From contig NC_005071.1 in NCBI RefSeq assembly GCF_000011485.1, positions 1,615,347 to 1,679,346 of the forward strand: a stretch of 64,000 nucleotides of DNA. The letters run 5' to 3'. Shown piece by piece: positions 1 to 64,000 of the stretch (position 1 is its first letter; every line of letters starts with the position of its first letter). Under the pieces are notes generated by a model, which had not been told where the DNA came from, ran no database searches, and worked only from the letters and a program-made list of their open reading frames with translations. This DNA is from Prochlorococcus marinus str. MIT 9313 (GTDB lineage Bacteria; Cyanobacteriota; Cyanobacteriia; PCC-6307; Cyanobiaceae). The position numbers were made by a program, and so were the translations under genes.

Positions 1-797
1 ATCGACTCAATCTTTCTACGATCGCCATAATTAACACCAAATTCAATCCAAATCCTACGGTTGTCTATATCAGCAATATTAACAACCGGCTTACTTGTAA
101 AGATGTTGTTTGGTATATACACTGGTTGGCGATCAGAGGAGCGCAATTTGGTATAAAACCAACCGATATGTTCTACATTCCCAGAAAGGTTTTCGGAGGG
201 AATATCGATGAAATCACTTACAACAAACGGACGGTTAATGTAAAGGCTAAGGCCGCTTAAGGAATTCGAGACAATCCCCTTGGCCCCGAAACCCAATGCA
301 ACGGCGCCAACCCCACCGGCGGTAACCAGTACAGCCGGCGAAATGCCCATCAGATGCATCACCTCCAGGCATAAAATGAGCATGGCTGCAATACCTATGG
401 TCTTCTGAACAACATCGAATAGGAACAGCCTGTCTTTTTCACCAAAGCCCTGCAGCATCTGAGTGGCATAACTGTCTTGGTTTTGCTTGAGCTCCTTCTT
501 CCAAGACAGCAGCGTCCATGAAAGACCTATGACCACAAGAATTCCAAACGCCTTAACACCATCACGCGGGAATTGAATCAATGACGGATCCAACAAATCC
601 AACAGCCAACAAATCACTCCTACAAGTGCGCAACTCAGAGAAATGCTTTGCCTGCTACTGAGCAGCAATCCACGCCGCAACGAACCTGAGCGGAACCGCC
701 TGCCAAAAGTGTCTAGCAACAACCAACTGACAATGGCTAAAACAAGCCCGGCAATCGGCACCTGAAGATTGAAGGGAAGGGGTGTCATCAGAGGCAT
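1..797 (-). CDS. Mechanosensitive ion channel, MscS family (partial, C-terminus beyond window)
   Basis: Reading the minus strand from an ATG at 797 gives an open frame to the window edge. The N-terminal half has hydrophobic helices. It is followed by the MscS pore-helix pattern of spaced Gly/Ala (ISPAVLVTAGGVGAVALGFG), then AKGIVSNSLSGLSLY, and then the start of the beta domain (RPFVVSDFID, GWFYTKLRSSDRQPVYIPN). This order is diagnostic for MscS-type channels, which release solutes on hypo-osmotic shock from the inner membrane. A second Met at 788 is an alternative start. The C-terminal cytoplasmic cage is cut off by the window. It is transcribed away from the rimP-infB operon. Family is certain; subfamily is unknown. 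Confidence 0.85.
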   Translation of the reverse strand, partial: MPLMTPLPFNLQVPIAGLVLAIVSWLLLDTFGRRFRSGSLRRGLLLSSRQSISLSCALVGVICWLLDLLDPSLIQFPRDGVKAFGILVVIGLSWTLLSWKKELKQNQDSYATQMLQGFGEKDRLFLFDVVQKTIGIAAMLILCLEVMHLMGISPAVLVTAGGVGAVALGFGAKGIVSNSLSGLSLYINRPFVVSDFIDIPSENLSGNVEHIGWFYTKLRSSDRQPVYIPNNIFTSKPVVNIADIDNRRIWIEFGVNYGDRRKIES

Positions 798-1057
798 AAG
801 CAAGATGCATCCGCACAGATTTGAATTGTCTGCGAAGCGTTAGTGGTGCCATCAGCCAATCGCTGCCAAACGGCTGGCCGGCGCTGATTAGCGAATTCTC
901 CAGATTCTCGATGGCTTGACGGCCTTCTTTGCATCAGTTGAACACAGCATGAAGAGGCCATCACCTAGATTGTCTTGATGCCTGGCGGGTACCTCCTTCG
1001 GGAGGCAGGTCACTTCTGAAGCCGGTCGGGCCAGAAGCCCAACCTTACCCCCTGCAT

Positions 1058-1522
1058 TTGCCTCATCCTCTGCTCCCGGACCTGGAAACCCTCGCCTCGG
1101 CGACGGCTGCAGGAAAAGGCTACAAACTTTGCTGTGTACAGGTATTCACCCATCTGATTCCTATGACCATCCAGGTGCAGATCCGTCGCAAAGATGGCAG
1201 TGATGTCTCCCTCGACGACTGTGCTCATTTCAGCGCTTCTATGGATGAAGCCCTGGAGGCTTCCCAACTTTTTACTGAAGCGTATGTTCTGGAAATCAGC
1301 AGCCCAGGGATCGGAGATCAGCTCCACAGTGATCAGGACTTCCTAACTTTCAGAGGCTTCCCTGTGGAGATCAGCTTCCGCGACCACGATTCAGACCTTC
1401 ATCAAGCCGGTCTCTTGCACAAACGATCCGACGAACATGTGCACATCAACATCAAGGGACGCATTCAACGCATACCACGTAAGGCTGTGACCTGCGTTCG
1501 CCTTACAAACCCCACTGGATAA
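1058..1522 (+). CDS. rimP: Ribosome maturation factor RimP
   Basis: This 154-residue protein has the RimP layout: an N-terminal alpha/beta domain (VQIRRKDGSDVSLDDCAHFS) with the family motif LEISSPGIGDQL at about residues 78-89, and a C-terminal SH3-like domain. RimP assists maturation of the 30S ribosomal subunit. It is the first gene of a rimP-nusA-ylxR-infB cluster, the conserved bacterial order, with 53 bases to nusA. The usual SPG is retained, while the common following Leu-Asp-Arg is replaced by Ile-Gly-Asp, as often in divergent picocyanobacterial copies. The start gives normal family length. Confidence 0.9.
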   Translation: MPHPLLPDLETLASATAAGKGYKLCCVQVFTHLIPMTIQVQIRRKDGSDVSLDDCAHFSASMDEALEASQLFTEAYVLEISSPGIGDQLHSDQDFLTFRGFPVEISFRDHDSDLHQAGLLHKRSDEHVHINIKGRIQRIPRKAVTCVRLTNPTG

Positions 1523-1575
1523 ATCACCTTAACGATCAGCTCAGCTTCAGCACCTTTCCACTCTTTCCATCGTCG

Positions 1576-3024
1576 ATGGCTCTCGTTCTACTCCCCGGCC
1601 TCAACAACCTGATCGAAGACATCAGCGAGGAGAAGAAACTCCCTACCCAAGTGGTGGAAGCAGCCCTGCGTGAGGCCCTCCTCAAAGGATATGAACGCTA
1701 CCGACGCACTCTTTATCTAGGTATCAGTGAGGACCCTTTCGAAGAAGAGTATTTCAGCAACTTCGATGTTGGACTAGAGCTTGAAGATGAAGGTTATCGG
1801 GTCCTGGCCAGCAAAATCATCGTTGAAGAGGTGGAGAGCGAAGACCACCAGATTGCTCTTCAAGAAGTGATGCAAGTCGCTGAAGACGCCCAGATCGGTG
1901 ACACCGTGGTGCTCGACGTTACCCCCGAGAAGGAAGACTTCGGCCGGATGGCTGCCGCCACAACCAAGCAGGTACTGGCGCAAAAGCTACGCGACCAGCA
2001 GCGCCGCATGATTCAAGAGGAATTTGCCGATCTAGAAGATCCCGTGCTCACAGCTCGTGTGATCCGTTTTGAACGTCATTCGGTGATCATGGCGGTGAGT
2101 TCTGGTCTTGGGCGCCCTGAAGTGGAGGCCGAGCTCCCACGCCGCGACCAGCTCCCCAACGACAATTATCGCGCCAACGCCACCTTCAAAGTCTTTCTGA
2201 AGGAAGTCAGCGAAGTGCCCCGACGAGGGCCTCAGTTGTTCGTTAGCCGCTCCAACGCCGGACTAGTGGTTTACCTATTTGAGAACGAGGTGCCCGAAAT
2301 CCAAGAAGGCTCAGTGCGCATTGTGGCCGTAGCCCGTGAAGCCAATCCTCCTTCTCGTTCCGTGGGCCCACGCACCAAGGTGGCAGTTGACAGCATTGAA
2401 CGTGAAGTGGACCCTGTCGGCGCCTGCATCGGTGCCCGCGGCTCACGCATTCAGCAAGTGGTTAATGAACTACGCGGCGAAAAAATCGATGTGATCCGCT
2501 GGTCACCTGACCCAGGTCAATACATTGCCAATTCCCTTAGCCCTGCTCGCGTTGAGATGGTGCGACTGGTGGATCCAGAAGGGCAGCATGCCCACGTCCT
2601 AGTCCCCCCAGATCAACTAAGCCTGGCCATCGGACGAGAAGGACAAAATGTACGCCTAGCAGCTCGTCTAACCGGATGGAAAATCGACATCAAAAACTCC
2701 CAGGAATATGACCAGGCCAGTGAGGACACCACCGTCGCCGAGCTGATTTCTCAGCGAGAGGAAGAAGAGGCTCTCCAACGCGATGCCGAAGCCCGCCTGG
2801 CAGCTGAACAAGCCACCCGAGCAGAAGAGGATGCACGCCTAAGAGAGCTTTACCCCCTACCGGAAGATGAAGAAGAGTATGACCAAGAAGAACCTGCTAA
2901 GACGATGGCTGAAGACGAAAATGAATCCGACGGCCAATCTGACGACTTGAGCAACCAACCTGACGCCTCAAGCGAACAACGCTCAAATGAAGAATCACTA
3001 GAAGAAGAGGACAGAGCTCGGTGA
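1576..3024 (+). CDS. nusA: Transcription termination/antitermination protein NusA
   Basis: The 482-residue protein starts with the NusA RNA-polymerase-binding domain (LNNLIEDISEEKKLP), continues through an S1 region, and has two KH domains: KH1 with CIGARGSRIQ near residue 286 and KH2 with IGREGQNVRLAARL near residue 353. NusA binds RNA polymerase and nascent RNA and modulates pausing and termination. After about residue 385 the protein becomes a highly acidic Glu/Asp tail instead of the acidic repeats of E. coli NusA, as is usual in cyanobacteria. Its stop codon overlaps the ylxR GTG start by four bases, so the two are probably translationally coupled. Confidence 0.97.
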   Translation: MALVLLPGLNNLIEDISEEKKLPTQVVEAALREALLKGYERYRRTLYLGISEDPFEEEYFSNFDVGLELEDEGYRVLASKIIVEEVESEDHQIALQEVMQVAEDAQIGDTVVLDVTPEKEDFGRMAAATTKQVLAQKLRDQQRRMIQEEFADLEDPVLTARVIRFERHSVIMAVSSGLGRPEVEAELPRRDQLPNDNYRANATFKVFLKEVSEVPRRGPQLFVSRSNAGLVVYLFENEVPEIQEGSVRIVAVAREANPPSRSVGPRTKVAVDSIEREVDPVGACIGARGSRIQQVVNELRGEKIDVIRWSPDPGQYIANSLSPARVEMVRLVDPEGQHAHVLVPPDQLSLAIGREGQNVRLAARLTGWKIDIKNSQEYDQASEDTTVAELISQREEEEALQRDAEARLAAEQATRAEEDARLRELYPLPEDEEEYDQEEPAKTMAEDENESDGQSDDLSNQPDASSEQRSNEESLEEEDRAR

Positions 3025-3299
3025 ACCAACGCCCCGTCCTGCGTCGCTGCGTGACCTGTCGTCAACTGCTGGATCGCCAGCAGCTTTGGCGGGTGATACG
3101 CGACCATCAGGAGGGTGTAGTCCTCGATGAAGGGATGGGTCGTTCGGCCTATCTCTGTCCAAACGAGGCCTGCCTAGAGGAGGCACTCCGCCGCAAACGT
3201 CTACAGAAAGCCCTGCGTTGCCAGGTGCCCAACAGCGTTGTGGAGGTGCTGCAAAAGCGGCTTAATCACTCCTTTGATTCCGCCGCTGAGGCAAAATAA
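3021..3299 (+). CDS. ylxR: YlxR family RNA-binding protein (DUF448)
   Basis: This 92-residue protein carries the YlxR signature: RRCVTCRQLLDRQQLWRV at the N-terminus and the GRSAYLCPNEACLEEALRR segment near residue 40, with four cysteines in two pairs. YlxR is a small RNA-binding/nucleoid-associated protein encoded between nusA and infB in many bacteria. The GTG start overlaps the end of nusA (GTGA). The gene sits 63 bases upstream of the preferred infB start, consistent with one operon. Confidence 0.92.
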   Translation: MNQRPVLRRCVTCRQLLDRQQLWRVIRDHQEGVVLDEGMGRSAYLCPNEACLEEALRRKRLQKALRCQVPNSVVEVLQKRLNHSFDSAAEAK

Positions 3300-3362
3300 A
3301 CAATGGCCCCGACTTGCTTGGAGCCCCGAGGCACTTCGTGCCCGGACCGACAGGAGCTTTTA

Positions 3363-6300
3363 ATGACCAGCAGCGGCAAAATCAGAATTTATGAGCTGTC
3401 CAAGGACCTAGGCCTTGAGAACAAGGACGTGCTCCATGCCGCTGAGAAACTCTCAATTGCGGCCAAGAGCCATAGCAGTTCCATCAGTGACGATGAAGCA
3501 AAGCGCATCCGTGGCCTTTTGCGCCAAGGCTCCGCTGCTAATTCAGCTCCACCAAGCAAGTCGGAACCTGAAAAGACAATTCTGTCGGTGAAAAAAGCAG
3601 CGCCCACTGCCATTAAGGACGTTGCACCACCTATTCGAAAAGCTACAAGCAGCTCAGAGATCAGTCACGTCAAGCCATCAGCGCCTGCAAACCCCATACC
3701 AACAAGCCCTGCACGACCCTCAACGGAATCGGTGGCTCATCCTGCTCCACCGACTCGCCCAGCAAACCCCACTCCAACCCCGACAAGCTCGCCACCTAAA
3801 ACAGCAGCTCGACCGATCAACGCTCCTATCAGTCGTCCAGCAATCCCCAGCCGGCCTACCGCTCCTACACCAAGATCAGCAAACAAACCCTCCTCCCCCG
3901 TGCCTCCAAGCGCGGGGGGCAAAGACCCACGTGCCGGTCAGACGTCTACTACGAGTAAAGCAACCACCGTTAGTGGAGGAGGCCCTCGTCCCAAAATCGT
4001 CTCTAGGCCCCAATCGCCAACAGCGCCAGGACGCAGCGCACCCCCGGCCAAGCCATCAATCCCATCTGAGCGCAAAGCTCCAAAGCCAGAACTGGTGGGA
4101 CGCCCTAAACCAAAGCGTCCTGTCGTAGCCCCTCCGAGCCGACCAGATCCAGAGGGACAACGCCCTGACAAAAAACGACCCGGAATTAGTCCACGACCGA
4201 TCGGTGGACCAAATCAGCGCGCTAACACGTCGCAGCGCCCCGGCGCGCCCATACGGCAAGGCAAAACCAGACCAGGACAGCCTCGTTCTGCCGGCAACAC
4301 CCTCGAATTAGTGGGCAAGCCCATTCGGCGTGATCGATCCGACGCTGGCTCAGCAGGACGGGATAGCAACAACCGCCCAGGAGCCCCCACCCGCCCAGGC
4401 ATGCCTACCGGCATGCGCAAACCGGTGGCACCTGGAGAGCTGATGCAGCTTCAAAAGCCCACCGGTCGACCTGGCACACCACCGCCACGACGACCGGACG
4501 GAACCAGCGTCGGAACCCGCGGAGGATCCGAGGGAGCCACTCCACCAGTGGAACGCACTGCCACAGCACCCACAGCACCCAAAAGGCCTGGTCACCGCCC
4601 CGCTCAAGCCCCTGCTGCCGGAGCCCCAAGGAGGCCCGGTAGACCGGAGTGGGACGACAGCGCCAAGCTGGAAGCTCTACGCAACAAGTCTCCCCAGAAG
4701 CAGCGCCAGAAGGTGCACATCATTGGGGAAAATGATGATGCCCTAACCGCAGAAACCAGCGGCTACGCAGGAGAAAAACAGGCCGTCGTTCTGACGGCAA
4801 GCCTGGCCCGGCCCGCCAAACCAAAATCGCAGAAAAAGCCCGCCTCCAAACCCGTGGCGGCATTACGCAAACGCAAAAAAGAAACCACCCGACAAAGGCA
4901 ACGCCGACGGGCAATGGAGCTGCGTGCAGCACGCGAAGCGAAGCAAGTCAGGCCAGAAATGCTGATTGTTCCGGAGGCCAACCTCACAGTGCAGGAGCTG
5001 GCAGACATGCTCAGCATTGAAAGCTCTGAGATCATCAAATCCCTTTTCTTCAAAGGGATTACCGCCACAGTCACCCAGTCACTAGATCTTCCCACGATCG
5101 AAGCAGTGGCCGAGGAGTTCGGGGTGCCTGTCCTCCAGGACGACATCGAGGAGGCAGCCAAAAAGACAACGGAGATGATTGAGGAGACTGATCTAGCCCA
5201 CCTGATCCGCCGTCCACCTGTGGTGACCGTGATGGGTCATGTCGATCACGGCAAAACCAGCCTGCTGGATGCAATCCGCAAAGCCAGGGTTGCCGCGGTT
5301 GAAGCCGGAGGCATCACCCAGCACATCGGCGCCTATCAAGTGGAGATCGATCATGGCGGTCAGCCCCGCAAGATCACATTCCTTGACACCCCAGGCCACC
5401 AGGCTTTCACTGCCATGCGCGCCCGCGGCACCAAGGTCACGGACATAGCAGTACTAGTGGTTGCTGCTGACGATGGTGTACGCCCTCAGACCCTCGAGGC
5501 CATCAGCCACGCACGCGCTGCCAAGGTTCCGATCATTGTGGCGATCAACAAAACGGACAAGGAGGGAGCCTCTCCAGAACGGGTCAAGCAGGAACTTTCT
5601 GATCAGAACCTGCTCTCCGAAGAGTGGGGAGGTGATGTGGTGATGGTTCCCGTAAGTGCCATCAAGGGCGAGAACATCGACAAACTTCTCGAGATGATTC
5701 TGCTGGTCACCGAAGTTGAGGATTTGCAGGCCAACCCTGACCGTCTGGCCAAAGGCACCGTTATCGAGGCTCACCTCGACAAGGCCAAAGGGCCTGTTGC
5801 CACATTGCTAATCCAGAACGGCACCCTCAAAACCGGAGATGTACTCGCCGCCGGTCCAGTGCTTGGCAAGGTGCGAGCCATGGTCGACGACAGCGGAGCC
5901 CGACTCAAAGAAGCTGGTCCGTCTGGTGCCGTAGAGGCCCTCGGCTTCAGCGAAGTGCCAACAGCCGGAGATGAATTTGAGGTCTACCCAGATGAGAAGT
6001 CAGCAAGAGTCGTTGTGGGAGAACGCGCCTCCGATGCCCGTGCCACCAGGCTGGCCCAACAGATGGCCTCAAGGAGGGTGTCCCTCGCAGCCATGTCTGG
6101 CCAAGCAAGCGATGGCGAACTCAAGGAACTCAACCTGATTCTCAAAGCCGACGTTCAAGGCAGTGTGGAAGCCATCTTGGGATCCTTGGAACAATTGCCG
6201 AAGGATGAGGTACAGGTTCGCGTGTTGCTCTCCGCGCCGGGTGAAATCACCGAAACTGATGTGGATCTTGCTGCTGCATCCGGGGCTGTGATTGTGGGCT

Positions 6301-6740
6301 TTAACACATCTATGGCCTCTGGAGCCAAGCGGGCCGCGGATGCCACGGGTGTAGACGTTCGTGATTACGACGTGATCTACAAGCTTTTGGAAGACATCCA
6401 GATGGCTATGGAAGGTCTACTAGAGCCAGAACTGGTGGAAGAATCGCTTGGAGAAGCAGAAGTGCGTGCCGTCTTTACCATCGGCAAGAGCGCCGTTGCG
6501 GGCTGTTACATCACCGCAGGCAAGCTGCAGCGCAACTGCAGAGTGCGCGTACGGCGTGCCAAACAAGTGGTATTCGAAGGCGATCTCGACTCCCTACGCC
6601 GCAATAAAGACGACGTCAAGGAGGTGGCCACAGGCTTCGAGTGCGGCATCGGCTGTGATCGCTTTGCTAACTGGGAAGAACGCGACATCATTGAAGCTCA
6701 CAAACTAGTCACCAAGCGACGCACGCTTAGTAGCTCATGA
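3363..6740 (+). CDS. infB: Translation initiation factor IF-2
   Basis: From the ATG at 3363 ([17 protein letters not shown]) the protein is 1125 residues. I prefer this start over the ATG at 3303 because it opens the conserved IF2-N domain and has an AGGAG ribosome-binding site nine bases upstream. Residues about 60-430 are a Pro/Ser/Arg-rich linker of low complexity, typical of cyanobacterial IF-2. The G domain follows, with G1 GHVDHGKTS near residue 625, DTPGH, NKTD near 730 and the C-terminal domains that bind fMet-tRNA. IF-2 is the GTPase that joins subunits at initiation. It is the last gene of the rimP operon. Confidence 0.97.
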
Positions 6741-6765
6741 GGTTTCGCCCCACCTACAACTTGTT

Positions 6766-7551
6766 GTGATTGCCCAACGCGAACCACTGCTCTGGCTTCA
6801 GCTCATCGCTATTGGGGCGATCCCGATAGAAATGCTTTTACTGAGACTGGTTTTAGCCGGGGCAGATCTGGGGCCTGTTCCAGTCTTCGAACGTCTACTC
6901 ACCTGGGCTGTAGCGGTGTTAACGCCAACCCTCGTCCTCTGGAAACGCCCTGCCGACTGGGGATCACTACTGCTACTGCGGCGCCCACTGAGTCAACGCT
7001 CAGAGGCCCAGCGTCAGCTCAGTGGTCTTCAGCAGAGCTTGATCCCTCGCTTGAGCCTCTTGGTTGGATCAACAGCCCTACTCGCGATGTTCTGGTGGAT
7101 CGATCAATCTTCCATTTTGGTAATGGACCTCTCGCCATTACAAGGCAGCTCTAGACTGGTCACACTGCTTACGGCCATCCCCCTACTTGCTCTCGTTCTT
7201 TGGCAGTGGCAACAGCTCACCCAGAGCCTCTGGCTTCTAACCCGCTCCGACCAGGAACTTGCCCAGGCCCCCTCTTTAAGCGAAGAACAACTTCAGCATG
7301 AACGACTTTGCCTGGGGTTGAGTCTGCTCACCATGCCGGCACTCCAAACCACTCCTTCAAGTTCCGCGACGGCGATCAATCCAAAGCAACCCACCAGTAA
7401 GGAGAAGCGCTCCGATCTGAATGGAGACATCAGAGAGGGGAACAATGCTCCCGGAAGAGGCACGCAAGCCCATCGTCAACAGACCGATACAGGCGGAAGC
7501 GAAGAAAGCGAACCAGAACACCCGCCGGAAACCCCGCCAAGGGCTGAGTGA
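6766..7551 (+). CDS. Low-complexity-tail membrane protein (cyanobacterial, function unknown)
   Basis: The 261-residue product starts at a GTG 25 bases after infB. Residues 1-170 contain four hydrophobic segments (around 10-30, 40-58, 95-115 and 130-150), so it is an integral membrane protein. Residues about 195-261 are polar and of low complexity (Ser, Thr, Glu, Pro, Arg) with no recognisable fold. This matches the cyanobacterial low-complexity tail membrane protein pattern. The tail is encoded antisense to the DUF3493 gene at 7357-7617, so its odd composition may be imposed by the opposite coding frame. Function is unknown. Confidence 0.75.
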   Translation: MIAQREPLLWLQLIAIGAIPIEMLLLRLVLAGADLGPVPVFERLLTWAVAVLTPTLVLWKRPADWGSLLLLRRPLSQRSEAQRQLSGLQQSLIPRLSLLVGSTALLAMFWWIDQSSILVMDLSPLQGSSRLVTLLTAIPLLALVLWQWQQLTQSLWLLTRSDQELAQAPSLSEEQLQHERLCLGLSLLTMPALQTTPSSSATAINPKQPTSKEKRSDLNGDIREGNNAPGRGTQAHRQQTDTGGSEESEPEHPPETPPRAE

Positions 7552-7617
7552 CTCTTGGATCAGTCGTTCTCTTAGCTCAGGATCCAACTTTGAGCCAGGA
7601 CCAGAAGAATCGCCCAA
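7357..7617 (-). CDS. DUF3493 domain membrane protein
   Basis: The minus-strand frame reads KLDPELRERLIQE, SPWRGFRRVFWFAFFASA, a glycine-rich helix, and a second helix ending WIDRRR. This is the DUF3493 pattern known from cyanobacteria and plastids: a charged N-terminus, the (S/A)P(W/F)RG(L/F)R motif and two membrane helices. The frame stays open upstream into the tRNA-Thr gene, but that part is just tRNA sequence. A TTG at 7617 or at 7587 is therefore the likely start, giving about 76-86 residues. It overlaps the tail of the plus-strand gene 6766-7551 by almost 200 bases. Function is unknown. Confidence 0.65.
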   Translation of the reverse strand: MGDSSGPGSKLDPELRERLIQESLSPWRGFRRVFWFAFFASACIGLLTMGLRASSGSIVPLSDVSIQIGALLLTGGLLWIDRRRGT

Positions 7618-7659
7618 CAGTTCAAAAGCGCAATGCTTGAATGTTAAGTTCCGCTCACT

Positions 7660-7731
<72 letters not shown>

Positions 7732-8353
7732 TCACTCTTTGCAATCTTTCTCAGAGACCTTGGAGCAACATGCCTTTTAAAACCCAAAGGTATATACGAT
7801 CCCTATAGCCAAAAGCCAACCATGAGCAAAATACTAAAAAAGGCATATTTAGACCTGATTGCTCCTCAAGCAGCAGCCAGCTTTTAACATATCTGAGCAA
7901 CAATTGGCCAAATCATCGCTTATCCACTAGAGAGAATGCCTTCAAATCTTTCATCTAGCTTAGAAAAGCTTTAAGCAAGTATAGCACTATTCCTAAAGAA
8001 TCATCCAATACTTTCATCGCCTAACCCTTAACAGGGTGATCACTAAAAAAGAGCGCAAAAGGGCAAGCTTCATATGTTATTACACTTAACAATGGCCTAA
8101 AAAATGAAATACGAGAAGAAATCTAGAATCATCCAAAGAGGTTCAGTAAACACTTTTGCCAAAAGAAACCAAAAACAGCCGCATACGACTTCTGCTCTGC
8201 CCAGGCTATCGATCTAGAATGCACCATAAATCAAAGCAGATCATCAAAGGTCCCTATGAAGAATCAACAGACCTTCCAAAAGATCATTGCTGATCAAAGA
8301 AAGGAAATTAAATTAAAACCAGGTTTCTGAACTGATTGTCAGAGCTATTCAGC
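7732..8353. other. Gene-poor AT-rich spacer
   Basis: About 620 bases after tRNA-Thr hold no frame I can support as a gene. The only short frame of note is a 21-codon ATG frame at 7822-7887, too short to call. Composition is much AT-richer than the flanking infB block. Confidence 0.5.
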
Positions 8354-8527
8354 CTAGCTCTCGAGCAAAACTTTGCTGACATGATCCTGTCTCAAAACCA
8401 TTAAAGCAGTTCCAGTTTGTGTAATCACTGAATCCAACAAGATCGCTGTTGAAGCACCAATGATTGTCGCTACAAAAATGGCAATCATTCCTTTGCCAAG
8501 CTCAGTAGATTGCTTCATCTTTTGCAT
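8354..8527 (-). CDS. Small single-helix membrane protein, hypothetical
   Basis: A 57-codon minus-strand frame starts MQKMKQSTELGKG, followed by a clean hydrophobic helix (MIAIFVATIIGASTAILL, about residues 14-31) and a polar end with two charged residues. The arrangement of short charged N-terminus, one membrane helix and soluble tail looks like a genuine small membrane peptide rather than chance. No family is recognised and no strong ribosome-binding site is visible. It is isolated between two empty spacers. Confidence 0.4.
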   Translation of the reverse strand: MQKMKQSTELGKGMIAIFVATIIGASTAILLDSVITQTGTALMVLRQDHVSKVLLES

Positions 8528-9199
8528 GGTGTGACTCTAATCACTGCAAACAATCTCTTCCATATCTGCCGTCTAAGCATTGTTCTGAGTCAAACCTGAT
8601 TGTGAGATTGATCACATATCAGAAGATCAGCCCTGCCGGCGAAAGCAGGCATTGGCCTCACAGTCCTCTGGAAATTAATTGGTTTTGCTGCACATTAAGC
8701 AGACCTGCCCTCCAGTAGTGGCCTTTACATGCCTAAACAAGCGAGCAGCAGCAAAGAGAGTTCAAGTAGCCCAATAGCAATCCCTTGAATTAAGGCATAA
8801 ATCATCCGAAATTAGCCTAACAAGACTAATCGCCTGTACTCATCTTTAATACTATTCAAAAGCAGCCATTTAAATCATCGCATTCTCGCACACCTAGGCC
8901 TGCAATAGGCACAAGAAATTTCCAAGGATCACTAAAAAATGCACCATTCTTTATTGAACATCATACTACTCAATAATTTCGAAAGAGTGAACATCCTCAA
9001 AGACGAGTGCTGAGCAAATCTTGTAATCTTGAGTTGCTATAGCTGTCAATTCAAAGGCAATCATTAATCCTTGCCATAGAAGTTAATCCAATTCAGTATT
9101 CTACACAAGTGTTAGAAGATCTCCTCTAATTACAGCTATCAACATCTGGGACAATAGTCCAACAAACTAGAAGTTCACCTAGGCGAGGTCATTAGAGGC
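8528..9199. other. Gene-free spacer upstream of the DUF389 gene
   Basis: About 670 bases with stops in all frames and no tRNA-like, repeat or terminator structure that I can see. It presumably includes the promoter of the following gene. Confidence 0.5.
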
Positions 9200-10387
9200 A
9201 TGGAATCCACTCGCTTGAAGCGAATGCACGACAGTTACAAAAAGGACGCCCAGATCGATGAAGTGTTTGTCGTCCTGACGATCGGCGCCAGCATGATTGC
9301 CACCTTGGGCCTGCAGGCCAACAGTGCTGCGGTGGTGATTGGAGCGATGGTTGTCGCCCCATGGATCGAGCCCCTACGAGCAAGTGCCTTCGCCGTGTTA
9401 ATTGGCGACATAAGACTGTTGATGGATGCCCTACTAAGCCTCTTCGTAGGAGTGTTCATTACCATCTTGCTCTCCGCCTTGCTGGGAGAAGTCGCGAACC
9501 TCCCAAAATTGGGTTCGGAAGTCTGGGACCGCACGAGTCCAAACCTGCTCGATCTAGGCATCGCCTTAGTCGCAGGTGCAATGGCCATATACGCAAAGTT
9601 GCGCAGAGACGCCGTGAGTTCCCTCGCAGGCACAGCCATTGCCGTGGCTCTCGTTCCACCGGTCTGTGTGATGGGTCTATTAATTTCTTATCAAAAGTGG
9701 GGCGATGCCTTTGGGGCCGGATTGCTATTCGCTACCAACCTGCTCGGTATTCTTAGCGGTGGGCTTGTGATGATGGCCTGGAAAGAACCCTCCTTTCTTC
9801 ATCGACTACGAGAAAGCAACCTCAGCGCCGCCAAATTTTTAGTGACGTTTGGCTTAACAGCACTACTGCTGATCCCCCTAACCAAACAGTTTGTGAGCCT
9901 TGTTGGCGAAAAGGATAGGGAGCAGACGCGCGACCAAATTCAACGCACGATTGAGACCTTTCTGAAGCGAGAGACCCTGACCTTCGGTGGCAAGGAGGCG
10001 AAGGCAAAAGTGGCAAGCCTTGAGATCACCTGGGAAAAGAACCCACCAGAGATTCTTCTTGTGGTATTAGTCACCAACCCAGCCCAGCCCAGCCTCAAGC
10101 AGGTTTCAGCTGTACAGAAAGAAATCAACAAACGCCAAGAGTTGGATTACCAACTCATTGTTCAACGCGTTGTTGTTGTAGAAGGTCCTCCCGAGGAACC
10201 CAATCTGATCACAGGGAAAGAAGGGAAACTGATCAAAGATCCCACTCCAGAACTCACCAAAAACACCATTAAAGACACAGAAGAACAATTTCCAACACAA
10301 GAACTAGGCCTAGATCAGGAGCAAAAAAATATGCAACAAAGCACTGATGAAGCGACAACTCAACCAGCTGAGGCCAAGACTCCCTGA
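9200..10387 (+). CDS. DUF389 / TIGR00341-type membrane protein
   Basis: The 395-residue product has an N-terminal soluble segment, then multiple helices carrying the DUF389 hallmarks: GASMIATLGLQANSAAVVIGAM, VVAPWIEPLRA, and a later GTAIAVALVPPVCVMGLLI with the paired prolines (about residues 145-165). The membrane part ends near residue 235. It is followed by a soluble alpha/beta domain and a polar Glu/Gln/Thr-rich tail of about 65 residues. DUF389 proteins are inner-membrane proteins of unknown function. The gene stands alone, and the shared hairpin at 10501 lies between it and the convergent psbA. Confidence 0.85.
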   Translation: MESTRLKRMHDSYKKDAQIDEVFVVLTIGASMIATLGLQANSAAVVIGAMVVAPWIEPLRASAFAVLIGDIRLLMDALLSLFVGVFITILLSALLGEVANLPKLGSEVWDRTSPNLLDLGIALVAGAMAIYAKLRRDAVSSLAGTAIAVALVPPVCVMGLLISYQKWGDAFGAGLLFATNLLGILSGGLVMMAWKEPSFLHRLRESNLSAAKFLVTFGLTALLLIPLTKQFVSLVGEKDREQTRDQIQRTIETFLKRETLTFGGKEAKAKVASLEITWEKNPPEILLVVLVTNPAQPSLKQVSAVQKEINKRQELDYQLIVQRVVVVEGPPEEPNLITGKEGKLIKDPTPELTKNTIKDTEEQFPTQELGLDQEQKNMQQSTDEATTQPAEAKTP

Positions 10388-10500
10388 AGACCTAAGACTT
10401 TCACTTTAGCTTTAAACCTGATTGGAACATTGTTGTTTTGATTCGTTCAGCAGCTCCCTGAGTTAAATGATCTGAGCTAATACACCAGAACAATCATAAA

Positions 10501-10525
10501 AAAACCCCCTCTTGAGAGGGGGTTT
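10501..10525 (-). terminator. Rho-independent terminator of psbA
   Basis: Read on the minus strand this is a GC-rich stem (AAAACCCCCTC against GAGGGGGTTTT, four-base loop) followed directly by a run of T. It lies 44 bases after the psbA stop. As the stem is A/T-flanked on both sides it may also end transcripts of the convergent DUF389 gene. Confidence 0.9.
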
Positions 10526-10568
10526 TGAGGTTCAGCTGCTGCCAAACCTTGTATTGGTGATGATCAGA

Positions 10569-11645
10569 TCAGCCAATCGCAGGAGCAATCAGAGCCACAG
10601 GTGTGGACTCAGCAGCTGCCAGGTCGAGAGGGAAGTTATGAGCATTACGCTCGTGCATCACTTCCATACCGAGGTTGCTGCGGTTGAGCACATCAGCCCA
10701 GGTTGGTACAACTCTGCCTTGGGCATCGAGAACCGACTGGTTGAAGTTAAAGCCGTTCAAGTTGAAGGCCATAGTGCTAATACCCAGTGAGGTGATCCAG
10801 ATGCAGATCACCGGCCAGGCAGCCAGGAAGAAGTGCAGACTGCGGCTGTTATTGAAGCTGGCGTACTGGAAGATCAGACGACCGAAATAACCGTGGGCAG
10901 CCACGATGTTGTAGGTCTCTTCCTCTTGGCCGAACTTATAGCCGTAGTTCTGAGACTCGGTTTCGGTGGTTTCACGAATCAACGATGAGGTCACCAGTGA
11001 ACCGTGCATGGCGGAGAACAAACTGCCGCCAAACATTCCTGCCACACCAATCATGTGGAAGGGATGCATGAGGATGTTGTGCTCTGCCTGGAACACCAAC
11101 ATGAAGTTGAAGGTTCCAGAGATGCCTAAAGGCATGCCATCCGAGAAGGAACCCTGACCAACGGGATAGATCAGGAAAACAGCAAAGGCTGCCGACAGCG
11201 GTGCGCTGTAGGCCACACAGATCCAAGGGCGCATGCCCAAGCGGTAGGAGAGTTCCCATTGGCGACCCAACCAGCAACAAATGCCGATCAGGAAGTGGAA
11301 CACAACAAGCTGGTAAGGACCGCCGTTGTAAAGCCACTCATCAACAGAAGCAGCTTCCCAAATGGGATAAAAGTGCAGGCCGATGGCGTTGCTGGAAGGA
11401 ACAACAGCACCAGAAATGATGTTATTGCCGTAGAGGAAAGAGCCAGCAACAGGCTCACGGATACCGTCGATATCAACCGGCGGTGCCGCAATAAAGGCAA
11501 TAGTGAAGCAGATGGCAGCTGCCAACAGCGTGGGAACCATCAGGACACCGAACCAACCCACATAAATGCGGTTATTGGTAGAGGTGACCCAATTGCAGAA
11601 GGACTCCCAGCCACTGAGGCGACCACTGCGAATGGTGGTGGTCAT
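10569..11645 (-). CDS. psbA: Photosystem II reaction-centre protein D1
   Basis: The 358-residue protein is a full-length D1. It has the five membrane helices, the redox tyrosine in [12 protein letters not shown], the manganese ligands Asp170 (same motif), Glu189 (FQAEHN), His332/Glu333 (VMHERNAHN) and Asp342, and the C-terminal processing site after Ala344 (FPLDLA, then [15 protein letters not shown]). D1 binds P680, pheophytin, QB and the Mn cluster in the thylakoid membrane. The residue equivalent to 130 is Gln (GRQWEL), the form with weaker pheophytin hydrogen bonding (D1:1-like). The N-terminus is one residue shorter than Synechocystis D1. It is monocistronic, with its own promoter and terminator. 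Confidence 0.99.
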
Positions 11646-11711
11646 TGAGTTAAGTAAGAAAAAGAGCCCCCGAAGGGACAGCTAAAAACGCAGGAAAACC
11701 TGCCAGAGCTA

Positions 11712-11741
11712 ATTGTAAAGGAACATTGCGCAATCTGTAAA
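11712..11741 (-). promoter_or_regulatory. psbA promoter (-35/-10)
   Basis: On the minus strand TTTACA (11741-11736) and TACAAT (11717-11712) are separated by 18 bases, a good sigma-70-type promoter. It lies 67 bases upstream of the psbA ATG, leaving a leader of about 55-60 bases. Confidence 0.75.
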
Positions 11742-11751
11742 TGGATTGCGC
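11728..11751. repeat. Inverted repeat over the psbA -35 box (candidate operator)
   Basis: GCGCAATC and GATTGCGC form a perfect 8-bp inverted repeat with an 8-base spacer. The -35 hexamer lies in the spacer. A regulator bound here would compete with or recruit RNA polymerase. The function is inference from position only. Confidence 0.55.
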
Positions 11752-12008
11752 TGGAAAAGATGTAGTCCTTGGCATCCACCAGAAAACCCCAGGAAAACTT
11801 AAGTTTTTTAGCGATGGATCCCTGCAGCAGCTCTTGGCTCTGATCCCCTGACAAACATGCAAGGCGTCGCCTTAAAGAGATTGCACCACTCTCCATGGTT
11901 CATCCTCGACGCAAAAGGCTTGAGGCTCAAGCTGAGCTCAACAACTGGAGCCAAAGCCTGGCGCAGACAAGCTGAACCCACTAGTAGTGGTTTACAACTC
12001 CTAATTGC

Positions 12009-12350
12009 ATGCCGAGAATTGCGCCTGCTCTTTTTTCGACCCTCATGATGGTGGCTGGACTAATGGCCATCACAGGATGTCGAAAAAATCAGCCCTCATG
12101 GACTACAAGCCAAGCTGAAGCGATCAATCGTCTTGAACTCAGGCTGGATCAGCTCGAGCATCGAATAGGGCAAACGACCCCCTCCGCTACCGACACCAAC
12201 AGCAAGACCCCCGCCGGGCCGGTGAAGTCACTCACCTTTCGCATGGAATCAACTGATGGCCGCCTAAGGGTTTACTGGGCCGACGGCAGTGACAGCGACC
12301 TCCTTTGCACGAAAGAACAATCGACGCGGGTTCAATGGGCATGTGGCTGA
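12009..12350 (+). CDS. Small lipoprotein, hypothetical
   Basis: The 113-residue product has a lipoprotein signal peptide: hydrophobic core LMMVAGLMAI followed by the lipobox ITGC, with the lipidated Cys at about residue 24. A short coiled-coil-like segment (AEAINRLELRLDQLEHRIG, residues 36-54) follows, then a small C-terminal domain with two cysteines (LLCTKE and VQWACG). It is therefore probably a membrane-anchored periplasmic or lumenal protein. No family is recognised. It is transcribed divergently from psbA and precedes two secreted-protein genes in the same direction. Confidence 0.65.
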   Translation: MPRIAPALFSTLMMVAGLMAITGCRKNQPSWTTSQAEAINRLELRLDQLEHRIGQTTPSATDTNSKTPAGPVKSLTFRMESTDGRLRVYWADGSDSDLLCTKEQSTRVQWACG

Positions 12351-12431
12351 TTTCAGGCACAGCCGATCACACCTCTAAACAAACACTGATAAACCTTTGA
12401 TGGGTTTAGGAAACAACATGCAGATGATGAG

Positions 12432-12818
12432 ATGTTTTCCTCCCGCTTAAGGGCAGCTGCCCCTCTTGCAGCTGCCGTGATAGTCGTCGGGTCATCTGGT
12501 CTATCCCATGCACAGAACAGCCTGCCGCTAGCCCAACCAAGAGCAGCAAACCTGGCGCGAATGCGCGCCGAATTGCTCAATGGCGGCCTAGGTGCCTATC
12601 GAGCCGATCAGTGCATGTATGTCACCGGAGCCGAAGAATGTCTTGTCTCAACAACCAATGAAGGGTTCCGATTTCAATTCCGAGGGGGGGCTCCAGGCTG
12701 GCAACAGCTCAGCCCAGCAGAGCCAACCCTTGAAACCGAGGTGATCATCTCTCGTGATGGTGATCGCATCCTCTCCGTCCCCTACAACGGCCCATTGCGT
12801 CACCCTCGCCAACCATAA
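12432..12818 (+). CDS. Secreted protein, paralogue 1 of a tandem pair
   Basis: The 128-residue product has a Sec signal peptide (hydrophobic run to about residue 25, cleavage near SHAQ-N). The mature part shares with the next gene the pattern RAxNLAR, NGGL..Y, two cysteines about 10 residues apart, F.F.GGAPGW and PYNGP. This looks like a small cyanobacterial periplasmic domain of unknown function. The paralogue follows 72 bases after the stop, indicating tandem duplication. Confidence 0.7.
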   Translation: MFSSRLRAAAPLAAAVIVVGSSGLSHAQNSLPLAQPRAANLARMRAELLNGGLGAYRADQCMYVTGAEECLVSTTNEGFRFQFRGGAPGWQQLSPAEPTLETEVIISRDGDRILSVPYNGPLRHPRQP

Positions 12819-12890
12819 AAACCTTCGGTTTTTGAGCAGACCAAGCGACGCGTTCTTGCTATTAGATGGGTTGAGCCTTCGAGCAAAGCG

Positions 12891-13265
12891 ATGTCTCTTC
12901 GCACAATCTCACTCGTCATAGCCCTTAGTGGAACTGCCTGCTTGGCCGATCTAGCGACACCGACCCACGCCCAAGACCAGCTTCCTTCCTCCCAGATCCG
13001 CGCCCTCAACCTGGCCCGTGGCACCGCGGTCAAAGAAAACGGCGGTCTTTCGGTTTACCAACCGGCGCCTTGCATGTTTGACACCAGCAATGGTGGTAAC
13101 GATTGCCTGATCAGAAACACCATCAATGGCTACACCTATAGCTTCTTAGGTGGGGCCCCAGGCTGGTCGGAATATGGCAATGAACCGACCACAGAAACCG
13201 TCATTCAGATTGCCCCCGACGGAAGGTCTGTCAATCAGATCATCTACAACGGTCCCCCTCGTTAA
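12891..13265 (+). CDS. Secreted protein, paralogue 2 of a tandem pair
   Basis: The 124-residue product has a signal peptide ending near THAQ (about residue 27) and the same core as its upstream neighbour: IRALNLARG, ENGGLSVYQPAPCMF, NDCL, YSFLGGAPGWSE, IYNGPP. The paired cysteines (CMF and NDC) are conserved between the two paralogues and probably form a disulfide in the periplasm. Function is unknown. Its stop overlaps the stop of the convergent aspartoacylase gene. Confidence 0.7.
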   Translation: MSLRTISLVIALSGTACLADLATPTHAQDQLPSSQIRALNLARGTAVKENGGLSVYQPAPCMFDTSNGGNDCLIRNTINGYTYSFLGGAPGWSEYGNEPTTETVIQIAPDGRSVNQIIYNGPPR

Positions 13266-14176
13266 CAGTCGACTAACTGCTGCAGGGCCCCTTGCCATTG
13301 CTCAGGCAGGGGGCAGACCTCTCGACAGGTCAGGCTCATGGCGATGTGCTTTTCAACGTAGGCCGCCTCGTTGATAAAAACGGGGATGGGAGAATCTCGA
13401 CCTTCAAATCTGAACACCTCTCCATCTGGCCAGAGAAACAAGGGGGCGCCCATCTGCAGAGGCTGCCAATCACGGCCCTGAAGAGATGGATGCACACATG
13501 CAGCAGGCTGGCCCAAGGCATCACGGGGCAGGTCCAGACTACCCAGATGAGAGTGCACCACAAACTCATCTGGGTAGGTCGGCGATCCAGATGCAACGCT
13601 GCTCAGAGCCTCGAGACAGGCCTGAACAGCAAGTCGTGTCTGTTCAATAATGCGGGCCTTTAACAGGCCCTGGGGAACAGGACCGATTTCAATCACTAAG
13701 CCACAGGGCCAGCGCTCCACCAAAAACCCCTGCTGGTCATCATCCCCATCATGCAGATAGATAGGCAAACCCAAGCGAGCCTGAATCAATGCTGCTAAAG
13801 CCAAGTCAACCGACCGTCGGCCATAAACCACAAGAGTGCTTCCCATTGCTGAAGTGGTGCTGTGCAAATCAATAACGATCTGGCAAGGGGTTGATCCCTC
13901 TGGACCAAAAAAACTAAGCAACTGCTTGGCACGAACAACCTCTCGATCCAAGATGCTGGGAGATCTGAGCAAGTCGAGCCGAAAGCTGCGGTTGAGATCG
14001 CAATCCAAATAACGCCGGCCCAACGCAAGAGCCTCTGGATTACCGATCACCGGCACCACACCAACACCATGGGTGTTGATCAGCTCAGGGGTCTGAGACC
14101 ATTGATCGAGAAGCCAGGGACCGTTGATTTCATTGCCATGAGTACCCGCCACCAGAAGCACCTGAAGGCCAGACAT
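13262..14176 (-). CDS. Aspartoacylase / N-acyl-amino-acid deacylase (AstE/AspA family)
   Basis: From the ATG at 14176 (MSGLQVLLVAGTHGNE) the protein is 304 residues, normal for AspA. I reject upstream Met codons because the family starts just before the zinc motif. The first zinc ligands are in GTHGNE (His and Glu, about residues 13-16), the substrate arginine region is DLNRSFR, and a later IDLHSTTSAMG gives the third zinc ligand. Such enzymes hydrolyse N-acetyl-aspartate or related acyl-amino acids in the cytosol. Its start is 55 bases from that of the divergent GST gene. The exact substrate in cyanobacteria is unknown. Confidence 0.85.
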   Translation of the reverse strand: MSGLQVLLVAGTHGNEINGPWLLDQWSQTPELINTHGVGVVPVIGNPEALALGRRYLDCDLNRSFRLDLLRSPSILDREVVRAKQLLSFFGPEGSTPCQIVIDLHSTTSAMGSTLVVYGRRSVDLALAALIQARLGLPIYLHDGDDDQQGFLVERWPCGLVIEIGPVPQGLLKARIIEQTRLAVQACLEALSSVASGSPTYPDEFVVHSHLGSLDLPRDALGQPAACVHPSLQGRDWQPLQMGAPLFLWPDGEVFRFEGRDSPIPVFINEAAYVEKHIAMSLTCREVCPLPEQWQGALQQLVDC

Positions 14177-14231
14177 CAAGATTCGATCGCAATCCTCAGC
14201 CTGACCGAAAATGGCTGCAAAGGGAACAACC

Positions 14232-15224
14232 ATGTCGATCCCCCCCGCAATCGTTGCCGCAGCACGCATGGGCTGGCACTGGCAATGGATTCAATTAATG
14301 AACGGTCTTGCTCCAGCAGATGCCAAGGGGAACTATCAGCGCCCCCCCAGCCAGCATCAGCAAGCAAGATTGCCCGCAGAGCAAGAGCTGAGCAACAGAT
14401 CAGCAGACCAATACCCACGCCTGATCATTGGGCGCAGCTGTCCTTGGGCACATCGCACCTGGCTGGTGCTTCAACTGCGCAACCTTCAGAGCAGCCTCAC
14501 CCTGCACCTGGCACGCGCCGACCACAAGGCCGGCCGTTGGCAATTAGATCCAGCCTGGTTGGGCTGCAATTCTCTACTTGCCCTTTACCAACGCTGTGGC
14601 TCCCCACCCAGCCATCGCGCCACTGTTCCGGCCCTGGTCGATCCAGGCACCATGACATCCCAATCACCGCAGCTACTCGGTAACGAAAGTGCCCAACTCG
14701 TGGAAGTTTTGAACCTTTGGCCGGCGGCTAAAGATGCTCCCGACCTAGCCCCCTCCAATCTTCAAGGTGAGATCAATGGCTGGCAAAAGCTTCTTCAGCC
14801 CGCTGTCAACGATGGTGTCTATCGATGTGGTTTTGCACGCAACCAAGCGGCTTACGACAAGGCCTGTAACGAGCTATTCGACACCCTTGCGCAAGTGGAC
14901 CGCAGCCTCTCCAATAAGGGTCCATGGCTTTGTGGAGACCAACTCACCCTGGCTGACGTGAGGCTGTTCCCGACCTTGATCCGCTGGGAGATGGTCTATG
15001 CACCACTGTTTGGCTGCAGTCAACAGCCCCTTTGGGCCTTCCCTCATCTCTGGCATTGGCGCCAAAGGCTTCTGGCCCTCCCAGGTGTAGCCAAAACCTG
15101 TGATTCGCAGGCCTGGCGTCAGGACTATTTCGGCGCACTCTTTCCTCTACATCCGAGCAATATTGTTCCGGCCGGTCCTGATCTGGCCAAACTGGTAAAT
15201 GCATCAGCCCCTGATCAGCGATGA
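14232..15224 (+). CDS. Xi-class glutathione S-transferase / glutathionyl-hydroquinone reductase-like
   Basis: The 330-residue product carries the catalytic CPWAHRT motif (Cys about residue 71), the hallmark of xi-class GSTs (ECM4/YqjG family). These remove glutathione from glutathionyl-hydroquinones and quinol-like compounds. The C-terminal helical domain includes LWLCGDQ-type sequence (PWLCGDQLTLADVRLFPTLI) as in the family. An in-frame ATG 21 bases earlier (14211) is an alternative start. It overlaps the next gene by four bases (ATGA), suggesting an operon with the DUF2301 and ABC-F genes. Confidence 0.85.
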   Translation: MSIPPAIVAAARMGWHWQWIQLMNGLAPADAKGNYQRPPSQHQQARLPAEQELSNRSADQYPRLIIGRSCPWAHRTWLVLQLRNLQSSLTLHLARADHKAGRWQLDPAWLGCNSLLALYQRCGSPPSHRATVPALVDPGTMTSQSPQLLGNESAQLVEVLNLWPAAKDAPDLAPSNLQGEINGWQKLLQPAVNDGVYRCGFARNQAAYDKACNELFDTLAQVDRSLSNKGPWLCGDQLTLADVRLFPTLIRWEMVYAPLFGCSQQPLWAFPHLWHWRQRLLALPGVAKTCDSQAWRQDYFGALFPLHPSNIVPAGPDLAKLVNASAPDQR

Positions 15225-15891
15225 CCAACAACACACAATCCTTGAATTCAGACATCGCCGCTATGGCAGAGAAGGAGTTTGAGGGTGTTTATGGCCGCTA
15301 CAGGATCACCAGCACTGACGAATTGGAAGTGCAGCGCTACCGCCTTGCTTTACTGCTCTGCGGTGTGGCCTTCACAGCAGGGCTGGGCCAGTGGCTGATG
15401 ATTGGGCCAACATGGGCATGGCTATGGCTACTACCGATGTCAATCGGTCTGGGCTTAGCTCTTAATTGGATTCACATCTACCTCCGCCCGCTACACCAGG
15501 CACTGAAGTTGTTATGGGCTTTGGGCTGCCTAGGTGCCGTCGTGATGGCATGGAGTGTCGGTACTGACACGATGCTCTCAACGGTGACCGCAGAGCCTGC
15601 TTGGATCTGGGCGATCGGCCCTTTGTTTGCAGCACTCACTGGGGTTGGATTCAAAGAATTCTTCTGCTTCGGCCGACCAGAGGCAATTGGTCTCACCCTG
15701 CTCATCCCAATAGCCCTATTGGGTCATCTCAGCGGGTTAATGAGTGGCTCAATCGTGATGGGATTACTGGGCTCTGCCGCTCTACTGCTGCTGGTGTTAG
15801 CCCTGCGAAAGTTCGGCATGGACGCCGCTGCTGACGTCGGTGACAAGAGTGTGTTTGCTTACCTGAGCAATCCGCAAGCTAACGAAGCTCT

Positions 15892-15895
<4 letters not shown>
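15221..15895 (+). CDS. DUF2301 family integral membrane protein
   Basis: The 224-residue product opens with VYGRYRIT...ELEVQRYRLALLL, the DUF2301 signature. About six hydrophobic segments follow, including GVGFKEFFCFGRPEA near residue 140, also typical of the family. DUF2301 proteins are conserved in cyanobacteria and plants and have no assigned function. The gene overlaps its neighbours at both ends by four bases, so it is co-translated with the GST upstream and the ABC-F gene downstream. Confidence 0.85.
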
Positions 15896-17850
<1,955 letters not shown>

Positions 17851-18514
17851 GACGGCGCCAACGTCGATGATTCTAGCGCAATTCTGCATCATCTTATGTC
17901 CTTGCGAACAAGACTGGTGAGTTAGTCGGAGTATCACAACATTGACAACTGGTTGCCGTCTATTGATCAGAGGGAGGCATCTCTAAGGCACTGATCCAGA
18001 AAACAAGTTTGACCCGTATCCTTCAACCTCTGCCAAATTCATGGCAGTTGGGCGGCAATCATCTACAGAACAATGCTGGGCCATCAGTTCCCCAATCTGT
18101 CTCAGATATAGATCTTGCGACCAATCCACATGGTTGTAATTGGAAGCCTCGCAAGCTTCAAAATGGACCCAAAGCGTTGACTGACAAAGCCAGAAGAAAC
18201 GCATTGCTTCCACTCCAATACATCCGCGAAGCTGAGGCCACTGCGCTTTTGCCTCTTTGCAGAGAGCTCGCAAAACGTTTCTGGCCCGTTCATCCAGAAC
18301 ATCCTTTACTGCTGATCGATGAAATGGCGATCCTGCCGGTCTCTGATCCGTACCATGCCATCAGCCTCAATCTGCCTAATCAGCTAGGAGCCAATGGTGA
18401 AAAGCCTTGGCAATGGTGTTGTAACGGAAACCAAGTCAGGCCTCCCCCCATGGCGCAACCGATCAAAGTGCTTATGTTGTGGCAGTGATAGAGGCCGGCG
18501 CAGGCCAAGACCCT
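17851..18514. other. Spacer between ABC-F gene and CP12 gene with unresolved ORFs
   Basis: Two overlapping opposite-strand frames occur here: a plus frame at 18009-18488 (159 codons) and a minus frame at 17983-18273 (96 codons, with a Trp/Cys-rich, protein-like product including a segment LWVHFEACEASNYNHVDW). Neither matches a family I know and neither has a convincing start. At most one is real; I do not choose. Confidence 0.3.
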
Positions 18515-18733
18515 ATGAAAACCATCGACGAGCACATTCAGAAGGATCAATCTGAGATCCAAGACGCCAAAGCCCAAGGCAACGACGCCAAGGTGCGCCA
18601 TCTCACCGACGAAATCCATTCCCTTGAGGAATACAAGGATCACCATCCAGAAGATAAACACGACCCCAATGCCCTGGAATTGTTCTGCGATGCCAATCCA
18701 GATGAGCCCGAGTGTCGCGTCTACGACGACTGA
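18515..18733 (+). CDS. CP12-domain Calvin-cycle regulator
   Basis: The 72-residue product (start MKTIDEHIQKDQSE) ends in the CP12 signature: a Glu-rich helix and ALELFCDANPDEPECRVYDD. CP12 is a disordered redox switch that assembles GAPDH and phosphoribulokinase into an inactive complex in the dark. Only the C-terminal cysteine pair is present. The N-terminal pair of canonical CP12 is absent, so only the GAPDH-binding half of the switch is redox-controlled. A Rho-independent terminator follows 37 bases after the stop. Confidence 0.92.
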   Translation: MKTIDEHIQKDQSEIQDAKAQGNDAKVRHLTDEIHSLEEYKDHHPEDKHDPNALELFCDANPDEPECRVYDD

Positions 18734-18770
18734 GTTGATCCCCAAAAGAAAACTGGGCTCAGAATGATCT

Positions 18771-18797
18771 AAAGCGGGCATAAGCCCGCTTTTTTTG
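18771..18797 (+). terminator. Rho-independent terminator after CP12 gene
   Basis: AAAGCGGGC and GCCCGCTTT form a perfect nine-base stem with a four-base loop, followed by a T run. It lies just downstream of the CP12 stop and before the convergent small gene at 18835. Confidence 0.9.
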
Positions 18798-18834
18798 TTA
18801 ACGAACTGAGCGAGGATCAACATCTTGATCCAGT

Positions 18835-19017
18835 TCAAACATCCTCATTGAAGTCAGACGGACTACTGGTGAGTGAGCAGACAACCGCTTCCTCATTCCT
18901 CATTTCTCGAACTTCAGCAATGGGACGTCCCATCCGCCGCAGAGCCTCAATCTCCTGATGGGTCTGGCAACGGGCAATCTCCTTGCCCTGCTGATCAAAG
19001 CAGCTGTAAAAGGTCAT
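18835..19017 (-). CDS. Small conserved hypothetical protein downstream of obg
   Basis: From the ATG at 19017 the product is 60 residues, starting MTFYSCFDQQGKEIARC and continuing with EIEALRRMGRPIAEVREM. The composition and the sharp start near MTFYSC suggest a real cyanobacterial small protein of unknown function, possibly folding as a short beta-beta-alpha unit. It lies 81 bases downstream of obg on the same strand and is probably co-transcribed with it. An upstream ATG at 19065 is possible but less likely. Confidence 0.6.
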   Translation of the reverse strand: MTFYSCFDQQGKEIARCQTHQEIEALRRMGRPIAEVREMRNEEAVVCSLTSSPSDFNEDV

Positions 19018-19098
19018 GACATCAATGGTTTCACTCCAGTTATGACCAATGACCCGCGAACACACAAGTCTGGATATGGTCTGGCAGACCTGAAAACC

Positions 19099-20088
19099 TC
19101 AGACGCCAAGTTCCTTCCATACCTGCGCCAACAGCCCCTCAAGGCCTAGACCCATGGCCGCAGAAATCAAAATCAAGCTTCGACCACTCGCTGCCTGAAG
19201 GGCATCAACCAGCTGATCTTGATGCTGTTCATCCAATAACTCCTGTTTATTGAGCACCAACAGCCGTGGCCTTTCAACCAAGTCATGGCCATAAGCAACC
19301 AGCTCCTTTTCAACCACCAGCAAGTCTTCAACTGGATCTTCTGCGCCACCATCCAACACATGAATCAACAGCCTGGTGCGTTCGATGTGGCGAAGGAAAT
19401 CATGCCCTAGGCCTGCTCCTTGTGCTGCACCGGCAATCAGACCAGGGATATCAGCGAAAACTGTGCCATCTCCGCTGGGTCGACGCACCACACCGAGATT
19501 AGGCACCAATGTGGTGAAGGGATAATCAGCAATCTTGGGCCGGGCTGCCGAAAGCACAGAAATCAAAGTGCTCTTGCCTGCATTCGGCAAACCAATGATC
19601 CCCACCTCTGCTAATAACTTGAGTTCCAATTGAAGGAACCATTCCTCCCCATCGCGCCCTTCCGTGAATTTCTCAGGAGCACGGTTTCGATTACTGAGGT
19701 AATGGGCATTACCAAGCCCTCCACGCCCTCCAAAAGCCACCACAAGTAGATCTTCAGATCGAGTGAGGTCACCCAGAAGGATGCCCGTGTAGAGATGACG
19801 CACTTCAGTGCCACATGGCACCTTGATGATCAAGTCTTTACCTGAAGCGCCGGTACAGCGATTCGGACCACCCCGCCGACCATCAGGCGCTGGGAAAAGT
19901 CTCTTGTACTTAAAATCCAGCAGGGTCTGAAGGTTGCCATCCGCTTCAAGAACGACGTTGCCGCCATTACCGCCATCCCCACCAGAGGGACCGCCAGCCG
20001 GCACATACTTCTCCCGCCTAAAAGCCATGATCCCATCGCCACCGCGACCGGCTCTAACGGTGATACGTGCCTGATCTATGAACTGCAC
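19099..20088 (-). CDS. obg: GTPase Obg/CgtA
   Basis: The frame extends further upstream, but the family starts at (M)[13 protein letters not shown]. The GTG at 20088 gives exactly that, for a 329-residue protein. The N-terminal glycine-rich Obg fold ([29 protein letters not shown]) is followed by the G domain with [15 protein letters not shown] and NKQE, and the protein ends without the optional C-terminal OCT domain. Obg is an essential ribosome-associated GTPase in late 50S assembly and stress control. It is divergent from the ABC ATPase gene at 20149, with only 60 bases between starts. Confidence 0.95.
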
Positions 20089-20148
20089 TGCAAGCGCCCA
20101 GCTTGGCCAAGCTCCAACCCTAGGATCAGCTTGATCGGGGAACTGTGA

Positions 20149-21392
<1,244 letters not shown>

Positions 21393-21396
<4 letters not shown>

Positions 21397-23810
21397 TGCA
21401 GCCAAATCACACTGCAACCGGCTCCACCATCACCCTGATCCGCATCGTGGACGCGTTCCACATAAGGAACGGTCTCAAGCCACTGGCGTAGCCCCCGCTT
21501 GAGTTTGCCGCTGCCGATGCCATGAATGACCCATATCGGACCAGTGCTACTGCGCAAGTGCTCCTCAACGGCAACCTCGGCTTCATGCACACGCAGTCCG
21601 CGAACATCCACGGTGTTGCGGGTCGTGCGTACCTCCGCGCCACGGCCCAGACCTGAACGGACCTTCACCTTCACCACCAACTCTGGAGGACTTGGCTTCA
21701 GGCCATCAAGGCTTTCCACCCCTGACAGCTCCACAGTGCTGCGCATGACTCCACAACGCACCGTGAGTTGTTTGCCATCTTCAGAGATAGCAATCACTTC
21801 TGCCGCCTTGCCAAGGGCCAACAGCCGAATGCGCTCTCCCACCTCAGGACGCCAGCCCATGTGCTGTTTGCGTTGAGGCTGAATCCGATGGTCAGCCTGA
21901 ATGCGACGCAAGCGCTGACCTGCACGTCGTGCGGACTCACCATCGGCACGACCCTCGCGCAACCGGCGAATCAACTGACGGACTTCCTTCTGCCCCTCTC
22001 GAATGGAGCTCTCCAGCTTCTGGCGACCTTGTTCCTGCAAAGCTGCAGACTGCTTGCGCTGCTTCTGCCAGCGACTGAGAAGTTCCTCATGCAGCAATTC
22101 CGTGCGTGCCAGCAGAGCCGCGGCATCTTCAGCAGCTGCCTGTTGAAGGCTGCGTTGCTCTTCAAGACCACGGATCACTTCATTCACCTCTCCATCACCA
22201 CAAGGTCCCAGCAGCTCTTGGGCATGAGCAATCACTGCGCCGTCTAGGCCAAGCCGCATCGCGATACTGAGGGCATTACTGCGACCAGGGATTCCCCATT
22301 GCAGTCGATAGGTGGGCAACATCGTCTCGCCATCAAAGGCCACAGAAGCGTTTTCAAAGCGAGAATCGCCATATTTGAGTGCCTTGAGTTTGCCGAAATG
22401 AGTTGTCGCGATGGTCAGGCGAGCCCGGTCGGCAAGCGTGCGCAGCAGGGCTGTGGCCAGGGCCGTCCCTTCACTGGGATCAGTACCCGCCCCGACCTCA
22501 TCAAGAAGCACCAAAGCTGGACCAGGCCCCTCGTTCAAGGCTTCAAGAATGCAGCCAATGCGCTTCACATGGCCACTAAAGGTGGAGAGATTCTGTTGTA
22601 GTGACTGTTCATCACCGATATCAGCAAGCACCTGAGCACACCAAGGCATTGATGGACTCCCTGTGCAAGGCAACAAGAGACCCGCCCGAGCCATCAGCAA
22701 GGCCAGGCCAACACTCTTAAGCGTGACAGTCTTTCCACCGGTGTTGGGTCCTGTAATCGCGACCACTTTCAGGGTGGAGGAGACCTCAACGCTGATCGGC
22801 ACCACAGCTTCCCCATGGTCACGGCGATGCTGCCAAACCAGCAAGGGATGTCGCAGCTCCTGAAGGCTAAAAGGAGCTGCAGCCTCGGCATGCAACGTAG
22901 GGGGGACCCCACCAAGCCATTGACCATAACGGCCACGAGCCAGAGCCAAGTCGAGTTGAAGCAGAACCTCTGCCAGGCGCCCGATCGATACGCCGGCCTC
23001 AGCCACCGCCGCACTCAACTCCGCCAAGACGAGCTGCTGCTGCTCTCGGATACGACCATCCAATTCAGCAAGACGATTACTCAGGGTGATCACAACCTGA
23101 GGCTCAACAAAGACTGTGCTGCCAGATGCTGAGCTGTCGTGGACCAGGCCGGGGAGTTGAGACACTGCGGCGGCTTTCACCGCTAGCACTGGCCGGCCAT
23201 GGCGATCTGCGATCACAGTGTCCTGCAGCATGGCCGCATGACGCCTGACCACCTCCTGTAGGCAATCACGACGTTCCTGACGCAAACCTTGCCACTGTCG
23301 TCGCAAGCCAGCGAGCTTGGAGCTGACGCGATCAGCCACCCGACCACCCTCTTCCAATGCAAATTTGAGTCGCCGTTCCAGCTCGGGCATCGTTGCGACA
23401 TCCAGCAACAGTGACGAGATCGTGGGACGAAGCTCTGGATCATTAATCTGGCGGCGCAAGCGGCGCGCTGCTGCAAGGGTGTCGGCAACAGCTAAAAGCT
23501 CTTCCCCAGAAGCCACACCACCTTTTGAACAGCGAGCCAGGATATGGCCAAGGTCATGGACACCCTGAAAGCTGAGGCCTCCATCAATCAGACCATCCAA
23601 AGCACCGATCTCAAGAGTTTCTGCCAAGCGCAAACGGCTAGCAGACAAATCGGCAGGAAGCGACAAAGTCTGGCAATGACGCCGGCCCTGCAAGGTGCTG
23701 GCAAATCCAGCGAGGTGTTCACATAAGCGTGGCCATTCAAGCTGCTTGAGTGTGTCCTGAAAGGCAAGGGAAGCAGTCGAGACCTCAGAGCTCATGACTA
23801 CAGCGCTCAT
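21393..23810 (-). CDS. mutS2: Endonuclease MutS2
   Basis: From the ATG at 23810 the protein is 805 residues (an ATG at 23795 is equally possible; starts further up overlap hemB). It has the MutS core with Walker A ITGPNTGGKTVTLK, the LVLLDEVGAGTDP Walker B and THFGKLKALKYGD, then a long charged coiled-coil and a C-terminal Smr nuclease domain with VDVRGLRVHEA and HGIGSGKLKRGL. MutS2 suppresses recombination and, in some bacteria, rescues collided ribosomes; it is not part of mismatch repair. It follows hemB on the same strand. Confidence 0.95.
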
Positions 23811-23850
23811 TTCAACGCTGTTGCGCCCCACTGAACTTGAAAGCAGCCAA

Positions 23851-24852
23851 TCATCCCTGCCGTAACCAAGCGGCTGCATCACAAGCGTGGTAGGTGAGGA
23901 TCAAATCGGCACCAGCTCGCTTGAAACTCAACAAGGTTTCTAGAACCACCGCCCGCTCATCAAGCCAACCCCTTTCCGCAGCAGCCTTCACCATCGAATA
24001 CTCGCCACTCACGTTGTAAGCAGCGATGGGTAACTCCGATTCTTCGCTTAAACGATGAATGATGTCGAGATAGGCCAGGCCAGGCTTCACCATGAGAATG
24101 TCTGCACCTTCCTGCTCATCGAGTTGAGCCTCAGTAATGGCCTCACGAGCATTGGCTGGATCCATTTGATAAGTACTCTTGTCTTTAGGGATTGGCTTGC
24201 CACCAGCCACGCGCGGGGCTGAATCAAGCGCCTCGCGAAACGGGCCGTAGTACGCCGAAGAGTATTTCGCTGTATAGCTGATGATCCCCACATGCTCAAA
24301 ACCCTCGTCGTCAAGAGCTTCACGGATGGCGCCGACGCGGCCATCCATCATGTCGCTGGGTCCAATCATGTCAGCACCAGCACGAGCCTGAACCACCGCC
24401 TGACGACAGAGTTGTTCAATCGTCTCGTCGTTAAGCACCACACCCTCGGTGCTAACGATGCCGTCATGACCATCACAGGAATAGGGATCCAAAGCCACAT
24501 CGGTCATCACTGTCATTTCCGGCAGCTCATGCTTGAGCTGCGTGATGGCCCGCGGAATCAACCCATGCTCATTGAAACATTCCGCCCCATCTTCAGTTTT
24601 GAGGCCCTCAGCAACTTTCGGGAAAAGCACCACACAACGAATGCCCAGCCCCCAGGCCCGTTGAACTTCTGCCATTAAGCGATCGAGGCTCCAGCGATTG
24701 GTTCCTGGCATGGCACCGATCGGCTCAACACCAGCTCCCTCATGGACAAACAAGGGATAGATAAAGTCAGCAGCAGTGAGGCTGTGCTCCCGCACCATGG
24801 AACGCAGGGCAGGAGTACGACGCAGCCGACGAGGGCGATAAGTGAGATCCAT
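23851..24852 (-). CDS. hemB: Delta-aminolevulinic acid dehydratase (porphobilinogen synthase)
   Basis: Starting at MDLTYRPRRLRRTPALRS (24852) the protein is 333 residues, the usual length. It condenses two 5-aminolevulinate molecules to porphobilinogen, the first common step to haem and chlorophyll. The Schiff-base lysines are in SYTAKYSSAYYGPFR and ILMVKPG. The metal-site segment DPYSCDGHDG is Asp-rich rather than triple-Cys, so it belongs to the magnesium-dependent plant/cyanobacterial type. It is preceded by the dnaJ-like gene and followed by mutS2 on the same strand. Confidence 0.97.
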   Translation of the reverse strand: MDLTYRPRRLRRTPALRSMVREHSLTAADFIYPLFVHEGAGVEPIGAMPGTNRWSLDRLMAEVQRAWGLGIRCVVLFPKVAEGLKTEDGAECFNEHGLIPRAITQLKHELPEMTVMTDVALDPYSCDGHDGIVSTEGVVLNDETIEQLCRQAVVQARAGADMIGPSDMMDGRVGAIREALDDEGFEHVGIISYTAKYSSAYYGPFREALDSAPRVAGGKPIPKDKSTYQMDPANAREAITEAQLDEQEGADILMVKPGLAYLDIIHRLSEESELPIAAYNVSGEYSMVKAAAERGWLDERAVVLETLLSFKRAGADLILTYHACDAAAWLRQG

Positions 24853-24890
24853 CAAAACCGCATAACAATCTCGTGAGCGTAAGTCTCGCC

Positions 24891-25850
24891 TCAGAGTGGA
24901 GCCATCTGAAGCCACGCCTGGCGGGGGTCAGTACTGCGAGACTGCTGCAACCGTTTCAACAACTCCAGCTCATCGGCAGACCATTCAGACGGTAACTTCA
25001 GGTTGAGGGTCAAGAGCAAATCACCACGCCCCCCAGGCGAAGGCCAACCTTTGCCTTTAAGCCGCAGACTGCGGCCTGGCGAGGTTCCTGCAGGAATGGT
25101 CACCTGAGCTTCCCCATCAGGAGTCATCACCGTCGCCGTACCCCCTAGTGCAAACTCATCGAGCGCAACGGGCAAATCGGCCCTCAGCTGATCACCATCC
25201 AACCGCCATAAGGGATGGTTTTGTACATCAATATTGAGGAAAAGATCACCCCGCCGGCCAGTACCAGGTTGAAGATTGCCCTTTCCCTTGAGGCGTAAGC
25301 GCGAACCAGGTTTAATGCCCTGCGGAATGCGCACCTGCACTCGTTCTTCATTAACAGAAAGGGTGCGTTCGGTACCGCGAAACGCTTCAGCAAAACTCAC
25401 CTTCAAGGTGGCTTCGGCATCAAGATTCACCGGAGCACGAGAGCTCCCTCTAGGGAAGCCTGCGCCACCAGGGAAACCAGCGCCAAAACCAGCAGCAGCT
25501 TGAGGCCCACCAAAACGGCCCAAAAGGTCATTAATGAAGTCGTCAAAATTCCCATAACGACCAAAGTCAACTTCAAAACCAGCGCCGGCAGGACCTCCGC
25601 CACCCATGCCACTGGCCTGATTCCAATAGCGGCCAAACTGCTCATATTTACTGCGTTTATCCGGATCGGAAAGCACCTCATATGCCTCACTCACCTCCTT
25701 GAACTTCGCCTCAGCAGTAGAATCACCGGGATTCACATCAGGGTGGTACTGGCGCGCCAGCTTGCGGAATGCTCGCTTGATGTCATCGCTATCGGCGTTG
25801 CGCTCAACTCCGAGAACCTTGAAATAATCCCGGTAGCCGCTGCCGGCCAT
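24891..25850 (-). CDS. DnaJ-class co-chaperone without zinc finger (CbpA/DnaJ2 type)
   Basis: The 319-residue protein has an N-terminal J domain (DYFKVLGVERNADSDDIKRA, then HPDVNPGD with the HPD motif near residue 39). A Gly/Phe-rich linker (about 80-135) leads directly into two DnaJ C-terminal beta domains (VRIPQGIKPGSRLRLKGKG and VTIPAGTSPGRSLRLKGKG). The CxxCxGxG zinc repeats are absent, so it is a type II co-chaperone that stimulates DnaK. It ends 38 bases before hemB. Confidence 0.92.
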   Translation of the reverse strand: MAGSGYRDYFKVLGVERNADSDDIKRAFRKLARQYHPDVNPGDSTAEAKFKEVSEAYEVLSDPDKRSKYEQFGRYWNQASGMGGGGPAGAGFEVDFGRYGNFDDFINDLLGRFGGPQAAAGFGAGFPGGAGFPRGSSRAPVNLDAEATLKVSFAEAFRGTERTLSVNEERVQVRIPQGIKPGSRLRLKGKGNLQPGTGRRGDLFLNIDVQNHPLWRLDGDQLRADLPVALDEFALGGTATVMTPDGEAQVTIPAGTSPGRSLRLKGKGWPSPGGRGDLLLTLNLKLPSEWSADELELLKRLQQSRSTDPRQAWLQMAPL

Positions 25851-25984
25851 GGCGTTGATTTGGCCCGAGGCCCTACATCTGTTCAGTGTCCCAGTTTCGC
25901 AGTAACCCTGCGCCTTGCTCCATGGAGGGAAGCCCGAACGATTTGAGAGTGCTTAAGTTTGCCAAACCCCACTCTTCAGCTTCC

Positions 25985-26431
25985 ATGGTTCGGCCACAAA
26001 TCCTCAAAGGCAACCATGGCCTGAAGTTATGGCTGTCCCTACTCACAGCAATGGGGCTGAGTTTCTCACTGCAAGCTGCCAAAACCCGAGCAGGCGGTGG
26101 CGCTGCCACCCTAGGGGAACCTCTCAAAACATCAACCAGAGAACAACTGACCTTGGTTCGTCATCTCAACACCATCGGAGCCGTGTTCTACGGCTCCTGG
26201 AGCTGTCCAGCTTGTTTCTTCCAAAAAAACCTGTTCGGCCAGCAGGCGAGCACGATGCTGAACTATGTGGAATGTGGCAAACCGAAACAGCTGCCTGAAC
26301 AATCAGCAGCCTGCGTAAAAGCCGAGATTCAGGCCTATCCCACCTGGCTCCTGGAAGACGGCCAGCGACGTGAAGGGGTCCAATCGATCGAGGAGTTGGC
26401 AATCTGGACCAAGATGCCTCCCAACCCTTAA
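25985..26431 (+). CDS. Thioredoxin-like exported protein (LTO1/VKOR Trx-domain type)
   Basis: I prefer the ATG at 25985, which opens a 148-residue product with a signal anchor (LKLWLSLLTAMGLSFSLQAA). Upstream ATGs at 25886 and 25922 would add 33 or 21 residues of unexpected sequence. The mature part has a thioredoxin fold: FYGSWSCPACFFQKNLFG with active site CPAC, a second cysteine pair (YVECG and AACVK), and the cis-Pro motif AYPTWLL. It closely resembles the Trx domain fused to VKOR in LTO1-type proteins that make disulfides in the thylakoid lumen or periplasm. It is divergent from the dnaJ-like gene. Confidence 0.8.
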   Translation: MVRPQILKGNHGLKLWLSLLTAMGLSFSLQAAKTRAGGGAATLGEPLKTSTREQLTLVRHLNTIGAVFYGSWSCPACFFQKNLFGQQASTMLNYVECGKPKQLPEQSAACVKAEIQAYPTWLLEDGQRREGVQSIEELAIWTKMPPNP

Positions 26432-27345
26432 CAATGAACAGATTCTTGACACAAACGAACAAAGGAATAGCCTGAAAAATCTCAATCAAGCGAGCCCCAA
26501 TCAAGCTTAAGCGTAATATTTGAAGTCAATCGCAAATCATGAGACAACTTCACTATAATTCCAGAGAATTATCTGCAAGCAATTACCTGTATAAGCTTAG
26601 AGAGCTGTAGCGATGCAACAACGAGAACTCCACAAAAGAGCAAGTCAACATCACTAAAGCAATCGCCTTTTCCCGAAGAAGAGGCAACACTACCGCAGAT
26701 GAACTATTTTTTAGTCACATGCTTAAATCTACCAACCAAGAGATAAGTGATTCAATCGCCACACCATCAGGTGACACTTGACCAAACAATTCAGCCATTT
26801 ATTATTGCCAGCAAAAGTTTAATGGGCAAAAGAGAAGCCCTTGAACAGATCTTGACAGAAGCTAAATTGTAAATGCGAAACATCAACTCAAGGCAAATAC
26901 AACAACACTTTTAAACCATTAATGAGAAGACTCATTAAGTTCATCACTTGCTTCACTGACGAACACTTATCTGTTGAGATATCAACTGGCCTTGACTCCG
27001 TTTCAAGGAATTTATTTTACAGCAAAGTTCTCGGCAACTGCTAACAAAATTCAAGTTGAAAGAATAAGGTAAACTCAGCAAGCTGTTAACACTTCCTCGA
27101 TCAGGTCTCATCAACCCAATAAATTTGCTAAATCTTTGTATGGCAGTGCAGTTCAAGACTCAGGGATCAATCCATTCAAGCCGCCTCAAGCATTCTCACG
27201 AATACAGAAGTCGTGCAAAGAATGATCCTGCTGGATGCACAACCATTTCGCTCTCAGTCGGAAGATAAGGCTCAACAATAAACATCATCCCAAAAAAACA
27301 GCCGATCACAAACCCAAACCATTCAATCTCCCAATCATCAGATTC
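26432..27345. other. Long AT-rich spacer upstream of thyX
   Basis: About 900 bases with no supportable gene. Several short frames exist, all without family resemblance or good starts. No repeats or RNA folds stood out. Confidence 0.5.
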
Positions 27346-27978
27346 ATGAATAGCGTATCCTTAATCTCCGTAACGCCCAAGGCAGAAGAAATCATTGCTT
27401 ACTGTGCGAGAGTCTCAAATCCTCAAAATCAAGACAATCCTGATAGCGAAAGGCTTATCCGCTATCTGATTAAACATCGTCACTGGAGTCCCTTCGAGAT
27501 GGCCCATATAGTTATGGAAATAGGAACGACCCGAGCAATAGCAGCGCAAATCCTCAGACATCGAAGCTTCTCTTTTCAAGAATTTAGTCAGCGCTATGCT
27601 GATGTCTCAACAATGGCCTTTGCTAAGCCGCCTTCACTACGCAGGCAAGACATAAAAAACAGGCAAAGTAGCATCGACGATCTTGATCAAGAGACAGTAT
27701 CAAAACTGAGTTCAAAAGCGAACTTATTGTTTGAACAAAGTCGCGACCTATACCAAGAGATGCTTGCAGCTGGTGTCGCGAAAGAATGCGCAAGAGAAGT
27801 TCTCCCACTAGCAACTCCCACGAAAATCTATATGGCAGGGAGCGTTAGATCTTGGCTTCATTATATCGATCTGCGCTCCGCACATGGCACCCAAAAAGAA
27901 CACCAAGACGTTGCTATCAAGTGCCGAGAAATACTCACAAAAGAGATGCCTTGCGTATGCAATGCAATGTGGCCTTGA
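27346..27978 (+). CDS. thyX: Flavin-dependent thymidylate synthase ThyX
   Basis: From the ATG at 27346 (MNSVSLISVTPKAEE) the protein is 210 residues, a normal ThyX. The signature RHRSFSFQEFSQRY lies at about residues 71-84, and the later SVRSWLHYIDLR gives the conserved substrate Arg region. ThyX converts dUMP to dTMP using methylene-tetrahydrofolate and NADPH with FAD. The frame remains open upstream, but the added 37 residues are basic and non-homologous. The gene is AT-rich compared with the core blocks and stands alone, about 900 bases from its upstream neighbour. Confidence 0.93.
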   Translation: MNSVSLISVTPKAEEIIAYCARVSNPQNQDNPDSERLIRYLIKHRHWSPFEMAHIVMEIGTTRAIAAQILRHRSFSFQEFSQRYADVSTMAFAKPPSLRRQDIKNRQSSIDDLDQETVSKLSSKANLLFEQSRDLYQEMLAAGVAKECAREVLPLATPTKIYMAGSVRSWLHYIDLRSAHGTQKEHQDVAIKCREILTKEMPCVCNAMWP

Positions 27979-28210
27979 AAAGAAAATATTAAAGCCAGGA
28001 TTGATATTACCAGAATTGCCAGGGTTCAAGTTTAATCTTTAGCTAGCATGTAAATCAATTAAATTAATCGCCTTAAAGATGACTGCTAATTCATCTTACT
28101 CTACACAAAAACTCATCCTTCAAGCTCTAAAGTCAATTTCCTGATCGAACAAATCATCAGCCATGCAGAAAAGATCCGAAAGACAAGGCCTGGTCGAAGG
28201 TGCGTTCTCA

Positions 28211-29164
28211 CTAATGCACCCAATCAACACGAATCCCCTTGCGGCTATTCAGGAAGCGATCGATCGCCATTGCTGCAATACAACCGTCTGATGCGGCCAC
28301 TACTGCCTGCTTAAACGGGGTGTTCCGAATATCACCAATAGCCCATACCCCGTCCACTGTTGTGGCCATGAAGTCATCGACCACAACGCCACCATCCTCT
28401 TTAAAAGCCACCTGATCACCTAAGAAATCAGTAATTGGCTTAGAGCCACTCATGTAAACAAACACACCTTCAACGGCCAAGTCCTGCTCTGTCTCCTGAG
28501 TCCGATTTTTCAACTTGATGCCAGTCACGCCAGCATCATCTCCCTCGATCAACATCAATCTTGTGCGGCTCCAGTGTTGAACATTGGGCTGAGTCATCAA
28601 CGCTTGCGCGTGCGCGTCATCTTCCTTGGGGTCACTCGTGGTAAGCCAATGCACTCTCGAGGCGAACTTGGTCAGCACCTGTCCTTCCTCAACAGCCTCT
28701 TTGTTTGCCCCAACAACAGCTACCTCACGTCCTTTATAGAAAGCACCATCACAGGTAGCGCAATAGCTCACGCCACGGCCAAGGTACTCTGCCTCTCCCT
28801 TAAATGATGCTGGGCGCCCCAAAGCGCCAGTCGCTACAACCAGCGCCCTTGCCTTAAAAGTCCCTTCAGGGGTATACACCGTTTTCCACTCACCATTTAC
28901 GTCCACACCAAAAACCTGGGCACGGCGATAATCACTGCCGAAAGAAACGGCCTGCTCACGCATCAAAGCCAGCAGCGCTTCACCACTCATCTCACTGGAA
29001 ACGCCCGGATAATTCGCGATCTGATGCGTGATAGCCAAGGCGCCTACATCAGGATTCTTATCAAGGATGACTGTCTTCAAATCGGCACGCGATGTGTAAA
29101 GCGCGCAGCTGCAACCAGCTGGGCCTCCACCCACGATCACCACATCGGCTTCGATTGTTTCCAA
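28211..29164 (-). CDS. Thioredoxin-reductase-like flavoprotein lacking NADPH motifs
   Basis: The 317-residue protein has the FAD motif VVIGGGPAG-type sequence (residues 8-18: VIVGGGPAGCS), the redox pair CATCDG near residue 136 and the FAD-binding C-terminus GVWAIGDIRNTPFKQ. In the pyridine-nucleotide domain, however, the usual GxGxxA is GANKEA and the HRRxxxR motif is replaced by HWLTTSDPKEDDAH. The NADPH site is therefore probably gone. This resembles ferredoxin-dependent flavin thioredoxin reductases (FFTR/DTR) or DDOR-type flavoproteins of cyanobacteria. The electron donor is inferred, not shown. Confidence 0.85.
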   Translation of the reverse strand: METIEADVVIVGGGPAGCSCALYTSRADLKTVILDKNPDVGALAITHQIANYPGVSSEMSGEALLALMREQAVSFGSDYRRAQVFGVDVNGEWKTVYTPEGTFKARALVVATGALGRPASFKGEAEYLGRGVSYCATCDGAFYKGREVAVVGANKEAVEEGQVLTKFASRVHWLTTSDPKEDDAHAQALMTQPNVQHWSRTRLMLIEGDDAGVTGIKLKNRTQETEQDLAVEGVFVYMSGSKPITDFLGDQVAFKEDGGVVVDDFMATTVDGVWAIGDIRNTPFKQAVVAASDGCIAAMAIDRFLNSRKGIRVDWVH

Positions 29165-29452
29165 GGGGCAAAGGTCTCCAGCAGGGTGTCAAAGCTGCTC
29201 TGAACAGCTCATCAGCTTCAGATCAGGATGCGCCGTTCTGACAACAATCCCAAAAGCCACCCCAACCCTACTGAGTTCAACAGGTGATCTGTCTTAAAAG
29301 AAATGCCTTTTCTTTGGGCAATGCGATACCCCATCACTGGATTGGGAGCTTGCAAGTCGATAGACCCTCAAGCGCTTCGCGATACCCTCCCCTTACTCAT
29401 TTCCCCAGCTTGGTCGATGAAAATCGGCATAAACACACCGAGATGACAACTG

Positions 29453-29791
29453 ATGAGCACTCCACCCAACGATCGTCACACAGCTACGCGAATTGAGATC
29501 TCACTTCAGGAGGAGGTCTTGGGTTGCCTGGATGACTATTGCGATGTTTACGCTATAGACAGGAGCATGGCCATCGGACATCTACTGCAGGGCGCCCTGC
29601 ATAGTGCTCTACCTGACCCTGATTGGTTAAAAGAAGACAAGCCACTCACTGCAAACGCCTCAGCCAACAGCGGGGATTCAGCATCAAGAACTAGCCCAGC
29701 AGAAACAAGTACAGCAACACCAATGGCTCCCCGCAATGAAGCACTCGCCGCCAATCCACTCATACAAAAGCGACACAACACCCAAGCCTGA
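29453..29791 (+). CDS. Hypothetical protein with ribbon-helix-helix-like N-terminus
   Basis: The 112-residue product begins with a polar strand and two helices (RIEISLQEEVLGCLDDYCDVYAIDRSMAIGHLLQ, given here only as the span of residues 13-46), a spacing compatible with a CopG/ribbon-helix-helix fold. The remainder from about residue 60 is Ser/Thr/Ala-rich and disordered. It could be a small DNA-binding protein; the match is structural guesswork. It precedes the symporter gene by about 170 bases in the same direction. Confidence 0.5.
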   Translation: MSTPPNDRHTATRIEISLQEEVLGCLDDYCDVYAIDRSMAIGHLLQGALHSALPDPDWLKEDKPLTANASANSGDSASRTSPAETSTATPMAPRNEALAANPLIQKRHNTQA

Positions 29792-29964
29792 GCAGGCACA
29801 AGCTCTCAGTTCCAGCCATGCAAGCCAAAAAGGAGCGCTGAAATTAAAACCCTTGGCATACGACAGTCATGGCTTTCACGATGGCGCAATACATATCGAA
29901 GTTCTCCAGAACACAAAACACCATCTGAACCGCTGCTTTGATCTAAAGCCACTAGACGGCTCCC

Positions 29965-31350
29965 ATGGTTAACGGCTTGCAAAGCCTGCTCCATGCCACC
30001 CAGCCAACCAATTTGTGGCTGGCCCTAATTCTGCTGACTGTGCTGGCTTTGTTGCTGAGCTTGGGGCGAAGGCTCGAACCTGCCCTGCGACTGGAGCGAC
30101 TAGGCCTGCCTATTGCCCTGTTGGCCGGCACAGCAGGCCTGCTGCTGGGGCCCTATGGCCCCCTACCCCTGCTGCCACTGAGCGTAACGGACATCTGGAC
30201 TGAAGTCCCAACAGCGTTGCTTACCCTGGTCTTCGCCACCTTGATGCTCGGGCGCCCCCTCCCGAAAGGTCAAGGCTTATGGGAGCCTGTGGCATCCCAG
30301 GCCATGCTGGGAATGATGCTCGGTTTTGGTCAATACCTAGTGGGGGGACTAGCGGTCCTACTGGTGTTGATTCCCCTGTTGGGGGTTGATCCGCTCATGG
30401 GCTGCCTGATTGAAGTGGGTTTTGAGGGCGGCCATGGGGCAGCGGCCGTTATGGGTGAAAGCTTTCGCGAACTCGGCTTCCCTGGTGGCCAAGATCTTGG
30501 CCTGGCAATGGCAACAGTGGGCCTGCTCACATCAACCCTTCTGGGCAGTGTCCTGGTGATTTTCGGCCGTTGGCGTGGATGGGTTGCCCCCCATAGCCCC
30601 ACAGAAATCGGAGACACAGGAGCTGTTGAAGAAGAAACGAGTTTTGGCAAACAACTTCGCCTGCTGGCCGTCAATCTTGGCCTTGCTGGAGCCGCTGTGG
30701 CTTGCGGCGTTTTAATGCTCGAAGGCCTGCGATTATTGGGCCCTTGGCTGGGGGAGTTCTACCGGCAAGTCATTCACGTCTTCCCAGTCTTTCCTCTTGC
30801 ACTAGGGGGTTCACTACTGATCCGACTAGCCCTGGAAGTCTCAGGCAAAACTCAATGGGTATCACAGTTATTGCAACGTGAAATCGGCATCCTGGCCACC
30901 GACCTGCTGATCACCACCGCAATGGCAAGCCTGAATCTGCCGCTGCTGCAACACGACTGGCTTCCGCTAACTGTGTTATCTGTGACAGGGCTGGCCTGGA
31001 ATCTATTGATCATGCTCTTTGTGGCCAGGTTCACACTGCGCGAGGAATGGTTCGAGCGCTCGATCACCGAGTTCGGACAGGCCACTGGAGTAGCTGCGAG
31101 TGGCCTTTTGCTGCTACGACTGGCCGATCCCCGCAACCTGACAAAAGCCTTACCTGTGTTTTCGATCAAACAATTGATCCTGCAACCAATTCTCTCTGGT
31201 GGGGTGATCACCGTTGTAGCCCCTCTAGCAGTAACTCGATGGGGACTGCTTGGCTGGACAGAACTTTGCGGCTTTCTTACTGTTATATGTATTGGATTAG
31301 CAGCAATCATCAACATCACCTCATCACCAGAATCAACAGAAGCTGCGTGA
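29965..31350 (+). CDS. gltS: Sodium/glutamate symporter family protein (GltS-like)
   Basis: The 461-residue product has about 11-12 hydrophobic helices in two inverted halves. Both halves carry the GltS re-entrant signatures: EVGFEGGHGAAAVMGESF near residue 150 and TEFGQATGVAASGLLLLR near residue 370. GltS imports glutamate with sodium across the inner membrane. The start (MVNGLQSLLHATQP) is an ATG giving typical length. A role in amino-acid uptake fits picocyanobacterial mixotrophy, but the substrate is inferred. Confidence 0.88.
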   Translation: MVNGLQSLLHATQPTNLWLALILLTVLALLLSLGRRLEPALRLERLGLPIALLAGTAGLLLGPYGPLPLLPLSVTDIWTEVPTALLTLVFATLMLGRPLPKGQGLWEPVASQAMLGMMLGFGQYLVGGLAVLLVLIPLLGVDPLMGCLIEVGFEGGHGAAAVMGESFRELGFPGGQDLGLAMATVGLLTSTLLGSVLVIFGRWRGWVAPHSPTEIGDTGAVEEETSFGKQLRLLAVNLGLAGAAVACGVLMLEGLRLLGPWLGEFYRQVIHVFPVFPLALGGSLLIRLALEVSGKTQWVSQLLQREIGILATDLLITTAMASLNLPLLQHDWLPLTVLSVTGLAWNLLIMLFVARFTLREEWFERSITEFGQATGVAASGLLLLRLADPRNLTKALPVFSIKQLILQPILSGGVITVVAPLAVTRWGLLGWTELCGFLTVICIGLAAIINITSSPESTEAA

Positions 31351-31997
31351 ATAGCGATGACAGACCAATACACATTTGCTACCAATATTTTAACGAAAGC
31401 TGCTAATTTCTATACCCCCATGGAGCAGAAATCTACAATGCAATGGATTAGAGACTCATCGCTGCCAAGAAAGAGCTCTCTCAACAATTCGCAAGGCCAT
31501 CAACATGAAGACGTAGAGGAACATCTAAATAAAGAACACGATCTAAACACTATGGCGAATGCCTCCAACACAGAGAAGTGATGGCTTCAGAATAATGAAT
31601 TCACAACCGCAAGGAGCATTGCTGCCAACCATTAAGGATGGAACTTGAGAATAAAATAATCATGATTCTGGTATTGCCAAAAGCAATCAAATGCGTCTGA
31701 GGCAGCTTTGGAAAATCAACTTTCCAATAAAATGACTTTTTATGAAAACAAAGCAATCATAATTTCTGGCAATGCATAGAAAAGAACCAATGGCTATTCG
31801 CTGGCCAGAAAAACATTTAAGCTTCAAGGAGAGAAAGAAATGGCAATAAAGAACACTTGTCAAATCACACAATAAGCAGTAACTAGACCAGGCGCAAGAA
31901 GTAGCAAGAGCTACCTCAAGCTGTAGATATTTTACGTTCAACTGGCAACTTGAATACAGCAATTATTTGCTTCCAATGAGATATTAATAATGGCCAG
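31351..31997. other. AT-rich spacer with one weak short ORF
   Basis: A 74-codon plus-strand frame at 31357-31581 encodes a hydrophilic product (MTDQYTFATNILTKAAN...) without recognisable family or good ribosome-binding site. Otherwise nothing is seen. Confidence 0.35.
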
Positions 31998-32627
31998 ATG
32001 GTTCTACGATGCAAGCCAATGTGGAAGATTAAGTCGTCAGTACTGCGATCTCTAATACTGGGAATACTCATCCCAATTACCGCTTCTATTTATCTGACCC
32101 TGCCCTTGGCAGCTGATGCCACTTATCCAAGTATGTGGGAGAATGATCAGGGTGGAGCTGATCATTCGATGCTAGAGACTAGGAAGAACCTAGATACTCT
32201 CAGCCAAAAGTATCCATTTCTCGAACAAGTTGAAGATGGTAAACCCTTAACAGCGGAATTTGTAAAATATGATCTTGCCGGCTATGATTTAAGCGAGGCT
32301 GATCTACGTGGATCGACATTCAGCGTAACGTCCCTGAAGAATGCCAATCTCCACGGTACAAACTTAGAGGATGTATTGGCTTACGCCACTCGTTTTGACA
32401 ATGCCGACCTTTCAGAAAGTATCCTACGCAACGCGAATCTAAGGAAGAGTGAATTCGCTGGTGCTTTAATTGATGGGGCTGACTTCACTAACGCCTTACT
32501 TGACAAGCAAGAACAGAAAGCACTCTGCGCAAGAGCTACAGGCAAGAATTCAAAAACTGGCGTAGATACATATAGCAGCCTTGATTGTTCTGGAATCTCA
32601 GAACGGGTTATTCCGGCCAGCAGATAG
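31998..32627 (+). CDS. Pentapeptide-repeat protein with signal sequence (probably lumenal/periplasmic)
   Basis: The 209-residue product has a basic N-terminus and a hydrophobic signal (LILGILIPITASIYLTLPLAA, about residues 19-39). An unassigned segment follows, and then tandem pentapeptides of the A(D/N)LXX type from about residue 90 to 165 (for example YDLSEADLRGSTF, KNANLHGTNLED, DNADLSESILRNANL). A C-terminal part has two cysteines. The layout resembles thylakoid-lumen pentapeptide proteins. Function is unknown. An internal ATG at residue 8 (MWKIKSS) is the more likely true start. Confidence 0.75.
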   Translation: MVLRCKPMWKIKSSVLRSLILGILIPITASIYLTLPLAADATYPSMWENDQGGADHSMLETRKNLDTLSQKYPFLEQVEDGKPLTAEFVKYDLAGYDLSEADLRGSTFSVTSLKNANLHGTNLEDVLAYATRFDNADLSESILRNANLRKSEFAGALIDGADFTNALLDKQEQKALCARATGKNSKTGVDTYSSLDCSGISERVIPASR

Positions 32628-33132
32628 ATGGATGATTGGAACAATCAATAATCAAAACAAATAGCCCTCAAGCGTGCTAACTGGAAAAGACTTAAAATAA
32701 AATGATAGTTCACCTTCTATTCATCAAGAATAAGTGGTGACCAGGCAAGACATGTATCAAATAGAGAGTTAATAATGAGGTCGGTCAAGACTGAGAGTTA
32801 ATACTAGTTTGATCTACATCTTCCATGTTCATGAAGAGATTTTGTCTCTAAAGCTTTGCATTACTATTGCAAACCAAAGACCACCTCAGACAGCAATTAT
32901 TCTTGGATAGAGGGCAGCATTAATAGATGAGTGGACAACATCTTCTCTTGCATCAATCGATCTATAATTATGTCTACACGCTGCCAAAGCAGAATCGATT
33001 GAATTCGCGCATTTATCAATAGATCACAGCCTTAATCTCTGTAGTAATAACTGTATTGTGAGTCAAGAATTAGTTTATGTCTTAGAAAGATATATTAGGA
33101 CTCACAACATAAGGGCATCGATTCTGCCTTGG
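32628..33132. other. Gene-free spacer
   Basis: About 500 bases without a supportable gene. A long-loop inverted repeat (TTGTGAGTC near 33055 and GACTCACAA near 33100) is the only structure noted; its role is unclear. Confidence 0.4.
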
Positions 33133-33924
33133 TTATCGACCCGCATCAGCCTGGTCAAGATCGGGATATGACCATCGCAGGAGCTTTTCAAAAAAGTTGC
33201 CCCTTTCATCCAACTCAATCAAACGCCCACCAGGTTCATCTTCTCGACCCAGAAGGCATGGTTGTACAGCCTTAAAACTGCAAAGAGTGGAAGGGCAGCC
33301 AAGCACCAACACATCTTTACGCCCAGGCAATCCCCCTTGCCAGTGCTGATGGATATGGCCACATACCACAGCGCATAACTCGTCTACAGGAGTGAGTAGC
33401 TTGATCAACGCCTCACCATCCACTAGACCAATGGCATCCAACCAGGAAGAGCCAATCGGCAAAGGTGGATGATGCACCGCCACCACTAATGGCCTGCCAG
33501 ATTGCTGAAAATCTGATAAGCGCGCATCGAGCCATTGCAGTTGTGATTCACCAAGTTGACCTGCTGTTCGACCTGGGACATGACTACTAAGAAGAATGAG
33601 ACGAACACCATCCACATTCAAATCTGCTGGGGCTGTAAAGGCATGGCGTCCAAGAGCCGCCTTGATGAACAAAGGGTTGTCATGGTTGCCAGGAAGAACA
33701 GCAACCTTGATTGATGGAGAAAGATTCTGCAATTCATGACGCAACAAAATATACCCACACCAGGTTTCGTCATGGCAAAGATCACCAGTAATCAAAAGCA
33801 GATCCGGGGAATGAGAGGCTCCATGTTGCAATGCACACTGAAAATTCAACAGAGGATTTTGACCTCGCACCAATCGTTGATTAAAGGCAACAAGATGAGG
33901 ATCACTAAGCTGTACTAAGCGCAT
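33133..33924 (-). CDS. Calcineurin-like metallophosphoesterase (CpdA-type)
   Basis: The 263-residue protein shows the full metal-site series of class III phosphodiesterases: DPH (residues 8-10), GDLCHD (about 47-52), GNHDN (about 79-83), VHHPPLP and GHIHQHW. It therefore coordinates two metals and hydrolyses phosphodiester or phosphomonoester bonds. The order and length resemble CpdA-type 3',5'-cAMP phosphodiesterases, but the substrate is not determined by sequence. The start is an ATG right at the conserved MRLVQLSDPHL. It is a single-gene unit. Confidence 0.88.
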   Translation of the reverse strand: MRLVQLSDPHLVAFNQRLVRGQNPLLNFQCALQHGASHSPDLLLITGDLCHDETWCGYILLRHELQNLSPSIKVAVLPGNHDNPLFIKAALGRHAFTAPADLNVDGVRLILLSSHVPGRTAGQLGESQLQWLDARLSDFQQSGRPLVVAVHHPPLPIGSSWLDAIGLVDGEALIKLLTPVDELCAVVCGHIHQHWQGGLPGRKDVLVLGCPSTLCSFKAVQPCLLGREDEPGGRLIELDERGNFFEKLLRWSYPDLDQADAGR

Positions 33925-34148
33925 TTATTGTGCAGCGGATCTTCGCAGCGGTTTTGTCATGGAGGCTATCTCCCTTGTTCAAGCATGAGAAAAACCAGAA
34001 GCTGGTTTCTGCCTACTCGTAAATAGCTTAGGTAAAATACTTGCAGCAACTATCAGGGAGAAATCAAGATTTTAATAAAGGTTTTTGGAATTCTAAATCA
34101 ATAGGGATGACCTAGCTAGCATTAGCTTTCTGGCAATACAATCATCAT

Positions 34149-34484
34149 TTAATGAGCTGGAGTGAATCGGGCAACTGATGGTGGCCTTACCTTAAGGAGA
34201 TGCTGCCAGATATGCCTGCAAGCATCGTAGGCAAGGATCACTAGAGTGACGTTAATGGCCACGAGCTGGATCAGAGACAAACGGAGCGGACCATGCAGGT
34301 ATCGCCAATAGAAGATGCCAAAAGTGCGGCCTGTCACATAGCCACCTCTCACCATCAAGCGCATCAGGCTCTTCAGGCTTGAAAGCAAAGCGAAGTCAAC
34401 TACAAGCGTCATGACCACCTTTGACATAAAGACCATGCCAAGGAGGACGATCAGGGCTGTTGAAATTTGAGTGAAATGAATCAT
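34149..34484 (-). CDS. Small membrane protein, hypothetical
   Basis: The 111-residue product has hydrophobic helices at about residues 8-38 (two adjacent) and 70-90 (LIQLVAINVTLVILAYD), separated by a basic loop. A strong codon-like pattern and an uninterrupted frame support it, but no family is recognised. It is likely an inner-membrane protein of unknown function. Confidence 0.5.
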   Translation of the reverse strand: MIHFTQISTALIVLLGMVFMSKVVMTLVVDFALLSSLKSLMRLMVRGGYVTGRTFGIFYWRYLHGPLRLSLIQLVAINVTLVILAYDACRHIWQHLLKVRPPSVARFTPAH

Positions 34485-34506
34485 GAGCAGTTACCTCACA
34501 TTCATC

Positions 34507-34695
34507 TTATTCCAGAACGGATGCGCAAGAGAAAATAAACCAGTTAGGTGGTTCATCAGTGGCCGTGGACTGCTGTGTAGCCTCAATCGCTTTCCAATGA
34601 CTCCTTGCCTGCTTTTTATTGAGCTGACAAGGGCTTATTGACAGTTCGAGGCCAAGGCTGATTGAATAAAAAATCAAGGCTTTGTCAGTGAACAC
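34507..34695 (-). CDS. Possible small protein upstream of the membrane-protein gene
   Basis: This 62-codon frame lies 22 bases upstream of, and on the same strand as, the gene ending at 34149. The product is polar with no recognised motif. It might be a leader gene or chance; little more can be said. Confidence 0.25.
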   Translation of the reverse strand: MFTDKALIFYSISLGLELSISPCQLNKKQARSHWKAIEATQQSTATDEPPNWFIFSCASVLE

Positions 34696-35150
34696 TTGAA
34701 CATCAACAAAGTGTTTCTTCTGATCTCTAAATCAAAGCCGAATCACATGGCGAAGGGCTCAGTACTTTCATACTAATATCAAAGCCATACTCTATCCATT
34801 GCAATCGTCTCCTTGCATTAGCATTCTTCCTATAGTTTATATTACAATGCGTTTCAAGGTAGTACCTGGAAAATCTGGCTAAAGTTCCTTCAAAGGTACT
34901 CTAGGCTGCAAAAGTCACTTCGAAGAATAATTTAATATAGCAATGGAACGCACTAACAAGCTTTTAGGCAAGTCGGATTATCTCTTCAACTATCAAGGAT
35001 TATGATCCTTTGCAGACAGTGTTTATGGGGGCAATGGTTAGCAGAAAAAAATGAAAAAAGCTAAGCATTTCCGGAGACTCTCTCTCCATTCGGCGCTTGA
35101 TAAATCTTCTTTAAAATCTCATCATTATCAATAGTAAGTATCAAATTCAT
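34696..35150. other. Gene-free spacer
   Basis: About 450 AT-rich bases with no frame, RNA fold or repeat that I can support. Confidence 0.45.
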
Positions 35151-35327
35151 TCAACCATTGGGAATATGAAAAGATCTACGATGATCAGCCTCTTCTTTTG
35201 CTATCTGTTTGAGCTCTACATCAAACTCATCCTCTGATTCGATCCGAATGCACCACTGAAATAATTCCCGTTCAGCTCGGAGAAAGTCGTCTTGTCGTTC
35301 AAGCATCAATACACTAATAAAGCTCAT
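35151..35327 (-). CDS. Small acidic protein, hypothetical
   Basis: A 58-residue minus-strand frame starts MSFISVLMLERQDDF and is rich in Glu/Asp with evenly spaced aromatic residues (ELFQWCIRIESEDEFDVELK). The sequence looks amphipathic-helical and protein-like rather than random. It is too short for family recognition. It lies 133 bases downstream of the broken oxidoreductase gene on the same strand. Confidence 0.4.
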   Translation of the reverse strand: MSFISVLMLERQDDFLRAERELFQWCIRIESEDEFDVELKQIAKEEADHRRSFHIPNG

Positions 35328-35460
35328 ATCGGTGATAATTAAAAAGATCGCAAAAAATTATTCAAGACGAAGAAGCATCGGCTCATGTTGATTGACCTCT
35401 AAAATATACTCCATCTTCAATAATGCTATTAGTTAAAGCGTGAAATGTCTATTCCATGAA

Positions 35461-37170
35461 TCAAGATTGCTTGATCATGAAGGCATGATTAATTTCTGCT
35501 GCTGCCTTGCGACCGTCTCTAATTGACTCATGAATGCTACTGGAGCCTCTAATGATATCTCCGCCGGCGAATACATTGACGTGACCCAGAACCTGTAGCG
35601 TGTCTAAGTCAACCAAGGCATCAACATCAACCAAAAGGCTTGAACTTAGATGCTCCCTTAATTGAGCCTCAATACGCTGTTGTTCCAAACCTGCCATGAT
35701 CACCTGATGAGAAGAACTACAGAGTTTAGAGAAAGCTGAAGGATCTATTCTGGAGTGAATCTCAATTCCAAGTTCTTGCATTTCATTTAAACGCTTAGCC
35801 TGAGATTTCGATTGAAATTCAGACTGCTCGTCAATCAGATAAACCTTCTTTGCACCGTTTTGAATTGCCAACTTTGAGATATCCATAGCAAGGTAGGTAG
35901 CGCCAACTATTGTCAAGGTCTTCCCTCTAACAATAGTTGACTCCTGAGTAAATTGGTCTAAAAACTTCAACCCATGAATCAAGTTAAAATCGTGATCGAC
36001 ATCTTTAGTCTGAATTTGCTTCTCTCCTAGACCACAGGCTAAAAAGAGTGCATCATATTGATGCCTAAGCTCAGCAATTGTAATGTCTTCTCCTAAAGAT
36101 TGACCAAAATAAATCCTAATAGAAGGTAATAATAGGTTTGATATTTCACGATGTAATACTGACAGAGGAATCCTTGATACTAGAGCAATCGATTTCAGCG
36201 TCCCTCCAGCTTCACTTTTCTTCTCGTAAATGTCTATTTGGTAGCCCAAACGCGCCAAATAATGTGCACATGTTAGACCAGCAGGCCCAGCCCCAACAAT
36301 AGAAATTCGCTTACCATTATCCGGAGCTGCCTCTGGTATGTAGTTGGGGACTTTCTCGCATACATAGCGATTTAATGACTTAATGGGAATAGAAGCATCA
36401 GGACATAACGATTGCGAACATGACGAGCCACAAAAATCGTCTGATTGAGAAAGGTAAGAGGTTGATTCTGAAAATGGATTAACGGCACGTAAGGACTGGG
36501 CTGCACCTAGCCAATTGCCGGCTTCGACAAGACGAGCGATATGGGCTTGATGAGTACTGTCTGGACCCGCACGAACGCAGCGCGGAGACAAACAAGATCG
36601 GGGATCTAATTCCACAGTTTTTATCTTCTGATGGTCAGGAATCAAATCCGCAGAATGTTGTTTTTGAGATAGAGAGGCTTTAGCAAAATGAACATAATTT
36701 TTAGGATAATGCTTTAATGGTAGATATTGAGGTTGACGAAGATCCTTTAAAATGGCATTGACTGCACTGATTGCGGACACAGTCACAGACACTACGCCGA
36801 TCCCTTGACTGGTGGAATCGCCTACACAATAAAGCCCTTGCCAATCACTGCGAGCGGCCAGCCGACTCATATAACTTTGGCTCATATTCACCTGTGGACC
36901 ACCAATAGAGCCATGACTTTTAAGGGTATAGCGCTGAATCGTCTGTGGGGTAGCTATTTCCTGAACCAAGATATGTTTTTTAAGTTCTGGGAAATAATTC
37001 TTTTCTAAGTAATCAATAATTGCGGATGCTTTTTTCTGCTTTTGATCTCGATATGTACGGTTATGATATTTATCCTTACCATCGGTTGGCAGTGTGATCT
37101 CTGGAGTAGATTCCGGTAGAAATATACAGAGTGTATGTGTCCCTGGCGGAGAAGCTTCAGGATCCAACAT
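35461..37170 (-). pseudogene. C-terminal part of frameshifted CrtI/CRTISO-GltD fusion oxidoreductase
   Basis: This frame (569 codons from its first ATG, but open further upstream) begins with the missing C-terminal third of a CrtI/CRTISO-type flavoprotein: GSIGGPQVNMSQSY and GLYCVGDSTSQGIGVVSV, the FAD-closing motif, at about residues 90-135. From about residue 195 it continues as a GltD/dihydropyrimidine-dehydrogenase-like module. That module has a cysteine-containing helical domain (CGSSCSQSLC), an FAD motif SIVGAGPAGLTCAHYLA, a second nucleotide-binding fold (TLTIVGATYLAMDISKLA) and the final VFAGGDIIRG. The true start is in the neighbouring frame at 38276; one base is missing near 37326-37330. 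Restored, the protein would be 938 residues. Confidence 0.8.
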
Positions 37171-37187
37171 CGACGTGACGTAGACTG

Positions 37188-38276
37188 TCAGATAACTTGA
37201 AGAGCCATTGTCATTAAAGGGCAGAATTTGTGTAGGCTTAATCGTCGTGGGGACAGCTTCTGCTTTAACACCAAGATAAACACCAAATACACTATAACTT
37301 GGCCTAAATTTCCTTGCCCACTTTCTTTTTCTGCGGGAGATATGCTGCGAACGATCAACTTACCATAGAGATTCCAGACGGTTGTGTTTGAGATTACTGT
37401 ATGAGATTTAATCTTAAGGCCATTTTCAAGCTGACAGCCAATCGCCTTCCCATTCTTAATTAAGATCTTGTCAATGCGATTACGATATAATATTTTTCCA
37501 CCATATTTATGAATAGCTTTTTCTAGCTTATTCGCCAGAGTCTGTGGTGATCCTTGAGCATAATAGCAACCACCTGTGTAAGATTCTACGTGGATCATTG
37601 GGCCGGCGATGGCAGGTGTCTGGTCCAATCCACAAGTGGTCATATTTTGATTTAAAAGCGTAAATAGTTTGAGAATCTGCGGATCACGTGTGAAGCGTCG
37701 AAATAGTTGCTCTTGAGTTGAAAGCAGATAATTAAGCAACCTTGCTAAATAAAAAGGTCGCGTAAACATCAAATTGATGCCATGTTGCGGTGGCGTTTCC
37801 GCTGGCGCAAAAAACTGACCTCCATAGCTATCCAATGACTCATTATAAAAAGATTCGAATTCACTTAGTAATGCTTTGATTTGTTCTGATTGGTGTGGAA
37901 AACAAGAACACATTTCTGCCCAAAATCTTTCACGTTGTGTATACATAGAAACTTTGGTTTGCTGATCTAGATGGATAGTGAAGGTTTCATCCATCGGCAC
38001 AAGAGTAATGTCTTCCTCCAACTCATTCATCACAAATTGATGTGGGTTATAGCCTTTTTCTCCAAACCCAAAAAAGAGAGAAGCTCCTACATCAAATGTA
38101 AACCCTTGACGGCGAAAGATACTCGCGCATCCACCAGGGAGATAATGCTGCTCTACCACCAAAACTCTGTAACCACGCTTAGCCAGAAGTGCCGCTGCTG
38201 TTAGTCCACCAATCCCAGCGCCAACTACCAAGACATCATAATAGGGCAACAAAATATCGCGGTCAAGCACGTGCAT
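37188..38276 (-). pseudogene. N-terminal part of frameshifted CrtI/CRTISO-GltD fusion oxidoreductase
   Basis: The 362-codon frame starts MHVLDRDILLPYYDV and has the Rossmann FAD motif VVGAGIGGLTAAALLAKRGY followed by EQHYLPGGCASIF and FDVGASLFFGFG. These features are typical of CrtH/CRTISO-like carotenoid isomerases and phytoene desaturases. Sequence is family-like until residue about 320 (SPAEKE). It then turns into unrelated sequence and stops at 37188. In the other frame the expected continuation (KFRPSYSVFGVYLGVKAE) reads straight into the downstream part. The break falls at a run of five T (37326-37330, plus strand); six would restore one 938-residue protein. Confidence 0.8.
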
Positions 38277-38860
38277 TAGCTAAGGGATACACAAGCCAAG
38301 TAAATTATCTCACTATTTCATGAAACATTCAGTCTACAAGCGCAAAACGTTGCATGAAGCTTGCAGGCAACAGATGAATTAAGTAAAAACACTCTAACAA
38401 AATTACTTCTTACTGCGCACCATAAAAAGCATGAGAATCAAATTAAGGGCTTTATTTTATTCTAACTTCAGAAGTTGAGATCCTAATCAACCCTGAAGAA
38501 GGCGGATTTTTAGCAACTAATGGATGAGAAAATGTATTGATGCGAACATCCTCCAAGACTGAGAGAGTAGACTCAATATGCAAGAACGTTGATTTCAATT
38601 TCTCAGCAATAGTTTACTTCATATATGCTTGCAGGCAGAAACATATTGGCTACTCAAAGGGTTCATGAATGATCAGCCAACAATTGAGCAAAGAGTTGAA
38701 ATAAGTTACACGCTTATGAGTAACAGTAACTGCAATTCAGCATCTGCTGCTTGCTCTACTATTCTTGACTTGCTTCAATATGTAGAAGACAATAAAGATA
38801 TTGTGCTATTAAATAGTTCTTGAGTAGGTTAAATGGTACATACACACTCATTCCAAAAAA
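38277..38860. other. Spacer with no firm gene
   Basis: A 64-codon plus-strand frame at 38629-38823 (MQAETYWLLKGFMND...) is the only candidate and has no recognisable features. The stretch may hold the promoter of the minus-strand fusion gene. Confidence 0.35.
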
Positions 38861-39082
38861 ATCCTAGATTTCAGAAAACGTCAACAGGCCACTGGCTGGG
38901 GTTATGCATTGTCATCTGCTTGAATTCCTCTTGTCCAGATATATTACGCCATATCCAGAAGATCTATCACCCCAATAATTTATGGGATTGCATTAACAGC
39001 ACTTATATGCATAATCATTGGAGCATGTATGAATACTTTCGGAGTCTCAGGCCAAGGGCCTTCCTCAGAACAATGGAATTAG
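38861..39082 (+). pseudogene. Remnant of a small membrane-protein gene with internal stop
   Basis: One frame reads RKRQQATGWGYALSSA, a TGA stop at 38921-38923, then IPLVQIYYAISRRSITPIIY, a strong hydrophobic helix (GIALTALICIIIGACMN) and ends at a TAG. The two halves join smoothly if the stop is ignored, so this appears to be a decayed gene for a two-helix membrane protein. No ATG is found upstream in frame. The family is not identified. Confidence 0.45.
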
Positions 39083-39989
39083 CAATGCCAGGAATTTGAT
39101 AGAGATTAGTTAAAATGCCTACTCATCTTGTACAAACATTTAAAGCCAGGAAGATATCCTTTCTGGGAGACATTTCTTAGCCTCGCTTTCAACAAACTCT
39201 AGACTTATCCACGGAATTGACTGGCCAATTTTAATCACATTTTCTAGTTCTAAGTTAGTTCGGCTCTGTTCTTTTCTCAAAGCTCTCTATGCACTGGAAC
39301 TCATTAAGAAAGACACCTACGTGGCCCTCTTGAGAATGCTAAGTACCTTTGGTATTCGTAGACTCTAACAAGAGACTAGCGAGTTAAGAGTACACAACCT
39401 CTGCAGACCCCCCAATTTTAATTGGGGGGTCTGCGCAATCCGCAATCATACAAGAAGAAATCGGTTAAGTCGAATGAAATCAAGGTTGCAAGCCAGATCT
39501 AGCTCAAGCATATTGGTGTTGGATACTTTTAATGCATTACTGATCTAGATCAACTACCGATCAAACTAGTTGTCCAGTGTATTGACCTATTGACCCAGAT
39601 TGAGAGACCTGTCTTTATTTAATAGAGATAAGCCGCAGCCTTTCTGCACCGACGGCTCTTCTCTTTGATCGTTAGGAGGGTTTTCCATCATGACTTTCGC
39701 CCGATTGAGCCAAGTCGAGATCTTGCACGGGAGATTTGCAATGGCGAGCCTCGCATCACTTGTGGTGATTGAAATCATCAAGTTGCAATTGACCTCATCC
39801 TAGCAATGCTCGCTGAGTTGTTTTAGCGCTGTCCCATCTGGCCAAGAGAACCAAGTCCAAACCATGCGTTGATCAAGCGATAAGTGAATGTGACTGGATT
39901 GATGAGGAGTGAATCAACATGAGCACAACTAACTCTAAGGGTTTAAACGCATACCAAATCCACACAATGAGTATCACTGTTAGGACTGA
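39083..39989. other. AT-rich spacer with a hairpin
   Basis: About 900 bases without a firm gene. A 64-codon minus frame at 39587-39781 is unconvincing. The only clear structure is the hairpin at 39403-39434, listed separately. Confidence 0.4.
39403..39434. repeat. Strong GC-stem hairpin (terminator-like or RNA element)
   Basis: GCAGACCCCCCAATT is followed after a two-base loop by its near-perfect reverse complement AATTGGGGGGTCTGC. No T run follows on either strand, so it is not a classical Rho-independent terminator. No gene ends next to it. Confidence 0.6.
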
Positions 39990-40317
39990 TTGGTGGATCT
40001 AATCACCTTAGACAGAAGTGCCGCACTAGAATATTCAGCAACACTTTCGATTGAGCAGCTACCAGATGCTCTGGCTGAGCTGGGCGATTGGCCTTTTAAC
40101 TGGCTTTGCGCTCGCATTCATCCTCAACTGGGCAGTATGACTCCACAGCTTGTAGCCCTCTACCGCCTCCAAGTTCAATCAAACTCTTTGCAAATTTGCA
40201 GATACTTGCCAACGCACTTATAAAGAAGAGGAGCAACGAGAAACTCAGATTCGAGATAGGCTAGTAGACCTTTGCAATATTTCACTCAATGCATGTGAAA
40301 AAAAGCCAAGTTGCTAG
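39990..40317 (+). pseudogene. Frameshifted small hypothetical gene
   Basis: The frame starting at TTG 39990 (or GTG 39993) reads ITLDRSAALEYSATLSIEQL, ALAELGDWPFNWLCARIHPQ and so on to LVALYRLQ. It then degenerates and stops at 40221-40223. Shifting one base at about 40169 gives KFNQTLCKFADTCQRTYKEE, QIRDRLVDLCNISLNACEKK and a stop at 40315-40317. That is Glu/Lys-rich and protein-like. One surplus base thus splits a gene of about 108 codons. The restored product is soluble with several cysteines; its family is unknown. Confidence 0.5.
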
Positions 40318-40525
40318 AAGGCATGAATCATGGTGTTGATCTTCCAAATTAGTGTTCAGCTCTTGCAAGCACTTCATCGCACAACTAAATTAGTAGAGCA
40401 ATCTATCCTCATTCAGATTTTGAATCCAATTTAAATGAGTGGTTAACAAAAGTAGCGGCCATTTCAATTCACATTTGAGCCACTTGCAAAGTCATGGCAT
40501 AAGACAAAAGCTGCCTCTATGCATA

Positions 40526-40566
40526 AAAAAACCGACCCACTCTAGAAGGGGGGGGGTCGGTTTTTA
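40526..40566. terminator. Bidirectional Rho-independent terminator
   Basis: AAAAACCGACCC pairs with GGGTCGGTTTTT around a G-rich loop. It has A-rich and T-rich flanks, so it works on either strand. It would end the frameshifted gene on the plus side and the small minus-strand genes at 40648-41008. Confidence 0.8.
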
Positions 40567-40647
40567 ATGTCGATGAGTGATTAAGCGAAGCTTCTGAGGA
40601 TTGGCACCTGGGGCCATTTGTCCAGGTGTGTGGCTGTCAAAACTCCT

Positions 40648-40854
40648 TTAAGGGCACCTAGGACGATGCAGAGGAGGATCGACTGGCTTGACGCACAAAT
40701 AAACTTTGTCGCACCAGACGATTAGCCCGCGATTTTTTTGAGACTGTTGGAGCAGGGGCCAGAAGTCAGCTTGCTTCTGCTGCGTACTCAGGTGGCGTGT
40801 CGTCCAATTAGGCGCCTCCGTGTTCGATGTACATAGTGTGGCCTTGTCAGCCAT
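40648..40854 (-). CDS. Possible small protein, distal gene of a coupled pair
   Basis: This 68-codon frame starts MADKATLCTSNTEAPNW and ends with a Cys/Pro-rich tail. The ATG overlaps the end of the preceding minus-strand frame, and a terminator lies about 80 bases after the stop. That context is the main support. The product is not recognised. Confidence 0.3.
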   Translation of the reverse strand: MADKATLCTSNTEAPNWTTRHLSTQQKQADFWPLLQQSQKNRGLIVWCDKVYLCVKPVDPPLHRPRCP

Positions 40855-41008
40855 TGATGGCAATCAGTCTTAATGCTGATTGCAGGCAGCTCTGATCCGG
40901 AGCAAAATTAAATTTTTGAGCTTTTAAGCACTGGTTGATCTCTAGATCAGCATCAATCGCTATGAGAACCAACCTCTGAGCAAAGAGGTTCCTCTTAAAA
41001 ACGGCCAT
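40847..41008 (-). CDS. Possible small protein, proximal gene of a coupled pair
   Basis: A 53-codon frame begins MAVFKRNLFAQRLVLIAIDA and ends at a stop overlapping the next start by 8 bases. The pattern DADLEINQCLKAQ faintly recalls Nif11-type leader helices of picocyanobacterial peptides, but no GG cleavage motif is present, so I do not assign it. Confidence 0.3.
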   Translation of the reverse strand: MAVFKRNLFAQRLVLIAIDADLEINQCLKAQKFNFAPDQSCLQSALRLIAING

Positions 41009-41042
41009 TCCCTTAATCTCTTTTCTTGATCTAGAGGAAGAG

Positions 41043-41312
41043 ATGCCGAGGAAGCGCCGCAAACTCAGCAAGGACATGGAAGCCGAGATCGCAGCGGCTC
41101 AAAGAAAGGTGGAGCTGGTCATGGCAATGATCTACGACATCGCCGATGAAGAGACACAAGGTGAATATTTATCCGGCTTTGAGCAGATCAACGCCGCAGC
41201 CTCTCACCTTTCAGAGAGCTATGTCTTGAAGGGCTTCTGCGAGGAGACAGAGGGGACCCTGGCCCTCTACAAGGGGCTACTGGAGCGTTTTGAGCAGGAA
41301 TATGAGCTCTAG
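41043..41312 (+). CDS. Small helical acidic protein, hypothetical
   Basis: The 89-residue product has a basic N-terminus (MPRKRRKLSKDME) followed by long amphipathic helices rich in Glu and Ala, with regular hydrophobic spacing (VELVMAMIYDIADEET, FEQINAAASHLSES). Codon use and GC content match the core better than the surrounding spacers, so it is probably a genuine gene. It appears all-helical and cytosolic. No family is recognised. Confidence 0.6.
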   Translation: MPRKRRKLSKDMEAEIAAAQRKVELVMAMIYDIADEETQGEYLSGFEQINAAASHLSESYVLKGFCEETEGTLALYKGLLERFEQEYEL

Positions 41313-41635
41313 CCCTTTTCCACTTCACCTAAAGGTAACTGCGCAGGTCAACCAAGCTGACGCAGCTGCTCACTACTGACGTTCTGAGATTGATAGAACT
41401 TCATCCCATAAAACTTTAAAACTGAATTCTGATGGGGAATGATCCATTCCCTAAGACATGGACAATGCAAAGAAATAGAAGCAAAAAGAACACCTTTGCA
41501 GCAAGCAGGTGACATTTAAAGGCAGAAAAAGCTTAATTAATATTTTTTACTCCTCAAAGTTCGCACGACCGGCAATGGCCACAAAGCCAGTTAAATTTTT
41601 GCATGCACATTAAAAATAAGACATCGTAAAAGGAT
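41313..41635. other. Gene-free spacer
   Basis: About 320 bases between convergent genes with nothing supportable. Confidence 0.45.
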
Positions 41636-41920
41636 TCAACTAAGCCAAGAACAAATATCTACAGGAGAAGACACCGCTGCCATTTTCGATAAAGGACGCT
41701 TGAGCTCAGGGCGTTGCTCGTCTTGAATGAACACAAATACCATCAACAGCAAGGGTGCAATGAATGCTGCAGCGGCTACTAACCCAATGATCTGAGTCGG
41801 CCTAATGAGTGGCACCTTGACTAAAGGGTCTCCACATTGGCCGCAGACCATCACACCATCCGCACGTTGCTGATGAATCTGGTAGCGACTCGAACAGAAA
41901 GGGCAGTGGTATCTACTCAT
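41636..41920 (-). CDS. Zinc-ribbon membrane protein, hypothetical
   Basis: From the ATG at 41920 the product is 94 residues. It opens MSRYHCPFCSSRY and has a second pair in VCGQCGDPL, making a four-cysteine zinc ribbon (CxxC-x19-CxxC). One membrane helix follows (IGLVAAAAFIAPLLLMVFVFI, about residues 44-64) and then a short polar tail. This is a tail-side membrane-anchored zinc ribbon. Such small proteins are common in marine picocyanobacteria; the function is unknown. An upstream ATG at 41977 adds 19 hydrophobic residues of doubtful value. Confidence 0.7.
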   Translation of the reverse strand: MSRYHCPFCSSRYQIHQQRADGVMVCGQCGDPLVKVPLIRPTQIIGLVAAAAFIAPLLLMVFVFIQDEQRPELKRPLSKMAAVSSPVDICSWLS

Positions 41921-42602
41921 CTGAATCTGAATCAACTCGAACCTGAAACTCAATGCCCACGCATACGCCAATCGCAATGAGCAAAAGCCCTAACCAGACA
42001 TTGAAAGGGGGGAAAGCCAAGGCTTTTCTCTACGAGGCTAAGTCGCACCATACCTCCTACACCCAATTCTCCTAGCAGCCTCGCCCTTAGAAACTATGAA
42101 AAAGAAGTTTTTGCTGGAATGATGCTCTGAAGCGGCCGAGTGTGACTCCGGCAAGATCTCCTCCGTAGAAGATGAGAAAAGAATCCGCCATTTGAAGTCA
42201 TCCAACTGGAGTATATCATCAACCCTGTGTGAGACTTGCATAACTTATGATCTTGTCCATCAAGCGTGAAAAGGAGTCCTGAGCAACTTGTTAGCCTCTA
42301 GTGACTAACTAATCTTATCCAGCCTGACTTGAGCAGTTCAAGGAAATAAAAATCAATCCATAACTGAGTACATCAATGTTTCTTTTGCAATTTTCACATA
42401 CAAATCTATTAACTATTAATCCATAGGCTTTATGGATCAAATAATAAAAAGCTAACCATGCAATCTCTGACTATATATATTAAGAAGTAGTACTAAAAGC
42501 TTAAAGCATTTTAGTCGATTTTCAAGATGCGGCTCTTACTGTAGATAAGACAAAGATGATGTCTTCTAATAGTCAGTCGTGGGCTGCCGTCTCTTCATCG
42601 GT
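41921..42602. other. Spacer without firm gene
   Basis: About 680 bases. A 67-codon minus frame at 42038-42241 lacks recognisable features. AT content rises strongly after 42300. Confidence 0.4.
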
Positions 42603-42776
42603 TCATAAAATTCCTTTCTTTGGCTTATCCTTAAATGGTTGGGCGCCAATATTGGGCGGTACGTTTTTACTCTTCTCAGACACAACTGCGGTTCCCATAC
42701 CTCCCATTACTCCTTTGACCCAATTAATGAATCTTGCCAAGGGCGACTCCGCATCGCGCTTTTGATCAGTCATCAT
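42603..42776 (-). CDS. Small hypothetical protein
   Basis: The minus-strand frame from 42776 (MMTDQKRDAESPLARFINWV) is 57 codons. It contains one short glycine-rich amphipathic helix (FINWVKGVMGGMGTAVV), with a Lys-rich end. The plus-strand frame over the same bases (42556-42765) reads as its shadow. I favour the minus strand because of the natural-looking start and charge distribution. Confidence 0.4.
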   Translation of the reverse strand: MMTDQKRDAESPLARFINWVKGVMGGMGTAVVSEKSKNVPPNIGAQPFKDKPKKGIL

Positions 42777-43140
42777 AAATTTCCGACTGTTCAAATGCTA
42801 CACGATCACCCTTGCCAATGCAAAACCTTCTGAAGGATTCCTTATTCATATCATTACTGAATTCTGAAGGTGCATCTTTACCGCTATTCATCACAAAAGT
42901 TCTCGTGAGCAAGTTCTCTTCAGCAAATTCTTCTCATCATTATCAATCAAGGCTACGGCAAAGGTCCCTAACATCAAACTGATTCCCTAAGCATGAATTT
43001 CCTTCACCACACAGGCCAACACCCTCATTATTATTTAGACAAGTGAAATGACTGACGCAAAGAAATAAAAACGCCCACACCTCCTCCCACCAAGAACACT
43101 CTGACTACTCTGAGGGCATGCAAAAAATCTCTCGGATCCA
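42777..43140. other. Gene-free spacer
   Basis: About 360 bases, AT-rich, with nothing supportable apart from the promoter region of the following gene. Confidence 0.45.
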
Positions 43141-43605
43141 TTGAAAGACAGCAGCATCTTGAGACTCATTGAGCAATTCCAGTTATCCCCACATCCCGAG
43201 GGAGGCTGGTACCGGGAAGTCATCCGAAGTGATCTGACAGTAAAACGAAGTGATGGTCATCAACGCAATGCCATCACAGGGATCTTTTTTCTCTTAGGCA
43301 AGGATGATAAAAGTTGTTGGCATTGCGTTGATGGTGCAGATGAAATCTGGATTCACCTTCAGGGAGCACCGCTCTCTCTTTGGCGACTAGATCCAATTAG
43401 CAATGAAATCGTCAGATTGACTCTGGATGCAGCACAGCCAATGCAAATGATCCCCGCAGGATGTTGGCAAGCTGCTTGCAGCCAAGGTGCCTATACCTTG
43501 GTGAGCTGCTGTGTTGGTCCAGGTTTTGACTTCGAAGACTTCAAGATGCTTCGCAACATCCCCAAGCAATGCTGGCCAGAGAAAGCCCTTCGTGAGCTGA
43601 TTTGA
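43141..43605 (+). CDS. DUF985 cupin-family protein
   Basis: The 154-residue product begins in the family manner (LIEQFQLSPHPEGGWYREVI) and continues with the RmlC-like cupin core: AITGIFFLLG, CWHCVDGADEIWIHLQGAPL and the PAGCWQAA strand. DUF985 proteins (YML079w-like) are small cupins of unknown enzymatic role. The start is a TTG. The nearest ATG (43118) is in another frame and stops after eight codons, so either the weak TTG is used or the 5' end has been altered. The body of the protein is intact. Confidence 0.85.
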   Translation: MKDSSILRLIEQFQLSPHPEGGWYREVIRSDLTVKRSDGHQRNAITGIFFLLGKDDKSCWHCVDGADEIWIHLQGAPLSLWRLDPISNEIVRLTLDAAQPMQMIPAGCWQAACSQGAYTLVSCCVGPGFDFEDFKMLRNIPKQCWPEKALRELI

Positions 43606-43828
43606 TGCCGCCGTATTCACCTAAGCGCCGATGCCTGAAGGCTAAAAATTAAGCGGTAATGCCACTTATGGGCGTCTCTCTAGCACCTCCAAGGTTTGCG
43701 TGTTGGAAGCGCAGCTGAAGGTTTACCACCGCCACATCACCCAGCATTTAAAAATTGGATAAGCGCAAAGCCAATCTATGAGGCAGAGTTGCTTGATCTT
43801 TAAGCATCTCTAACCGCACAGCTATTCC

Positions 43829-44017
43829 GTGACAAAAAAGCCTTGGTTTACCGCAAACATCCATGCCCCAGGAACAGGACTAGCATTGGCCCTGCTCGCC
43901 CTAACCCAGGTTCCAGTTGCCACTGAGGCAATTCTCAGGGTTTACTGCATTATTGAGATGCACAGTTACAAGCAATACGATCTCCCCAGGGCGACTCGCT
44001 TTTGCAACGGTGGCTAA
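43829..44017 (+). CDS. Tiny membrane/secreted peptide of the RFCNGG family
   Basis: A 62-codon frame starts at GTG. A basic N-terminus leads into a hydrophobic helix (GLALALLALTQVPVATEAI, about residues 17-35). The C-terminus has one cysteine, about 17 residues, and then the ending ATRFCNGG. The same ending occurs in the peptide at 45711-45947, so this is a small protein family. The fold would be a signal anchor plus a disulfide-closed tail outside the membrane. Function is unknown. Confidence 0.55.
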   Translation: MTKKPWFTANIHAPGTGLALALLALTQVPVATEAILRVYCIIEMHSYKQYDLPRATRFCNGG

Positions 44018-44065
44018 AGGTTCGGGATCCCCTTGTTCCATTCCACCATTGTTGCCTAGGGGAAA

Positions 44066-44380
44066 CTATGTGGAGCTCTTGCGCTCTTTAAGAAGGGCTT
44101 CTGGAGTGAACGACCACTCGGGCTGCTGAGCTTTGAATGTTTTGGCCTTGAATCCGAATGTGATGCCATTGATGTTGACCAGCCCTTTGAACTCATAGAA
44201 GTTTTTCTGAGCACTAACGATGAGGTACTTGTTGTCCCTGCAAGGTGCTCTGCCTTGTTCGTCTCTCACTCTTGTAACTTCAGCATCTTCTCCAAATTCT
44301 TGCTCAGCGCAGTAGGTGATGAACTTCGTGGTTGGCGTAGGGTCCATCAGCAAACTGTAGCCACATGCTGTGTCTGTCAT
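44066..44380 (-). CDS. Hypothetical protein with paired cysteines
   Basis: The 104-residue product (MTDTACGYSLLMDPTPTTKF...) has cysteines at about 6, 24 and 47, a conserved-looking middle (CAEQEFGEDAEVTRVRDEQG) and a beta-rich segment (NFYEFKGLVNINGITFGFKA). The length and unbroken composition suggest a real gene. There is no signal peptide. The family is not recognised. It is convergent with the RFCNGG peptide gene. Confidence 0.5.
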   Translation of the reverse strand: MTDTACGYSLLMDPTPTTKFITYCAEQEFGEDAEVTRVRDEQGRAPCRDNKYLIVSAQKNFYEFKGLVNINGITFGFKAKTFKAQQPEWSFTPEALLKERKSST

Positions 44381-45710
44381 TCAAGCTTTATGTTCAACAC
44401 CACGCAATCGGAATAGGAGGGTTCACGACGAGCCCTTCAGGTGTTGCAGAAAAGCTAGATAACTTCCAAGAAAAATTGACAACCCCGAAGGATGAGTTGA
44501 ACATAAATAACTGCAATAAATGTGAACCGCCATCGACCAAGAGCTTAATACTAAACTTTATCGAAGTCAGCATTGAGCACCAATAATAAATGGTTTCGAG
44601 AGTTTTGAAATACTGAGATTAGTCACCACAATCTGCAAAACAATCCTCAATCCCTGAGCCTTTCAATACCTCCCACCCAACCACTTCATCATCAAGGCTT
44701 AAACTAATAATTATTATCTCAGATGCCATTATCACTGGGGAGCCTGAATGCAAGTTAATGTCATTAGACAGTCACTTAAATGGAAAGGCATCTCGATCAC
44801 AAGCCAGAAGCTTAATCGCAAACATAACTCACTATTAATATCAATACAGGCATACCCAATCGGATGCCACAGGAAGCAAGAAGAACAAACAAAAGCCAAA
44901 GGCCCTGCCCTGCTTGACCCCAAGGCCTCATCAGCCCGTTCAATTCAAGACAAAGAAGCCTGGCAAAAGGGAACAATCAGCAATGATGATGATGATGATG
45001 AAGTTAAAGAACCTGAAAATTGGCTTCAATAAACAATCTCCCCAATCACTCGTCCTCATTGTGATCGGTTGGCATTAGCAATATGAAAATCCAAGCACTG
45101 ATCATTAAGGCCATAATTGTTTCTACTACGCCGGGTGACACCTCTGGCAATTGATCCATCGCCCCAATTCTCCATTAGTATATCTAAAGCCAAAATCTTT
45201 TCAGCGAAAACGTATAAATCTCTAAAGACTATTAACGTTGCAGAGGTTTTGCTAGAAGCCCTATAACCACACTCCAATCCTTTGCTTATGTCTTTGAGGC
45301 TTGGCCTGTTAGAGCGAGCTTCTTGCGTTGAATCGAGCCTGACATCCAGCCAAAGCACCATTGATATATGTGTCTTAAGGCTAATCAGCTTCTCTGGAGA
45401 CAACACCAGGTGAAAACTACCTCCTTGAGGAACTGGTTGCCAGAGGTGACCAAATCAACTATCCAAACAGAAATCTAGCTATCGATAAAAACAAATAATA
45501 TGAGGCATAGATACAGTTGAAAACTAGTAGTTGATGCCTAGCAATGGATCAACACTATGAGGTGAGGAGATTTGTTAAAAGTTGAGTCTTGCGATGCCGT
45601 CTAAGCCTCCATGCTGATTAAAAAGCCCATGAGTGTGGTTATTACTGCCTTCTGTATCCCATATTGAAGCCATTGATCTTCATAGGCTATTTGCAGACAT
45701 TTGCTTATCC
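44381..45710. other. Low-coding region with weak ORFs
   Basis: About 1.3 kb. Candidate frames are 44365-44586 (+), 44748-45032 (+, ending in a poly-Asp tract from a GAT microsatellite at about 44983-45002) and 45056-45406 (-, 116 codons, including ISKGLECGYRASSKTSATLI). None has a recognisable family. The last is the best candidate for a real gene. Confidence 0.3.
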
Positions 45711-45947
45711 ATGACTGAAGAGACCACGACCAAAAAGGACTGCATCAGCAAAAAGAGCTCAATGCTTGCTTATGGCGTCATTCAGATCACCGCCACCGTT
45801 GTCTCCGCAATCTCCCTTGCTGCAATTGCTCTGGGTGTTTGCTCCATCAAACAAGAAAGCAAGGTATTCAACGGCTGCGTAGAGGAAACCATCGCCACAG
45901 GCAGGAGCAATGCTGAGGCAGTTCGCTTCTGCAATGGAGGCAACTGA
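45711..45947 (+). CDS. Small membrane protein of the RFCNGG family
   Basis: From the ATG at 45711 the product is 78 residues: a polar Thr/Lys-rich start, one membrane helix (IQITATVVSAISLAAIALGV, about residues 25-44), then FNGCVEETIATGRSNAEAVR and the ending FCNGGN. The Cys-x16-Cys spacing and AVRFCNGG end match the peptide at 43829-44017. The single helix followed by a two-cysteine loop suggests an extracytoplasmic disulfide. Function is unknown. Confidence 0.6.
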   Translation: MTEETTTKKDCISKKSSMLAYGVIQITATVVSAISLAAIALGVCSIKQESKVFNGCVEETIATGRSNAEAVRFCNGGN

Positions 45948-45999
45948 AAAGAAGCAGTTATTCCTCCTGCGCCTCTAATCCAACCTGGTTCCATTTGAA

Positions 46000-46099
46000 T
46001 GAGGAGTCTGAGGACGCAGACACCCTGAGAATGAGTCCTGCACTTGAGAGCAGCCAAAGCGGGTGCCCTTCTTCATGCCAAGGGTTTGCTGTGTTTTGC
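46000..46099. repeat. Dispersed repeat, copy A
   Basis: About 85-95 bases (from GGAGTCTGAGGACG to the segment around GGGTGCCCTTCTTCATGCCA) recur in diverged form at 52501-52595, with roughly four of five bases identical by eye. Both copies lie just downstream of small plus-strand accessory sequence and code for nothing convincing. Confidence 0.65.
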
Positions 46100-46221
46100 A
46101 TTGGGACGAGTGATTTAGCAATAGAAACGTATTAAGCCCCTTATTTCCTTCAGGGTGTTTCGTCAATTCTTCAAGGTTTGCTCTATCGCCCCATTAGCTT
46201 TGCTGTTGGATAGAAAATGTC

Positions 46222-47520
46222 ATGGCGAGTTCTGATGATGCCAAGCTTCGCCCTCTTCCCAATACAGCGGCCCTGAGTGGGGTACTTGAAGCGTTTGCAT
46301 TTTTTCGCGATCCAGCCTTTGCACAGAAGCGCTTTGAGCGTCACGGGAATGTTTTTGAAACATCACTGCTCGGACAGCCAATGGTGTTCATTCAGGGCGG
46401 GCAAGCGATTCGTGATCTGCTCGCTCAACCCAACGCAGTAGAAGGTTGGTGGCCAGAGAGTGTGCGGCAGCTGTTGGGCAGCCATTCGCTGGCTAACCGC
46501 AACGGAGCCTCCCATCGAGCACGCCGAAGAGTGATAGGCCAACTGTTCTCGGCCTCAGCACTACAACGCTACAGCGCTGGCATCATCAGCATGGTTCAAG
46601 ATCTTGCCGACGAACTACAAGCTGCAAAAACAGCTCTGCCTCTCGCAGAGAGAATGCGTCGTTTCGCTTTCTCGGTGATCGCCACGACGGTTCTCGGATT
46701 GGAGGGTACTGATCGCGATGAGTTGTTCGTTGATTTCGAGATCTGGACCAGAGCCCTCTTCTCAATACCGATAGCTCTTCCAGGTAGCTCCTTTGCCAAA
46801 GCGCTTAAGGCACGGGAACGGTTGTTGAGGAGGCTTCAGAAAGTGCTTTTAAAAGCATCCAATGGCAACGGTGGTCTTGATCTGCTTGCGGGAGGTCTCG
46901 ATGAAGCAGGTATTCCTTTAACGGACGAAGACATGGTAGAGCAGCTTCTGCTTCTTCTGTTCGCAGGCTACGAGACCACGGCTTCTTCGCTCAGCTGTCT
47001 GATGCGGGAGCTCCTTCTCAACCCGCAAGTGGAAACCTGGCTGCGAGAGGAAATCAATGGAGTTGACTGGCCTCCAGCACCCGAGCAGGCCACCACTGCC
47101 TACGACCAGGTAAACGCACCAAAACTGGACGCTGTCGTTTCTGAGGTCATGCGACTCACGCCAGCGGTGGGAGGGTTTTTTCGCCGCACGAAATGCGCCT
47201 TGGTAATCGACGGTGTGGAGGTGCCAAAAAACCGTGTGGTACAGGTTGCTCTGGCAGCTTCTAACCGTCATGGTGCTGGCGATCTGGAAGCCTTTCGTCC
47301 CCAGCGCCACCTAGAGGATGGCTGTTCAGCAACCCTGCTGCCTTTTGGGGGGGGAGAGCGAGTATGCCTAGGCAAACCACTAGCGGAACTTGAAATACGT
47401 TTGATGGTGGTCGGCTTGTTTCACCAGTTGCGACTTCACTTGATCCCTGATCAAGACCTCACTCTGCAAATGCTGCCTAGCCCTACACCCCGAGATGGCC
47501 TGCTAACGAAAGTGCTGTAA
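46222..47520 (+). CDS. Cytochrome P450 (CYP120-like)
   Basis: The 432-residue protein has all P450 landmarks: the I-helix oxygen motif FAGYETTAS near residue 248, the ExxR motif EVMR at about 308-311, and the haem loop FGGGERVCLG with the thiolate Cys at about 382. It has no N-terminal membrane anchor, so it is soluble or peripherally bound. The overall sequence style resembles cyanobacterial CYP120, whose Synechocystis member hydroxylates retinoids. The substrate here is unknown. It stands alone in an accessory region, and its GC content is higher than its surroundings. Confidence 0.92.
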   Translation: MASSDDAKLRPLPNTAALSGVLEAFAFFRDPAFAQKRFERHGNVFETSLLGQPMVFIQGGQAIRDLLAQPNAVEGWWPESVRQLLGSHSLANRNGASHRARRRVIGQLFSASALQRYSAGIISMVQDLADELQAAKTALPLAERMRRFAFSVIATTVLGLEGTDRDELFVDFEIWTRALFSIPIALPGSSFAKALKARERLLRRLQKVLLKASNGNGGLDLLAGGLDEAGIPLTDEDMVEQLLLLLFAGYETTASSLSCLMRELLLNPQVETWLREEINGVDWPPAPEQATTAYDQVNAPKLDAVVSEVMRLTPAVGGFFRRTKCALVIDGVEVPKNRVVQVALAASNRHGAGDLEAFRPQRHLEDGCSATLLPFGGGERVCLGKPLAELEIRLMVVGLFHQLRLHLIPDQDLTLQMLPSPTPRDGLLTKVL

Positions 47521-47598
47521 AAAACTCCAAAGTTGTTCTTGGTTTTGCTGCTGCTTTGCTGAAGATAGTTAAATCCATCAAAACTGAGCAAAAAACTT

Positions 47599-47724
47599 AT
47601 GCAACCAACAACCTTGCTTCTTATGCTCTGGGAAAGTGCTGAGCAATCATATGCTCAGCAAGAAAAAAGAGAGCGTTGGCAAGCTCTTTATCAATGGATT
47701 GGGTGCCATCACTGCTACATATAA
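47599..47724 (+). CDS. Possible 41-residue small protein
   Basis: An ATG frame reads MQPTTLLLMLWESAEQSYAQ, a Glu/Arg/Gln-rich helix, then ALYQWIGCHHCYI and stop. The Trp/Tyr content and a CHHC end look like a real small protein. It is too short for certainty. Confidence 0.35.
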   Translation: MQPTTLLLMLWESAEQSYAQQEKRERWQALYQWIGCHHCYI

Positions 47725-47916
47725 GCCCTTAGGAGGCATTGCCGATCGGAAGCACTTCAAGACTTTGTAGCAATCGAGGATTGGCAGTCAAAAAGCCAAA
47801 ACTGCTGCTGGGGATTAATTTAGATCAGGAGAAAGCACTGATCTGTTTAAGTTCAGATCAAATTATGGGGAAGACTGGCAGAACGTTGCCACACTGGCAT
47901 AAGAAACCTCCCTGCG

Positions 47917-48144
47917 ATGACCGAAGAAAAACGAAAATCCTCTGCTGGTCTCTTTATCCCAGCCTTGACAGGTCTCGCCGGGATGGCGATCGGATTTCTA
48001 TTCGCGCCAACAATCAACTACTGGGGATTAGTTCTCAAGCACGGGCCAATCCTTACAAAAATCTCCGAAAAATGCACAGAAGAAGTGAGATTCAAGGAGA
48101 TTTGGATTGGTCCCCCATACCAGCCAATTAAAAAGCGTCAATAA
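47917..48144 (+). CDS. Small single-helix membrane protein, hypothetical
   Basis: The 75-residue product starts MTEEKRKSSAGLF, has one membrane helix (IPALTGLAGMAIGFLFAPT, about residues 14-32) and a polar C-terminus with one cysteine. The charged-start, helix, polar-tail layout is shared by other tiny proteins of this region, but it lacks the RFCNGG ending. Function is unknown. Confidence 0.45.
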   Translation: MTEEKRKSSAGLFIPALTGLAGMAIGFLFAPTINYWGLVLKHGPILTKISEKCTEEVRFKEIWIGPPYQPIKKRQ

Positions 48145-49816
48145 TAACTTCCCATGAGCCTTATCAATGGCGACCTAAGTCATCACAAGAAAATAACGAC
48201 TAGGGGCTCAACAATTCTTTCCTGCACATCAATCAATACTGTAGACAAATCACCTATAATCAAAGATTAAGTCAAATACTCAACATCAAGCTGTTTATTC
48301 CAATCTTTCTTGGCCCACTTAAACTTTGATTTATGCGCCTTGGAATACCAAAAGCAAAACTAAGTTGTCTCTGTGTTTTGAGATCGATTGCAGCAATTGA
48401 TATCAGTTAGTGGCAGCAGCTTCATTAATAGGATATCAAGAAATTGCTGCAAGTAGAGATCAAAAGCCCCGCGATTATGCAGGTCTTTTCTGATTTGCTT
48501 TCTCTCCCTCAGGCAGTGATCACTTTTTGTTTTCATCCTTCACCGCTAGCGATGGGTCATCTTGAAGTCTTTGAATAAGCAGTATCCTATTTCAATCGCG
48601 TCGCTGAGTTTGATCACAGTTTTAGAAACATCCTTTCACCCTTATCCAGAAGCAAAAACCCATGTATTAATGCGAGCAGCAAGGGCATCCACATTTTATA
48701 CGTTTGGCCAGAATTACCATCATCACAAGATGATCCACTCTCTCAAATTAACTTATCCTTCCAAATACTTTCTGCCTTAAGAAGTGGAGCAGTTGGCAGC
48801 ACATCGTTGTCACCTAGGCATACTGGCGAGGCAAATCCTGATAAGGGAATAAAATTAATTGTCGCGCCTCTTGCAGAAGCTGTCGGCAGACCACCTAAGT
48901 CTGACAGGGCCGCCGTTGCCCCTAATCTGGCTGCGTTGAGCTAGCTCCAAAGCACTCTTGATTCGCAGGCGATTGATCATGCCTGGTTTTATCTCTATAC
49001 AATCAAACAGCATTCGAATCGGCCATAGATTCCGATTTAATTAAGATCGCAGCAAAGATCAGTTCTGGAGTGTCAAAGTTCGTCAAGGCTGTCGAGAAGG
49101 TCAAGAGCAAGTTCAAGCAGTGGGTCTCCCGACCTCTCCCTATCCTCAGTCACTCTGATCTGCAACCCTATCTGCCCTTGATCACTCCAAGAGCTACTCC
49201 AGTGAACATGCCACCTGTTGAGGGATCATGGGCTTGCTAATGGCTGATCTACTTCTGGAACGCCGTGTTCGCCTGTTGGCTATGGACCAGCAAGGGATAA
49301 CAGCGACGGTTATGTGTGAAATTCATTACTAGGGAGACAGCATTTAGAAAGCGCAGCAGTTGAGCAAATTCTGAGCAGCGATCAATGGAAGCGATTCTAG
49401 GCTTCTGTTCAGTTGGTGATGAAGGTTTTGCTTAAGCCACCATCAGCGGGGTTTTCACAACTTTACGACTGATCAATCCCAATCACAAGAAGCCCAACTC
49501 ACGCCGCCAGACTGCGAAATCGATTGAAGTTAAGGCTTGTGGTTAGAAGCAATGATGACGCAAAGCCATCGTTGCTACATGCTCCATCATCCATCTACCA
49601 GATCTGATCTTACGTTGCACACGGCTGAGATTATGCAATGGAAAAAATTTTTGCATAGCTAAAGCTCTGGATCCGTAATGCTTCTTGCTCTGTTTACAAA
49701 TTCTCTTAGCCACGACTGCTGTAGAGAATTAAGCTATACTTTGTGATCTTGACTTTTTCAGCCACTATTCAAAATTATATGGTCAGCAAGCAATTCCCAA
49801 CACAAGATTTCAACCA
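48145..49816. other. Long non-coding/decayed stretch
   Basis: About 1.7 kb with no intact gene. A 72-codon frame at 48562-48780 is unconvincing. At 48977-49240 there is an 87-codon open frame without a start codon that reads protein-like (AFESAIDSDLIKIAAKISSG, then KFVKAVEKVKSKFKQW). At 49240-49332 a 30-codon frame follows directly. These look like remnants of decayed genes. Confidence 0.4.
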
Positions 49817-50017
49817 ATGAATACCAACAGAGCCAAGTTCCCAAAGAGAATAAGCAAAGGCTTTATCTCATTGACTACCTATCAAAAATGGGTTGTTATT
49901 TTACTCGGATTCCTTGTCTTGTCTCAGATTCCAACAGCAGTCAATCAAGCCGTAGGAACATTTTCAGGCATTAGATGTCGTCACGCCTTTGTGCGTGGTC
50001 GTATACCAGCCAGGTAA
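49817..50017 (+). CDS. Small membrane peptide, hypothetical
   Basis: The 66-residue product has a basic N-terminus, one hydrophobic helix (WVVILLGFLVLSQIPTAVNQ, about residues 25-44) and a short tail with one cysteine. The helix end (LSQIPTAV) resembles that of the RFCNGG peptide at 43829 (LTQVPVAT), so it could be a divergent relative with an altered C-terminus. Confidence 0.4.
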   Translation: MNTNRAKFPKRISKGFISLTTYQKWVVILLGFLVLSQIPTAVNQAVGTFSGIRCRHAFVRGRIPAR

Positions 50018-50864
50018 AGTCAGCTCTGCAAAGAAAGCTAATTCAAGGAATTAGCTTAAGATCGACAAACTATATACTAACAAGTTTAGGCAGTGCCAAC
50101 ATCCCTTAAACAGCGTATCTCTTCCTTGCTGACACCCTCAAGGACAGAAAACTGATTAACTGAGTATCATGTCAATAAATTGCAATCTTTTGTCGATGGA
50201 AGAAGCTTTCATCAACCCCCTGACATCAAAATAAAAACCTAAGGTATTTAAGAGTTTTTGCTGCTTCTCGGAAGCCTGGATTTAAATCGGGTTAGCATTG
50301 AACAAAGACAAGGCAAACCTTTACTGCACGCCTTTGAGCGATTAAGTAATATTTATTGCAATAGTTTAATTGCAAACTTGGTACCCTCAGACACAAATAG
50401 GTCTGCGAGGTTTACCGCTAACGGCACCGCCAGCTAGCCTCAATCTATTTCTCAGAAAGATTATATCGATATGGATTGAGGCCTTCTAAGCTAATCAAGG
50501 CTATAGCAGCCTTGATGGCTACTATAAAGTTATTACTTACAGATTTTCGTTCTACTGTTAGCGTCAGACTATGTCTGCACTACAATCACACGCATAGACA
50601 GCAATCTCAGGACGAGCTATATATTCATCAAATGCTCTAGGTAGTAACCTGTTTCATCATACTAAGCAAAATGAAAATCCATTCATTCATTGCCCGCTTC
50701 TAAACAGGCTTCTTTCTTAACTGCGGATTTTTATTCCATGAAAACGTAAAGGACCAGAGTCTAATAAAGGTAAATAATTTTATAAAAAGTTTTTTAATCA
50801 GTCGGTGCATCAGTGATTGGAGAGTCTAAGGACCTACAATTGATTCATATTTTGACTTTGGATA
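50018..50864. other. Gene-free AT-rich spacer
   Basis: About 850 bases with stops in every frame. No repeat or RNA fold seen. Confidence 0.45.
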
Positions 50865-51191
50865 GTGTCCGTTTTCGATCTCTACAGCACGTTCTGGACT
50901 CAGGGTTTTGACTTCAAGGGTCGAACCAAGCGTATTGACTACTGGACCATTGTTCTCGTCAATGTTCTGCTCGGCCTTGTTCTCAACCAGCTGCAAGGCG
51001 GGTTTTACTCGATTTACGCGCTTTTTGCTGTTGCAAGCATCATTCCTGGCGTTGCTATGCAGGTTCGTCGAATACGCGATACCGGCCGTCAGTGGCAATG
51101 GATTTTCATCGCTTTAATTCCCTTCATTGGAGCCTTATGGCTGCTTTGGATTGTGATCGGCCCTTCAGCTGAGAGTTCGCAAGAGGGATAA
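50865..51191 (+). CDS. DUF805 family membrane protein
   Basis: The 108-residue product shows the DUF805 pattern: an aromatic N-terminus with FDFKGRTKRIDYW (about residues 15-27), a helix (VLVNVLLGLVLN), the signature VRRIRDTGRQWQWI (about 67-80) and a final helix (LIPFIGALWLLWIVI). DUF805 proteins are small inner-membrane proteins of unknown function. The start is a GTG. It is a single gene between gene-free stretches. Confidence 0.85.
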   Translation: MSVFDLYSTFWTQGFDFKGRTKRIDYWTIVLVNVLLGLVLNQLQGGFYSIYALFAVASIIPGVAMQVRRIRDTGRQWQWIFIALIPFIGALWLLWIVIGPSAESSQEG

Positions 51192-51657
51192 ATCAAGGAT
51201 AAAGCTTGGTCAATGGATCCTCAAAGGCCTTATTTTTAAACTTGGTGGAAATAGTTCATTGTAGCAAAATCCTATCTTCAAATCTTTACCTTTAAGTAGC
51301 TGCTAGCTCCAGAATTTCATCCAGCCAGGCCTGCAACTCCTATCCTGAAGGTTGAGCTTACTTGAGCATATTTATTTTGAAATCTTGCTTATGGTCTTTG
51401 GCAATATTAACTACATGATCAGCACTTATGTTTACTATTGATTGCTATTAAATTAAAGCCCCATCTTCAACTCTGACATAGGGCACGTGCTTGAGATGCA
51501 CCTGAGTAGCTATAGCGATACACCCTTGACACCGGATGCAAAGTCAGACCTCTATTCAAAGGTGAGTGCTGAAACTACAAAAGTGAACTGAAACCAGATT
51601 CCCTCATTGAGGTGATGCGTTCTCAATCCTCACCAAGCGTCGCTTGAGTGCTATAGA
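51192..51657. other. Gene-free spacer upstream of structured RNA candidate
   Basis: About 470 bases with no supportable gene. The end of this stretch carries TATAGA at 51652-51657, a possible -10 box for the RNA element that follows. Confidence 0.45.
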
Positions 51658-51906
51658 TGCATGGGCTACACCTGGCAACAGATCGCTACCGCTGTTCAGC
51701 CAATCAGGCGAGGAGGTGGGCTATCGCTTGATGGATTGCCAACTGTTTGCGGGGCCCGAGAAATAGGGCCCCTAAGCCACCTCATCCGGGAATCCCGCCC
51801 AGGTCCCCTCGAGCCCAAGGGGGTTGTAGTGGCTTTATTCAGGTCTAGATCCGGATGCTTGGGGAGTCATTGGTGCTAACCAGACAGTTCTCTTACTCCC
51901 TATGCA
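51658..51906 (+). ncRNA. Candidate structured RNA of about 250 nt, family unknown
   Basis: The segment closes on itself: TGCATGGG (51658-51665) pairs with CCCTATGCA (51898-51906, one bulge). Inside are AACAG/CTGTT (51677/51696), an 11-bp stem of CCAATCAGGCGA against TCGCTTGATGG (51700-51734), a perfect GGGGCCC/GGGCCCC hairpin (51751-51772) and AAGCCAC/GTGGCTT (51774-51835) enclosing two smaller hairpins. A G-T pair in the second stem favours the plus strand. The only protein frames here are not credible. It does not match tmRNA, RNase P or SRP RNA signatures that I know. This could be a 6S-type or a new RNA. Confidence 0.5.
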
Positions 51907-51954
51907 AAAAGGCCTGGCGCCATTGTTCGTCGGGCTCAGCGCTGTAGATGCAAG

Positions 51955-52046
51955 GGCAAAAAGAAACCCCGCCAAAGGCAGGGTTTCAAGACTTCTCTTT
52001 GGGCGTGTTTCCTTGTTTCCACTCCGAGGAGAAGTCCTCCTCACAA
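51955..52046 (-). ncRNA. Candidate Yfr2-like small RNA
   Basis: On the minus strand a short transcript can be drawn: a possible -10 TATGGT near 52050, then a hairpin GAGGA/TCCTC, two copies of GGAAACA separated by one base (around 52010-52024), and a Rho-independent terminator (GAAACCCTGCC against GGCGGGGTTTC, then TTTTT, 51987-51958). From memory, GGAAACA repeats are characteristic of the abundant cyanobacterial Yfr2/Cyano-1 sRNA family. The length of about 90 nt fits. Confidence 0.5.
51958..51987 (-). terminator. Rho-independent terminator (minus strand)
   Basis: A stem of 10-11 pairs with one mismatch and an AAA/TTT loop, followed on the minus strand by TTTTT. It would end the candidate small RNA at 51955-52046 and possibly readthrough from 52156. 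Confidence 0.75.
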
Positions 52047-52155
52047 ACGAACCATAACGATCGCAACTGTCACTGTGCCAGTTGACCGTGTCAGTTCCAC
52101 AGCCGTCACTAGCTGTTCGCTTGGGGTTGCTCTATTGACGACTATTCAGCTCAAG

Positions 52156-52293
52156 TCACGAATTCCACTGAGTTAGTGGTCCAACTTCACTGCGCTTTTC
52201 CTTTGTCAAAGCCTGCTCAGCTTTGTGCATTGCAACGAGGGAAGCCTCAATACGGCGCAACTCTGCCTCTCGTATGGCTGTGTTCTTATCCAA
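52156..52293 (-). CDS. Possible 45-residue helical protein
   Basis: A TTG-initiated frame reads (M)DKNTAIREAELRRIEASLV, then MHKAEQALTKEKRSE and PLTQWNS. It forms an amphipathic charged helix with a regular heptad look, which is unlikely by chance, but it has no ATG start and no known family. It lies upstream of the small RNA on the same strand. Confidence 0.35.
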   Translation of the reverse strand: MDKNTAIREAELRRIEASLVAMHKAEQALTKEKRSEVGPLTQWNS

Positions 52294-52853
52294 AGTGAAA
52301 ATACTTTTTGGAGTGCATGTAGCAACCTGCGGTTAGCGCTCTCAACTTGAGAACAATACAGAGTTCTTTAGGGGCGACCATGAGCATGGATGCTTATCCA
52401 TTTCCAGCAAGCAGCCAAAACACTGGACTAATTGAAAACTGGCTGATACAGATGAGCATTTATCCCTGCTGACGCCTTGTTCCTGCTTGCTTAGGCCTCG
52501 ATCAGGAGTCCGAGGACGTAGAAACCCTGACAAGCTGTCCTGGACTTGAGGGCATCCAACGCGGGTGCCCTTCTTAATGCCAGTGTTTTCTCTGCTTAAC
52601 AAAAGCTAAGCATATCTTTGATCAGTCTGTGTTCGAACTCATCGATGGCATTGAGCCAGGACACTGCTTTCTTAAAAAGGTTGAGACAACTTATGGATAG
52701 CGCTGAAGGATGAAAACAAAAAGTCATCACCGCCCCAGGGCCAGAAAGCAAATAAGAAAAGCACCGCTCTAAGGCTGGGCTTCACTGGCCAACAAGGGCA
52801 GCACATGATCACCCTTCTGTTGGCCATTCCTGGGGATACCGATAGGAGGGGTC
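52294..52853. other. Spacer containing repeat copy B
   Basis: About 560 bases with no firm gene. It holds the diverged repeat at 52501-52595. A long minus-strand frame (52342-52602) only reads through the repeat and is not credible. Confidence 0.45.
52501..52595. repeat. Dispersed repeat, copy B
   Basis: Diverged copy of 46000-46099: AGGAGTCCGAGGACG, the middle CTTGAGGGCATCCAACG and the best-conserved block GCGGGTGCCCTTCTT are shared with a few small gaps. Same orientation as copy A. Confidence 0.65.
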
Positions 52854-53075
52854 TTAACACTGAGGAATTTGAGAGTCTTCTTCTGATCTTTCGACTGTGG
52901 GATCCCTATAGCAACGCTCTTCAATGATCGGCTTGATCCCTTCCTCCAGCTCTCTTAAAAGCTCTTCTCTAAAGCTGTCGATATTTTCCAGTGTGGGATG
53001 CACAAACCCCGCCTCTTTTGCATCCCAAAACAGCGCCTGAATCGTTCGATGAAAGAGGGGGTGTCTCAGAGGCAT
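52854..53075 (-). CDS. Small hypothetical protein
   Basis: The 73-codon frame from 53075 starts MPLRHPLFHRTIQALFWDAK and continues with an acidic helix (SFREELLRELEEGIKPIIEE). Composition is natural and the frame is clean. A Met at 53102 would add nine residues. No family is recognised. It lies 85 bases downstream of the acid phosphatase gene on the same strand, as a likely co-transcribed gene. Confidence 0.5.
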   Translation of the reverse strand: MPLRHPLFHRTIQALFWDAKEAGFVHPTLENIDSFREELLRELEEGIKPIIEERCYRDPTVERSEEDSQIPQC

Positions 53076-53186
53076 GAAGTCAATTGCAAGAGAGCGCCCC
53101 ACAAGAGAAACATCAACTCAGCGAGTAATCCCTGGCCATTCATCCAGGGGAAGAGAGCGGGCTGGAAGCTGGACGCTCAATATGGG

Positions 53187-54056
53187 CTAACGCATGGTGT
53201 CCTGGGCCAGCGCTGCAGCCTCAACGCTGCAATCACGATTTGGTTGCAATCCCCTTGAACGAGCTTCTGAAACCTCAGCTTTCGCAGCTGCGAAGTCAGA
53301 ACGAAAGTCAGCATTGGCATGAAGCAGCGCTACAGAGGCTGCGCCCATCAGTTGACCGTTGACCACATCGCTATACCAGTGCACATTGCACAGATGGCGG
53401 CTCTCCCCGAAGGCCAGTCCTCGGGCAAGAATTTGGTCACGGCGCTCTGGAACCATTTCACTCAGGATCAGAGCCCAGGCCCAGCCAATCGCAGTGTGAC
53501 CTGATGGATAGGAGGGATCTTTCGTCAGCTCTGCGGTGTCTTGAGGTGAGCAGATCATCTTCTTATTCACTAAGAAAGGTCTGCGGCGGTTGTAGTTATT
53601 CTTGGCTGCATAAGTGGACAAGCCCGCATCAGTAAGGCTCCGGCGTAAAAGCATGTAGAGCCTCGGCGTTGCTTCTTCACTAATGGTGATACCTATTGCG
53701 CAGGAAAAGGTGCCGGCTGCCCCAGGAAAATTCAAATCAGCATCAGTAGCAGCAAGATTCCAGCGGGGTGTCCCAGGGAGCGAGAAGCTTCTCTGAGAGA
53801 TTGTGTTGTCTAGAGCGTGATCAGAATTGCCTAGCGTTGGCGGTGCAGGCAGCAACTGCAAGCTATCCGGCCGATCCTCCTTGTTTAAATATCCCTGAAG
53901 TAGACCATGCCCAATTTCAGGCACATCGGCACTCGCGATGAGACATTCCCGATATGGCTGAGGCCCAGCGACTGCAATAGTCGGGAAACTAGTGCCGATG
54001 AAAGCCATCCCAAGGCTAAGAAATGTCGCAGGGGCTAATTGCATGATTTTGTTCAT
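53187..54056 (-). CDS. Class A non-specific acid phosphatase (PAP2 superfamily), secreted
   Basis: The 289-residue product has a signal peptide (LAPATFLSLGMAFIGTSF, cleavage near AVAG-P at about residue 30) and the full PAP2/class A signature: KNNYNRRRPF (about 149-158), SYPSGHTAIGWA (about 181-192) and ESRHLCNVHWYSDV (about 217-230). The Lys, two Arg, two His and Asp residues of the phosphatase site are all visible. It would release phosphate from organic esters in the periplasm, a useful trait in phosphate-poor water. It is divergent from the HDO cluster. Confidence 0.9.
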   Translation of the reverse strand: MNKIMQLAPATFLSLGMAFIGTSFPTIAVAGPQPYRECLIASADVPEIGHGLLQGYLNKEDRPDSLQLLPAPPTLGNSDHALDNTISQRSFSLPGTPRWNLAATDADLNFPGAAGTFSCAIGITISEEATPRLYMLLRRSLTDAGLSTYAAKNNYNRRRPFLVNKKMICSPQDTAELTKDPSYPSGHTAIGWAWALILSEMVPERRDQILARGLAFGESRHLCNVHWYSDVVNGQLMGAASVALLHANADFRSDFAAAKAEVSEARSRGLQPNRDCSVEAAALAQDTMR

Positions 54057-54477
54057 TCCTTACAACAATGACTCAATGAGGGGCCAGTGAGATCAATGTC
54101 AGGAGAAGTCTTGAGCTAGAGCGGGACATCTATGACAAAGCCAGATCTACAACTTAGATAGAGTCTCCTGACTTGTCAGATTGGTTCGGGGATGTCGTAC
54201 AAGCCCCGGAACAAAGAACACGGAATCGAGCATGGAGGCAAGTATCAGCCCAAACTTGCAGATCCAAAGAGTATTGATGGCTTCCGTCTTCGCGTCACTG
54301 ATCGTAAGAAGTGGTTGTTTGTAGAGACTAAGAGCACCTATGCAATCCCACCCCCTCGAAGCAGAGACCGTGAGAAAGATCAGATACTGCTGTGCTTCAG
54401 ATCACTGATAGTTAGCTTGATTCAGGGAATTATTGATTCGGAGCCCAATTGCTCCACCAACAAAAGACCTTTTAAAA
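54057..54477. other. Divergent intergenic region before the HDO locus
   Basis: About 420 bases between the phosphatase and the oxidase start. A frame at 54192 onward (KPRNKEHGIEHGGKYQPK...) is basic and without known family. It also overlaps the oxidase start, so I treat it as non-coding. A small dyad CTGACTTGTCAG lies near 54171. Confidence 0.4.
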
Positions 54478-55335
54478 ATGACCACTACAACAATCATTCC
54501 TACAAAAAAGTTCACTATTTCCGAACATCTCGCCTCAAGACCACAGGAAACACTACAGCGTCTTGCTCTGCAGGAAAAATCGATTAGCTCTGCGACTGAT
54601 GCAAGGCTTCAAAAGGAGGCCAGTGATCTGAATGATTATGAGGAAAATCATTGCACAGAGTTCACAAAGTGTATTCTCAACCACATGTTGGGATTGCATT
54701 CTGAGTTCAATGATTATGTGTCTGCAGAGCTTTTTGCCGGCAGAGTTAACACAAAAGGTTATTCTTCTTATTTGAAGCAGGCGTGGTACCACACAAGCTT
54801 TACTCCTACTTTTGAAAAACTATTTGGAGAGCGTTTGTGCGATTACATTAGAAGCAATCAAGGGGGCTCGTTTGAGAAGGGGAATAAGTTTCTAATGCTG
54901 GTTGAAAAAGATATTGATGAAGAAGAAGGCCACGAGCTGTGGGCCTTGCGAGACCTAAGTGATCTTGGGGTCAATCATGTTGATCCCTACACTGATGTGT
55001 TGCCAGAGACCAAAGCATTGGTTTCTAGTCAGTTTGACCGGTTGAGCCGTCTGGAATTCAAAGGATTTCTTGGTTACTCATTTTATCTTGAATACTGGGT
55101 CGCAAAATATTCTGCAATGCAATTACAGTTGATGGAGGAATATGGAATTGGCGGGACTTCCAAAAGGTTCATCCATAATCATTCAGTTGTTGATCAAGGA
55201 CACGCAAAAGACAATCTTGAGCTTTTGAACTACTTGATCACCTCTGAGGATGATTGCAAGCAAGTCATTGAACATATGGATGTTGCGCATGCACTCTACT
55301 TCGGAATGGCCAAGCAAGCTTTCTCCATCCGTTAA
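54478..55335 (+). CDS. Haem-oxygenase-like diiron oxidase (HDO) / iron-containing redox enzyme
   Basis: From the ATG at 54478 the protein is 285 residues, all-helical. Candidate metal ligands of the HDO fold appear in order: WYHTSF (His105), DEEEGHELW (Glu150/His152), YLEYW (Glu205) and the hallmark HxxxDxxH in HSVVDQGH (His235, Asp239, His242). HDOs (UndA, BesC, SznF) use a transient diiron site to oxidise or cleave fatty acids and amino acids. There is no signal peptide. The gene heads a plus-strand series with small membrane protein, SCP2-like protein and exporter. The substrate is unknown; a lipid or acyl-amino acid is inferred from the neighbours. Confidence 0.82.
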   Translation: MTTTTIIPTKKFTISEHLASRPQETLQRLALQEKSISSATDARLQKEASDLNDYEENHCTEFTKCILNHMLGLHSEFNDYVSAELFAGRVNTKGYSSYLKQAWYHTSFTPTFEKLFGERLCDYIRSNQGGSFEKGNKFLMLVEKDIDEEEGHELWALRDLSDLGVNHVDPYTDVLPETKALVSSQFDRLSRLEFKGFLGYSFYLEYWVAKYSAMQLQLMEEYGIGGTSKRFIHNHSVVDQGHAKDNLELLNYLITSEDDCKQVIEHMDVAHALYFGMAKQAFSIR

Positions 55336-55359
55336 TCCAAGAATCGGGAGCAAGTTCAA

Positions 55360-55617
55360 ATGAATAAGCATGATCTAATGCTTGTATCTGAATTCGAACA
55401 AATGATGCGCAATCCAGTTAAGCCAAAAGCCATTACTTTTCTTACTGTAAGCGTAAGCATTATTGCCCTTGGAGTCCTAATCATTCTTAGGCCTTCTGAC
55501 TCACTGAATTTGATCACAGCCGCCCTCTGTGGCGGCCTGATCGGCTCAGCAGTGGAACGAGGCGTTTATCTTCACATCTTCAGGCTGAACCGCAGAATCT
55601 CATCGTTGAAAAATTGA
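55360..55617 (+). CDS. Small two-helix membrane protein in the HDO locus
   Basis: The 85-residue product has a soluble start, a helix (AITFLTVSVSIIALGVLIIL, about residues 24-43), a short loop, and a second weaker helix (LITAALCGGLIGSAVERGV). It starts 24 bases after the HDO gene and its end overlaps the next frame's upstream part. It is therefore part of the same operon. No family is known. It may tether the soluble enzymes to the membrane, but that is a guess. Confidence 0.65.
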   Translation: MNKHDLMLVSEFEQMMRNPVKPKAITFLTVSVSIIALGVLIILRPSDSLNLITAALCGGLIGSAVERGVYLHIFRLNRRISSLKN

Positions 55618-55637
55618 CTTACCACCGATCTAATGCC

Positions 55638-56000
55638 ATGCAAAACACCATGACTGAATCCAAAATTCATGAAGTGATGGAGACCTTGGAGAAACAGTTT
55701 GAGCCATCACTCGCCTCCGAAGTGCCTTTTGGGGCCTACCAGGTACAACTCACTGATCAGGATGCAATTTGGCACATATTGATTGAACCTGGATCATGCA
55801 AAGCCATGCATGGATCACATCCGCATCCAATCATTATTAGCTATATGAGTTTAGAAACACTGGTTGAATTGAATACCGGTAGATTAAGTGAGATGAAAGC
55901 ATGGATTACTGGTCGCCTTAGGTTTGAGGGGAATCTACGTGTTGCTCTGAGTTATACAAAAGCTTTTAAGAAGATCTCCATGGGTTTATCAAATGTCTAA
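55638..56000 (+). CDS. SCP2 sterol-carrier-like lipid-binding protein
   Basis: From the ATG at 55638 the product is 120 residues with the SCP2 layout: an N-terminal helix, strand WHILIEPGSCKAMHG, the ISYMSLETLVELNTGRLSEM helix and the closing ITGRLRFEGNLRVALSY strand-helix. SCP2 folds enclose a hydrophobic tunnel for acyl chains or sterols. In the operon it would carry a lipidic intermediate or product. Its last eight bases overlap the devB-type gene, so translation is coupled. Confidence 0.75.
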   Translation: MQNTMTESKIHEVMETLEKQFEPSLASEVPFGAYQVQLTDQDAIWHILIEPGSCKAMHGSHPHPIIISYMSLETLVELNTGRLSEMKAWITGRLRFEGNLRVALSYTKAFKKISMGLSNV

Positions 56001-57069
56001 TTCCAAGCGATTAGTAATCTTGTCAGGCCTTGGTTGCTGTCTAACCATGACTCTGGGAACTGCTCTATGGAGTTTCCAGTCAATAAATAGTTCCAAGGCT
56101 AGTGAATCAGCAACCGATTCATTAATGACTTTTCCGAGTCGCATCACTGCAATGGGCAGGATGGAGCCACAGAACAATTTGATTAGGGTCGCTCCACCAT
56201 CCTCCCGAGGTCGTAGTCGCATTAAAACCCTTCATATAGCCGAGGGTGATTTTGTTAAGCGTGGGCAGCTGATCGCTGAGTTCGATGTTGTTGACGAGCG
56301 TCGTTCAAACTTGGTGGTCGCAGAACAAAATCTTGCGATTACAAAGAGGCGTTATGAAGTTAGCAAAGGTGAATCACAAGCTAGTCGTATCAAACTGCGA
56401 CGCTTGGAGTATGAGCTAACAAAGGCTGAAAGAGATTTAGGCCGATACAGGAATCTTTATAATAATGGTGCTTTCTCATTAAGTGATCTTGATGCAGTAA
56501 AACTCGTTAGGGATAAGGCCCGTGAGATGCTTGAGGAACACAAGGCCTCTTTTGAGCGCATTGATGGTCAGCAGGTAGGAACCTCGTTACTTAAAGAAGG
56601 CGTCAGTGAAGCCAATATCAAACTTGTTGCCGCTGAGGTCAGCAAAGCACGTCATTATTTGGAGCAGGCAATGGTTCGTGCTCCTCAGGATGGTTATATT
56701 CTCAAGCTTTTAAAGCACGTCGGAGAAGAAGTAGATCAACGCGGTCTTCTTTTGATGGGTGACACATCAAAGATGGTTACTGTTGCTGAGGTTTACGAAA
56801 ATGATGTCAAACATATTAAAGAGGGTCAAAAAGCTTTGATCAGCAGCAAGGCATTAAGTTCTCCTGCGAGAGGAACAGTTATTTCCGTAGGATCCCTGGT
56901 GTATAAAAACGACATTATTGGTGATGATCCAACCGCTGACGTTGATACCCGAGTCTTTGAAGTACGCATTCTCATGGATGCATCAGATGAACTCAAAAAG
57001 ATGTCACGATTGCAAGTGAATGTTGAGATACAAAGCTCCCCTACTGAAATCGCTTCCTCATATAAATGA
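55993..57069 (+). CDS. DevB/HlyD-type membrane fusion protein of an exporter
   Basis: The 358-residue protein has an N-terminal membrane anchor (LVILSGLGCCLTMTLGTALW), a lipoyl-like half (VAPPSSRGRSRIKTLHIAEG, DFVKRGQLIAEFD), a long coiled-coil hairpin (about residues 110-215) and a second lipoyl half with a beta-barrel (MVRAPQDGYILKLLKHVGEE). This matches DevB, the fusion protein of the DevBCA exporter that moves glycolipids out of heterocysts. It overlaps the upstream SCP2 gene by 8 bases and the permease downstream by 4, so it is translationally coupled on both sides. Confidence 0.88.
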   Translation: MSNSKRLVILSGLGCCLTMTLGTALWSFQSINSSKASESATDSLMTFPSRITAMGRMEPQNNLIRVAPPSSRGRSRIKTLHIAEGDFVKRGQLIAEFDVVDERRSNLVVAEQNLAITKRRYEVSKGESQASRIKLRRLEYELTKAERDLGRYRNLYNNGAFSLSDLDAVKLVRDKAREMLEEHKASFERIDGQQVGTSLLKEGVSEANIKLVAAEVSKARHYLEQAMVRAPQDGYILKLLKHVGEEVDQRGLLLMGDTSKMVTVAEVYENDVKHIKEGQKALISSKALSSPARGTVISVGSLVYKNDIIGDDPTADVDTRVFEVRILMDASDELKKMSRLQVNVEIQSSPTEIASSYK

Positions 57070-58265
57070 AACTCAGAGTATTCCACCCCAACACATGGGT
57101 CCGAGGGGCTAATGATTTGGGAACGACACCATTTGTTCTTCAACATCTACGACACCAGCGTAAAAGGAGCATTAGTGCTGTGAGTGGGATTACTTTTGCC
57201 TGTATTTTGATTTTCCTGCAATTAGGATTCTTGGATGCAGTTCTGATGACAGCTACACATCTTTATAGTCGTCTAGACTTTGATTTAGTGATCAGCAGCA
57301 GAGATGCATTGGAATCAACAATGCCTTACACATTCAACCGTGTCCAAATTGATCGATTACGAGCTATTGATGGCGTTGCAAGGGTTGCACCTTTAGATAT
57401 TGGCTATAAACAGTGGAAAAATCCAATCAATGGAAGAAATCGTGCTTTGTTGGTGCTTGGTATTGACCCCGACAACAATCTGACGCAGTTTGATTCACTT
57501 AGTGGCGATCTTTCGTTGTTGAATCATCCTGAAACGATTTTTGTCGACACCAAAAGTCGGAATGACTACGGTTTTAAGTTCTTCTTGAATCATTCAGACC
57601 ATTGGGCACAGGTCGGTAATCGACGAGAGAAAGTTTCTGGCAGCTTTGAGCTGGGTCCATCTCTCCGTTATGACGGTAGTATCTTGACTGGAGGTCAAAA
57701 TTTTCGCCGAATCTTCGGTAGTTACAGCACTGATATCACTAGTGTTGGCCTCTTGAAATTGCAGCCTAATAGCAATATCCATATGATCAAAGAAAAGATC
57801 GAATCTATTTTGCCAGATAAGCTTTTGATTCTAACAAAAGATCAAGTGATTGAGCGCGATAAACGTTACTGGCTTGTTTCTACATCGATTGGATATGTTT
57901 TTGGGATAGGAGCATGCATGGGACTTCTTGTTGGAATCGTGATTGTTGGTCAGATCATGAACGCTGATGTTTCTACCCACCTGAGTATTTACGCAACACT
58001 ATTGGCCATTGGCTACCCAAAACTGCGCGTTATGTCGCTAATTATCCGATTAGGTCTTGTTGTTAGCGTACTTGCAATTCTACCTTCATTGGCTGGCGCT
58101 AAGGTTCTTTATTCACTCACCAATCTTGCCACTGGCTTGCCGATGCAGTTGACACTCCAGCGTGTCATCACTGTTTCACTGCTTTCACTGATCATGGGGG
58201 GAGGATCTGCATATCTTTCGGCTCGACGTGTGATGCGCGCCGATCCCGCGTTACTCTTCAGCTGA
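57066..58265 (+). CDS. DevC/MacB-type ABC permease 1 (FtsX family)
   Basis: The 399-residue product has one N-terminal helix (ISAVSGITFACILIFLQLGF), a large extracytoplasmic domain (about residues 65-265) and three C-terminal helices (IGACMGLLVGIVIVGQIMNA, VLAILPSLAGA region, TVSLLSLIMGGGSAYLSARR). It ends with the FtsX/DevC motif RRVMRADPALLF. This is the permease layout of DevC. It starts within the end of the devB-type gene (ATGA). Confidence 0.88.
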   Translation: MKLRVFHPNTWVRGANDLGTTPFVLQHLRHQRKRSISAVSGITFACILIFLQLGFLDAVLMTATHLYSRLDFDLVISSRDALESTMPYTFNRVQIDRLRAIDGVARVAPLDIGYKQWKNPINGRNRALLVLGIDPDNNLTQFDSLSGDLSLLNHPETIFVDTKSRNDYGFKFFLNHSDHWAQVGNRREKVSGSFELGPSLRYDGSILTGGQNFRRIFGSYSTDITSVGLLKLQPNSNIHMIKEKIESILPDKLLILTKDQVIERDKRYWLVSTSIGYVFGIGACMGLLVGIVIVGQIMNADVSTHLSIYATLLAIGYPKLRVMSLIIRLGLVVSVLAILPSLAGAKVLYSLTNLATGLPMQLTLQRVITVSLLSLIMGGGSAYLSARRVMRADPALLFS

Positions 58266-58275
58266 GATTATCGCT

Positions 58276-59451
58276 ATGCACAAGATTCCCTTCGCCTGGC
58301 TTAATGTCACGAGTGATCGTCAGAAGCTTATTTTTTCAATGCTGGCTATCAGCTTTGCAGTTTTCTTGATGCTAATTCAAATTGGGTTCAAGCAAGCCCT
58401 AGTAGATAGCAATACAGCATTTTTACGACTACTTGATTATGATCTTGTTATGATTAGTAAGCGCCGTTATACATCTTTTATTGAGCAAACCTTTCCACGT
58501 AGCACACTCATTTCGACACGTGGTGTCGATGGTGTGCTGGATAGTTGTCCCCTCTATCAGACCACAAGTATTTGGAAGCCTATAGGTCAAGCGCTAAGAC
58601 GCCCAATCCGTGTTTATGCAGTTTCCACGCATTGCCGTGCCAATCCGTTCAGGTCTGCAGGAATTGATCCAAAATTGCTGCAACAGGATTACAGCGTTAT
58701 TGCTGATCAACTCTCACGACCAGAATATGGAAGTCTTAAGCCTGGTGTTGAGGCTGAATTAGATCGGCGAAGGATACGGATCATTGACGAGTTTCAATTA
58801 GGTGCCGACTTTAGTACTGACGGAACTTTGATTATTAGTGATGCCACTTTTTTGCGTTTGTTTTCAGAGCAACCTACTGGAATCGAGGGGAACCCGCGAC
58901 AAACATTAGATGAAGTTGATTTTGGATTAATCCAACTCAAGAAGGGCGGTGATTTGAATCATGTCAAAAAAATGATCAGCCAGAGATTAGCAAAAGATGT
59001 TATTATCCTCACTAAAAATGAGATGATATCAAACGAAGCAAGCTATTGGAATAATGCCACTCCAATAGGCTTTCTTTTTAATCTCGGCACCATCATGGGC
59101 TTTGCTGTTGGTGTGTTGATTGTTCGTAACCTTCTCACAACAGAGTTGGAAGTTAATGCAAGCCAATATGCCACTCTTAAGGCAATCGGTCATAGCAATC
59201 GAGTACTGCAGAAGTATGTTGTCCAACAAGGCCTTTTGCTTTGTTGTTTAGGCCTGCCAGGCGGAGTTCTCTTAAGTCATGTTGTTTACGATCAAGTTTC
59301 CAGGGCTACTGGTCTCAACATGCGTCTGAATATCCATGTGGTGATGGTTGTCGGTCTCTTGACTCTTGCTATTGGCGCTATTTCGGGAGTCTTGGCTGCC
59401 AAGAAGTTAGTTCAGATAGACCCTGTCAATATTTTAGAAACTCAAGGCTAG
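58276..59451 (+). CDS. DevC/MacB-type ABC permease 2 (FtsX family)
   Basis: The 391-residue product has the same architecture as its neighbour: N-terminal helix (IFSMLAISFAVFLMLIQIGF), periplasmic domain, three C-terminal helices, and the ending AKKLVQIDPVNILE. The two are clearly diverged paralogues. They could form a heterodimer around one ATPase, unlike the usual DevC homodimer. It starts 10 bases after permease 1. Confidence 0.88.
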   Translation: MHKIPFAWLNVTSDRQKLIFSMLAISFAVFLMLIQIGFKQALVDSNTAFLRLLDYDLVMISKRRYTSFIEQTFPRSTLISTRGVDGVLDSCPLYQTTSIWKPIGQALRRPIRVYAVSTHCRANPFRSAGIDPKLLQQDYSVIADQLSRPEYGSLKPGVEAELDRRRIRIIDEFQLGADFSTDGTLIISDATFLRLFSEQPTGIEGNPRQTLDEVDFGLIQLKKGGDLNHVKKMISQRLAKDVIILTKNEMISNEASYWNNATPIGFLFNLGTIMGFAVGVLIVRNLLTTELEVNASQYATLKAIGHSNRVLQKYVVQQGLLLCCLGLPGGVLLSHVVYDQVSRATGLNMRLNIHVVMVVGLLTLAIGAISGVLAAKKLVQIDPVNILETQG

Positions 59452-60346
59452 TCTATTGGGTCAGCCAGACAAATCGCATCACAATCACTCTCTCTATGCC
59501 CTTTTATTTCCTTGTAAGCATCCATTTTTGGCTTTAATTCTTTGCTGAGTATTGAGGTCGCAATTCTTGATAGATCATGATTTTTTTCGTTACCGCATTG
59601 CACAAGTCCTCTTTCTAACTGCTTGAACTTGCTACTAATGCTCTTCGCATAGCCATCTCTGGTTTTAAAGTCAGTAGTATGGAATCAACTAACTCCTTTA
59701 ATAGATAATCTCTTGATCGCCTTCATAGATTGCTACATCCGACCAGATAGAGCTTGATCTGAATTCTGCCAATCGCTTCAGGTCTCAACCCATTGCCTGC
59801 TCCGGACTTTAGTCGCTTTTACCTCTTGACATATTTTTAATTGCCTTTTGGCGTATACTTAATTCTAAGCTTCGTCTCCAGTGATCTTTATCTAAAGATT
59901 GATTAGGAATATTGATTATACACTCTTATTCGATGTTATCTAGTAGATGCCTAATCGCTTACTATCATGACATAGATGTTGATCAAACAAGCATTACTAG
60001 TTGCTTGTTAACTGTCAATATGATTTTGAGTTTGCAATAGAGATTCAGTCTATTTATGCGTATTAGGCTCCGTTGCTAATTGCCAGTCTTCGCCTCGCTC
60101 ATTGAGACTACAAATTCATTGTTACATTTTCGATTGAAGGCATTTCCCTCGCCGAGATGTCTCACCTTCTCTCTGCACAGGTCATACGGAAGTGTCATTA
60201 TATTTTGTCAATACCTGCTGTTGTCATATTCTTTGGTGGCATTCAATGACTTCCTTTGGCCTTGATCTTCCATCCTCGCTTTCGTCTCGTTCTTTTATAT
60301 TTTTAGGGCTATCTCTTCAAATAATGGTCTTGTAGTGCCCAATCAT
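59452..60346. other. Gene-free stretch between the convergent halves of the export locus
   Basis: About 900 AT-rich bases with no frame above 61 codons that looks real. No clear hairpin terminator was found at either gene end. This is unusual, given that the genes on both sides appear to belong to one system. Confidence 0.5.
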
Positions 60347-61027
60347 TCACCGGACTAGGATTTCGCCTTCTTCCATGTGAATTACACGGTCAGCCAGTGC
60401 ATACATTTTTTCATCATGCGTGACCATGAGGATTGCTCGTTCTCCTGACTGAACAAGTTGCCGAAACAATTTGACAACCTCACCAGATGCTGCGCGATCT
60501 AGTGCCGCTGTGGGTTCATCCGCAAGAATAAGTCTTGGCTTATTGACTAATGCCCTGGCAATGGCAACTCGTTGCCGCTGGCCACCTGATAGTTCTGCTG
60601 GTTTGTGATTAATTCGATGTTCAAGGCCAAGTCGTTCCAGGATCTGGATTGATTTTTTCTGGATGATTCTGTTGGGTGTTGGAAAGAGTTCTCCCGCCAT
60701 TTGTACATTTTGGCAAGCAGTGAGTGATGGAAAGAGATTATGCGACTGGAAGATAAATCCGATCTGAGCCCGCAATTTTGAAAGCTCAGTCAGCGATAAA
60801 TCTGCTAGCGGAAACCCCAGAATGGAAGCAGCTCCTTCTTGTAGCGTGCGAAGACAGCCCAGAATGGTTAGCAATGTGCTTTTCCCAGATCCTGAAGGAC
60901 CAGTCAATATGACTATTTCACCTGCATGCAAGCTAAAGCTGATGTCCTTGAGGACAATTTTCTTGGTTTCTTCTTGACCGTAATAGTGTCTAAGCTGATG
61001 AGTTGATGCGACTAAACTAGTTGACAT
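60347..61027 (-). CDS. DevA/MacB-type ABC exporter ATP-binding protein
   Basis: The 226-residue protein has Walker A GPSGSGKST (about residue 40), Q loop FIFQSHNLFPSLTA, signature LSGGQRQRVAIARAL and Walker B LILADEPTAALD, then VTHDEKMYALADRV. Length and motifs fit DevA/LolD/MacB-type ATPases that pair with FtsX-like permeases. It is the only ATPase gene near the two DevC-type permeases, which lie on the other strand, so the locus provides a full DevBCA-type exporter. It follows the acyltransferase gene by about 60 bases. Confidence 0.9.
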   Translation of the reverse strand: MSTSLVASTHQLRHYYGQEETKKIVLKDISFSLHAGEIVILTGPSGSGKSTLLTILGCLRTLQEGAASILGFPLADLSLTELSKLRAQIGFIFQSHNLFPSLTACQNVQMAGELFPTPNRIIQKKSIQILERLGLEHRINHKPAELSGGQRQRVAIARALVNKPRLILADEPTAALDRAASGEVVKLFRQLVQSGERAILMVTHDEKMYALADRVIHMEEGEILVR

Positions 61028-61090
61028 TGCCTAAATCGATTAGAGGTTTTCCCTGTCTGAGCCAGGTTGATTGGTGGTAATTTATTGGCT

Positions 61091-61855
61091 TCAGTTAATG
61101 GCTATAGTTGTTTTCATATTCTGCCATTGGCGTTTAAACCCAGAGTAGCTTTGATGGGTTATGCCAACTGAATTTCTGATTTGGAGTGTAATATTCAGGC
61201 TGCTTAAGTAGTAGAAGTAACTTTCGCATGCCGCGCGTGTAGCTTGATGGTGGCTGTCAAGCAGATATAGACGGGGCATGACGTTTCTGCTCCAGTATTC
61301 GTCTTTTGGCAGCGATACCTTTTTGTCTACCTCTGATGCTGTTTTCATGAAGGGCAACCCTAGAGACTCTTTGAGAATTCGGATCAGAAACTCGTGTTGT
61401 ACTGTAAGTACCCAACGAATTTTGGTATGCATAGCTATGGACTGCAGTCCCATGCTGAGCATCATTAATACGGCCCTCCGCATTTCTGTAGGTGTCGCAT
61501 CATCAATAGCAAGACCACAGATCTCTGCAATTTGAGTTTCGTCTTCCACTCCTGCTGCTTCACAATTACGTTCTCCAAATATCTGCTCACATGGCAATTT
61601 GTTGTTTGAATTTTTGAGAGCGCAGTTCAAATTGGCAATCGGATTCCATTCTCCATTTTTCCTCATGAATATGACGACTGCATAGGCTCCTTTGGATAGG
61701 TATGATTCAGTGTTCCAAGCTTTGTTGTACATCTTCTGCGCGACGGACTGGCCCTTCATGAACTCAGTGGAACCGGCTTTGCAGATGCAGACTGAGTAGT
61801 GCTTGAGCGTGTCGACTTTCTCCTGGTGATTCACTTCAAGATTAGAAGCTGTCAT
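61091..61855 (-). CDS. GNAT-fold acyltransferase, FeeM / thermostable-hemolysin / autoinducer-synthase-like
   Basis: The 254-residue product has a GNAT-like core. A strand with WNPIANLNCALK (about 70-80) leads to AEICGLAIDD (about 110-119), the acyl-donor-site strand. A helix follows, then IRWVLTVQHEFLIRILKESL (about 146-165), and later DEYWSRNVMPRLYLL. The order is like that of FeeM-type N-acyl-amino-acid synthases and T_hemolysin proteins, which share their fold with LuxI autoinducer synthases. It would transfer an acyl chain from acyl-ACP/CoA to an amine. The assignment is by pattern, not by alignment. It shares a strand with the DevA-type ATPase downstream, and a perfect 18-bp palindrome lies just upstream. 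Confidence 0.6.
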   Translation of the reverse strand: MTASNLEVNHQEKVDTLKHYSVCICKAGSTEFMKGQSVAQKMYNKAWNTESYLSKGAYAVVIFMRKNGEWNPIANLNCALKNSNNKLPCEQIFGERNCEAAGVEDETQIAEICGLAIDDATPTEMRRAVLMMLSMGLQSIAMHTKIRWVLTVQHEFLIRILKESLGLPFMKTASEVDKKVSLPKDEYWSRNVMPRLYLLDSHHQATRAACESYFYYLSSLNITLQIRNSVGITHQSYSGFKRQWQNMKTTIAIN

Positions 61856-62287
61856 TGCTGGTTGTATAACAATGAGATCACACTATTTTCGTGGTTTCGT
61901 TCTCTCCATGATCGCGATCATGGTGCCCTGTGATCTTGCTCACAAGCACCTCTATGTTTTTCGTTCGCAGACCTGTTCGCCTTGTTCAAGCCACTTAGAG
62001 CCGGCTTGGCATTAGTCAGCTGTTCCTTTCATTTGTTCTCGCTCTGATATGCATCAAACACCAGAGCACGGACTTGGATGCAGGATTTACGCATCCCGGC
62101 TCAGTTCAGGACGCACAGCTGTAGTACAAGACGCCGCCGACGTTGAAGAACTCGCGCGGTTTGAGCTGGTCGTATTTGGAGAGCTCCGCAGATGGCGACT
62201 AACGACAGTTTGTATGAACTTTTGCGTGTAGATCGATATGAAACTTCCTGCCCTAATTCAGAAACTCCTGTAAGGGCAATAGTTAAA
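61856..62287. other. Regulatory spacer between acyltransferase and tmRNA genes
   Basis: About 430 bases with no supportable gene. It contains the 18-bp palindrome at 61906-61923 listed separately and the terminator region of the tmRNA at its end. Confidence 0.5.
61906..61923. promoter_or_regulatory. 18-bp perfect palindrome upstream of the acyltransferase gene
   Basis: CCATGATCGCGATCATGG is a perfect dyad whose near edge is 51 bases upstream of the acyltransferase ATG at 61855. The length and position suit an operator or activator box. It contains the cyanobacterial GATC/CGATC motif style but is not the HIP1 octamer. Confidence 0.6.
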
Positions 62288-62585
62288 GGGGCCTCGCAGC
62301 CCCCATGGGTCATTTGGGTGATAAGGCTGACCTCACCCCATCTCCCTTATTAGGGTCAGGCAGCCACGAGGGCAGGCTGACGGGAGAAACGAACGATGTT
62401 GTTCGCAGTTACGGATTTGCTCTTACCGAGCAGGCTTCAGTCACCCTCCTCATACCCCGTCGAAACCATTGCAGCCCCAAGACACCTAAAAGAGGAATGG
62501 AGCTGAGCGGAATCGAACCGCTGTCCGAGACACTGGTGTGGATCACCTAGTCCGCCAAAAGGGGGACACTTCCATTCTGACAGGA
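62288..62585 (-). ncRNA. ssrA: Permuted two-piece tmRNA
   Basis: The minus strand reads first the acceptor piece, with T arm GCGGTTCGATTCCGC and CAGCTCC plus discriminator A ending at 62498. A short intervening segment follows, then the coding piece starting GGGGCTGCAATGGTTTCGAC at 62478. GGGGCTG pairs with CAGCTCC as the acceptor stem. The order is thus circularly permuted, as known in Prochlorococcus and marine Synechococcus. The tag frame (62406-62356) encodes ANNIVRFSRQPALVAA, with resume codon GCG. A GC hairpin near 62288-62304 is the probable 3' end. Outer ends are approximate. Confidence 0.93.
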
Positions 62586-62628
62586 ATGCTGTTCTGTCGC
62601 TCAACAACCCTTGGGGTGTAAAAGCTCA

Positions 62629-63753
62629 ATGCAAGCGATCGCCGTACTCCCCCAAGGATTAGAAGAAGAAGGCGCCAAAGAACTCAGCACTCTTGGGGCA
62701 AAAGCCGTGCGCCCACTCAGACGCGCTGCGGCGTTTGAAGCCGACATGGCCTGCTTTTATCGGCTGCATCTACAAGCGCGCCTGCCATTTCGCCTGCTCA
62801 GGGAGATTGCCCAATTCCCTTGCCAAGGGCCAAAAGAGCTCTACTCAGGTGTGCAATCAGCCTTCGACTGGGAACGCTGGCTGCATCCATCAATGAGCTT
62901 TCGTGTCGATGTCACCGGCAGCGGCCCTGGCCTCACTCACAGCCACTTCACAGCCCTGCAGGTAAAAAACGCCCTCGTTGATCTGCAACGGCAGCTATGG
63001 GGTGAGCGATCTGATATCGATCTGCAAGACCCTGCTCTCTGCTTGCATCTCCATCTCAGTCGAGATTGTGCGGTCCTGAGCTTGGACGGTTCAGCTGGCA
63101 GCCTGCACCGCAGGGGCTACCGAGCTGCAGTTGGCGCTGCGCCTCTCAAAGAAAACCTTGCCGCCGGATTGATCAAACTCAGCGGCTGGGATGGCTGCGT
63201 GCCCTTAGTTGACCCCCTGTGCGGATCAGGCACCCTGCTGATCGAGGCAGCCAGTATGAAGCTTGGCCTTGCACCAGGGATACAGCGTTCCTTTCTCATG
63301 GAAGGTTGGGCAGATTTCAATCCTCAACTCTGGAGCGAGGAACAAGCACGAGCCAAGCAACGAGAACGCAGAGATCAATCGCTGCCAGTGATCATTGGTT
63401 GCGACCGAGACCCCAGCATCACAACACAAGCAAAAACCAATGTTGCCGAGGCAGGCCTCGACCATGTTGTAGGCATTCAAACCTGTGATTTTCGCGACCT
63501 AGAACTGCCAAAACAGCCAGGAGTAATGGTCTGCAACCCTCCCTATGGCATCCGAGTTGGCCAGGATGAAGACCTAACCGCTCTCTATGAAAGCCTCGGT
63601 CAATACGCCAAGCAATACGCATCAGGTTGGCAGCTATGGCTGCTGAACGGCAATCCCAGCCTCAGCCGATCACTACAGATGAAAGCGAGTCGGCGGATTC
63701 CAGTCAGCAATGGCGGCATCGAATGCCGCTGGCTGAACTACGCCATTCGCTGA
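62629..63753 (+). CDS. THUMP-domain N6/N2 RNA methyltransferase (RlmL/UPF0020 family)
   Basis: From the ATG at 62629 (MQAIAVLPQGLEEEGAKEL) the protein is 374 residues. It has an N-terminal ferredoxin-like/THUMP part (to about residue 160), LHRRGYR (about residue 165), the SAM motif VDPLCGSGTLLIEAA (near 200) and the catalytic NPPYG (near 303), typical of guanine-N2 methyltransferases of the RlmL/RlmK type. It probably modifies 23S rRNA or tRNA in the cytosol. It starts close to, and divergent from, the tmRNA. The exact target is not determined. Confidence 0.9.
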   Translation: MQAIAVLPQGLEEEGAKELSTLGAKAVRPLRRAAAFEADMACFYRLHLQARLPFRLLREIAQFPCQGPKELYSGVQSAFDWERWLHPSMSFRVDVTGSGPGLTHSHFTALQVKNALVDLQRQLWGERSDIDLQDPALCLHLHLSRDCAVLSLDGSAGSLHRRGYRAAVGAAPLKENLAAGLIKLSGWDGCVPLVDPLCGSGTLLIEAASMKLGLAPGIQRSFLMEGWADFNPQLWSEEQARAKQRERRDQSLPVIIGCDRDPSITTQAKTNVAEAGLDHVVGIQTCDFRDLELPKQPGVMVCNPPYGIRVGQDEDLTALYESLGQYAKQYASGWQLWLLNGNPSLSRSLQMKASRRIPVSNGGIECRWLNYAIR

Positions 63754-63912
63754 ACCGCAGGGAAACTTGATCTATCAGCAGCAATCTTCGGATTCACGGC
63801 ACTTTTTACCGGCTCTAATCATCCAATAATAACCACGAAGTATCAAAGAAAACATCAATCTGCAATCTGCCAAGCTCTTGCCCTAAGATAAAAGACAAGC
63901 TCAACTGGAAAG

Positions 63913-64000
63913 ATGCTTAGCCACCTCTTAACTCCTACCAACCTAGTCATTTTTGCTGTTGCATTTACAATCAAACTCCTTGTAGCTGGCTACGTGATAT
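63913..64000 (+). CDS. Start of a membrane-protein gene (partial)
   Basis: An ATG frame beginning MLSHLLTPTNLVIFAVAFTI stays open to the window end with a hydrophobic helix. An AACTGGAAAG ribosome-binding-like stretch precedes it. Only 29 codons are visible, so no family can be assigned. Confidence 0.45.
   Translation, partial: MLSHLLTPTNLVIFAVAFTIKLLVAGYVI

Follow-up and report, generated by a model that had tools for sequence, protein, structure and literature searches.

Does the stretch at positions 51658 to 51906 of the window (the 64,000-nucleotide segment analyzed here) encode a single new structured RNA of about 250 nt, as proposed in the first-pass annotation? The window comes from Prochlorococcus marinus strain MIT9313, a member of clade LLIV with a genome of 2,410,873 bp (PMC4421930). 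The stretch is indeed a GC-rich patch inside an AT-rich spacer (GC content of ∼57%, compared with 38 to 48% in the spacer upstream), several internal stems can be drawn in it, and the pairing of 51751-51757 with 51766-51772 is perfect. Its proposed placement outside the known RNA families also held, as the covariance models of Rfam 15 gave no match at 51658-51906 either at the gathering threshold or up to an E value of 10. However, comparison with related genomes shows this stretch to be a mixture of a pseudogene end and a repeat copy, not one molecule, and an independent RNA of 250 nt is unlikely to be encoded here.

The first 50 to 70 nt are the end of a decayed small helix-turn-helix (HTH) gene, located behind a decayed tyrosine recombinase (Table 1). 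The assignment as a tyrosine recombinase is based on sequence pattern rather than on a Pfam match; recombinase-related ORFs of full length (390 to 450 aa) occur in relatives. In Prochlorococcus strain MIT0701, ∼2.1 kb of extra DNA (L012:2334-4447) is found at window position 51475/51478, the edge of the recombinase remnant. The identity of the HTH pseudogene is evident from positions 51693-51731, which encode CSANQARRWAIA and a stop codon, identical in pattern to the C termini of intact HTH ORFs, such as the one at L011:3954-4124, which matches Pfam HTH_23 and ends with CSANTARKWAGT and a stop codon, and the one in locus L017, which ends with CSANTARRWSEA and a stop codon. In the window, the HTH frame is broken by indels, which differ between MIT9313 and MIT0701. 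The −10 element suggested earlier, TATAGA (51652-51657), derives from codons of the HTH gene and reads TATCGA or CATCGA in related copies. The supposed closing stem TGCAT/ATGCA fares no better: its 5′ arm (51658-51662) is not part of the repeat but lies within the HTH pseudogene, and the 3′ arm is not conserved, being replaced by CTGCA, CTGCG, or CTACA in the other aligned copies. A simple sigma-70 scan of positions 51200-52400, which cyanobacterial promoters can escape, detected no promoter and no plus-strand terminator.

Table 1. Features of the spacer around positions 51658-51906 (window coordinates)
Feature	Positions	Strand	Evidence
Tyrosine recombinase C-terminal remnant (DIGHVLEMHLSSYSDTPLTPDAKSDLYSKVSAETTKVN, stop)	51475..51591	+	Translation; homologues in L011 and L012
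Small HTH gene 3′-end remnant (CYRCMGYTWQQIA, frameshift, CSANQARRWAIA, stop)	51649..51731	+	Intact homologues; contains the proposed 5′ stem arm
∼200-bp repeat copy: last HTH codons and non-coding tail	51708..51905	+	Alignment of seven copies from three genomes
72-nt domain: outer stem GAGGTGG/CCACCTC enclosing two hairpins	51712..51783	+	z of −2.5 to −4.1 in seven copies
Perfect 7-bp GGGGCCC/GGGCCCC hairpin	51751..51772	+	Sequence; 95.9% of cells paired across copies, two broken
Cyano-1/Yfr2 RNA (RF01701)	51986-52050	−	Rfam match, 64.6 bits
Multicopy sRNA-like element	52488-52577	+	Terminator-like hairpin GGGCATCC/GGGTGCCC and T-rich tail

The rest of the stretch belongs to a repeat of ∼200 bp. 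A DNA search of the MIT9313 genome (G000) revealed a second copy at 1021241-1021434, and among 60 relatives the repeat was matched in only two further genomes (with three and two copies), those of MIT0701 (G003), also of clade LLIV, and of the single cell AG-412-I05 (G002). The copies are 80 to 95.5% identical to one another, with the highest values reached across different loci and genomes. When the initial 72 nt were modeled, the resulting covariance model recovered exactly these seven copies in 400 genomes of the family, under strict filters that distant relatives may escape. Searches of phages, plasmids, and viral contigs found no match to the repeat, and Rfam yielded nothing on it at gathering and permissive thresholds. 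The repeat is thus non-coding, specific to its clade, low in copy number, and ordinary in kind. It is not described in the consulted text passages of papers on Prochlorococcus ncRNAs, the supplementary tables of which may hold an earlier listing.

The genomic contexts of the copies differ. In the window, the recombinase remnant, the HTH remnant, and the tail follow each other in the natural order, with the genes broken. In L011/L013, a recombinase remnant and an HTH-like remnant precede a DUF3764 gene, after which the repeat restarts with a second HTH-like tail; in L014/L015, the last codons of the DUF3764 gene and the repeat are found upstream of a PAP2 gene; and in L016 the order is inverted, with window position 52784 abutting the left edge of the repeat, and the right side of the repeat enters the Yfr2 terminator. 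At the loci that lack the HTH gene body, the repeat is located behind the DUF3764 gene, beside the PAP2 gene, or behind another ORF. The left edges that lie behind unrelated sequence (L013 and L016) nearly coincide, differing by a few bases in their position within the HTH 3′ end; the right edges vary between loci. Comparison of these contexts across loci did not reveal a clean empty site.

Positions 52633-52860 represent another dispersed non-coding stretch, with a 228-bp copy (95% identical) at G000:1013738-1013965, and window positions 52782-52784 are a rearrangement point in both relatives. A sequence of ∼118 bp (L013:2662-2780) recurs at over 20 sites in the three genomes. In L014, it covers the region upstream of a porin-like ORF without a Pfam match, along with the initial codons of that ORF, so that it might serve as a common promoter and leader. 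A possible distant homologue of the repeat, the hairpin GGGGGCCCACAAAGTAGGCCCC at G000:C1:1117534-1117601 (L048:1501-1568), scored 22.9 bits (E value of 0.07 for the genome). This hairpin is kept at the orthologous place in AG-412-I05 and MIT0701, just upstream of a minus-strand ORF, in a context that differs from those of the repeat, and its short motif is also seen about once per genome in some controls.

Folding of the entire 249 nt was at the level of dinucleotide shuffles, with a z score of −0.64 (48 of 200 shuffles being at least as good) and a similar value, −0.73, for the minus strand. The ∼200-bp element alone gave −0.59 for the window copy, the values for the other copies ranging from +0.1 to −1.9. 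When the element was split in three, only its first 72 nt beat chance, and this domain did so on the minus strand as well (z of −2.9 to −4.8 in all seven copies). Such equal folding of both strands is a property of any Watson-Crick palindrome and therefore does not single out an RNA. Covariation within the domain was at shuffle level (284 of 500 shuffles), as assessed on seven copies that are few and too similar; the score of the RNAalifold structure of the whole element was reached by 19 of 500 shuffles, for a structure fitted to those same seven sequences. What stands of the original proposal is a locally foldable, non-protein, GC-rich stretch, with better-than-chance folding confined to the 72-nt domain. 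The single ∼250-nt RNA with its own −10 element and closing stem does not stand: its ends are wrong, its 5′ part is a pseudogene, the whole folds no better than chance, the scan found neither promoter nor terminator, and covariation is absent or inconclusive. A smaller RNA domain of ∼72 nt or an independent small RNA is conceivable.

No coding signal was detected in the conserved part, in agreement with the earlier statement that the region has no credible protein. Substitutions in the repeat are spread over all codon positions, and in five frames the synonymous fractions do not exceed expectation, the sixth, minus frame 0, being only slightly above it (30% versus the expected 26%); a protein gene in any of the six frames was rejected on these counts and the lack of Pfam matches. 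Between MIT9313 and MIT0701, the window copy of the repeat is 95% identical, compared with 86.5 to 89% for most of the adjoining spacer and 94% for both the DUF805 gene part and the Yfr2 gene. At the spacer rate of 13.4%, this conservation corresponds to a P value of ∼1e-4, and the nearby stretch 52301-52400 also reaches 97% identity. In the orthologous pair at 1021 kb, the repeat (83%) diverges like its non-coding flanks (80 to 83%), with the DUF3764 gene at 96%, so that the repeat drifts there and the constraint is uneven. The higher conservation at the window locus suggests constraint or gene conversion.

The explanation favored here, which is given about an even chance of being correct, is that the repeat represents the non-coding sequence trailing the HTH gene, which was copied or displaced when recombination occurred close to the 3′ end of that gene. 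Positions 51708-51905 would comprise the 3′ end of the small HTH gene and a non-coding downstream tail of ∼175 bp, left behind a decayed tyrosine recombinase/HTH module in an LLIV Prochlorococcus spacer. An att-like or homologous site close to the end of the HTH gene would have been the place of the recombination that moved or displaced this tail. In favor of this explanation are the C-terminal pattern encoded at 51693-51731, the nearly coincident left edges in L013 and L016, the lack of a coding signal and of an RNA-family match, and the divergence of the repeat at 1021 kb at the pace of its flanks. The arrangement in L011/L013, with an HTH-like remnant before and an HTH-like tail after the DUF3764 gene, is the pattern expected of an insertion at a gene 3′ end. 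The GC-rich hairpin would, at most, have ended or terminated the HTH transcript or formed a part of the recombination site, and the tail perhaps has a terminator or recombination role. On the other hand, the window copy is better conserved than most of the adjoining spacer, the right edges differ and clean empty sites were not seen, the intact HTH genes in L011 and L017 are followed by other downstream sequence, and the repeat is absent downstream of full-length recombinase relatives elsewhere and thus is not a fixed part of such modules.

Several other readings have to be weighed against this one. The repeat could represent an LLIV-specific structured RNA of ∼75 to 200 nt, with two or three copies in each genome and its functional core at 51712-51783. 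This possibility is unlikely; in its favor, the domain beats shuffles in all seven copies, copies at different loci and in different genomes are up to 95.5% identical, the window copy is conserved as much as the adjoining DUF805 and Yfr2 genes, and only 19 of 500 shuffles reach the RNAalifold score of the whole element. It has to contend, however, with a domain that folds equally well on both strands, shows the covariation of shuffles, and has the end of a coding sequence as its 5′ stem arm, as well as with the chance-level stability of the whole element, the lack of a promoter or terminator in the simple scan, and the decay of the MIT9313 copy at 1021 kb. The same palindromic domain, together with the dispersal of copies with a common left edge among unrelated contexts and the presence of Y1-type transposase genes in all three genomes, would fit a non-autonomous mobile repeat (MITE- or REPIN-like), that is, a ∼200-bp unit moved by a transposase in trans. 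Such a repeat also appears unlikely, given that there are merely two or three copies per genome, that inspection of the alignments by eye showed neither terminal inverted repeats nor target duplications, and that the left end is a gene end but the right end varies. The Y1-transposase genes or fragments number four to eight in each of the three genomes, several of them short or decayed; a link to Y1/IS200-type transposases was rejected, as the repeat is absent from the loci examined.

It is rather improbable that the two-hairpin 72-nt domain at the HTH 3′ end is an LLIV-private recombination or insertion site or an RNA module by way of which small cargo genes (e.g., DUF3764) are gained, with the old tail pushed downstream at each gain. 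By far the least probable is a small protein gene (∼54 aa) across the repeat: ORFs of 45 to 54 aa do cross several copies, but changes fall on all codon positions, no frame has a clear synonymous excess, three copies contain frameshifts, and there is no Pfam match.

Among known systems, the repeat can be compared with the gene tails displaced upon integration into a gene 3′ end (att sites of tyrosine-recombinase islands), which it resembles in having a recombinase remnant next to the repeat and a gene 3′ end on both sides of the cargo (L011/L013). It differs from them in that no intact element, defined att core, or empty site was seen here and the repeat is absent behind full-length recombinase relatives. 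With MITEs and REPINs, the repeat shares its short length, non-coding nature, dispersal, and palindromic domain, but it has a very low copy number, no visible terminal inverted repeats or target duplications, and no linked transposase. Tycheposons, which are large elements (4 to 200 kb) bordered by a tRNA (PMC10872708), offer a parallel in that they, too, combine a tyrosine recombinase with the exchange of cargo within genomic islands of Prochlorococcus. Identity with a Tycheposon was rejected: a recombinase remnant is present but no tRNA is nearby, the only one in the 64-kb window being located at 7659-7733.

The likelier RNA genes of this spacer are found just downstream, namely Cyano-1/Yfr2, with its intrinsic terminator at 51987-51963, and the multicopy element at 52488-52577. 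The latter has no Rfam match, is highly conserved in ten aligned copies from the three genomes, and gives plus-strand z scores of −1.7 to −3.8. It is plausibly Yfr103, which, according to the text of PMC5069720, is multicopy and exceeds all other ncRNAs of MIT9313 in abundance; this assignment relies on that description. Like the repeat, Cyano-1/Yfr2 and Yfr103 are non-coding, hairpin-rich, present in several copies per genome, and located in the same spacer. Unlike the repeat, which starts within the end of a gene and gave no RF01701 match, they have defined ends and terminators. Farther downstream, a cyanobacterial tmRNA was identified at 62265-62587 on the minus strand (also matched by the permuted tmRNA model), with the tag ANNIVRFSRQPALVAA.

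The supposed single new RNA was a false lead, now corrected to a pseudogene and a repeat, with the likelier sRNAs of the spacer adjoining it. If the repeat is indeed a displaced HTH gene tail, it records the reshuffling of gene tails behind recombinases in the larger LLIV Prochlorococcus genomes. Should recombination at the hairpin domain, or its transcription, be demonstrated, a small system amenable to testing would become available in an ocean bacterium that is already well studied.
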